The notes under the pieces: model-generated
Told to the model about the DNA's origin: nothing
What the model saw: only the letters and a program-made list of their open reading frames with translations
The model's database searches: none
Shown here: one piece after another, positions 1 through 29,921 of the stretch
Layout of the letters: the number at the start of each line of letters is the position of its first letter
How positions within the stretch are numbered: position 1 is the first letter of the stretch
Made by a program: the position numbers and the translations under genes
DNA from: a virus
Length of the DNA: 29,921 bases
IMG/VR virus record: IMGVR_UViG_3300020204_000256
Span: 1-29,921 of that record
Strand: one strand, 5' to 3'

Positions 1-183
1 CACTGTGTCTTTCTCTGGCACTTGCTTCACTCCAAATGTGTAAAGTTTATCCAAACACATGCGGACTCCTTCAAAGAATTCATTCAATCCTTCCTGCATG
101 GCTTTAAGCAGTATGGCTTCTTTGGCCAGTCTACTGTTGTCTGCTTCCAGTTTAGCAATAACGTCCTGTGGTTGGGTTCTCAT
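1..183 (-). CDS. Unknown protein, N-terminal 61 residues only
   Basis: The ATG at 183 lies one base after the TAA stop of the AAA+ ATPase gene, so the gene is the next member of that operon. It runs off the left edge of the window. The visible residues begin MRTQPQDVIAKLEADNSRLA and are mostly helical and charged, with a heptad-like spacing suggesting a short coiled coil. I do not recognise the family. The overlap-like junction with the ATPase suggests co-translation and perhaps a related role, but this is only inference. Confidence 0.7.
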   Translation of the reverse strand, partial: MRTQPQDVIAKLEADNSRLAKEAILLKAMQEGLNEFFEGVRMCLDKLYTFGVKQVPEKDTV

Positions 184-184
184 A

Positions 185-1189
185 TTATCTAGGCTTCAGT
201 ATGGTTTGTACGGATACTTCTTCCCAAGTATCAGGAAATGCTTTGGCCAAATCTGCCACTTTCAGCACAGTTCTCAAACTGATCTCTCTCAGTCTGCGCT
301 GATGTTCTACCACAAATTCCACAATGCGATTTTCCACGTCTGCATCCAATTCATATTCTTTCAACATACCATCTTTCACAATCTGTCTAATTCTGAGTAT
401 CTTTTCTCTGATGGTATCTATGGTAAGGTCTATGTAGTGACTTCTGCTTTCTAGTGCCTCCAAATGATCTCTAAGTTTTTTGGATTTTACATTATCAAAT
501 TTAATATTGGTGATGAACACTGCAGAGCCTTTGAATTCAAAACTGCTGGGCACACCTTCTTCTCTCAATCTATATGCTTCTGTGTTCCAACAAATCTTTC
601 TCACTCTCTTGCTGTCCAAAGCTGCTTTCAGTATGTTCAATGATAGGTCTTCCAACAGTATGCTGTCACAATCGTCAAACACCAACACATTGTCTCTCTC
701 TTTGAAATGATACAGTTTGCAATACAGTCCCAAAGCACTCATAGCACCTTTCACCACTTCATACTTGGGTTTGGTGTCTCCCAGTGTGGCCAGTATGTCA
801 TGTTTTTGTAATACAGTTTCAACACCGAACGACTTGCCAACTCCAGGTGGTCCAGATACGATCATTGCTCGCACATCACCTCTTTTACAAGCCTTGGTCA
901 TTTCTGTGAGTATGTCGAATCTTCTTCTTAATCTATCTATGGTTTCTTGATCTGTTTCTTCTTTTGGTTGTTCTGGGGCTTTGTCTCTCAGCTGATTTTC
1001 ATTGTCCACACTGATACGAATTTCATTAGTGGTGGCTCCTGGAAACTCCTTTAAGTCATCTACTTTTACTGTGACGAATCCACCATCTTTGTGTGGATAT
1101 GGATGATAGGGTTTGACCATTTGGAATAGAGCGTTTTCAACTTTTTTATTTCTGTATGTGCCTTCTAAAACGTAAATGTGCCTTTTCAT
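185..1189 (-). CDS. AAA+ family ATPase
   Basis: The 334-aa protein has one P-loop ATPase module. Walker A is GPPGVGKS at residues 113-120, Walker B is VLVFDDCD at 168-175, a sensor-1-like AVFITN lies at 223-228, and a possible arginine finger sits in ESRSH near 249. The N-terminal 100 residues are not recognisable and could be a substrate or partner domain. The protein should couple ATP hydrolysis to remodelling of a protein or nucleic acid, but the substrate is unknown. It lacks the Clp double ring and the ClpX zinc domain, so it is not an obvious ClpP partner. A sigma70-like promoter at 1223-1251 leads to a short leader with an AAAGGC ribosome site. Confidence 0.9.
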   Translation of the reverse strand: MKRHIYVLEGTYRNKKVENALFQMVKPYHPYPHKDGGFVTVKVDDLKEFPGATTNEIRISVDNENQLRDKAPEQPKEETDQETIDRLRRRFDILTEMTKACKRGDVRAMIVSGPPGVGKSFGVETVLQKHDILATLGDTKPKYEVVKGAMSALGLYCKLYHFKERDNVLVFDDCDSILLEDLSLNILKAALDSKRVRKICWNTEAYRLREEGVPSSFEFKGSAVFITNIKFDNVKSKKLRDHLEALESRSHYIDLTIDTIREKILRIRQIVKDGMLKEYELDADVENRIVEFVVEHQRRLREISLRTVLKVADLAKAFPDTWEEVSVQTILKPR

Positions 1190-1222
1190 ATTTTGCCTTT
1201 GTTAGTGTTTGCCTGTCTATGT

Positions 1223-1251
1223 ATTATATATTCTCTGACTGCAAAAGTCAA
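1223..1251 (-). promoter_or_regulatory. Sigma70-like promoter of the AAA+ ATPase gene
   Basis: On the minus strand TTGACT (1251-1246) and TATAAT (1228-1223) are separated by exactly 17 nt. The predicted start near 1216 leaves a leader of about 26 nt. The -35 box overlaps the end of the upstream 75-aa gene. Confidence 0.75.
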
Positions 1252-1475
1252 TCTAATAATACCATGTACTCTTTGGGATAGTATTGTCGGAACCAATCTA
1301 ATCCTTTCATCACAGTGTTGTGATGTCCTAACATTTCTGCTCCCTTGATGCAGTCATACACTGCGGTGGCTTGTGGTGTCAACATTACACTGGCGCCTGA
1401 GTAAGGATTTTTTACTTCAACTGATTCTTTGTCCATCAGTGTGATAGGAAAAGGATTGGGTATAGTTTTTGTCAT
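1248..1475 (-). CDS. Small conserved-looking phage protein, unknown function
   Basis: The 75-aa protein starts MTKTIPNPFPITLMDKESVE. It has its own promoter (1502-1530) and a good ribosome site, AAGGAAGG, a few bases before the ATG, so it is very likely expressed. No signal peptide, membrane segment or metal motif is seen. The middle (LTPQATAVYDCIKGAEMLG) looks like a short helical domain. It sits directly upstream of the AAA+ ATPase and could work with it, but I cannot assign a function. Confidence 0.8.
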   Translation of the reverse strand: MTKTIPNPFPITLMDKESVEVKNPYSGASVMLTPQATAVYDCIKGAEMLGHHNTVMKGLDWFRQYYPKEYMVLLD

Positions 1476-1501
1476 GTGTGCCTTCCTTGTTTGTTTATCA
1501 T

Positions 1502-1530
1502 AGTATAGTTTCTTGTACCAAAAAAATCAA
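1502..1530 (-). promoter_or_regulatory. Sigma70-like promoter of the 75-aa gene
   Basis: Minus strand TTGATT (1530-1525), a 17-nt spacer and TATACT (1507-1502). The predicted leader is about 20 nt and contains the AAGGAAGG ribosome site of the gene starting at 1475. Confidence 0.7.
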
Positions 1531-1591
1531 TGGATATTTTCAGTGATATTCAACAAAAAGGTCTTATGTTTCAATGACTTGCACATCATAC

Positions 1592-1620
1592 AAAAAGGCA
1601 GTCTTTGGAACTGCCCTTTT
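1592..1620 (-). terminator. Rho-independent terminator after the 88-aa gene
   Basis: On the minus strand a GGCAGT/ACTGCC stem with a 7-nt loop is flanked by A-rich sequence before and TTTTT after. It lies just past the stop of the gene ending at 1649 and closes the S21-ClpP operon. The symmetric A/T flanks could let it act on both strands. Confidence 0.75.
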
Positions 1621-1648
1621 GTTCTAACTAACAGAAAGTAGCTATGAA

Positions 1649-1915
1649 TTAGTCTACTTTAATTAAGCCTCTTGCGATGGCTTGATATCCTGCTCCGATT
1701 ACTTTTCTAGGAGCTTTACCAGTTCTGTAAACTTTAGATCCAGTTTTGCTAGTGTTTAAAAACACTGGAAAACCTCTGAATCTAAGAGCTTGTACTACAG
1801 CACCTGGATTAGACGCACCAAATCTATTTTTGATAGCAGATGCAGTCAAAGCTTCACCACTTTCTAAAGCGGCTTGTACTCGGTCTTGGATTGATGTTGT
1901 TTTTCTCGTTCTCAT
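1649..1915 (-). CDS. Small putative DNA-binding (helix-turn-helix-like) protein
   Basis: From the ATG at 1915 the product is 88 aa, starting MRTRKTTSIQDRVQAALESG. The stretch that follows (ALTASAIKNRFGASNPGAVV) looks like a helix-turn-helix, and a basic C-terminal half resembles a winged domain. It is probably nucleic-acid binding (inference). I chose 1915 because an ideal AAAGGAG site precedes it and a sigma70-like promoter (1971-1999) lies inside the upstream part of the frame. An in-frame ATG at 2011, also with a GGAGG site, would add a 32-aa very basic extension, so two products are possible. Confidence 0.75.
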   Translation of the reverse strand: MRTRKTTSIQDRVQAALESGEALTASAIKNRFGASNPGAVVQALRFRGFPVFLNTSKTGSKVYRTGKAPRKVIGAGYQAIARGLIKVD

Positions 1916-1970
1916 CGAGTTAACTCCTTTGTTATTAGATATGTTTGAAAATCCAAACAATCTTGATAAT

Positions 1971-1999
1971 ATACTAGCAGATTTTCTGGATCTTGTCAA
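1971..1999 (-). promoter_or_regulatory. Sigma70-like promoter inside the possible N-terminal extension
   Basis: Minus strand TTGACA (1999-1994), 17-nt spacer, TAGTAT (1976-1971, four of six consensus bases). It would start a transcript near 1964 that encodes only the short form from the ATG at 1915. Confidence 0.5.
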
Positions 2000-2028
2000 C
2001 TTTTTTTTCATTAATCTTTCCTCCGAAA

Positions 2029-2622
2029 TTATTCGCGTTTGGTTAAGATTTTATCTATTAATCCATACTGAAGTGACTCTTGAGCATTGAAATATTTGTC
2101 TCGCTCCATATCTCTGCTCAGTTCTTCAAAAGTTTTACCTTTAGAATTGTGATCCACATAGATTTGAGTGAGCTCCTTTTTCAATTTAAGGATTTCCTCA
2201 GCATGAATTTGTATGTCGGTGGCTTGTCCTTGTGCGCCACCTGATGGTTGATGAATCATGTGTCTAGCATGAGCCAGCATATACCTGTAGCCAGATGCAC
2301 CTGCTTGTGCAAGAAGACTGCCCATAGAGCAGGCCTGTCCTATCACATAAGTGTACACTGGCGATTTTAAATACTGCATGGTGTCATAGATGGCCAATCC
2401 AGCTGTGACCAATCCACCTGGTGAATTGATATAAAAATGTATGGGTTTTTTGACGTCTTCACTCTCTAAAAATAATAATTGACTCACTATAAGACTGCTG
2501 CTGTTAGGAGTCACTTCTGTGTCCAACATCACCAATCGATCCTTCAGCAGTCTACTGTAAATGTCGTAGGATCTTTCTCCTCTGGCTTCCTGTTCTATTA
2601 CTATGGGCACTAGATGTGGCAT
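2029..2622 (-). CDS. clpP: ClpP-like ATP-dependent protease subunit
   Basis: This 197-aa protein is a full-length ClpP serine peptidase. The nucleophile lies in GQACSMGS (Ser99), the His in HMIHQPSGG (His124), and the Asp in SRDMERD (probably Asp171). ClpP forms a tetradecameric chamber fed by Clp AAA+ unfoldases. No ClpA or ClpX gene is in the window, so the host unfoldase is the likely partner. It belongs to the operon S21, membrane protein, 73-aa protein, ClpP, and its ATG is one base after the stop of the 73-aa gene. Marine T4-like phages often carry such genes, with a suggested role in processing capsid or host proteins that has not been settled. Confidence 0.95.
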   Translation of the reverse strand: MPHLVPIVIEQEARGERSYDIYSRLLKDRLVMLDTEVTPNSSSLIVSQLLFLESEDVKKPIHFYINSPGGLVTAGLAIYDTMQYLKSPVYTYVIGQACSMGSLLAQAGASGYRYMLAHARHMIHQPSGGAQGQATDIQIHAEEILKLKKELTQIYVDHNSKGKTFEELSRDMERDKYFNAQESLQYGLIDKILTKRE

Positions 2623-2623
2623 A

Positions 2624-2845
2624 TTAAATTACTTGTGGTCCTTTGGTTGTGAATTCCATGTTGGCCATATTGCCCACATATTGATCATGTTTGGCGTCAT
2701 AACGCATTTCCAATCTCACTGTTCTATTCAAACTGACACTTAAAAAATTTTTAGCATTAAAATTCAACACTTCTGCTGGGCGTGTTTGACCATTGTCTGT
2801 GCAGGTCAGATCACACACATCTTTATAATGAACTCTGTTAATCAT
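2624..2845 (-). CDS. Small phage protein upstream of clpP, unknown function
   Basis: The 73-aa protein begins MINRVHYKDVCDLTCTDNGQ and is rich in short beta-like segments (FLSVSLNRTVRLEMRY). It has no membrane segment. It is translationally linked to clpP (TAA, one base, ATG). A sigma70-like promoter at 2852-2880 ends 6 nt before its ATG, so its mRNA may be leaderless. I do not recognise a domain. A clpP regulator or a small beta-barrel is possible but unsupported. Confidence 0.8.
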   Translation of the reverse strand: MINRVHYKDVCDLTCTDNGQTRPAEVLNFNAKNFLSVSLNRTVRLEMRYDAKHDQYVGNMANMEFTTKGPQVI

Positions 2846-2851
2846 GTGTGT

Positions 2852-2880
2852 ATTTTACTGTCTTATTCCTCATCTGTCAA
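2852..2880 (-). promoter_or_regulatory. Sigma70-like promoter of the 73-aa gene and clpP
   Basis: Minus strand TTGACA (2880-2875), 17-nt spacer, TAAAAT (2857-2852). The ATG at 2845 starts 6 nt after the -10 box, which predicts a leaderless transcript. The -35 lies in the end of the membrane-protein gene. Confidence 0.6.
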
Positions 2881-3060
2881 TCTTAATTTTATGAAAAACA
2901 AATAGTACAAAAGATCAAAAATTAAATAATTATTAACCAATTCAATAAATTTTGGATCTCTATTCAGCAACAAATAAGGTCCCACATACATGACTATTAG
3001 CAACAACACCACATAGTGCAGCAGTCTTTCCCTAGGCACTGCATAGGTCAACCAATTCAT
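2863..3060 (-). CDS. Small membrane protein with two predicted transmembrane segments
   Basis: The 65-aa protein has two hydrophobic segments, about residues 15-32 (LHYVVLLLIVMYVGPYLLL) and 43-58 (NNYLIFDLLYYLFFI), joined by a charged loop and ending in a charged tail. It follows the S21 gene by 3 nt and is probably co-transcribed with it. The hairpin topology fits an inner-membrane protein. The function is unknown. Confidence 0.75.
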   Translation of the reverse strand: MNWLTYAVPRERLLHYVVLLLIVMYVGPYLLLNRDPKFIELVNNYLIFDLLYYLFFIKLRLTDEE

Positions 3061-3063
3061 GTG

Positions 3064-3261
3064 TTATAAATTGTTTTCTCTTAAACGTATTGTTCTGCGC
3101 ATGTTGGCACGATTTTTTTTCTGTTCCTCTCTGCGCCTAGCACTGGGTTTTAAATAAAATTCTTTTTCCTTCATAGTTTGAAAAATGCCTTCACGTTTCA
3201 TCTTTTTCTTCAGGATACGCATTGCCTTTTCCACATTGTTGTTTCTCACTTCAATTTTCAT
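3064..3261 (-). CDS. rpsU: Ribosomal protein bS21 homologue
   Basis: The 65-aa basic protein matches bS21: an N-terminal KIEVRNNNVEKAMRILKKKM block, then REGIFQTMKEKEFYLKPSAR, equivalent to the family's EVRRREFYEKPT core, and a lysine/arginine-rich tail. bS21 sits near the anti-Shine-Dalgarno region of the 30S subunit and helps initiation. Phage copies are known from marine viruses including pelagiphages, and may replace host S21 to favour phage mRNAs (inference). It has its own sigma70-like promoter (3295-3323) and heads an operon with clpP. Confidence 0.93.
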   Translation of the reverse strand: MKIEVRNNNVEKAMRILKKKMKREGIFQTMKEKEFYLKPSARRREEQKKNRANMRRTIRLRENNL

Positions 3262-3294
3262 TCAGTCTTTAGTAGTTTATGTTAAATATTCTAA

Positions 3295-3323
3295 AATATA
3301 GCATTATTTGGTATGTAAGTCAA
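3295..3323 (-). promoter_or_regulatory. Sigma70-like promoter of the S21 operon
   Basis: Minus strand TTGACT (3323-3318), 17-nt spacer, TATATT (3300-3295). The predicted start near 3288 gives a leader of about 27 nt. It lies in the 80-bp space that divides the S21 operon from the plus-strand gene at 3342. Confidence 0.7.
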
Positions 3324-3341
3324 CCTTAAGATAAGTATTGT

Positions 3342-3521
3342 ATGTCCAAAAAGAGTTTAAGACAAATTAGACGTCAAGAATATAAGGCCGACAAAGAAAT
3401 GTCTTATAAATCGTGGGCAAAGAGTAAATCTCAAGGAAAACACACAGAAGATACCACAGTGTTGCCAAAAGATGAAATAATCACCCTAGAACACCTGACT
3501 AATCCAAATATAGATAAATAA
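3342..3521 (+). CDS. Small basic plus-strand protein, 59 aa
   Basis: An ATG at 3342 opens a 59-codon frame ending TAA at 3519-3521, just short of the convergent SprT-like gene. The product begins MSKKSLRQIRRQEYKADKEM and is lysine/arginine-rich, then acidic toward the end. Nothing else fills this 266-base interval. The ribosome site is weak. The sharp fit between the neighbours and the coding-like composition support it, but no family is recognised. Confidence 0.55.
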   Translation: MSKKSLRQIRRQEYKADKEMSYKSWAKSKSQGKHTEDTTVLPKDEIITLEHLTNPNIDK

Positions 3522-3527
3522 GGTTTA

Positions 3528-3989
3528 TTATCTCGTCAAATTTAATCCAAACTTTTTAAATTTATTTCTAAATCTAAAGAAGTGTTTGTTGTGATTGGCA
3601 TAAGGATCCATCAACACAGTCATCTGATACAAGTGAACCATTTCGTGAGCCATTGTTTCTAAAAAATCACGCCAAGTGTCAAAACGATGATGCATGTCTA
3701 TCTGATAGCTGATAGTGGGATTACTGTAGGGTATTTTGCGTTGATTCCATTTGCCTTTGCGACCAAGCACTCTAGCGTCCCAACTGGCTGTGCATTGGCC
3801 CATGATCTCCTTGCGTCTAGCCACAGTCATTGAAGGTATTTTCAATGTGTTATTAAACACATGAGAATTCAGTATTTTAAACCAAGTGCGTGATTGATAC
3901 AGAGTAGGTTTAAAGTTGCGAACTTGTGCATTGCGAGCAAGAGCCTGCTTGATGCGATCCACGTGTTTGAAATAACAACGTTTTTTCAT
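3528..3989 (-). CDS. SprT-like zinc metallopeptidase
   Basis: The 153-aa protein has the zinc motif AHEMVHLYQ (His115, Glu116, His119). A nearby His (133 or 136, in ANHNKHFF) is a likely third ligand, and it lies in a basic FRFRNKFKK tail. This layout is that of SprT-like peptidases, whose cellular relatives degrade proteins, including DNA-bound ones. The substrate here is unknown. The gene follows a second HExxH protein gene by 20 bases and starts after a late-type box (4011-4018) with a GGAG site. The HEMVH core is shared with its neighbour, so the two may be distant paralogues. Confidence 0.85.
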   Translation of the reverse strand: MKKRCYFKHVDRIKQALARNAQVRNFKPTLYQSRTWFKILNSHVFNNTLKIPSMTVARRKEIMGQCTASWDARVLGRKGKWNQRKIPYSNPTISYQIDMHHRFDTWRDFLETMAHEMVHLYQMTVLMDPYANHNKHFFRFRNKFKKFGLNLTR

Positions 3990-4009
3990 GTGACATACTC
4001 CGTAGAAAT

Positions 4010-4498
4010 TTATTTATGAAAATACTGCTCCTGTGTCCAAGACTGTGAAGCCAATCCACTGTGCTCTGCCCACTGCACAAATAAACCAAGTTCTTTGCCA
4101 TGTGCTTCTATTTCCCAAGGGCGATCCCAATATGGAAATTGCTCTTGTTTAAATTTTCTTTTATTCCATTTGATCTGTTTTGTTCTATACATCTCTACCA
4201 TTTGTCCTGTGGCATACTGTTTCACGTGCACCATTTCATGAGCTACACTCTCCATAATTCTTCTCAACGGCACTGTGCAGTCCACAGTCAATGTAAATTC
4301 TCTAGGTGAGTGGTTCCTATCATCAAAATCCATCTCTGCTAATAAACCATCCTCTTTGAGAAGTTTTTTACTGAATTCTACATCCACTATGAGTTTGTCT
4401 ATCAATTTTCTTGACATCAATCTAGCAGCCGCAAATCTTATCAATCCTTCAGTGAGATCTTTTAATTGAGCGCTGCCGCCTTCAAATGTTATTATCAT
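4010..4498 (-). CDS. HExxH metallopeptidase-like protein
   Basis: From the ATG at 4498 the product is 162 aa. It has SVAHEMVHVKQ (zinc ligands His87 and His91, catalytic Glu88) and downstream PWEIEAHG, where Glu129 or Glu131 could be the third ligand. The start at 4498 overlaps the previous gene by 17 bases and is preferred over the upstream in-frame codon at 4525. The family is not certain. It resembles SprT or gluzincin folds. It sits between a small helical protein gene and the SprT-like gene in the bilin/ClpS operon. A shared proteolytic role with those genes is inference. Confidence 0.8.
   Translation of the reverse strand: MIITFEGGSAQLKDLTEGLIRFAAARLMSRKLIDKLIVDVEFSKKLLKEDGLLAEMDFDDRNHSPREFTLTVDCTVPLRRIMESVAHEMVHVKQYATGQMVEMYRTKQIKWNKRKFKQEQFPYWDRPWEIEAHGKELGLFVQWAEHSGLASQSWTQEQYFHK
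4011..4018 (-). promoter_or_regulatory. Late-type promoter box CATAAATA before the SprT-like gene
   Basis: CATAAATA on the minus strand overlaps the last codons and stop of the upstream metallopeptidase gene. The resulting leader of about 15 nt carries a GGAG ribosome site before the ATG at 3989. Confidence 0.55.
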
Positions 4499-4679
4499 GC
4501 TTGAGTATCTGAGCATTAGCCACATCTCTTGCTAGAGCTTGTAGATCTTCTATTTCAAATTTTATTTGTTCACTGCTTAAAGAACCAGGAGTGTCGTTGA
4601 TCAACCTGGATATGTAAAGCGATTTTTCATACAATACTGCTGTTTTGTCCAGTATTTTATTGTATTGGTCTTTCATCAT
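4482..4679 (-). CDS. Small helical phage protein, unknown function
   Basis: Starting at the ATG at 4679 (or the adjacent ATG at 4676) the product is 65 or 64 aa and is almost wholly helical: a region around DKTAVLYEKSLYISRLI, a turn with DTPGSLSSEQ, and a second acidic helix. The previously possible TTG start at 4694 is unlikely because it overlaps the -10 box of a sigma70-like promoter (4683-4711). The end overlaps the start of the metallopeptidase gene by 17 bases, so the two are probably translated together. No domain is recognised. Confidence 0.75.
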   Translation of the reverse strand: MMKDQYNKILDKTAVLYEKSLYISRLINDTPGSLSSEQIKFEIEDLQALARDVANAQILKHDNNI

Positions 4680-4682
4680 ATG

Positions 4683-4711
4683 ATAATAACACAAAATATG
4701 TTTGAAGTCAA
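4683..4711 (-). promoter_or_regulatory. Sigma70-like promoter of the small helical gene and metallopeptidases
   Basis: Minus strand TTGACT (4711-4706), 17-nt spacer, TATTAT (4688-4683). The ATG at 4676 begins exactly 6 nt after the -10 box, so the transcript may be leaderless. It overlaps the end of the bilin reductase gene. Confidence 0.6.
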
Positions 4712-4712
4712 A

Positions 4713-5408
4713 CTATCTTATTTTCGGAAACAGTGCATCTGTGCAGAACAATTCCACATCTTGTTCATTCAAACCAAGACTTTTCATTACCCTTGGAGTG
4801 TGCGGATTTTGTTGCTGATTATGGCAATAATAGTTTTGAGCTGTAATTGTATCTTCGATTTTGGCAGTGTGATCATATTGTCCAATGCTGTCAAAATACA
4901 CCTGTAGATTGTTGGTGGCCAGTTTCACTATGGCCTGTGCTTCTTCATTAGTTTTCACATTGCCTGCGGCTATCATGGCAGAGCTAAAAATGTTGCGGGC
5001 CCATTCCGGCAGTGTTCTAGCCTTGCTGGGCACATATTCACTGACTGCGTGTTTGTACCAGTCAATCATTGGATGATTTTCACCTCCTGAACTGCGACTG
5101 AAATCGTGAAAAGCACCAGTCATTTTATTTTCACCTGCTATCACATCAAATCCAAATATGGGACCATTGTTGTGCAGATGTGGAAACACACACACGTGCA
5201 TCATCCAAAGTGCTTTGCTCTCTCTGGCATCTACCACATCTATGTGACAGCGTCTGCAATTTTCAGTTTGCCACACACGATTAATCCAACCATTCTGTGG
5301 TTGATTGAATCTGCTCATGCCGGGCTCTTCGATTTCTTTGCCTCTTTTGTTGAATTCATTGATAATGTTGTTCTGACAATCAATCAGCAACTCCCATATG
5401 AAACTCAT
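4713..5408 (-). CDS. Ferredoxin-dependent bilin reductase (PcyX/PebS-like)
   Basis: The 231-aa protein has the family core HVCVFPHLHNNGPIFGFDVI (residues 71-90) followed by TGAFHDFS. Asp102 and the His residues of FPHLHNN are candidate proton donors. Such enzymes reduce biliverdin IXalpha with ferredoxin electrons to phycobilins. Heme oxygenase, which makes biliverdin, is two genes upstream in the same operon. Marine phage relatives include PebS of cyanophages and PcyX, reported to make phycoerythrobilin. With an apparently alphaproteobacterial host PcyX is the closer guess, but I cannot tell the product from sequence alone. The start overlaps the 60-aa gene by 4 bases (ATGA). Confidence 0.88.
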   Translation of the reverse strand: MSFIWELLIDCQNNIINEFNKRGKEIEEPGMSRFNQPQNGWINRVWQTENCRRCHIDVVDARESKALWMMHVCVFPHLHNNGPIFGFDVIAGENKMTGAFHDFSRSSGGENHPMIDWYKHAVSEYVPSKARTLPEWARNIFSSAMIAAGNVKTNEEAQAIVKLATNNLQVYFDSIGQYDHTAKIEDTITAQNYYCHNQQQNPHTPRVMKSLGLNEQDVELFCTDALFPKIR

Positions 5409-5587
5409 TCTACTGACAATCCTTTCAGTTCACGCACTCTGTCTTGTAATGTGTCGATGGTGGTGTATATGTGACCAGTGTCATGTTCCTGCAGTAAAGT
5501 TTTGAGATGTGCTATTTCATCTTCCAACACTTTTACTTTGATCAAATTGCCAGGAAAATCTTTAAACTTTTTAGATCGTTTCTTCAT
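5405..5587 (-). CDS. 60-aa coiled-coil protein between heme oxygenase and bilin reductase
   Basis: The protein is very basic at the start (MKKRSKKFKDFPGNLIKVKV) and then forms a probable coiled coil (leucines in EDEIAHLKTLLQEHD and TIDTLQDRVRELKG). It overlaps the heme oxygenase gene by 17 bases and the bilin reductase gene by 4, so all three are tightly coupled in translation. I do not recognise it. Its position suggests a link to bilin synthesis, for example as a scaffold or ferredoxin recruiter, but that is speculation. Confidence 0.75.
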   Translation of the reverse strand: MKKRSKKFKDFPGNLIKVKVLEDEIAHLKTLLQEHDTGHIYTTIDTLQDRVRELKGLSVE

Positions 5588-6110
5588 TCAACATCTCTCT
5601 AAACAATTTTGTGGCAAACTCAAAACATTTCTTGGCTTCTTCCTGCATGTCATCGTTGATTCTGGATCGTATTACAGCTTTGGCATAATCAATGTTTTCA
5701 AAATCAAACATGTGTCCAGAACCTGGCACTTTTTTGCGTATCATTTGACCACCACTCAAATCACCCATGTGTCTCACATATACATGAGCCATCAGTGCCT
5801 GTTTGTCGTCTTTGATAGTTTTTAAATGTTGTATGTATTCTTTGATGCTGTCTTTCACATCAGGCAGTGTGTCATCTTTCCAAAGCTCTTTGAAATCTTC
5901 ATAAATTTTAGGAGCTCTTCTCACATCTGGCATGTCATTGAATATGCCATGTGCCATGGCCATTGCTTCTAATAGGTCATATGCTTGATGTTGATTGAAA
6001 AGAAATGTGGCGTAAAGTTTGGGATCGATTTTACCGGAGAACATAACCTTGACGAATTTTTGACGTTCAGCATTTTTGTGATGCTCCCAGGTTAAGTCCT
6101 TTAGGCTCAT
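5571..6110 (-). CDS. ho1: Heme oxygenase
   Basis: The 179-aa protein shows the biliverdin-forming heme oxygenase signature: the proximal heme ligand in TWEHHKNAER (His11, in the HxxAE pattern) and the distal helix GDLSGGQ (116-122). It cleaves heme to biliverdin IXalpha, iron and CO with ferredoxin-type reductant. The length is slightly short of cyanobacterial enzymes (about 240 aa), mainly at the C-terminus. The gene begins right after clpS and overlaps the 60-aa gene. With the bilin reductase it forms a complete heme-to-bilin route. Confidence 0.95.
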   Translation of the reverse strand: MSLKDLTWEHHKNAERQKFVKVMFSGKIDPKLYATFLFNQHQAYDLLEAMAMAHGIFNDMPDVRRAPKIYEDFKELWKDDTLPDVKDSIKEYIQHLKTIKDDKQALMAHVYVRHMGDLSGGQMIRKKVPGSGHMFDFENIDYAKAVIRSRINDDMQEEAKKCFEFATKLFREMLNEETI

Positions 6111-6111
6111 T

Positions 6112-6411
6112 TTATTCCATTCTTACTTGTAAGGGATATCCTCTACTGCGACTTTCTTCCACAGCTTCTTTGGTTTTTTGTTCAGCAATTTCATAGCTGT
6201 ATTCACCCACAATGCCTGATCCTTCAGTGTGTATTTTTAAGGTGATTTCTTTGGCAGTTTCTGCGGAGTGTTTGAAAATTTGTATTAATAATTGTACCAC
6301 AAAGTCAACCGGAGTGACTTCGTCATTCAGCATGATTACTTTGACCATGTCTGGCTCAGTGACTATCTGTTCTACTTTTTCATCTAGTATAACGTTTGTC
6401 TTTGTGCTCAT
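6112..6411 (-). CDS. clpS: ClpS-like N-degron adaptor
   Basis: From the ATG at 6411 the product is 99 aa and matches ClpS: KVIMLNDEVTPVDFVVQLL (the substrate-pocket helix region) and IHTEGSGIVGEYSYEIAE. ClpS delivers proteins with N-degron residues to ClpAP. The start at 6411 is chosen because a late box CATAAATA ends 5 nt before it, and the longer frame runs back through a hairpin. With a phage ClpP in the same window, the phage may redirect host ClpA (inference). It heads the operon clpS, heme oxygenase, 60-aa protein, bilin reductase. Confidence 0.92.
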   Translation of the reverse strand: MSTKTNVILDEKVEQIVTEPDMVKVIMLNDEVTPVDFVVQLLIQIFKHSAETAKEITLKIHTEGSGIVGEYSYEIAEQKTKEAVEESRSRGYPLQVRME

Positions 6412-6416
6412 ATGTG

Positions 6417-6424
6417 TATTTATG
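6417..6424 (-). promoter_or_regulatory. Late-type promoter box CATAAATA of clpS and bilin genes
   Basis: CATAAATA on the minus strand followed by exactly 5 nt and the clpS ATG. T4-type late start sites lie about 6 nt past this box, so the mRNA would begin at the ATG. Confidence 0.65.
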
Positions 6425-6447
6425 TGGAGTGTGTTGCCACACTCCAC
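6424..6447 (-). other. Perfect 10-bp hairpin with GCAA tetraloop between hsp20 and clpS
   Basis: GTGGAGTGTG, loop GCAA (on the minus strand), CACACTCCAC: ten perfect pairs and a GNRA loop. It lies just after the hsp20 stop and its last base is the first base of the late box of clpS. No T-run follows, so it may be a processing or 3'-end stability element rather than a classic terminator. Confidence 0.85.
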
Positions 6448-6455
6448 GCCTGATA

Positions 6456-6902
6456 TTATAGTATATCGATGGTTCTGAGTTTTTTAGCCTCAGGTACTAT
6501 CTTTTCCAGTGATATAGTTAAGAGACCATCCTTTAGCTCTGCGCTTTTGATTTCAATGTCATCAGCGATTGCAAATGATCTTTCAAAATATCTGCTGGCG
6601 ATGCCCTTGTGCAGTATCTCACCATTGGAGTCTTTTGATTGTGTTTTTTCCATTTTCTTGGATTTCACAGTCAATTGACCTTCTTCCACAGTCACTTCAA
6701 TGTCCTTCTTGTTGTAACCTGCAAGTGCCAATTCAATATTGAACTGATTTTTACCAGTCTTAACAATATTGTATGGTGGATAGTTCACAGTAGGAATTTC
6801 AAAATCCTGATCGAACATTCTTTCAAAATGATCGAAGAAATTGTCAAAGCCCACTGAAACGGGTCTTAGTTGGTTGAAGATAGTTAGTGCTCTATTGTTC
6901 AT
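6456..6902 (-). CDS. Hsp20/IbpA-type small heat-shock protein
   Basis: From the ATG at 6902 the product is 148 aa: an N-terminal arm containing VGFDNFFDHFERMF, an alpha-crystallin domain (NQFNIELALAGYNKKDIEVT and later GIASRYFERSFAIADDIEI), and a C-terminal TIDIL carrying an IxI motif. It is an ATP-independent holdase chaperone. The start at 6902 is fixed by a strong AAAAGGAG site, and the longer reading back to 6938 uses a TTG. A consensus promoter and a 76-nt leader with a 5' hairpin precede it. Small heat-shock genes are common in T4-like marine phages. Confidence 0.95.
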   Translation of the reverse strand: MNNRALTIFNQLRPVSVGFDNFFDHFERMFDQDFEIPTVNYPPYNIVKTGKNQFNIELALAGYNKKDIEVTVEEGQLTVKSKKMEKTQSKDSNGEILHKGIASRYFERSFAIADDIEIKSAELKDGLLTISLEKIVPEAKKLRTIDIL

Positions 6903-6962
6903 GTTTTTCTCCTTTTGTTTTAGCGAGTTGCTGTGCAATGCCTATAAAGCTCATTACACAGT

Positions 6963-6978
6963 GTCACAATCAAGTGAC
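6963..6978 (-). other. Stem-loop at the 5' end of the hsp20 mRNA
   Basis: GTCAC, 6-nt loop, GTGAC. The predicted transcription start from the promoter at 6985-7013 falls at about 6978, so this hairpin would be the first element of the mRNA. Confidence 0.5.
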
Positions 6979-6984
6979 TATGTT

Positions 6985-7013
6985 AATATAATGCATCAGA
7001 CTGCTTTTGTCAA
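6985..7013 (-). promoter_or_regulatory. Sigma70-like promoter of hsp20
   Basis: Minus strand TTGACA (7013-7008), 17-nt spacer, TATATT (6990-6985). The -35 overlaps the last bases of the 2OG oxygenase gene. Confidence 0.8.
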
Positions 7014-7627
7014 GAGTTTTTGGTAAAATTGCTGTGAGAATTCTGCAGTATTTCTGTGTTGAAACTCATGGAAATTCTAGGCTTATCACTTTGATTGACC
7101 TGCACAAAATGTTTCAGCCAACTGGGAAATATCAACAGCAGTCCTGTTTGTGCTTGGTATGTGGCTTTGGTGCTGGTGAATTGATTGTATCTGTTTAGGT
7201 TTTCTGGTATGTAATACTGTGCATCATCATCACGATAGAATTCAATTGCACCCATGTTGTTATCAGGTATATCCACATAATACACTCCGCTCAATATGCT
7301 GTGCTGATGATTGTGCACCGTATTGTAGTTGCCTTTCACATTCACATTGAACCAGTAATTGCATATTTTAATTGCTGGCAGTCCGGCCTGTTTGGAAGCA
7401 TCCAACACTTGATTATTCAACATCAATAACATGTGGGCCACTGTATCTGGTATAGCAGAATTAACAAGAAAATCTTCGCTCTGCCAACCTCCTTGATTGC
7501 TGCTGTGTTTGCCTTGATTGCGTGTTTGTTCCGCCAGCACAAAATCTTTCACAGCCAAATTATCTATGTTGGTCAGTGTGTCTTTCCATACAATTTGTGG
7601 AAACCAAAGATCAGCTTTGAGAGTCAT
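7010..7627 (-). CDS. 2-oxoglutarate/Fe(II)-dependent oxygenase-like protein
   Basis: The 205-aa protein has the double-stranded beta-helix motif VHNHQHSILSGVYYVDIP (His105 and His107), GAIEFYR, then LLIFPSWLKHFV (His173) and KPRISMSFN (Arg184, a likely 2-oxoglutarate anchor). This is the pattern of the 2OG-FeII_Oxy_5-type family common in marine T4-like phages. The substrate is unknown. The gene starts one base after the stop of the upstream 124-aa gene and is likely co-transcribed with it. Confidence 0.88.
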   Translation of the reverse strand: MTLKADLWFPQIVWKDTLTNIDNLAVKDFVLAEQTRNQGKHSSNQGGWQSEDFLVNSAIPDTVAHMLLMLNNQVLDASKQAGLPAIKICNYWFNVNVKGNYNTVHNHQHSILSGVYYVDIPDNNMGAIEFYRDDDAQYYIPENLNRYNQFTSTKATYQAQTGLLLIFPSWLKHFVQVNQSDKPRISMSFNTEILQNSHSNFTKNS

Positions 7628-7628
7628 G

Positions 7629-8003
7629 TTACTTTTTCTTAATCAGTTCAAACATGGGTTCACAATCAAAAATCCTATTTTTATTCAGCAACACATAAGG
7701 ATCATTCACATCTGCAGTGAAATAATAGGTATGATTCAATGACAACAAATAGCCCAGCAACCATCTATCTTCTTTCATTCTATCTGCATTCAGCAGTATG
7801 CCATCCACTAGATTGGCCACCTGTATCAGCCAATCAGTTTTGATGTCAGCGGATTCATACAGATATAGATTGATATCATGATCCATTTGAATCACGTGTT
7901 TGTTGAAGTCTGTTTTGATTTGATCGTCAGGATACACCATCAATATTTTGTAATTGTTATTCAGCAGTAGATCAGGTGCTGTGATAATGTGTATTTGAGT
8001 CAT
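7629..8003 (-). CDS. Conserved-looking phage protein paired with the oxygenase, unknown function
   Basis: The 124-aa protein alternates beta-strands and helices (IHIITAPDLLLNNNYKILMV, then DWLIQVANLVDGILL) in a Rossmann-like order and ends in lysines. It has no membrane segment and no recognised catalytic motif. It is translationally joined to the 2OG oxygenase gene, so it may be a partner or substrate carrier (inference). Its start follows the possible frameshift extension of the large membrane protein by 18 bases. Confidence 0.8.
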   Translation of the reverse strand: MTQIHIITAPDLLLNNNYKILMVYPDDQIKTDFNKHVIQMDHDINLYLYESADIKTDWLIQVANLVDGILLNADRMKEDRWLLGYLLSLNHTYYFTADVNDPYVLLNKNRIFDCEPMFELIKKK

Positions 8004-8021
8004 TATGTATTAATTAGTGTG

Positions 8022-8138
8022 TTATTTTTGAATCTTTTGCCATAATGAGTCTTGACTCTGTTCCTCATTCTGCACATATTTGGATGCTATTTGGTTAGTT
8101 TGCGCACCTGTGTTTGATCCTCTTTTACTATGTAAGCC
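8022..8138 (-). other. Open -1 frame: possible 38-codon C-terminal extension by frameshift
   Basis: After the slippery run, the -1 frame is open from 8138 to a TAA at 8024-8022 and encodes 38 residues beginning GLHSKRGSNTGAQTNQIASK and ending DSLWQKIQK. It fills the otherwise unexplained 83-base gap before the next gene. The composition looks like real protein. It could be a programmed frameshift product or the true C-terminus hidden by a one-base homopolymer error. Confidence 0.5.
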
Positions 8139-9583
8139 TTTTTTTTTTGATCTTCCTCCAAGGCCTGTTCTGCAGATTCTATCATCTGATTCCATTGTTC
8201 AATGGGCATGGGTGGAATATCTGTGTTTTCTGTCTCCCATGGCAGTTTGTTTGTTCTGCCGCTGACATAATTAAATCTTAATTTTTTAATGGTGTTCACA
8301 GGATTGGTTTGTTCACTTTTCCATTTATGCACAGCTTCCTTTTGATTTTTAAAATATTCCAAACGTGTTTTTAATTCTTCATTGTTGATCAATAACACTT
8401 CACCTTCGTCATTGTCTATTTGAGTTTCAGTGGGTTCCACTGTCACTTCCTGCACAGGCACAGCGGCTTTGTAGTTAGGAAACAACTCGCTGAATCTCAA
8501 ACTCTTTGCAGTTTCTTGCACAGGGGCAGGTGGCACTGGGTCTGATAATGTGCTGTTATTACTATCAGTCAAGTCTTTTTTTTTGAAACTAAATCCTTTT
8601 AATTTGGTAACTAATGAACTCACTGGCTTGGTGCCGCTGTCAGGTTGTTTAGGTAACTCTTTGGGTATGCTGGCAGCGGGAGGTGCTCCTCTATCAGCAA
8701 AATGCTGACGAAAACTCTGTTGTGCTGCAATCAACAACAGCACTGCTAATGGGTCAAACACAAAGATTATCAACACAATCACCCATCGCACTGCTATGTC
8801 TGTGTTCACTTTGTCCACTAGGCCCAAGTCCACAAATAATTCCCCAATGTATTTGATGGGGCCTATCTCCGCGTCTATCTTGACCTGAGCGGTTTGCAGT
8901 GGTGCCCGCTGATTGATCAGCTGCTGTATCCTCTGCTGGCTGCGTGATATCTGTGCTTCTGCCTGAGCGTTGTTGCCCTGGTTGCTGGTGGTCAGTTGAC
9001 GTATCTCCCTGTCTATGGCATCTCGCTCTTCCTTCTGTTTGTTCTTTAATTCTATACCCTTGGCCACTTTGTCGTTAAAGAATGTGCTGGTTGAACCTTG
9101 TGATGTGTAGGCCTCAACTTCTCGGTCCAGCTGCTTGATCTTGTCGCGCAACTGTGCTATCCGCTCACCGGATCCACCGCCCGAGCCGGAGTTTCGCTTG
9201 ATGATCTCCTGCTGGCGTTCGATCACGTCCTGCTCGCTTTTGATCTGACTGTTGATTATGGCAATTTGTTGAGTGTTGTTGCTGGATGTGGCTCCTTGAG
9301 TCAAATGTGATTTGGATAAAAATCCAAAGATACCCATGCTGGTGATCACCATCAGTATGAAAACAGAAATGCTGAGATAGGTTTTCATAAAATTGCTGGC
9401 CACCTGCCAATTACGATACAACCAACTGGCAGCCACCAGTTTGGCAATTTCTAATGTGCCTCCCATGAACAGTATGGGCACTACAGCTCCGGTGAATATG
9501 GCCACCAAACCCACCACACTGAAATAGATGGCAGCCGCACTGAGTGCAAATGCAGTGAACAATGTAATCAAGCCCATGTACAT
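8087..9583 (-). CDS. Large coiled-coil membrane protein
   Basis: The 498-aa protein has two hydrophobic N-terminal segments (residues about 4-45), a third at 68-90, a long coiled coil rich in Gln, Lys, Glu and Arg (about 100-230) that contains a GSGGGSG linker, a fourth membrane segment (WVIVLIIFVFDPLAVLLLIA, about 265-285), and a Pro/Gln-rich cytoplasmic-like tail. The coiled coil between membrane segments suggests a periplasmic or cytoplasmic tether. Its function is unknown. An A10 run (8148-8139) near the end forms a slippery site that may add 38 residues. The first gene of the unit follows a late-type box at 9606-9613. Confidence 0.85.
   Translation of the reverse strand: MYMGLITLFTAFALSAAAIYFSVVGLVAIFTGAVVPILFMGGTLEIAKLVAASWLYRNWQVASNFMKTYLSISVFILMVITSMGIFGFLSKSHLTQGATSSNNTQQIAIINSQIKSEQDVIERQQEIIKRNSGSGGGSGERIAQLRDKIKQLDREVEAYTSQGSTSTFFNDKVAKGIELKNKQKEERDAIDREIRQLTTSNQGNNAQAEAQISRSQQRIQQLINQRAPLQTAQVKIDAEIGPIKYIGELFVDLGLVDKVNTDIAVRWVIVLIIFVFDPLAVLLLIAAQQSFRQHFADRGAPPAASIPKELPKQPDSGTKPVSSLVTKLKGFSFKKKDLTDSNNSTLSDPVPPAPVQETAKSLRFSELFPNYKAAVPVQEVTVEPTETQIDNDEGEVLLINNEELKTRLEYFKNQKEAVHKWKSEQTNPVNTIKKLRFNYVSGRTNKLPWETENTDIPPMPIEQWNQMIESAEQALEEDQKKKAYIVKEDQTQVRKLTK
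8138..8148 (-). other. A10-G slippery site with dnaX-type heptamer
   Basis: In the zero frame the codons read CAA AAA AAA AAG, which contains A AAA AAG (8144-8138), the heptamer that drives -1 frameshifting in E. coli dnaX. Long A runs also allow polymerase slippage. Confidence 0.6.
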
Positions 9584-9605
9584 GATAATCTATCCTTATA
9601 GGATA

Positions 9606-9613
9606 TATTTATC
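9606..9613 (-). promoter_or_regulatory. Late-type promoter box GATAAATA of the coiled-coil membrane protein
   Basis: GATAAATA on the minus strand. The short leader contains a small inverted repeat, ATCCT-ATA-AGGAT, whose second arm holds the AAGGAT ribosome site, so the site could be partly hidden in the mRNA. Confidence 0.55.
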
Positions 9614-9625
9614 TTGTGCTGTGCG

Positions 9626-10087
9626 TTATTTTGTAAAAATCCAGCTCTGTGTGGTGTTGCTTAAACAGGCAGTTTCACTAAAACTGCGTTGTTTACCTTT
9701 ATATATGATCTGACTTAGAATTACTCTGCAATAACCACTGCCTGTGGGATAACTGCTGACCACCTTCACATGACCCTGTGTGTTGTTTTTGCTGTTGTAC
9801 CAACTGGTAACCACATCGTGATCTAAATTATTCAATGCAAAAAATATTGTCTCTCTCTGCGTAAGTTTATCCTCTTCAGGCAACATATAATAGTGGAATC
9901 TTAGAAAATTCGTGATCACACTGGGGGTACTCAATTCACTATTGTACACAGTCTCTACTGAACTGTGAGATGATCTAGGTTCTACAGGAACCTGCACTGT
10001 GGGAGCCGTGGCGCAATGGCCCAGTAGTAAAAGACTACTTGCGATCGCGAACGATTTCCCAACTGCCATCAAATTTTTGACACACAT
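9626..10087 (-). CDS. Predicted lipoprotein with 17-kDa-antigen-like C-terminus
   Basis: The N-terminus is a signal peptide (KSFAIASSLLLLGHCATAP) with a lipobox-like LGHC at residues 22-25; His at the -1 position is unusual. The C-terminal 50 residues (GSGYCRVILSQIIYKG, then SETACLSNTTQSWIF) follow the spacing of the C-terminal domain of rickettsial 17-kDa surface antigens: a CR, a strand, a C, and a final W with a strand. That fold match is my inference. An in-frame ATG at 10069 gives a more typical signal peptide and may be the true start. It overlaps the upstream gene by 53 or 35 bases. Confidence 0.75.
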   Translation of the reverse strand: MCVKNLMAVGKSFAIASSLLLLGHCATAPTVQVPVEPRSSHSSVETVYNSELSTPSVITNFLRFHYYMLPEEDKLTQRETIFFALNNLDHDVVTSWYNSKNNTQGHVKVVSSYPTGSGYCRVILSQIIYKGKQRSFSETACLSNTTQSWIFTK

Positions 10088-10376
10088 AACCTTTTTTGTT
10101 TACCCAATTATCTGCCAGTTTAATTTCATACCAAAACTCTCTACAGCTCTTGGCAATGCCACTGTATTCTAAAAAGTCTTTGCGACCATCATCGCACACC
10201 ATTTTTTCCACGGTGTCTTCGCTGATGATGTTGCCCTGTGGATCTTTCACAATCACTGTTTCTGTTTTGAGATTACAGTATTGATTGCTCCAAGGTCCAC
10301 CCCCTAATGCTAACCCACTCCATAGGAGTGCTGCAGTTAGAACGGTGGCTGCTATAAGATAATCAAATCTAGGCAC
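10035..10376 (-). CDS. Exported protein with 17-kDa-antigen-like C-terminus
   Basis: The start is GTG at 10376, six bases after a GAGG site. The 113-aa product has an N-terminal signal (LIAATVLTAALLWSGLALGG) with a possible cleavage after GLA, then a cysteine-containing domain. Its end (SCREFWYEIKLADNW, then VCQKFDGSWEIV) has the same CRE...C...DGSW pattern as 17-kDa surface-antigen domains and as the neighbouring lipoprotein. The two may be paralogues. It is expected in the periplasm or envelope. The role in infection is unknown. Confidence 0.75.
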   Translation of the reverse strand: MPRFDYLIAATVLTAALLWSGLALGGGPWSNQYCNLKTETVIVKDPQGNIISEDTVEKMVCDDGRKDFLEYSGIAKSCREFWYEIKLADNWVNKKGYVCQKFDGSWEIVRDRK

Positions 10377-10379
10377 TGC

Positions 10380-10967
10380 TTACCTCGATTTTTCTAATAA
10401 CTTATCTGAGGACTTTTCTAAATTGTTAGATTTAAAATTAAACAATTTATTTTGTTTGTCCTGTTCGTACTTCTTCAAAATAGCATCCACGTCTGACTTG
10501 GTGATTTTTATCAGCACAAAACTTCTGTAATTTGTAAGTTCTGGATTGTACACAGTCAACTTCTTGTCCACTGCATATGTTCTAAGAGCTGTGCTTTCTA
10601 TCACGTTCACAATCAACTCCTGTGCTTCTACCTTGCCAATAGTTCTTTCTGCATTGCCAGTTTCATCCAGCTTGTAGGAAGTTCTATTGTTCATTTCACC
10701 CACCACACGGTCTACTACTTTGGCTTTGGCCTTGATCAGTGCTTTTTTGTATGACATTTCCATGTCTGGCGACACGTCACTGCCCACTGCATAGAACATA
10801 CCTTCTTTGTTCCAAAACCAGCCTTCTGATCCTGTGTCTGCGTGTTGTAAGTACCACGCCGGCACTTGTTTTTCTGCTGTGTTTTCTGTTGGAATACCTA
10901 CCATTCTGTTTGCACAGTTGGTCAATAGTGCCAAAGAAACAACAGCGGCCATTGTTAAGCCTTTCAT
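10380..10967 (-). CDS. LPP20-like lipoprotein
   Basis: From the ATG at 10967 the product is 195 aa with a signal peptide (MKGLTMAAVVSLALLTNCA) and Cys18 in an LTNC lipobox, where Asn at -1 is atypical. The mature part (PAWYLQHADT, then MFYAVGSDVSPDMEMSYKKA and later KAKAKVVDRVVGE) follows the LPP20 lipoprotein pattern of AVG followed by Ala-rich helices. The start is set by an ideal AAAGGAGG site, and a longer frame to 11042 runs through the promoter. It heads a three-gene envelope cassette. Confidence 0.82.
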   Translation of the reverse strand: MKGLTMAAVVSLALLTNCANRMVGIPTENTAEKQVPAWYLQHADTGSEGWFWNKEGMFYAVGSDVSPDMEMSYKKALIKAKAKVVDRVVGEMNNRTSYKLDETGNAERTIGKVEAQELIVNVIESTALRTYAVDKKLTVYNPELTNYRSFVLIKITKSDVDAILKKYEQDKQNKLFNFKSNNLEKSSDKLLEKSR

Positions 10968-11009
10968 TGAGCCTCCTTTGATGTTGTATGACTTTTCTAT
11001 CATAACACG

Positions 11010-11038
11010 AGTATAAGTTCTGTGTGTGCAATAGTCAA
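11010..11038 (-). promoter_or_regulatory. Sigma70-like promoter of the envelope-protein cassette
   Basis: Minus strand TTGACT (11038-11033), 17-nt spacer, TATACT (11015-11010). The leader is about 36 nt and ends with AAAGGAGG. It shares the 193-base divergent region with plus-strand late genes, in which I see no other clear element apart from the late box at 11149. Confidence 0.75.
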
Positions 11039-11148
11039 TCAAAAACTACAAAAAATAATCCGCATATACATTAGCATTTTGTGATATGGTTAACCAAAAC
11101 TGAGCTGTTAATTAATAAAGTAAGCACTATTGAAAAAATTCTACAATT

Positions 11149-11155
11149 CTAAATA
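11149..11155 (+). promoter_or_regulatory. Late-type promoter box CTAAATA
   Basis: CTAAATA followed by exactly 5 nt and the ATG at 11161. The predicted start coincides with the start codon. Confidence 0.55.
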
Positions 11156-11160
11156 TATGG

Positions 11161-11439
11161 ATGAAAAAGAAATTGCAAGCCAAAGCACTGTGGAAAAGTG
11201 TGCGTAAAAATGCACCCAGAGTGCCTGATATCACTTGCCCTGCTATAGATGAAGTGATTAGGCGTTTGGATCAACTCAGCAGCACCACACAACGATTGAC
11301 TGCCGCACAGTGTCGCACACTGACAAAACATCTGGAAAAATTACGCAGGCAAAATGAACGACTGCGTAGTTGTGGACACTACTGGCATGATGCTTGTAAA
11401 TCACTGCTGGAAAAGATATTCAATAAACCTCTGCAATAA
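11161..11439 (+). CDS. Small basic coiled-coil phage protein
   Basis: The 92-aa protein has a basic start, then DITCPAIDEVIRRLDQL, and a helical segment TKHLEKLRRQNERLRSCG ending in HYWHDACKSLLEKI. The C-P-x-I-D motif followed by a helix and R-x-x-N-x-x-L-R is, from memory, seen in many small phage proteins of unknown role. It is the first of three co-oriented late genes that include the holin-like gene, so a role in lysis or assembly is possible. There is no ribosome site, which fits a leaderless start. Confidence 0.75.
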   Translation: MKKKLQAKALWKSVRKNAPRVPDITCPAIDEVIRRLDQLSSTTQRLTAAQCRTLTKHLEKLRRQNERLRSCGHYWHDACKSLLEKIFNKPLQ

Positions 11440-11462
11440 CTGCTAATTTAACTTCCAAAATA

Positions 11463-11470
11463 CATAAATA
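11463..11470 (+). promoter_or_regulatory. Late-type promoter box CATAAATA of the holin-like gene
   Basis: CATAAATA, then 5 nt, then the ATG at 11476. No room remains for a ribosome site. Confidence 0.65.
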
Positions 11471-11475
11471 CAACT

Positions 11476-11859
11476 ATGCTAGAAAATCAAACAAAAACCA
11501 CTACATTTGAAATGCAGTCTGAATCTCCCGAAGGCTCTAAAAAAGAAGACTGGATGCAGAAAAGATGGCGACCCATGATGGGATGGGTCTACATGATCAC
11601 CTGCACTACAGATTTCATACTGTTTCCCATCATGTGGGCAGCATTTCAAGCATCTTTAGGAAATCCTGTCACAGCATGGGAACCACTCACACTCAAAGGC
11701 GCAGGATTGTACCATGTGGCCATGGGTGCTGTGTTGGGACTCACTGCATTTGGTCGCACTCAAGAAAAACTGCAAGCCAACAGTGTAGCGACGATGCCCA
11801 TGACCAGCAGTGTGCCTGTGCATAGACCACTAGCCAAGCAGGACACACCAGCGCTGTAG
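11476..11859 (+). CDS. Holin-like membrane protein (3TM holin family type)
   Basis: The 127-aa protein has a charged N-terminus, then WRPMMGWVYMITCTTDFILF, the aromatic start of the first membrane segment, a second hydrophobic stretch (FPIMWAAFQASLG), and WEPLTLKGAGLYHVAMGAVL leading to a third, with a hydrophilic Pro-rich tail. This W-RP-MGW, FPI-W, PLTLKGAG pattern matches holins annotated in marine T4-like phages. A holin would make inner-membrane holes at the time set for lysis. A membrane-anchored glucosaminidase is encoded 1 kb away on the other strand. Confidence 0.8.
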   Translation: MLENQTKTTTFEMQSESPEGSKKEDWMQKRWRPMMGWVYMITCTTDFILFPIMWAAFQASLGNPVTAWEPLTLKGAGLYHVAMGAVLGLTAFGRTQEKLQANSVATMPMTSSVPVHRPLAKQDTPAL

Positions 11860-11913
11860 CATAGCAGTGTTGCAAAAAACAATAAGCTGACATAAAACTT
11901 TAACCAACAACTT

Positions 11914-11921
11914 ATTAAATA
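11914..11921 (+). promoter_or_regulatory. Late-type promoter box ATTAAATA
   Basis: ATTAAATA followed by 6 nt and the ATG at 11928, again predicting a nearly leaderless mRNA. Confidence 0.5.
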
Positions 11922-11927
11922 TATTGT

Positions 11928-12167
11928 ATGAAATTTTTTTTAATTGTAACCATTTGTTTGTTTAACGAATGTGAAAACTTTCAAATAATCAAGACTTTTG
12001 ACACCAAAATGGACTGTAGGACATACAGTGTCGAAGTGGTGGAAAAAATACAAAATGAACTGCCAGACAGTTCAGGGCGCACTTGGTGTGTGAATGAGCT
12101 TGAATTGAAAGCAATTAAAGAGAACTTGAATCTCAAAGACAAATCGTTTGAAGATATAACTATTTAA
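11928..12167 (+). CDS. Small possibly exported protein, unknown function
   Basis: The 79-aa protein begins MKFFLIVTICLFNECENF, a short hydrophobic start that could be a weak signal or anchor. Three further blocks follow (KTFDTKMDCRTYSVEVVEKI, RTWCVNELELKAI, LKDKSFED). Its four cysteines could form disulfides if it is exported. No family is recognised. The 3' end overlaps a convergent tiny gene on the other strand by 8 bases. Confidence 0.6.
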   Translation: MKFFLIVTICLFNECENFQIIKTFDTKMDCRTYSVEVVEKIQNELPDSSGRTWCVNELELKAIKENLNLKDKSFEDITI

Positions 12168-12252
12168 TTTTTTTAATTTTGTATCTGTAAACAATCCAAG
12201 CAATTAAAATTCCCAAACCAAACAATAGTATCGCTTGTAGGATTGCAACCAT
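12160..12252 (-). CDS. 30-aa single-pass membrane peptide
   Basis: An ATG at 12252, directly after the TAA of the upstream gene, opens 30 codons ending TAG at 12160. The product has a hydrophobic core (ILQAILLFGLGILIAWIV) and a basic tail (YRYKIKKIK), a typical inner-membrane peptide with its C-terminus inside. Translational coupling and a clean fit to the gap support it. A similar 31-aa peptide is encoded on the plus strand at 12684. Confidence 0.6.
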   Translation of the reverse strand: MVAILQAILLFGLGILIAWIVYRYKIKKIK

Positions 12253-12597
12253 TTAGTTGCGACGCATTTTAGATATTTCAATAGCGGATTCTTCATCCCA
12301 CACAGGCACGAGATTGCTTTTGTGCATCAAACCAATACCTATCAATTTGCGTTCACCGCTGTAATGCTGTTCAGGTTTGCGTTTTGTTTCACCTGTGATG
12401 CGATCTGATGTGGGAGGCATCTTTTTCTTTGTGCTGTAATCCGGCATTTCCTGACCATAGCCTTTGGGTATTTTTATGTTGTCCAGTCCTTGACTTTTCA
12501 GCCATGCCTTGTGCTCGCGTCTTGCTTGAGCCAGTTTTTTAGTGCGAGCTAATCTATGTTTAATTCTTTTGGCAATGTGTGTCATAATGTAGCCCAT
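12253..12597 (-). CDS. Basic phage protein, unknown function
   Basis: The frame is open from 12633, but a perfect sigma70-like promoter occupies 12605-12633, so the first usable ATG is 12597 (114 aa) or 12585 (110 aa, starting MTHIAKRIKHRLARTKK). The protein is strongly basic at the N-terminus with helix-forming sequence, and the C-terminal half has GIGLMHKSNLVPVWDEESAI. Nucleic acid or ribosome binding is possible. There is no recognised family. Confidence 0.7.
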   Translation of the reverse strand: MGYIMTHIAKRIKHRLARTKKLAQARREHKAWLKSQGLDNIKIPKGYGQEMPDYSTKKKMPPTSDRITGETKRKPEQHYSGERKLIGIGLMHKSNLVPVWDEESAIEISKMRRN

Positions 12598-12604
12598 ATC
12601 CTCT

Positions 12605-12633
12605 ATTATAGTGTCTGTTAATATTTTTGTCAA
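12605..12633 (-). promoter_or_regulatory. Consensus sigma70 promoter TTGACA-17-TATAAT
   Basis: Both hexamers are perfect (TTGACA 12633-12628, TATAAT 12610-12605) with a 17-nt spacer. It should be one of the strongest early promoters here and drives the basic protein gene and the 30-aa membrane peptide. Confidence 0.9.
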
Positions 12634-12645
12634 GGCTCAAAAAAG

Positions 12646-12653
12646 CATAAATA
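12646..12653 (+). promoter_or_regulatory. Late-type promoter box CATAAATA before two tiny genes
   Basis: CATAAATA on the plus strand, about 30 nt before the ATG at 12684. The leader carries an AAAGGAT ribosome site. It lies back to back with the minus-strand consensus promoter. Confidence 0.6.
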
Positions 12654-12683
12654 CTACTACAAAAAAACAACAAAGGATATATT

Positions 12684-12779
12684 ATGTTTACAGTAATTAT
12701 CACTTTAATCATAGGTATTGCTCTTGGCTACTTTGGCAAAGACCTTATCAATGGTTTAATTTCAAAAATCAAGAAATAA
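12684..12779 (+). CDS. 31-aa single-pass membrane peptide
   Basis: Thirty-one codons from the ATG at 12684 to TAA at 12777-12779. The product has a hydrophobic segment (TVIITLIIGIALGYFG) followed by a basic end (LISKIKK). An AAAGGAT site 9 nt upstream and a late box support expression. The stop overlaps the start of the next tiny gene (TAATG). It could be a small lysis or membrane-modifying peptide, but there is no homology evidence. Confidence 0.65.
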   Translation: MFTVIITLIIGIALGYFGKDLINGLISKIKK

Positions 12780-12886
12780 TGTACACTTGGCCTAAACAAA
12801 AGCAAGTGCTGTTGTTGAAAAAAGATTGGATCATCAATCCCAAACCACTTGTGTTAAAAAAGAAACTCAAAGGGCCCACAAATTAA
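12779..12886 (+). CDS. 35-aa basic peptide coupled to the membrane peptide
   Basis: The ATG at 12779 shares its A with the TAA of the 31-aa gene (TAATG), the usual sign of translational coupling. The product begins MYTWPKQKQVLLLKKDWIIN and ends in a lysine-rich tail. No domain is recognised. The gene ends inside the hairpin that separates it from the convergent glucosaminidase gene. Confidence 0.5.
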   Translation: MYTWPKQKQVLLLKKDWIINPKPLVLKKKLKGPTN

Positions 12887-12900
12887 ACTGTTGGTCCTTT
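12869..12900. terminator. Probable bidirectional terminator between convergent genes
   Basis: A 12-position stem (AAAGGGCCCACA pairing with TGTTGGTCCTTT, one mismatch and one wobble) with an 8-nt loop. On the minus strand a TTTTTT run comes about nine bases after it. It sits where the plus-strand tiny genes and the minus-strand glucosaminidase gene meet. Confidence 0.55.
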
Positions 12901-12903
12901 GGG

Positions 12904-13599
12904 CTACTTCTTCGCCACAGGCATATACTGTGTTAGATTGTCTTTGATCACATCTTTGATCTGTTGACGATAATAGGGATTCTGTGCCCATTTGTCCAAT
13001 TCATCCACAATTTTAAAAACGTCTGGATTGACTTTTCTCATTTGAGCATTGCGTTCGAATCTAAATTTTTTATGCACATCTTTGTGATTCAGTATGTCAA
13101 TCATGTCACGCACACTGGCACATTTGGTTTTGTATTTTTTTACTCCCCATTTGGCATCCAATTTCAAATAGGGCTTCATTTGAGGTTCGTTCAAATCCCA
13201 AGTTCGCACTCCAAACAGATTGTTGCCTTCCAAAGCAAACCTACTGCTGCCGTTGTCTGATTCTATCATCGCCATGGCAATAATGATGGCTTTGGGTATG
13301 TGTTGATCTCGATGCATGTCAAAATACACATAATCTATACAGCGATCCACAGATTGAATGAATGTGGTTTGATTGTAATAGTTGAAAGAGGGTTCAGCCA
13401 GTCCTAGACTGCGAGCGGTTTTGCGTAGATCCTCCAAAGGACCAGAGATAATGCTGTTTTGAGTCTTTGTGTTGGGATAGAATGTGCCCAACAAATATCC
13501 TATAATTACCAACAGTGATACTGCCCAGAACTGTTTTCTACTTTTGAACCATCGCCAAAATTTGTATGACCAAATTGTGACTTTTGTTTTCCAAGTCAT
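12904..13599 (-). CDS. Membrane-anchored Bax-like glucosaminidase
   Basis: The 231-aa protein has a basic N-terminus, one membrane segment (FWAVSLLVIIGYLLGTF, about 24-40) and a lysozyme-like glucosaminidase domain. The motif AMAMIESDNGSSRFALEGNN (109-127), with Glu113 as the likely catalytic acid, continues into LFGVRTWD, as in E. coli Bax. It should cut peptidoglycan glycans from the periplasmic side. It could be the phage endolysin, of a signal-anchor type, or a wall-remodelling enzyme. A consensus promoter at 13606-13634 ends 6 nt before the ATG. Confidence 0.85.
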   Translation of the reverse strand: MTWKTKVTIWSYKFWRWFKSRKQFWAVSLLVIIGYLLGTFYPNTKTQNSIISGPLEDLRKTARSLGLAEPSFNYYNQTTFIQSVDRCIDYVYFDMHRDQHIPKAIIIAMAMIESDNGSSRFALEGNNLFGVRTWDLNEPQMKPYLKLDAKWGVKKYKTKCASVRDMIDILNHKDVHKKFRFERNAQMRKVNPDVFKIVDELDKWAQNPYYRQQIKDVIKDNLTQYMPVAKK

Positions 13600-13605
13600 T
13601 CTGTC

Positions 13606-13634
13606 ATGATATGTGATTTTTTATTTTTTGTCAA
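13606..13634 (-). promoter_or_regulatory. Sigma70-like promoter of the glucosaminidase gene
   Basis: Minus strand TTGACA (13634-13629), 17-nt spacer, TATCAT (13611-13606), then 6 nt and the ATG at 13599. The -35 is inside the last codons of the upstream 79-aa gene. Confidence 0.65.
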
Positions 13635-13860
13635 CTCTAGACTGTACCTTATTTCTGTGTGCATAAAATTGGTTCCATTCTTTGTGATCCAAAACCCAAG
13701 CTCTGTGGTGAAAATCGTCTATGTTTTTCATTACCAAATCTTTGGCCAACCGATGTGCTGTGTCAAAATCCATGGGTCCATAATGTTTCAATGTGTTTTG
13801 CCATATGCTTTGATAATTGTTGGGATCTTGATGACGCCCTTCTATCACATAATGCTTCAT
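13621..13860 (-). CDS. Small phage protein, unknown function
   Basis: The 79-aa protein begins MKHYVIEGRHQDPNNYQSIW and is rich in His, Trp and Tyr, with helical segments (FDTAHRLAKDLVMK, HKEWNQFYAHRNK). The start is set by the late box at 13867-13874, which ends 6 nt before it. It is the first gene after the tmRNA. No metal motif or membrane segment is evident. Confidence 0.75.
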   Translation of the reverse strand: MKHYVIEGRHQDPNNYQSIWQNTLKHYGPMDFDTAHRLAKDLVMKNIDDFHHRAWVLDHKEWNQFYAHRNKVQSRVDKK

Positions 13861-13866
13861 ATGAAA

Positions 13867-13874
13867 TATTTATG
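13867..13874 (-). promoter_or_regulatory. Late-type promoter box CATAAATA
   Basis: CATAAATA on the minus strand, followed by 6 nt and the ATG at 13860. Confidence 0.6.
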
Positions 13875-13886
13875 GATTTTTTTTGA

Positions 13887-13904
13887 GTGGGAGTTGCCTC
13901 CCAC
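13887..13904 (-). other. 7-bp hairpin with GCAA tetraloop after the tmRNA
   Basis: GTGGGAG, loop GCAA, CTCCCAC on the minus strand, followed by an A run and then a late box. Like the hairpin at 6424-6447, it is a GNRA-capped stem just upstream of a CATAAATA box, and it may define the 3' end of the tmRNA precursor. Confidence 0.75.
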
Positions 13905-14212
13905 CCAGATTGTGTTCTGTTCCCAAGCACAATCACACTCGGAGTTAGCAGGCTTTTAGGCTGCCAATAATTCTGATCTAACCAATAGGTTAGAAGGAAT
14001 TTTTAACTCTGCAACAAAAGGCGTTTTGCCATTTGTAAGTTGGACTGATTGACGGTCATGCCTCACCGACGAACTCCTTGAGTCTTTAGATTGCTGTCGA
14101 ATCTTTTCACCCCCGTGTAGCACATCAGGTGTGTTACTCGCGAGTGAATTTGGTGGAGGTGCGGGCATCGAGCCCGGTCCAGACAATTTATTCCACTCCT
14201 ATCAACGCTCGT
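13905..14212 (-). ncRNA. ssrA: Circularly permuted two-piece tmRNA
   Basis: tmRNA rescues stalled ribosomes and tags the unfinished protein. The order here is permuted as in alphaproteobacteria. First comes the acceptor piece (about 14212-14151), with a T-arm-like CGGGCTCGATGCCCG and a CACCTCCACCA 3' end with encoded CCA. After a spacer comes the coding piece, starting GGGGGTG at 14114 and followed by the diagnostic GATTCGACAGC. GGGGGTG pairs with CACCTCC over seven positions (one G-U), and GACA-AAT can pair with ATTGTC as helix 2. The tag frame ends NLLVRSELLAA then TAA (13958-13956); depending on the resume codon the tag is about 24-26 aa, longer than the usual 10-15. End points are approximate. 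No SmpB gene is in the window. Confidence 0.88.
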
Positions 14213-14218
14213 ATGATT

Positions 14219-14247
14219 ATTTAAGCATTATTTTTTGTGTTTGTCAA
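14219..14247 (-). promoter_or_regulatory. Sigma70-like promoter of the tmRNA gene
   Basis: Minus strand TTGACA (14247-14242), 17-nt spacer, TTAAAT (14224-14219). The predicted start near 14212 falls at the 5' edge of the acceptor piece. Confidence 0.65.
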
Positions 14248-14303
14248 CCTTTAAAGTGTCATTCATGGCTAGGGCGCAGCATGAAGTTGTATGTGTGATT
14301 GTG

Positions 14304-14507
14304 CTAGATGATTCTTAGGTTGCCCGCAGCCTGTCTGCCCCTACTTTCAATCAATTCGTAGGACACTGATTGTCCTTCTTCTAGACTGGAAATTTGAGCA
14401 CTCTTTAATGCTGTGGCGTGAACGAACACGTCTTTGCTGCCGTCTTCTGGCACTATGAAACCATAGCCTTTAGCAGCATTATACCACTTGATTTTACCGG
14501 TTAACAT
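14304..14507 (-). CDS. CspA-type cold-shock protein
   Basis: The 67-aa protein is a single cold-shock domain: KIKWYNAAKGYGFIVPEDG with RNP1 KGYGFI, and RNP2 DVFVH, then a typical EEGQSVSYEL strand. Such proteins bind single-stranded RNA or DNA and melt RNA structure. There is no Shine-Dalgarno sequence. A CTAAATA box at 14540-14546 would give a leader of about 27 nt, and TATAAATG at the start codon is a second candidate box. Confidence 0.95.
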   Translation of the reverse strand: MLTGKIKWYNAAKGYGFIVPEDGSKDVFVHATALKSAQISSLEEGQSVSYELIESRGRQAAGNLRII

Positions 14508-14539
14508 TTATACTTTTACTTATTATTTGTTTAGAGTGT

Positions 14540-14546
14540 TATTTAG
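14540..14546 (-). promoter_or_regulatory. Late-type promoter box CTAAATA before the cold-shock gene
   Basis: CTAAATA on the minus strand between the hairpin at 14582-14608 and the cold-shock gene, with a predicted leader of about 27 nt. Confidence 0.45.
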
Positions 14547-14581
14547 TCAGAATAGGTGAGATATAAGTGAAACTGTGGTCA

Positions 14582-14608
14582 ATCAGCACGGATATGCTCC
14601 GTGCTGAT
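14582..14608 (-). terminator. 11-bp perfect hairpin after the small basic gene
   Basis: ATCAGCACGGA and TCCGTGCTGAT pair perfectly over 11 positions around a 5-nt loop. It lies just past the stop at 14618. No T-run follows, so it may act in 3'-end formation or RNA stability rather than as a classic terminator. Confidence 0.6.
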
Positions 14609-14617
14609 CAGTAAAAT

Positions 14618-14803
14618 TTAATTTTTACTTAATGAGTTCTTTTTTTCTTGGATTTCTTTTCTTCTTAATTTAGAAGATTTTGAAAGAATCCCTAGAGCTT
14701 TTCGCGCTCTTGCAGCCGCAGCTTTTACACCTTTGGTTTCAAAGGATTCATTCTCCAGCTTGTAAGATTCAAACGCTTGCACTATTTCTTCATGTGTAGG
14801 CAT
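14618..14803 (-). CDS. Small basic helical protein
   Basis: The 61-aa protein starts MPTHEEIVQAFESYKLENES, then GVKAAAARARKALGILSK and a lysine-rich end. The Ala/Arg/Lys-rich helix resembles small histone-like or nucleoid-associated proteins found in marine phages and bacteria, but that is a loose resemblance. The start is set by an AAGGAG site, and a sigma70-like promoter (14866-14894) leaves a leader of about 56 nt. Confidence 0.8.
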   Translation of the reverse strand: MPTHEEIVQAFESYKLENESFETKGVKAAAARARKALGILSKSSKLRRKEIQEKKNSLSKN

Positions 14804-14865
14804 TATTGTTTTCTCCTTGTTGTTAATGATATCATAACGAATCGAACTGTGTTCAATTCTTTTTA

Positions 14866-14894
14866 ATTATATCACTTGTTCAATCACAAATCAA
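14866..14894 (-). promoter_or_regulatory. Sigma70-like promoter of the small basic gene
   Basis: Minus strand TTGATT (14894-14889), 17-nt spacer, TATAAT (14871-14866). Confidence 0.7.
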
Positions 14895-14911
14895 TAGTCA
14901 ATGTTACCAAT

Positions 14912-15490
14912 TTAATTGGGGTACATGCTGATGTATTGGTAAATTTCTTTCCAATTCTCACATCTTTTGACATCTTGGTGTTTGAAATCTTTGTTGTGTG
15001 GGTGCGAAAACAAAATACTCACCATGCCTTGCTGCACACCTGCCAAAGCATTTTTAGGTTTGTCTTCTATCCAAAAACTGCCTTTGGGCATCTGTGACAG
15101 TATTTCGTCCTTCTCGCTGCCAGTGTCTAAAAATATCACATTCCTAAACACATTGCCAAACTTGTCCTGTAGATTGTCCTGTCGTGCTTTGTGAGCCATA
15201 GGCTCCAGTGTAAGACTGGTGATCAATCTCATCTCATAGCCGTCATCATGTAACTTTTTCACATAAGTGCTGGCGCCATCAATGGGATCCAGATAACGAA
15301 TGCCGGCACTTTCGTTGAATATTTGAATCAATAATTTTGCTTGTGCTTTTTCAATGTTGTAGTGTTGTTCAATGTCATAGCTGTTTTCTTTGACTTTTTG
15401 AAATCCTTGACGCAGCATCCACTGATCAAAAGCCTGTTCCCAAAGCAGCAGCACACCATCCACGTCACACAATATCATTCTTTTGTTCAT
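14912..15490 (-). CDS. HAD-superfamily phosphatase or nucleotidase
   Basis: The 192-aa protein begins with the HAD motif I MILCDVDGVLLL (Asp9 nucleophile, Asp11), motif II in MRLITSLT, a Lys in the middle, and motif IV GSFWIEDKPKNA with the acidic pair that binds Mg. The helical insertion after motif I (residues about 15-75) fits a C1-type cap. It probably hydrolyses a small phosphate ester such as a nucleotide, which would fit the nearby ribonucleotide reductase genes (inference). Its start shares a base with the upstream stop (TAATG). Confidence 0.85.
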   Translation of the reverse strand: MNKRMILCDVDGVLLLWEQAFDQWMLRQGFQKVKENSYDIEQHYNIEKAQAKLLIQIFNESAGIRYLDPIDGASTYVKKLHDDGYEMRLITSLTLEPMAHKARQDNLQDKFGNVFRNVIFLDTGSEKDEILSQMPKGSFWIEDKPKNALAGVQQGMVSILFSHPHNKDFKHQDVKRCENWKEIYQYISMYPN

Positions 15491-15777
15491 TACAATGTCA
15501 ATCCTGTGGTGCTTTGTATGTAGCTGGACGCTATGTCCTTGCTGGCCTTATCCACTGTGAGCAAATGTTTTATCTGTAGATATATTTCCAGTCCAGAGCC
15601 TGTGATGACCCAAGGAATCATTCCTATGCCGCTGCCTGAATTCACAAGGCACATGGGTTTGCGCATGCGTATTTCATGTTCGGTGATTTCAACGATTCTG
15701 CCTATCAGTTCCTCTTTGGATACCAATTTTACAGAATACACATCAGTTTCTGTGATGTCCTGCAGCATTTTTAACAT
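15490..15777 (-). CDS. Small beta-rich protein, possibly Sm-like
   Basis: From the ATG at 15777 the product is 95 aa. The segment YSVKLVSKEELIGRIVEITE, then IRMRKPMCLV and GIGMIPWVITG, has the strand order and the I-G-R-I-V turn of Sm-like or small beta-barrel proteins. I infer a possible RNA-binding role. The start at 15777 follows a GGGGG run inside the glutaredoxin gene's end (TAA, one base, ATG). It lies between glutaredoxin and the HAD phosphatase. Confidence 0.75.
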   Translation of the reverse strand: MLKMLQDITETDVYSVKLVSKEELIGRIVEITEHEIRMRKPMCLVNSGSGIGMIPWVITGSGLEIYLQIKHLLTVDKASKDIASSYIQSTTGLTL

Positions 15778-15778
15778 A

Positions 15779-16018
15779 TTATCGACCCCCTTCGTCAAAA
15801 TATTTTTTCAGTTGATCATAACCACCTATAAGTTTGCCTCGCAGGATGATCTGTGGCACAGTTTTAGCAGAAGGAATCGCCTCCAATAATTGTTCTCTTG
15901 TGTAGCCTTGACCTATTATTTTTTCTTCAAATACTATTTCCTTTTTGATCAGCAATTTTTTTGCCATATCGCAGTATGGGCAAGTGATCTTACTCCATAC
16001 AATGTTGGAATTATTCAT
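15779..16018 (-). CDS. grxC: Glutaredoxin
   Basis: From the ATG at 16018 the product is 79 aa with the active site TCPYC (Cys13, Cys16), the cis-proline region TVPQIIL and the GG dyad IGGYDQL. It reduces disulfides with glutathione and is a natural electron donor to class I ribonucleotide reductase, whose genes lie 230 bases upstream. A longer frame to 16084 runs through the tRNA-Pro gene and is not credible. The late box TTTAAATA (16024-16031) ends 5 nt before the ATG. Confidence 0.92.
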   Translation of the reverse strand: MNNSNIVWSKITCPYCDMAKKLLIKKEIVFEEKIIGQGYTREQLLEAIPSAKTVPQIILRGKLIGGYDQLKKYFDEGGR

Positions 16019-16023
16019 GAGTA

Positions 16024-16031
16024 TATTTAAA
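16024..16031 (-). promoter_or_regulatory. Late-type promoter box TTTAAATA of the glutaredoxin gene
   Basis: Minus-strand TTTAAATA then exactly 5 nt and the ATG at 16018. It lies between the tRNA-Pro 3' end and the gene. Confidence 0.5.
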
Positions 16032-16039
16032 CATATTAA

Positions 16040-16116
16040 TGGTCGGAGTGGCTGGATTCGAACCAGCGACCTCCTGGACCCCATCCAGGCGCCCTACCAG
16101 GCTGGGCCACACCCCG
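16040..16116 (-). tRNA. tRNA-Pro (anticodon GGG)
   Basis: A full cloverleaf of 77 nt: acceptor CGGGGTG with CACTCCG (one G-U), an anticodon stem CCTGG/CCAGG with loop ATGGGGT (anticodon GGG), a T-arm GCTGGTTCGAATCCAGC, discriminator A and an encoded CCA. It reads CCC and CCT codons. Confidence 0.95.
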
Positions 16117-16120
16117 AAGT

Positions 16121-16195
16121 TGGAGCGGGTGAAGGGAATTGAACCCACGACCTAATCGTTGGCAACGATTCGCTCTACCACTGAGCTACACCCGC
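16121..16195 (-). tRNA. tRNA-Gly (anticodon GCC)
   Basis: A full cloverleaf of 75 nt: acceptor GCGGGTG with CACCCGC, D-arm GCTCAGTGGTAGAGC, anticodon stem AATCG/CGATT with loop TTGCCAA (anticodon GCC), T-arm GTGGGTTCAATTCCCTT, discriminator T and an encoded CCA. It lies 4 bases upstream of tRNA-Pro and is probably processed from the same transcript. Confidence 0.96.
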
Positions 16196-16206
16196 AGTTC
16201 GATTTA

Positions 16207-16235
16207 ATTATAATGTGTTGTGCTGTGATTGTCAA
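16207..16235 (-). promoter_or_regulatory. Consensus sigma70 promoter of the tRNA genes
   Basis: Perfect TTGACA (16235-16230), 17-nt spacer, perfect TATAAT (16212-16207). The predicted start is about 5 nt before the tRNA-Gly 5' end. Confidence 0.9.
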
Positions 16236-16247
16236 ACGGTTTTTGGA

Positions 16248-17345
16248 TTACAGTTTGAATTTTTTGAAGTCGTCCTTTTTGACATCCTGTTTGATACCAC
16301 CTACTATGTAGGATTCTACTTCCGTTTCCTGTGGAGCCACCTGCATGCCTTTTGAACTCAACCAATGTTGAGTCCAAGGTAGAGGATTGTTTGTGGCTGA
16401 AGTCTCAAATTCAGAATCAAAACCCAAAGCCCTCAATCTTTTATTGGCAATGTGTTCCACATATTGTCCCAATAGTCTATCATTGAGTCCAATGATACTA
16501 CCGTCTTTGAATAAATGTTTGGCCCATGCTTTTTCTTCTTCCACGCATTTTTTAAACATTTCTATCACAGTTTTGTCTTCCTGTTTGATAATTTTTAAAA
16601 TATCTTTGTCGTCACCTTTTTGCCATGCCTTGATCACATGGGTGGTCAAATTCAAATGAGTGGCTTCATCACGTGCTATCAGTGAAAGTATCTTAGCAGA
16701 TCCTTCCATCAGTTTTAATTCTCCAAAAGCAAAAGTACACGCAAAGGACACATAGAATCTTAATCCTTCCAATAGATTCACATTCACCATGGCCAAATAC
16801 AGTTGTCTTTTTAGTTCTTCCGCACTGCCTTTGTTGTTCACAGTGAATTGCAATGCTAGTTCACCAAACTTGTCATAGTTTTCAGTGACTGACACTGCTC
16901 GTTTCAATATCTCCTTGTCATTGAGTATGGTATCGAAAACTTCTGATGGATCAGCATACACATTCTTCATGATGTGTGTGTAGGCTCTGGAGTGTATGGT
17001 TTCGAAAAAATCCCAAGTCACTATGCAGCCTTCCAATTCTGGACTTGAACAGTAAGGTAAAAAATTCAGACTGGGTCCACGACCTTGCACAGAATCCAAC
17101 AATGTTTGATATTTTAAATTTGAAGTAAAAATATGTTTTTGTTCTGGTCGAAAATTTGCATAGTCTGATCTATCTTTTTGTAAACTGACTTCTTCTGGTC
17201 TCCAAAAATAACCCAACATGGTTTGATTAAGTTTGTCAAATTGCGGATATTTAAACACATCATATCTCTGCACAGATTGATCTTCACCAAAGAACATGGG
17301 TTCTTTACTCCAATCTACTTCGTTCCTATTGAATACTGTTTTCAT
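16248..17345 (-). CDS. nrdB: Ribonucleotide reductase class Ia small subunit
   Basis: The 365-aa protein is a close relative of E. coli NrdB. The metal and radical residues keep E. coli numbering: Asp84 in TLLDSVQGR, and Glu115, His118 and Tyr122 in FFETIHSRAYTHI. Later ligands lie in LLEGLRFYVSF and LIARDEATHL. The C-terminal DDFKKFKL tail is the part that docks on NrdA. It holds the diferric-tyrosyl radical cofactor. The start follows nrdA by 9 bases. With nrdA and glutaredoxin it supplies deoxynucleotides for phage DNA. Confidence 0.97.
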   Translation of the reverse strand: MKTVFNRNEVDWSKEPMFFGEDQSVQRYDVFKYPQFDKLNQTMLGYFWRPEEVSLQKDRSDYANFRPEQKHIFTSNLKYQTLLDSVQGRGPSLNFLPYCSSPELEGCIVTWDFFETIHSRAYTHIMKNVYADPSEVFDTILNDKEILKRAVSVTENYDKFGELALQFTVNNKGSAEELKRQLYLAMVNVNLLEGLRFYVSFACTFAFGELKLMEGSAKILSLIARDEATHLNLTTHVIKAWQKGDDKDILKIIKQEDKTVIEMFKKCVEEEKAWAKHLFKDGSIIGLNDRLLGQYVEHIANKRLRALGFDSEFETSATNNPLPWTQHWLSSKGMQVAPQETEVESYIVGGIKQDVKKDDFKKFKL

Positions 17346-17354
17346 AATTAAATA

Positions 17355-19694
17355 TTATATTGTGCAGGCTTCACACTCTGTGTCACTGCCGCTTTTTACT
17401 TTAACATCTAAGCCGTTCAATGTCAAGTCTTCCGATTCTTCATTGTTATCATTAATTGGTAAACCGGAAGGTTGTACATCTACTTCTTCACCTTTAAAAT
17501 CATAAGTGTTTTGATAATAAGATGTTTTCCAACCATATTTATACGCATTCAACATATCAGTGGCCATCACACTCAGTGGCACTTCGTTGTTTTCATAGTT
17601 GAGAGGATTATAACTCCAGTTGCCGGATATGGCCTGATCAAAGTATTTCTGCATCACTGACACTATCTTGATATAACCATCATTGTTGGGCATGTCCCAC
17701 AGCATGGTATATGAATTTTTCAGTTTGGGAAATCCAGCGACCACTTGTTTCAACGGTCCTTTTTTACTTTTCTTAATGCTCAGCAGTGCTCTGGGTGGTT
17801 CTATACCGTTGGTGGCATTGCTGACCACTGAAGAACTTTCACTTGGCATCTGTGCGCTCAGTGTGCTGTGTCTCAATCCATACTTGCCAATGTCGCGTCT
17901 CAACTGTTCCCAATTCATTCTCTGTTTGGCAGGCACAATTTCATCCACTTCACGTTTGTAATGATCTATGGGCAACAGTCCTTCTGCATATTTGGTGCGA
18001 TGATATCCATCACAGGCTCCACGCTCTTGTGCCAAATTATTGCTGGCTTTGAGCAGATAGAATTGAAATGCTTCTGTGAGTTTGTCCACGGCCTCCCAGG
18101 CTGCTTTATGATGATATTTCACATCTAATTTGGCCAGATAGTGTGCCAAACCAATATATCCTATGCCCAAACTGCGTCTCATCTTGGTGCTGATCTCTGC
18201 TGCTTTGACAGGATACTGTTGATAATCTATGATTTCTTCCAAAGCTCTCACGCTGAGATCACACAAATTTTCCAATTCACTGATTTCATTCAGCACACCC
18301 ACGTTGATGGCACTCAGTATGCACAGTGCAATTTCACCCTCTGTGTCGTCTATGTGTTGAATGGGTTTAGTGGGTAATGTGATTTCTTGGCACAAATTAC
18401 TCATGTTCACTTTGTCTTTGAAGGATGAATGTGTATTCACGTGATCTATGTTCATGATGTATATGCGTCCTGTTTCTGCTCTTTCCTTCAGTAAATCAAA
18501 AAATAATTCCTGTGCACCAATGGTTTTCTTTAATATTTTTTTATCTGCTTCATACTTTAGATACATTGCATCAAACTGATCTGTGCCAAATGCGTCATAC
18601 AGTCCAGGCACTTCATGTGGTGAAAACAGTGTGATATCTTCATCGTTGATAAATCTTTCATAGAACAATTTGCTGATCTGTATGCTGTAGTCCATTCTTC
18701 TCACACGATTGTCATCTGTGCCTTTGTTGTTCTTCAGCACCAATATGTCCTGTATCTCCGAATGCCAGATGGGGAAATGCACAGTGGCATTGCCGCCTCT
18801 CACTCCATTCTGTGTGCAGCATCTCACAGTGCTTTCGAATTTTTTAAGGAATGGAATCACTCCTGTGTGTTGTACCTCACCACCTCTTATTTTTGAGTTG
18901 ATGCCCCTGATCCTGCCAGCATTGATGCCAATGCCCGCGCGCCTCGCCACATAGAGACCAATAGCCATGTCGCTGCTGAAAATGCTAGGGAGAGTGTCAT
19001 CGCTGTCAACAAGCACACAACTAGCAAACTGACGGATAGGAGTTCTAACGCCCGCCATGACAGGCGTTGGAATGTTAATCTTATGTGTTGAGATAGCGTC
19101 ATAATATTTTTTAACATATTTCATTCTTTCTTTTTCTGGATAGTTCATAAACAAAGTGGCTGCGATCATCATGTACATATCTTGTGGTGTTTCATACAAC
19201 TGGCCCGAGCTCCTGTCCTGCACCAGATATTTGTCCACAATCTGTCTTAATCCTGCGTAGGTAAAGTCTAAGTCTCTGTCTCTGCGTATCCACGTGTTGA
19301 GTTTTTTGATTTCAGTTTTGTTGTATTTGTCTAAAATTGCTTTGTCATACACACCATGTCTCACATTTCTGATGATCAGTTTTGCAAGATGCAGATACTC
19401 ATAATCTCCATGTGCTTGTTTGCGTAGATCATACAACAAAAGTCTTGCAGCCGCGTATTGATAATTAGGATTTTCTAAAGTGATAAGATCATTTGCACTT
19501 CTAATCAAAACATTCTGTATGTCTCTAGTGCTGATGCCATCATAAAATTGTATGTTGGCATTCATTTCTATTTGAGATGCTGATACTCCCGTCAATCCTT
19601 CACAAGCCTCCTCCACAACAAAATGCATCTTGTTGATATCAAGTGGTTCCAATGCGCCTGTGCGTTTTTTAACTTTGATTGTGGATGAATTCAT
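17355..19694 (-). CDS. nrdA: Ribonucleotide reductase class Ia large subunit
   Basis: The 779-aa protein has an N-terminal ATP-cone (KRTGALEPLDINKMHFVV). Active-site residues are Cys226 (FASCVLVD), Asn433, Cys435 and Glu437 (SNLCQEITLPTKP) and Cys458 (LCILSAINVG). A Tyr-Tyr pair in KTSYYQNT relays the radical, and a C-terminal CEAC redox pair ends the protein. The 5' frame continues to 19814 but those 40 residues are not family-like and hold a late box (19720-19727), so I use the ATG at 19694. The allosteric cone suggests dATP feedback still applies. Confidence 0.97.
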   Translation of the reverse strand: MNSSTIKVKKRTGALEPLDINKMHFVVEEACEGLTGVSASQIEMNANIQFYDGISTRDIQNVLIRSANDLITLENPNYQYAAARLLLYDLRKQAHGDYEYLHLAKLIIRNVRHGVYDKAILDKYNKTEIKKLNTWIRRDRDLDFTYAGLRQIVDKYLVQDRSSGQLYETPQDMYMMIAATLFMNYPEKERMKYVKKYYDAISTHKINIPTPVMAGVRTPIRQFASCVLVDSDDTLPSIFSSDMAIGLYVARRAGIGINAGRIRGINSKIRGGEVQHTGVIPFLKKFESTVRCCTQNGVRGGNATVHFPIWHSEIQDILVLKNNKGTDDNRVRRMDYSIQISKLFYERFINDEDITLFSPHEVPGLYDAFGTDQFDAMYLKYEADKKILKKTIGAQELFFDLLKERAETGRIYIMNIDHVNTHSSFKDKVNMSNLCQEITLPTKPIQHIDDTEGEIALCILSAINVGVLNEISELENLCDLSVRALEEIIDYQQYPVKAAEISTKMRRSLGIGYIGLAHYLAKLDVKYHHKAAWEAVDKLTEAFQFYLLKASNNLAQERGACDGYHRTKYAEGLLPIDHYKREVDEIVPAKQRMNWEQLRRDIGKYGLRHSTLSAQMPSESSSVVSNATNGIEPPRALLSIKKSKKGPLKQVVAGFPKLKNSYTMLWDMPNNDGYIKIVSVMQKYFDQAISGNWSYNPLNYENNEVPLSVMATDMLNAYKYGWKTSYYQNTYDFKGEEVDVQPSGLPINDNNEESEDLTLNGLDVKVKSGSDTECEACTI

Positions 19695-19719
19695 TATGAT
19701 TAGTAAGTAATTAAAAGTA

Positions 19720-19727
19720 TATTTATC
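19720..19727 (-). promoter_or_regulatory. Late-type promoter box GATAAATA upstream of nrdA
   Basis: GATAAATA on the minus strand. The leader of about 20 nt has no clear ribosome site. It might be a middle or late promoter for nrdAB. Confidence 0.45.
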
Positions 19728-19731
19728 TTTT

Positions 19732-20193
19732 TTAAAGTTTAGTGTGATTATAAGTAGAAATATAATTTTTGTCAAACTCTTTTTTTGTGTAAATGGTGGA
19801 GTTTTCCACAACACAGAATTGGTTTTCTACGCACATAATATAAAATGTTTTTGAATTTTGTTCACATTGTATCAATTCAAAACTTTTTTCACTGAAATTT
19901 TCTGTTAATTTGAGTGTGTGCCACATGTGAATCAATCTGTCCACTTCATTGTACTCATTTTTTTGAATCTGCAACCACGGTTGTATCCAACTGTTGCGAT
20001 CAAAAAAGTTTGTTTTGGTGTATGTGAGTGGACATTGTTTGTAAATGTGCATGAGATCCTGCAGAGGTTGCACACTCACCTGCAGTTGATCACGCAGATG
20101 TCGCCAATAGTGCAGTCGTTGATAATAATCTCCGTGAAACAGTAGTGGTTTATGATTTGACCTGGATCTGGAAGAGTATGGTGGCTGTGTCAT
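19732..20193 (-). CDS. Conserved-looking phage protein next to the fibre gene, unknown function
   Basis: The 153-aa protein has a positively charged His/Tyr/Arg-rich N-terminus (HGDYYQRLHYWRHLRDQLQV), then RNSWIQPWLQIQKNEY and LIHMWHTLKLTENFSEKSFE. Proteins with the QPW-x-L-I and WHTLxLT pattern occur, from memory, in marine T4-like phages. The start overlaps the end of the fibre gene by 44 bases, which suggests a chaperone or assembly role, but this is inference. Confidence 0.75.
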   Translation of the reverse strand: MTQPPYSSRSRSNHKPLLFHGDYYQRLHYWRHLRDQLQVSVQPLQDLMHIYKQCPLTYTKTNFFDRNSWIQPWLQIQKNEYNEVDRLIHMWHTLKLTENFSEKSFELIQCEQNSKTFYIMCVENQFCVVENSTIYTKKEFDKNYISTYNHTKL

Positions 20194-21766
20194 TTAGTGT
20201 GATGTCTTTAACTTTTACTAATAAAGTCTCCAAGTTTGCATCACCATTGATGTCTGTCAGTTGGGCTTGAAAGTCCAAATTGGTAGCATACACCACATCG
20301 CCCACATAATCATATGTGTCAGTTAAACTGGTGGTGTTGTTGTTTTTGTTCACGGCAATGTCCAATGTGCCTTTTCTCACTGCATTCACAAATGTGCTCT
20401 TGAAGAGATAGTTTATGATGTAGGTCTTGGTCACATTGGCTGGCAATCTAAATGAAGTCACAAAACCTACTGTGTAACCCACATTCACTTCAAAACTGTA
20501 TGTGGTGGTGTTGTCCACAAATCCTTCTATTTCAGGCACATAAGGTGTGCTCGCTAGGAAACTAGATTCAGTGGCTAATTTTTTGGTGCGATCGAAATAA
20601 TCGTTGAAAGATGAATTTTGTAAAGTTTCAAATTTAATGCAACTGTATGTGGCATTAGATTCTGTACCACCGTCATTGCCCACGCTGATAAAAGTGTTCA
20701 GTTCACTGTTGTTGCTTGTGCCTTTGCGTACCCAAATTCCATTGCGATTGATATCCGAAAATTCACATTGTAAAAAACTGTTGTTGATTGGTCCAGAAGC
20801 CTGACCTGGAGCACCTATGGTGGTATTTTCTCCAAACACTACTCCATAACGACAGTTGGCTATCACACAATTTGTGAAATGATTTTCTATAACATCAAAG
20901 TCTGAATGCACTGCTTGATCAAATCCATTTATTTTTATGCTGCGAAAACTGTTATTACCGCAGGTTACTAAAGTGCTGAGGGCATCCATCTTGATGGCAA
21001 AATTATCTACAAAACTGGCACTGTATGTCCAATCTCCTAAAATTTTAATATCTTCAAAACTACTGTCTGCACAGGAATAAAGATAGATGCCACAGTTGTC
21101 ACCGTTGGTGGTCAGTGTCATGCCTTTCAAATGAATGTGTCTTGCTTGATTAAGAGTGGTTGTGGCAGCATCATTACCAGGAATGCCAGGAGTGCTGAGA
21201 CCGTTCACAGTTTTAAAAATATCTGCATTGGCAGTCTGCACAAAGATTGTTTTGTCACTGCCATCACCTATCAGTGTGGTAAAGGGTGGCAGTTTGATTG
21301 AATTACTGATACGATATGTGCCGGCTGGTATGGTCAGATACACTCTGCTGCTGGCATTGCCCACTGTGCCTGGATTAATAAAAAGTTGATCTATGGCTCT
21401 CTGCAGTTCAACTGTGTCATCTGCTATGCCATCACCTGCCACGCCAAAAGCCTTCACACTCACATAGTCATCCAATCTTGCTTTCAAGGTACGCTGTATG
21501 GGTGTGCCTGAAGTGGCACCAGTTTGCACTAGATTTTCATTGCCATAGATGTATTCGCTGCTGAGTTCAAACAGATTATCATGTTCTGTGAGTATTTTTG
21601 TGTTGCCCACAGCAGGTGCGCCTTCTGACACAGAACCGTTGCCTATGAACAATGCTTGAGTGTCCACAGCCCATCCAAACTCACCGCCTGCCAATTGTGG
21701 CACGCCTGAGCCGGCACCGGCTTGACCTCTTCTTACCTGTATTCTTGAAATGGATACAATGGCCAC
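20150..21766 (-). CDS. Beta-helical tail fibre or tailspike protein
   Basis: The 538-aa protein starts with IVSISRIQVRRGQAGAGSGV and GEFGWAVDTQALFIGNG, an N-terminal virion-attachment domain. A pectate-lyase-like right-handed beta-helix follows (VSVKAFGVAGDGIADDTVEL, then repeats such as IYLYSCADSSFEDIKI and NNSFRSIKINGFDQAV). The last 120 residues form a separate beta-rich tip. It probably binds the host surface. The start is GTG at 21766, fixed by an AAGGAG site 8 nt upstream. A GATAAATA box at 21792-21799 marks its late transcription. Confidence 0.88.
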   Translation of the reverse strand: MAIVSISRIQVRRGQAGAGSGVPQLAGGEFGWAVDTQALFIGNGSVSEGAPAVGNTKILTEHDNLFELSSEYIYGNENLVQTGATSGTPIQRTLKARLDDYVSVKAFGVAGDGIADDTVELQRAIDQLFINPGTVGNASSRVYLTIPAGTYRISNSIKLPPFTTLIGDGSDKTIFVQTANADIFKTVNGLSTPGIPGNDAATTTLNQARHIHLKGMTLTTNGDNCGIYLYSCADSSFEDIKILGDWTYSASFVDNFAIKMDALSTLVTCGNNSFRSIKINGFDQAVHSDFDVIENHFTNCVIANCRYGVVFGENTTIGAPGQASGPINNSFLQCEFSDINRNGIWVRKGTSNNSELNTFISVGNDGGTESNATYSCIKFETLQNSSFNDYFDRTKKLATESSFLASTPYVPEIEGFVDNTTTYSFEVNVGYTVGFVTSFRLPANVTKTYIINYLFKSTFVNAVRKGTLDIAVNKNNNTTSLTDTYDYVGDVVYATNLDFQAQLTDINGDANLETLLVKVKDITLNDTATILFQIQVKS

Positions 21767-21791
21767 TTTAAACTCCTTGTTATAACAAGTG

Positions 21792-21799
21792 TATTTATC
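21792..21799 (-). promoter_or_regulatory. Late-type promoter box GATAAATA of the fibre gene
   Basis: GATAAATA on the minus strand. The leader of about 20 nt contains the AAGGAG ribosome site before the GTG start. Confidence 0.65.
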
Positions 21800-21812
21800 G
21801 TGATGATATCAA

Positions 21813-22493
21813 TTAATTTTGCTTGTTGTAGTAGTGTTCTACCCTGCGCCACCAACTGTCTGCATATTTTCTGTAGCTGACTGAATCTATTTCAAACTGT
21901 TTAAATTGCATGTCCCTGCTGCACATGAAAATGTAGCCATGTTGTATGTTGGTGTTGTAAACCTTGTTGTGTGCTTCTGCATAGGCTGCCAACTGCAAAA
22001 AATAGTCCTGTATCCATTCACGCAGTTTCATTTTGTTGGCCTGTTTGAAATCACAAATAGCAGGCGCACCATTGTAGCTGCAGATTATGTCTGTGGTGCC
22101 TGCATATATTTCCGGATAATAGAGACTGATTTCACTGCCCCAAATTTCATCCATGTGATCCACAGCATTGTTTTTTACTATGTGTGCCATGTCATAGGCC
22201 TGTTTGGCATAGGGATTGCTGCCAGCTTCGGGCCATACACCTGTGGTCACATATTTTTCTAAATATTTGTGCATTCGAGCTCCAATACCACTGGCTTCTT
22301 TGGTGATAAGATTGGCTTGTTCTTCTCCCACTCTAGCACGCCATTCTTTCAGATGTGTCTTGTCTTTGGTGCTGTCTAATATTGTGGTCACACTGGGCAA
22401 ACTTTTACCATCTGGTGATACATAAAGTCTTTTGCCAGCCACTAGAGTGCGTTCAAGATTATGATATGCGTACCTATTGATTAGCAGAGACAT
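21813..22493 (-). CDS. PD-(D/E)XK-family exonuclease
   Basis: The 226-aa protein has LPSVTTILDSTKDKTHLKEW, a GIGARMHKYLEKY helix with the conserved His, and the nuclease core AGTTDIICSYNGAPAICDFK, in which Asp135 and the DFK triad (Asp148, Lys150) are the metal and catalytic residues. The layout resembles the MGME1/RecB-like exonucleases of marine T4-like phages. It may resect DNA for recombination or trim ends. It starts on the stop of the NifU-like gene (TAATG). Confidence 0.88.
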   Translation of the reverse strand: MSLLINRYAYHNLERTLVAGKRLYVSPDGKSLPSVTTILDSTKDKTHLKEWRARVGEEQANLITKEASGIGARMHKYLEKYVTTGVWPEAGSNPYAKQAYDMAHIVKNNAVDHMDEIWGSEISLYYPEIYAGTTDIICSYNGAPAICDFKQANKMKLREWIQDYFLQLAAYAEAHNKVYNTNIQHGYIFMCSRDMQFKQFEIDSVSYRKYADSWWRRVEHYYNKQN

Positions 22494-22867
22494 TATTTGT
22501 TGTTGTCTTTTTCTTTTACAAAATTCGATAATTGAGTCAGTTCATCCAACATTTCATTTGCGCTGGGATAGTCTATAGGATGTGCAAAGTATGGATCCAC
22601 AGTGCTGTTGGGATCATCCTCTGCCTCTATGTGTTGCACTTCTTTCACATAATATTTTATCATTTTTTCCACAGCGTTGCTCAAAGTTTGTTTGCTGCCG
22701 GCACAACCTGAACACGCTCCTGACATCTGCAGTTTCACTGTGTGACTGTTGATATCATAATCCAACAACACAATTTCACCACCATGTTGACCCACGCCTG
22801 GAGCTAGATATTGATCTATCACTGTCCTAATGTCGGACATTATTTCTTCTTTAGTTCTCACAGTCAT
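22493..22867 (-). CDS. NifU/NfuA C-terminal-domain Fe-S protein
   Basis: The 124-aa protein has the NifU-like core: PGVGQHGGEIVLLDYDI, VKLQMSGACSGCAGSKQTL with the CxxC pair (Cys52, Cys55), and NAVEKMIKYYVKEVQHIE. Such domains carry a bridging iron-sulfur cluster as a dimer. The 40-residue acidic tail is not part of the usual domain. The ATG at 22867 begins 6 nt after the -10 of a consensus promoter, and an ATG at 22840 is the alternative. It may supply a cluster to a phage or host enzyme (inference). Confidence 0.87.
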   Translation of the reverse strand: MTVRTKEEIMSDIRTVIDQYLAPGVGQHGGEIVLLDYDINSHTVKLQMSGACSGCAGSKQTLSNAVEKMIKYYVKEVQHIEAEDDPNSTVDPYFAHPIDYPSANEMLDELTQLSNFVKEKDNNK

Positions 22868-22873
22868 AGCACA

Positions 22874-22902
22874 AGTATATGATTTATTTGAGTTTTTGTC
22901 AA
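22874..22902 (-). promoter_or_regulatory. Sigma70-like promoter of the NifU-like and exonuclease genes
   Basis: Minus strand TTGACA (22902-22897), 17-nt spacer, TATACT (22879-22874), 6 nt, ATG. If the start lies at 22867 the mRNA is leaderless. Confidence 0.75.
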
Positions 22903-22903
22903 T

Positions 22904-23155
22904 CTATCTTTTGAGATGTGTTTTGGCAGCTTTGAGTGCCATCTGATCCACAGATGTTTTTTTGGCTTTGACCACTTTGTCTTTGACATCTTGTTTGTCA
23001 GTTTTCAGTGCTATGCCATTCTTATCAAAATTGCGAATCAATGATTTCACTGCGGCGTCACTGTCATATGCTGATTTCACAGCATCAAAATCATACTGTG
23101 TGCCACCCACATTGCTCATCAATTTGTTCAATGCGAGATAATTCACGTAGGCCAT
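22904..23155 (-). CDS. 83-aa protein, possibly the 3' part of a frameshift fusion
   Basis: As read from the ATG at 23155 the product starts MAYVNYLALNKLMSNVGGTQ and is helical and lysine-rich at the end. It has no ribosome site. The frame is open upstream through 27 more codons (GLIIEADNSK and on, 23236-23156), exactly to the slippery A-run of the preceding gene. It is therefore probably not an independent gene but the C-terminal part of a longer protein made by -1 frameshifting, or of one gene broken by a homopolymer error. Confidence 0.6.
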   Translation of the reverse strand: MAYVNYLALNKLMSNVGGTQYDFDAVKSAYDSDAAVKSLIRNFDKNGIALKTDKQDVKDKVVKAKKTSVDQMALKAAKTHLKR

Positions 23156-23245
23156 TTGATCACGACTGTTGGCAGTGTCAATAAAATTTTTCAGTACTTG
23201 AATTAGTTTGCTGTTGTCAGCCTCGATGATTAAACCTTTTTTTTT
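23156..23245 (-). other. Slippery A9-G site and open -1 frame joining two genes
   Basis: The zero frame GGA AAA AAA AAG GTT TAA contains A AAA AAG (23242-23236). A -1 shift there reads GGT TTA ATC and then continues without a stop through 27 codons into the 83-aa frame. The joined product would be about 389 aa. Confidence 0.6.
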
Positions 23246-24072
23246 CCAAAAAACGGTTTGGACAACATTTCTGCTAGTCTGGGTGAGCGTCTCAAAATGG
23301 ATTCTCTTTTTTTTCTGTCTGCAGGTTCTTCACCGCCTGTAGCTGGTTCACTGGCAGTGAAGTCATCTGCTGTATCTGGTTCTACTTCTGGTGCCACATC
23401 TTTTTCTAAATCTGCGATATCATCTGTGTTATCAGCACCCATAGTTTCTGGTGCTTGTTGTTCGCCTGTCAGCACGGCTACACCGTCTGTGAAAGTTTTT
23501 CTCGAGCTTTCAAGTTGAGCGTACAAGGCTTCTAGAGCCGGTTTCATGGTGTTGATGTATTGTTCTGATTTTTCTGAACCCATTGCGTTGCGTATTTGAT
23601 CGCCTAATTCTAATATGACTTCTGTCTGCATGGATGCTGTGCTTTCCATCCAACCTGTTACTTTGTTAACAATTTCTTTTGCTGCCATTATGATGCTGGC
23701 TTCGTCTTCAGCACTTTCTTTCACTTCTTTTTTCTCTTTGTCAGCGACGGCTTTCTTCATAGGCTCTTTCTTGTTGCCATCTTTGTCCATGTCTAAAAAA
23801 TCTGGCTTAGATTTCTTTTCTTCTAACTCTTGAATTCTTTTTTCAATCACTTGTAAAAATAATCTATTTTTTTGATACACGTCATTGCTGTTGATTGCGT
23901 CAAATGATGAATGACCTTCCAATGCTTTTAATGCTAGGCCAATTTTGTCTTTGGCTGCCTGCAGTTGTTCTGTGGTGAATGAGTCTAGATTGATGCGTGA
24001 GCCAAACATCTGAGCCACCCTATTGTTGATGTCTTCTGACTTTACAGTTTGATTTAAATCTTTAAATTGCAT
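23230..24072 (-). CDS. Acidic phage structural-type protein, unknown function
   Basis: The 280-aa protein has an N-terminal helical part (INLDSFTTEQLQAAKDKIGL), a KPDFLDMDKDGNKKEPMKKA segment typical of head-associated proteins in marine T4-like phages, an acidic Asp/Glu/Pro-rich linker, and a basic end ILRRSPRLAEMLSKPFFGKKK. The Asp-rich loop might bind Ca, but a virion role is an inference from position and style. The end lies in an A9 run that may let ribosomes shift into the next frame. Confidence 0.72.
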   Translation of the reverse strand: MQFKDLNQTVKSEDINNRVAQMFGSRINLDSFTTEQLQAAKDKIGLALKALEGHSSFDAINSNDVYQKNRLFLQVIEKRIQELEEKKSKPDFLDMDKDGNKKEPMKKAVADKEKKEVKESAEDEASIIMAAKEIVNKVTGWMESTASMQTEVILELGDQIRNAMGSEKSEQYINTMKPALEALYAQLESSRKTFTDGVAVLTGEQQAPETMGADNTDDIADLEKDVAPEVEPDTADDFTASEPATGGEEPADRKKRESILRRSPRLAEMLSKPFFGKKKV

Positions 24073-24095
24073 ACATTTATTGCTTTGTAATTTAT

Positions 24096-24518
24096 TTAGT
24101 CAAATATATAGTGATCCAGTTCACTCCTTAAAGTAAGCACATCCTCCCAAGCAATATCATAGCGTATGCGGGCACTGGCTCTACGCTGTTCATCATCTGT
24201 GCAGTGTATGGTGTATTTAAAATGCACAGCATCATTGTATTTTTGCATGATTTCATCATCCAATCGCAGTATGCGATGTGTTTCATTCATGCAGCCTTCT
24301 GCGTGATTTTTGGCAATAGCCACTGCAGCAGTTTTGCTGAAAGTGCAGGCCACCTGAGAGCCATTCAAAATATCAAACACCAAATAACCCCTGCGACTTT
24401 CACGCACCACCATGTGTTTTATTCTGATACTGTTGCCTTTCTGAATGGGCAAACACACCTTGTGTGTTTCACTGTCAATCAATTGTAGCAATTGTTTAGC
24501 AACTTGGGTTTTGATCAT
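24096..24518 (-). CDS. Conserved-looking phage protein, unknown function
   Basis: The 140-aa protein begins MIKTQVAKQLLQLIDSETHK, then has beta-type segments (RRGYLVFDILNGSQVACTFS) and helices with many charged residues (DEQRRASARIRYDIAWEDVL). No motif is recognised. The start overlaps the end of the 71-aa gene by 23 bases. Placement in a run of small genes suggests a virion-assembly role. Confidence 0.75.
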   Translation of the reverse strand: MIKTQVAKQLLQLIDSETHKVCLPIQKGNSIRIKHMVVRESRRGYLVFDILNGSQVACTFSKTAAVAIAKNHAEGCMNETHRILRLDDEIMQKYNDAVHFKYTIHCTDDEQRRASARIRYDIAWEDVLTLRSELDHYIFD

Positions 24519-24711
24519 TGCGCACCACCAACGTTTGATTGTTTCTTACAATTTTAGTTACAACACTTTTGCGTATCATACCTTCAATTATGAACTGTTC
24601 TCGTTCACTGAAACTCTCTATAGGAGTAGGTTGTGTCAATTGAGACAGCAGAGCGGATTCTTCGTTGCTGACGTACACTTCAAAATCTGATATTAATTCG
24701 TTGATCTTCAT
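24496..24711 (-). CDS. Small protein starting MKINELI, possible head-associated
   Basis: The 71-aa protein begins MKINELISDFEVYVSNEESA, is acidic and helical, and ends with a short basic segment and a Cys. Its N-terminus resembles those of two downstream-numbered neighbours (MKIKEIAP, MKISEIVS). In T4 a short N-terminal capsid-targeting sequence of this style directs internal head proteins into the prohead. The stop abuts the gene starting at 24518 with a 23-base overlap. Confidence 0.7.
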   Translation of the reverse strand: MKINELISDFEVYVSNEESALLSQLTQPTPIESFSEREQFIIEGMIRKSVVTKIVRNNQTLVVRNDQNPSC

Positions 24712-25086
24712 CTATTTCATACCTCTCTGTATGAGATTATTGATCACAGGATCTAAATCTTTTTTCTTAATGGTCACTGTGCTGTCTTTGCCTTTGTCAG
24801 GTTTGGGATCAGTGATTTGCACTTTGTCAGAACCTATGGGTTTGACCATCATATTTTTTTCTTTGTTGGGACCCACAGGAATAGGCAGGGTACTGCCGGA
24901 AGTTTTGATGAGATTGTTTTGTGCTGTGCGACCGGTTCTCATGGCCATTTGTTTGGCTTGTGGAGAACGTATGGTGCCTTTGGGCATGATATTTTTAGGC
25001 ATGGGTTCACCCTGTTTGATGCCTGGCCCAATTTTTTTCAAAACTGTTTGCAGATAGTTGTCTGGTGCTATTTCTTTTATCTTCAT
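24712..25086 (-). CDS. Small basic protein starting MKIKEIA, possible head-associated
   Basis: The 124-aa protein begins MKIKEIAPDNYLQTVLKKIG, then has a Pro/Met/Lys-rich stretch (GEPMPKNIMPKGTIRSPQAK) and ends LDPVINNLIQRGMK. It is low in hydrophobic residues and looks partly disordered. It shares a base with the stop of the upstream gene (ATGA-type junction). A role inside the head is inferred from the N-terminal motif. Confidence 0.72.
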   Translation of the reverse strand: MKIKEIAPDNYLQTVLKKIGPGIKQGEPMPKNIMPKGTIRSPQAKQMAMRTGRTAQNNLIKTSGSTLPIPVGPNKEKNMMVKPIGSDKVQITDPKPDKGKDSTVTIKKKDLDPVINNLIQRGMK

Positions 25087-25409
25087 TATTTTATAGGTTT
25101 TCGTTTGCTGGGTCTAAAGCCTCCTAATTTTTGTCTACCTGAACCCACATTCAATCTTCTCAATCTGGCTGAAAATGTGGCACGTTTGGTTCTGCTGGCT
25201 TTCACTCTAGCAGCCTTGCCCCTTCTGCCCATGGTTCTCTTGAAGGCCACACTTCTTTTAAGATCTTTGGGTCTAGCACAGGTGGCTGGGTTGGACACTA
25301 TTCTACCTTTGCGTATGCCTGATGTGCATCTGTATCTGCGTGTCAATTTGCCCGCACTGCGTCCCCACACATTGACCACTGATTCTGATACAATTTCTGA
25401 TATTTTCAT
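25086..25409 (-). CDS. Highly basic DNA-binding-type protein starting MKISEIVSE
   Basis: The 107-aa protein begins MKISEIVSESVVNV, and the rest is extremely rich in Arg and Lys (GKLTRRYRCTSGIRKGR, RPKDLKRSVAFKRTMGRRGK, RLRRLN). Two cysteines are present. Such a composition fits DNA binding and condensation, as for T4 internal head proteins. The IVSE-S segment could be a prohead-protease type site (LxE/IxE then a small residue), which I infer. A CATAAATA box at 25430-25437 and a GGGG site precede it. Confidence 0.78.
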   Translation of the reverse strand: MKISEIVSESVVNVWGRSAGKLTRRYRCTSGIRKGRIVSNPATCARPKDLKRSVAFKRTMGRRGKAARVKASRTKRATFSARLRRLNVGSGRQKLGGFRPSKRKPIK

Positions 25410-25429
25410 AGGTGCCCCTGTTATGCACT

Positions 25430-25437
25430 TATTTATG
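25430..25437 (-). promoter_or_regulatory. Late-type promoter box CATAAATA
   Basis: CATAAATA on the minus strand, ahead of the run of MKIxEI genes. The leader of about 16 nt contains AGGGG before the ATG at 25409. Confidence 0.6.
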
Positions 25438-25448
25438 TATGGTGTGTG

Positions 25449-25679
25449 TTAACCTGGAAATTTGACCAACAGCACTATGATGGTGCTGACCAGTCCTGCC
25501 ATTATGGTGCCTGTGGCACCTATGATCACTTTGATCATGTTCTGATTGCCGCTGGCAATCTCGTTGTGAATGCTTTCTACTTTTTCTTCAATCTTGGTGA
25601 GTCGATTATCCAGCTGTTCGTATCTGTGTTGACACAGATCCACATGTGCTTCTAAATTTTCTCTCTCTAATCTGCTCAT
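25449..25679 (-). CDS. Coiled-coil protein with C-terminal membrane segment (XhlA-like)
   Basis: The 76-aa protein has an acidic coiled coil (EQLDNRLTKIEEKVESIHNE) and a C-terminal hydrophobic stretch (MIKVIIGATGTIMAGLVSTI). This is the layout of XhlA-type proteins that accompany holins, and also of other small tail-anchored phage proteins. The preceding 110 bases hold only a short A/T-rich inverted repeat (TACAAT/ATTGTA), an AATAAATA box and a 6-codon frame ending on the ATG. Confidence 0.78.
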   Translation of the reverse strand: MSRLERENLEAHVDLCQHRYEQLDNRLTKIEEKVESIHNEIASGNQNMIKVIIGATGTIMAGLVSTIIVLLVKFPG

Positions 25680-25789
25680 CTTACTATCACTTCCATGTTT
25701 GTTTGTTATATTTTATCTTGGGAAGGGCCTAATTTACTGCCATTTTGAGCCTAATACAATTATTTATTATTGTACGATCGAAAATTATA

Positions 25790-26185
25790 TTAAGTGTTTT
25801 TATAAAATACAATGTTTGTGTTGTCCTGATCTTTGGTAATAAACACATTGTTATTTATGTTGATACTTTCCTTCAACCCACCTATCATAGGCACCAAATT
25901 AAAGTCTTCCTGCAGCTGATCCACGGTGACTGCGTCAGTGCGTTCTGCCATGAACTCCACAAACCACACATGATGAGTGCCTTGATATCTCTTACCAAAT
26001 CCCAAATCTGAAATGTTCTTGTGCAACTGCACGGGCCTACCCAAGGCGTTCACATTGCTTCTCAGCATGAGACACTGTTCAAACACATTGTAGTTGCTTT
26101 GCTGATCTATGGCACATCGATCATCACTCTTGTGACGATGCTGATCAGTTTTGGTTATGTCTATGAGTGTGTACACTTGGAACAT
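25790..26185 (-). CDS. Conserved-looking virion-type protein, unknown function
   Basis: The 131-aa protein begins MFQVYTLIDITKTDQHRHKS and has CLMLRSNVNALGRPVQLHKN and HHVWFVEFMAERTDAVTVDQ, with alternating strands. Similar proteins starting MFxVYTLxDIT, as I recall, occur in marine T4-like phages. The role is not known to me. An ATTAAATA box (26192-26199) ends 6 nt before its ATG. Confidence 0.75.
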   Translation of the reverse strand: MFQVYTLIDITKTDQHRHKSDDRCAIDQQSNYNVFEQCLMLRSNVNALGRPVQLHKNISDLGFGKRYQGTHHVWFVEFMAERTDAVTVDQLQEDFNLVPMIGGLKESININNNVFITKDQDNTNIVFYKNT

Positions 26186-26191
26186 GATGGA

Positions 26192-26199
26192 TATTTAAT
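26192..26199 (-). promoter_or_regulatory. Late-type promoter box ATTAAATA
   Basis: ATTAAATA on the minus strand, 6 nt before the ATG at 26185, just past a strong terminator. Confidence 0.5.
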
Positions 26200-26206
26200 G
26201 CTCATT

Positions 26207-26238
26207 AAAAAAGGGCGTCCAGTTTCCTGAACGCCCTT
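26207..26238 (-). terminator. Strong rho-independent terminator of the 121-aa gene
   Basis: On the minus strand a 12-pair stem (AAGGGCGTTCAG with CTGGACGCCCTT, one G-U) with a GAAA tetraloop is followed by TTTTTT. It isolates the gene at 26254-26619 as its own transcript. Confidence 0.92.
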
Positions 26239-26253
26239 GACACATTCAAAATA

Positions 26254-26619
26254 TTACTTGAATGTTAATTGATCAGCTACTTCTACTATTGTATCTGTGC
26301 CTACACCTGAGATAGTTTCGATGAGTGCGGCCAAAGAGGCAGCATTGTGTTGTGAATCGTCCACAACCAACGAAATCTTACCAAGCGCAGCAGATGGAGT
26401 AAAGTATGCTATAGCGTTTGTGTTTTTCACAATTAACTCTACTATTTGATCTGCTTCACCTGCAGCATCTCCATCTTCAACCTGTAAGTTCACTGCGGTG
26501 TTTGCACCATTGCTAGTTGATCTTACTGTTGCTTGATAGAAGCCGAGGTTGGCATTTTGAAACACAGTTCCTGTTACAAATTTATTCAGGAAACCGTTTA
26601 CTTTTGTTACTGTTGCCAT
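26254..26619 (-). CDS. Probable abundant virion protein, family unknown
   Basis: The 121-aa protein begins MATVTKVNGFLNKFVTGTVF and is Ala/Gly/Val/Thr-rich with many beta-strand segments and few charges, typical of a virion surface or decoration protein. It is a single-gene unit with a late box, a 5' hairpin, an ideal AAAGGAG ribosome site and a strong terminator, which suggests high late expression. No family is recognised. Confidence 0.8.
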   Translation of the reverse strand: MATVTKVNGFLNKFVTGTVFQNANLGFYQATVRSTSNGANTAVNLQVEDGDAAGEADQIVELIVKNTNAIAYFTPSAALGKISLVVDDSQHNAASLAALIETISGVGTDTIVEVADQLTFK

Positions 26620-26647
26620 TGTTTTTCTCCTTTATCGTTAATGGCCA

Positions 26648-26666
26648 AATCCACGCTCAGTGGATT
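26648..26666 (-). other. Stem-loop at the 5' end of the 121-aa gene mRNA
   Basis: AATCCAC, 5-nt loop, GTGGATT. It begins within a few bases of the predicted start from the late box at 26676-26682, so it would cap the mRNA. Confidence 0.6.
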
Positions 26667-26675
26667 GGTTGTGAA

Positions 26676-26682
26676 TATTTAG
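26676..26682 (-). promoter_or_regulatory. Late-type promoter box CTAAATA of the 121-aa gene
   Basis: CTAAATA on the minus strand. The leader to the ATG at 26619 is about 50 nt and holds the 5' hairpin and ribosome site. Confidence 0.6.
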
Positions 26683-26719
26683 CGGTTTAGCACCAAAAAT
26701 TCTCTAGATAGTTAATATT

Positions 26720-27118
26720 TTAATAGTTTGTGACAGGTTGGTAGGGTTCTTGATCCTTCATGTACACATCAACAAAAGTGGGCACATACTGTTTGATGTC
26801 CTGTAGATCCAGGAATCTTTTCAATCCTTTGCTGGTTTGTATGTCCTTGGTGAACTGCAATTTTACTGCAGGTTTGATTTTGTCTGAAGTGGCCAGCATT
26901 CTCAGTGCGTTGGCCTGTCTAGGATTCACCATGTGTTTGGCACCATCATCTGTGATCACATGAGTGATGGGTTTGGGATTGTTTTTGCTGTCCAACACCT
27001 TGCCCAATTGATTGAACATGGTATCTTGACGAAATTCTTTGTCTAGTCCTGCGTCAGGATCATCTGCTGGATCCATTATGCGTACATTTTGTGGAATGAA
27101 ATCTTTGGCTTTTACCAT
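26720..27118 (-). CDS. Phage protein of unknown function (132 aa)
   Basis: The protein begins MVKAKDFIPQNVRIMDPADD, with DDGAKHMVNPRQANALRMLA in the middle and YQPVTNY at the end. It is polar and mixed alpha/beta. A CTAAATA box (27125-27131) overlapping the preceding gene's end lies 6 nt before its ATG, and the gene starts one base after that stop. No motif is recognised. It follows the nucleotidyltransferase pair in the operon. Confidence 0.72.
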   Translation of the reverse strand: MVKAKDFIPQNVRIMDPADDPDAGLDKEFRQDTMFNQLGKVLDSKNNPKPITHVITDDGAKHMVNPRQANALRMLATSDKIKPAVKLQFTKDIQTSKGLKRFLDLQDIKQYVPTFVDVYMKDQEPYQPVTNY

Positions 27119-27119
27119 A

Positions 27120-28259
27120 CTATCTATTTAGTAAAAAATTAGCCCTTGTGAAGCCTGCTCTGTTCACCAACTTGATAGCACCCTGTGCTGTCTGTATCAC
27201 ATAGCCCTCACCACCTGGTTGATCGCCTGTGGTGGCAGTGACATCTGCTGCTTGTGAATCCAATTGTCCTATCACATTGTTTTTGGCTGCCTGCAGAGCA
27301 TTCCATATGTTCCACAGTGCTGTGAAACCTGCAGCATACTGTTTGATGTATTCCAATATCTTGGCTTGCTTGTTGCGTGACACAGCACTGTTGCTGAGCC
27401 ATTTGGCAAAATCCTGCCCCACATTTTTCATGCCGGTGATCACCTTGCTGTTCACATAGGTGTACAATATGTTGGAAAAATCTGTGACTTTCATAGCACT
27501 CAGTTTGTTTTGATCCAGCAGTGTGTCCACAGCCAATGCTTGAGTGTTGATTTGAGATTTGATAGTATCCAGCACAGTGGTATCCAGTTCCACTGCCTTG
27601 CTCACAGTGACAGGTGGCAAGATTAATAGGTCATTGCCTTTGATTTCTATCTTATCAGGCATTGCCTGTGTGGCACCCTGTTCGTTGAACAATCTGTGCA
27701 CCACCACTCCCACTTGACTTCTGCCTATGCGTTTGCCCAAATCACTGTCCTTGGCCACACTGTAGGTGACCACGTTGGGTTTGAACACATATCTATCTTG
27801 AATCAACTGTGGTGTTTGAAAATATAAAATATCTGCTTGATAGTAACCTTCCAAGTCTTCAGGCACAGCAGCCTGCAGCACAGGATATATGTTTTTCATC
27901 TTGGCTGCAAATTGTTTGTAGGAATCCAGTTTCTTTGGATCTTTGGCTCGAGCCATTATCATAGCTTCCAAATCTTCTGGACTGGTGCTTCTGCCATCAT
28001 AGCCTTTGGCCACAAAACCTGATTTGTCAGTGAATATAAATTCTCCGTTGGGATCACGACCAAACACCACTCCCACTGCACCATCCCATTTGATAGTGAT
28101 ATTTTTCATATTCTTGTTGATGTTGTACAGTGCTTCTAAAGCCTGTTTGGCTCCTCTACTGCCTTCCCAGATCACAAAATCTTCCAAGTGCTGTATGCGT
28201 GCTGCTTCCAATATGATATTGACTCTGCCTCTGATCGGTTTGATTTCTATCAGCTTCAT
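27120..28259 (-). CDS. Ligase-like covalent nucleotidyltransferase
   Basis: The 379-aa protein has NITIKWDGAVGVVFGRDPNG with a KxDG motif (Lys57), the adenylation lysine of DNA/RNA ligase and capping-enzyme families. Near the C-terminus are EGYVIQTAQGAIKLVN with EGxVI (351-355) and IKLV (362-365), matching motifs IV and V. The spacing between them is long, so a large insert lies in the middle. A C-terminal OB fold is not evident. It starts with MKLIEIKP like several neighbours. It could ligate or nucleotidylate RNA, DNA or protein. It overlaps the Pol-beta-like gene by 4 bases. Confidence 0.75.
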   Translation of the reverse strand: MKLIEIKPIRGRVNIILEAARIQHLEDFVIWEGSRGAKQALEALYNINKNMKNITIKWDGAVGVVFGRDPNGEFIFTDKSGFVAKGYDGRSTSPEDLEAMIMARAKDPKKLDSYKQFAAKMKNIYPVLQAAVPEDLEGYYQADILYFQTPQLIQDRYVFKPNVVTYSVAKDSDLGKRIGRSQVGVVVHRLFNEQGATQAMPDKIEIKGNDLLILPPVTVSKAVELDTTVLDTIKSQINTQALAVDTLLDQNKLSAMKVTDFSNILYTYVNSKVITGMKNVGQDFAKWLSNSAVSRNKQAKILEYIKQYAAGFTALWNIWNALQAAKNNVIGQLDSQAADVTATTGDQPGGEGYVIQTAQGAIKLVNRAGFTRANFLLNR

Positions 28260-29011
28260 TGAGATATCCTATTCATCATGTTGCGGAACCATAGGTTGGA
28301 TCCTTCCACATAGTGTTCAGGCAGCTTCTTGCCAGCTTTGCCAAATGATTCCACTGCGTCAGCCACCAGTTGATCATAGTCTGATCTACTGCGTATCAAT
28401 TTGTGTATGCTCTCCACACTGCTAAGATCATCTGCTGTGTGTCCTTGTCCCAACAACAATTGTGCTATGCGATCTGGATCCTTGGTCACAGGTTGATTGC
28501 TGGTGCGATTGATCAAACCATACAAATGACTCCATTTGTAGCCTAATGCTTTGCTGATGCTGGCCAACAATATGTGACGGTCCATGCCTTTGTATTCGCT
28601 GCCAGGTTGACCACCCTGCAGACTGAATTTTTGCCATTTGGGATCACCAAACATGAAATCTGTTTGCACATGACCCAATTTGGCATCACCTTTGATGGGA
28701 GTTTTAAAATGCACACTGATGCCGCTCCTACGCACATATTCTTTGGCATCCAAGCCTTGACTGCTGGCCCACTGAGATAATTTGCTGGTCAAATCATCTT
28801 TGCTGATTTTTTCTTCATCCACTCCCAAATCTATATCACTGCTGACAGCAGCTTTGCCAGTACTGCCCAGTTGATTGTTTTTGAGATCCAAACCTGTGAT
28901 AGTCTCCAACCACTTCACAGTGTCAGACACATCTGCTTGTACTATGTTTGTGGTGGCTGCTTGACCTTGCTTGTCTTTGAAAATATTACCGCCTTCATTC
29001 AGCATGATCAT
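28256..29011 (-). CDS. Pol-beta-like nucleotidyltransferase
   Basis: From the ATG at 29011 the product is 251 aa. It has LDLKNNQLGSTGKAAVSSDI then DLGVDEEK, the GS-x(8)-DxD nucleotidyltransferase signature (Gly49, Ser50, Asp59, Asp61), followed by HVQTDFMFGD, which could hold the third carboxylate. The family adds nucleotides to RNA, antibiotics or proteins; the substrate is unknown. The start is uncertain because the frame is open to 29068. It is translationally coupled to the ligase-like gene. Confidence 0.78.
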   Translation of the reverse strand: MIMLNEGGNIFKDKQGQAATTNIVQADVSDTVKWLETITGLDLKNNQLGSTGKAAVSSDIDLGVDEEKISKDDLTSKLSQWASSQGLDAKEYVRRSGISVHFKTPIKGDAKLGHVQTDFMFGDPKWQKFSLQGGQPGSEYKGMDRHILLASISKALGYKWSHLYGLINRTSNQPVTKDPDRIAQLLLGQGHTADDLSSVESIHKLIRSRSDYDQLVADAVESFGKAGKKLPEHYVEGSNLWFRNMMNRISQ

Positions 29012-29261
29012 TGTCAGATTGATTTTGAATTTTTTTAATGCCAGTCTTAAATTTTTTACTGTCACCATTGCGTATGCTGTTGATGAATCTTCTCTCTAAT
29101 TCTTCCGCAGTCTCTTTGTCATAATTTTCGTGAATCATCTGAAACAGATTGATAGCACTCTCTATGATGTTGCTGCCTTTGGCCTCCACCAGATGGTCAA
29201 TGTTTTGACTCCTGTATAGATTGTTCAATTCCTGCAGTATGGATCTAGTTTGTTTTTTCAT
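28995..29261 (-). CDS. Small helical phage protein
   Basis: From the ATG at 29261 the product is 88 aa: MKKQTRSILQELNNLYRSQN, then HLVEAKGSNIIESAINLFQM and a charged end. It is helical, and the overlap with the nucleotidyltransferase gene is 17 bases. An ATG at 29273 and a GTG at 29294 are alternative starts with no better ribosome site. The middle helices may form an oligomer or scaffold, but I do not recognise it. Confidence 0.72.
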   Translation of the reverse strand: MKKQTRSILQELNNLYRSQNIDHLVEAKGSNIIESAINLFQMIHENYDKETAEELERRFINSIRNGDSKKFKTGIKKIQNQSDNDHAE

Positions 29262-29312
29262 AGCAATAATCATATTTACCGTGAGAACCTGCACGGAAAC
29301 ACCATGTGTTTA

Positions 29313-29341
29313 ATATTAACAGGGTATGATGTTCTTGTCAA
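29313..29341 (-). promoter_or_regulatory. Sigma70-like promoter upstream of the helical gene
   Basis: Minus strand TTGACA (29341-29336), 17-nt spacer, TAATAT (29318-29313, four of six bases). A 9-codon frame starting at 29305 lies directly downstream of it. Confidence 0.5.
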
Positions 29342-29350
29342 ATGTTTAAA

Positions 29351-29584
29351 TTACACCAATTGCAAGAGTGCATATATACCAGTCACCAACAGGGCTTTTG
29401 TCTCCATGTCATCAGCTTCTGCGTCCAATTTGTCTGTGCGTACCAAATCCTGCAACAGTTCTTTGTATTCAGATTCGCTGATTTCACCATTGTCAAACGC
29501 TGTCTTGACGTCCAACGCTGTTTGAGCTCTGTGTGCTGCCCATGGACGTCCACAGTTCAGCAGTGTTTTTAATTGTTCTGTCAT
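29351..29584 (-). CDS. Small phage protein, unknown function
   Basis: The 77-aa protein begins MTEQLKTLLNCGRPWAAHRA and continues DNGEISESEYKELLQDLVRT into a hydrophobic end (KALLVTGIYALLQLV). Its start is the base immediately after the stop of the next upstream gene. No domain is recognised. The acidic EISESEYKELL helix is the most conserved-looking segment. Confidence 0.75.
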   Translation of the reverse strand: MTEQLKTLLNCGRPWAAHRAQTALDVKTAFDNGEISESEYKELLQDLVRTDKLDAEADDMETKALLVTGIYALLQLV

Positions 29585-29921
29585 TTAAAATCTCCCCAGC
29601 ACAGCACTGGCCGCTGCTGTGGATTGCTGAATTAGCACACGCTTTTTCAACTCACAGTAGGCGTCAGATCCTTGCTGCTGTTGACTGCGTGTGACAAAAT
29701 CTGTCACAGTCTCCTGCATGGGTTTGATGAGAGCCAGCACATCCTGCTGACGCTGCCCTTTGCTTTCAGAATACAGTTGGAACCACTGCAGTTGACTTTG
29801 TAGCTGCACAACCTGTGGTAAATGTGCTGCCTTGCAGTTGAGATTGATTGTGCTTTGACGCACATCCACAATCACCCTGCTCTGATTGTCGTCCCAAAAA
29901 CTGGGTATCAAGCTCACACAG
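29585..29921 (-). CDS. Phage protein, start possibly outside the window
   Basis: At least 110 aa are visible from a GTG at 29917, but the frame is open to the window edge, so the true start may lie beyond it. The protein has PSFWDDNQSRVIVDVRQSTI, then a Gln-rich helix (VVQLQSQLQWFQLYSESKGQ) and a basic end with QQSTAAASAVLGRF. The amphipathic Gln-rich part could be a coiled coil. No family is recognised. Confidence 0.65.
   Translation of the reverse strand, partial: CVSLIPSFWDDNQSRVIVDVRQSTINLNCKAAHLPQVVQLQSQLQWFQLYSESKGQRQQDVLALIKPMQETVTDFVTRSQQQQGSDAYCELKKRVLIQQSTAAASAVLGRF

Follow-up and report, generated by a model that had tools for sequence, protein, structure and literature searches.

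The stretch of DNA analysed here (the window; a virus record from IMG/VR, 29,921 bases long, classed as linear and possibly a fragment) carries on its minus strand a permuted two-piece tmRNA of the alphaproteobacterial type. A tmRNA rescues stalled ribosomes and tags incomplete proteins for degradation. We consider it very likely that this phage-encoded tmRNA works in trans-translation together with host factors, and that its products would be tagged with alanine plus GKTPFVAELKIPSNLLVRSELLAA. Two Rfam covariance models match the gene above their curated cut-offs: tmRNA_permuted (RF04321; 14211-13956, minus strand, 81.3 bits, E = 2.5e-14, cut-off 47 bits) and alpha_tmRNA (RF01849; 14259-13906, minus strand, 66.5 bits, E = 2.5e-16, cut-off 50 bits). 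The next-best matches in the 701-base stretch are noise (E ~0.6), so the tmRNA scores are far above chance. The first-pass annotation had recognized the permuted alphaproteobacterial form and had suggested the alpha_tmRNA model and ARAGORN as checks. Both covariance models bear it out; ARAGORN does not call the gene, and reports only tRNA-Pro and tRNA-Gly in the window. The features of the gene and its surroundings are:

14507-14304, minus strand: cold-shock protein gene (PF00313), flanking the tmRNA on one side
14219..14247, minus strand: promoter-like sequence, with TTGACA at 14247-14242, a 17-nt spacer, and TTAAAT at 14224-14219; it ends 7 nt before the model start
14151..14211, minus strand: acceptor (tRNA-like) piece, from the RF04321 and RF01849 alignments and the sequence; ends CACCUCC-A-CCA
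14162..14176, minus strand: short T-arm of 15 nt, which folds as CGGGC-UCGAU-GCCCG or, alternatively, as a 4-bp stem around the 7-nt loop CUCGAUG; both Rfam alignments lose one T-stem pair
14161-14155 and 14153-14151, minus strand: 3' acceptor strand CACCUCC and the CCA, read in the sequence
14115..14150, minus strand: intervening segment of 36 nt between CCA and GGGGGUG, read in the sequence
13906..14114, minus strand: coding (mRNA-like) piece, the RF01849 match running to 13906; starts GGGGGUG (14114-14108), then AAAAGAUUCGAC
13956..14030, minus strand: tag reading frame, aligned to relatives; resume codon GGC (14030-14028), 24 codons GKTPFVAELKIPSNLLVRSELLAA, stop TAA (13958-13956)
13969..14001, minus strand: hairpin in the tag frame (MFE fold); outer helix AAUUC/GAAUU (14001-13997/13973-13969), inner helix UCUAACC/GGUUAGA (13994-13988/13983-13977), loop UAUU
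13946..13966, minus strand: P5-like hairpin whose loop contains the stop codon of the tag; across 9 sequences, 100% of its cells are paired and one pair has changed on both sides
13908..13934, minus strand: 3' hairpin GAUUGUG/CACAAUC, from the RF01849 alignment and covariation; its loop, UGGGAACAGAA, is conserved (the alpha_tmRNA consensus has UGGCAACAGAA)
13885..13906, minus strand: hairpin GGGUGGGAG-GCAA-CUCCCACUC with a 9-bp stem just past the tmRNA, read directly; relatives have equivalents with other stems or loops
13860-13621, minus strand: small gene of unknown function, flanking the tmRNA on the other side

The CCA-bearing acceptor piece lies upstream of the coding piece, which is the permuted order. 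The acceptor stem GGGGGUG/CACCUCC has 7 bp, and its sole wobble is G3-U70 (G 14112 opposite U 14157), the identity pair for alanyl-tRNA synthetase. The first-pass annotation had described this order and ends that pair over seven positions; it gave no strand, and all of its statements about the sequence hold on the minus strand. We expect that host tRNA-processing enzymes would cut the precursor into acceptor and coding pieces, and that the host's alanyl-tRNA synthetase would charge the acceptor with alanine via G3-U70. By analogy with known two-piece tmRNAs (PMC11915505), the 36-nt intervening segment is expected to be removed during maturation.

Transcription of the gene probably begins at a sigma70-type promoter of its own. 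Across phage permuted tmRNAs, 41 of 59 distinct upstream regions contain TTGACA-N(15-19)-TATAAT with at most two mismatches, versus 3.4% of shuffles. (A generic promoter scan of the window skipped TTGACA-N17-TTAAAT, since that scan accepts nothing but A as the second base of the -10 element.) We considered a T4-like late promoter, given an upstream TAAATA motif, but the conserved TTGACA at 17 nt favours the sigma70 type. A promoter of this kind would fit the early expression that was proposed for the Methylophilales phage Melnitz (PMC9004378). The hairpin at 13885..13906 is likely to be a 3' boundary or a processing or termination element; as it has no U run, termination by it is a guess. The gene had been placed inside a phage operon, and it does lie in a co-directional cluster, but because it has its own promoter-like sequence and 3' hairpin, it is better seen as its own unit within that cluster.

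The tag frame is open and ends ELLAA then TAA, as the first-pass annotation had read it. This is a degron end of the hydrophobic-Ala-Ala type and is kept in relatives. The guess of a 24-26 amino acid tag was also right: 24 codons plus the non-encoded alanine carried by the tmRNA give 25. The sequence has an A at -4 of the resume codon. We also note that the resume codon (14028-14030, minus strand) is GGC (Gly) in the window and GCN (Ala) in all related phage tmRNAs. The tag peptide appears to be constrained, with dN/dS of about 0.27 against a related group of tags (group B, ANKRFVSEVTIPANFLVGSELMAA; dS 0.93 and dN 0.25 over 24 codons by NG86), a comparison whose power is limited by a frame of only 75 nt.

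Long tags are common in this lineage. Among relatives chosen by their NrdB, 18 of the 26 readable tags have at least 22 codons, and the frame is open in nearly all readable relatives. The commonest tag length in the tmRNA database is 10 (PMC11915505), and the SAR11 tags that we read are 9 codons long (ANESYALAA and ANDKFALAA). The long tags fall into families:

Family I (the window's): F..E[VL].[IV]P......EL.AA, 23-24 codons
Family II: ...GFADLT...RLAA, 22-25 codons
Family III: ...F[VT]..F...[NST]E[DE][FL]ALAA, 29-31 codons
Family IV: ...EV.VS.....FSAR......AV, about 27-29 codons

Other tags are short (ADENLALAA, ANENFALAA, and ANDNYAPEMAMAA). The extra segment lies between the usual start of the tag, which is AN.. 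in most of the relatives, and its degron-like EL.AA end; this segment both codes for peptide and folds as an RNA hairpin.

In family I, this tag hairpin is well supported by comparison of sequences. The first-pass annotation had noticed the TCTAACC/GGTTAGA helix and had named compensatory changes in related phages as decisive for its reading. That helix proves to be the inner part of a larger hairpin, compensatory changes are found across nine aligned family-I sequences, and the reading survives. In the tag hairpin, both sides have changed in 4 of the 7 inner and 1 of the 5 outer pairs; in the 3' hairpin, they have changed in 5 of the 6 counted pairs. Scoring the tag, P5-like, and 3' hairpins together, 11 of 23 pairs have changes on both sides, and 93.7% of cells are paired, versus 77.5% when shuffled and at most 39.6% when slid by 1-3 columns. 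The structure was picked by inspecting the same nine sequences, and the share of paired cells is therefore biased upwards; the double changes are the firmer evidence: there are 43 double-change cells, versus 16.1 in shuffles, and 0 of 500 shuffles were as high. For instance, in the first inner pair of the tag helix, U-A is replaced by G-C: a Ser codon becomes an Ala codon, and a synonymous change from GGA to GGC matches it. The tag RNA is also more stable than random synonymous codings in the window (p = 0.033) and in the L258 type (p = 0.009-0.023). This energy test was not significant for group B or for the other tag families, so we do not claim a hairpin in every long-tag family; outside of family I, it is only suggested.

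The T-arm is the other unusual feature. The window's tmRNA lacks the canonical 17-nt T-arm (5+7+5), and both Rfam models still accept the gene; a 17-nt arm is a usual trait of permuted tmRNAs, not a defining one. The short stem covaries among phage copies (CGGGC/GCCCG versus UCGGC/GCCGA). The exact short-arm pattern is present in 16 viral contigs and in 0 of 84,980 bacterial and archaeal species genomes. A looser pattern gave one 15-nt-compatible match in 385 alphaproteobacterial genomes (G460), which is not a tmRNA according to Rfam. The 15-nt arm is the probable cause of ARAGORN's silence: the program does call relatives that share the tag family and have 17-nt arms (L194, ANKRFVSEVKIPSNFVVGRELLAA; L258, ANAFKPEVTVPMSVFADQELVAA), and it misses the short-arm copies L206 and L203. 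It also misses L230, which has a 17-nt arm and a tag of 29 to 31 codons, so tag length may matter too.

Other T-arm variants occur among these phages. In the acceptor pieces of L194, L206, L262, and L265, the type of T-loop varies in step with the D-region among close relatives (GGCAGUA with UAG.AUCGAC; UUCGACU with GGUUUCGAC; the short UCGAU with other D-regions), as if the two were exchanged as a unit. Another type of phage tmRNA (L082, L086, L095, and L096) has a 16-nt-like T-arm, GGGGC-UUCGAU-GCCCC, and the tag AN[DN]DVYSLAA.

Phage-borne tmRNAs had been called uncommon, but a two-piece tmRNA is already known from phages and is ordinary in the window's lineage. Among 44 IMG/VR records that were picked by NrdB similarity alone, 31 have a permuted tmRNA over the cut-off; it is absent from the other 13, many of which are fragments. 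It is also present in the complete isolates HTVC008M and Melnitz and in the jumbo phage Phosso, and was not found over the cut-off in Atu_ph07. A published count lists 53 phage-borne two-piece tmRNAs, of which 50 are aquatic, with marine cases among them (PMC9004378). By blastn, the window's tmRNA has no match in 50,697 phage records, and the long-tag tmRNAs of other lineages (L258 and L255) have no match in a phage isolate. A host tmRNA as the direct source was not supported, as blastn finds nothing in 337 alphaproteobacterial genomes (a search run without a positive control).

Three features appear to be new here: the long-tag families, the tag-frame hairpin, and the shortened T-arm. The literature that we searched, which was largely openly accessible, gave no account of long phage tags, which here come in several families of 22-31 codons, nor of a conserved hairpin within the tag's reading frame or a T-arm this short. 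The window shares with the Rfam families RF04321 and RF01849 the permuted order, the acceptor and D/T domain, the coding piece, and the 3' UGG.AACAGAA element; it differs by its 15-nt T-arm, its 24-codon tag with an internal hairpin, and its GGC resume codon. Melnitz (MZ577097), for which a two-piece ssrA has been described (PMC9004378), is a related T4-like marine phage whose permuted tmRNA has its own promoter of the window's type (TTGACA-N17-TATAAA). Unlike the window, it has a 14-codon tag (ANDNYVPVDYALAA), a 17-nt T-arm, and neither ClpS nor ClpP. In the Pelagibacter phage HTVC008M, the permuted tmRNA is at NC_020484 145161-145370 (RF04321, 90.6 bits) and is unannotated in the public record. 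Its NrdB is the closest in the phage collection to the window's (65%), but its tag is short (ANFNEYALAA, 10 by ARAGORN), its tmRNA is not beside NrdB, and it too lacks ClpS and ClpP. The host tmRNA of SAR11 (Pelagibacteraceae) has the permuted alphaproteobacterial form and the CACCTCCACCA end, but 9-codon tags and a 17-nt T-arm, GTGGG-GGCAGTA-CCCAC. The tmRNA of mycobacteriophage DS6A is another phage variant; it has no tag frame (CDS-less; cited in PMC11915505), whereas the window's is unusually long.

If it works, the tmRNA must rely on the host's SmpB. We found no SmpB in 35 phage records, including four isolate genomes, and the same search did find it in a SAR11 genome. SmpB is absent from the complete genomes of HTVC008M and Melnitz; the window, as a fragment, shows only part of its genome. 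We predict that the tmRNA and host SmpB would release ribosomes that stall on broken mRNAs during infection, which would benefit the phage, as ribosomes would stay available during the breakdown of mRNAs in the infected cell. The nascent chain would gain Ala + GKTPFVAELKIPSNLLVRSELLAA, a phage-specific tag, and would be passed to a Clp-type protease of the host. We think that the extra length of the tag may either change the adaptor that reads it or keep the RNA compact via the hairpin.

As the first-pass annotation had noted, the phage encodes its own Clp proteins:

6112..6447, minus strand: clpS (PF02617, E = 9e-28), about 8 kb downstream of the tmRNA
2029..2622, minus strand: clpP (PF00574, E = 1e-73), about 12 kb downstream of the tmRNA

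It had suggested that tagged proteins might be routed to a phage-modified protease, which would make the tmRNA, ClpS, and ClpP a single module whose protease reads the long tags. The arrangement does recur: ClpS is 7-8 kb and ClpP about 11-12 kb downstream, on the same strand and in the same order, in the more divergent contigs G002, G011, G015, G027, and G028, and the near-identical contigs G013 and G018 also have both downstream in order. But strict co-occurrence fails, as HTVC008M and Melnitz have the tmRNA only, so neither Clp protein is needed for it. Just 10 of 50 ClpP-bearing contigs have a tmRNA over the cut-off. Among NrdB relatives, 11 of 13 ClpS-positive and 11 of 21 ClpS-negative contigs have the tmRNA, a difference that is indistinguishable from the effect of contig size. 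Furthermore, ClpS of E. coli is an inhibitor of ClpAP where ssrA-tagged substrates are concerned, and steers it away from them. We therefore regard the module as very unlikely. A more far-reaching reading seems unlikely to us, but less so: T4-like aquatic phages may have evolved a re-coded trans-translation. Through long phage-specific tags that contain a structured RNA insert, joined in one lineage by a shorter T-arm, stalled chains would then receive a label that is read unlike the host's; Clp machinery altered by the phage might read it, for example, or it might escape the host adaptor.

It is also conceivable, though quite improbable, that the main role of the phage tmRNA is to compete with or divert the host system: it would take over stalled ribosomes and SmpB, and its altered tag would lack the host adaptor's site, so that its products are degraded differently or spared. 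The tag does differ strongly from those of SAR11, with an unrelated sequence in place of the ANDN-like start, and the CDS-less tmRNA of DS6A reportedly inhibits the endogenous tmRNA in E. coli (PMC11915505). However, the window (LLAA) and most relatives keep the xLAA-type end that ClpX recognizes, which fits degradation, and the tag frame has been conserved rather than lost. The T-arm that EF-Tu and SmpB usually contact is the canonical one, which is longer than 15 nt. The 15-nt T-arm and the GGC resume codon are irregular and would count against a working tmRNA. Together with the relatives without a tmRNA (many of them fragments), they are what might be expected if a host gene had been captured and were decaying, as a passenger or pseudogene. 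Given the compensatory changes, the low dN/dS, the conserved promoter, and the frame that stays open in relatives, we give decay hardly any chance. We continue to favor a working tmRNA that uses host factors.

Other genes near clpS and clpP deserve mention. An Hsp20 small heat-shock gene (6456-6938, minus strand) adjoins clpS, so that one phage has a protein-quality cluster of Hsp20, ClpS, ClpP, a SprT-like gene, and the tmRNA. A weakly matching AAA ATPase gene (185-1189, minus strand) lies near clpP and is a possible Clp partner of the phage; in Agrobacterium phage Atu_ph07, a gene annotated as ATPase is directly beside clpP. A ferredoxin-dependent bilin reductase (PF05996) and a heme oxygenase (PF01126) are side by side at 4713-5408 and 5571-6110 (minus strand), a pigment-synthesis pair like the hemO-pcyX cassette that was reported in pelagimyophage-like contigs (PMC11480375).

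Surveys of phage tmRNAs that are based on ARAGORN overlook the short-T-arm form. The long tags, whose peptide is conserved within a lineage and differs between lineages, give a handle on why lytic phages carry a tmRNA, as tag length, the hairpin, and the T-arm could each be varied separately.
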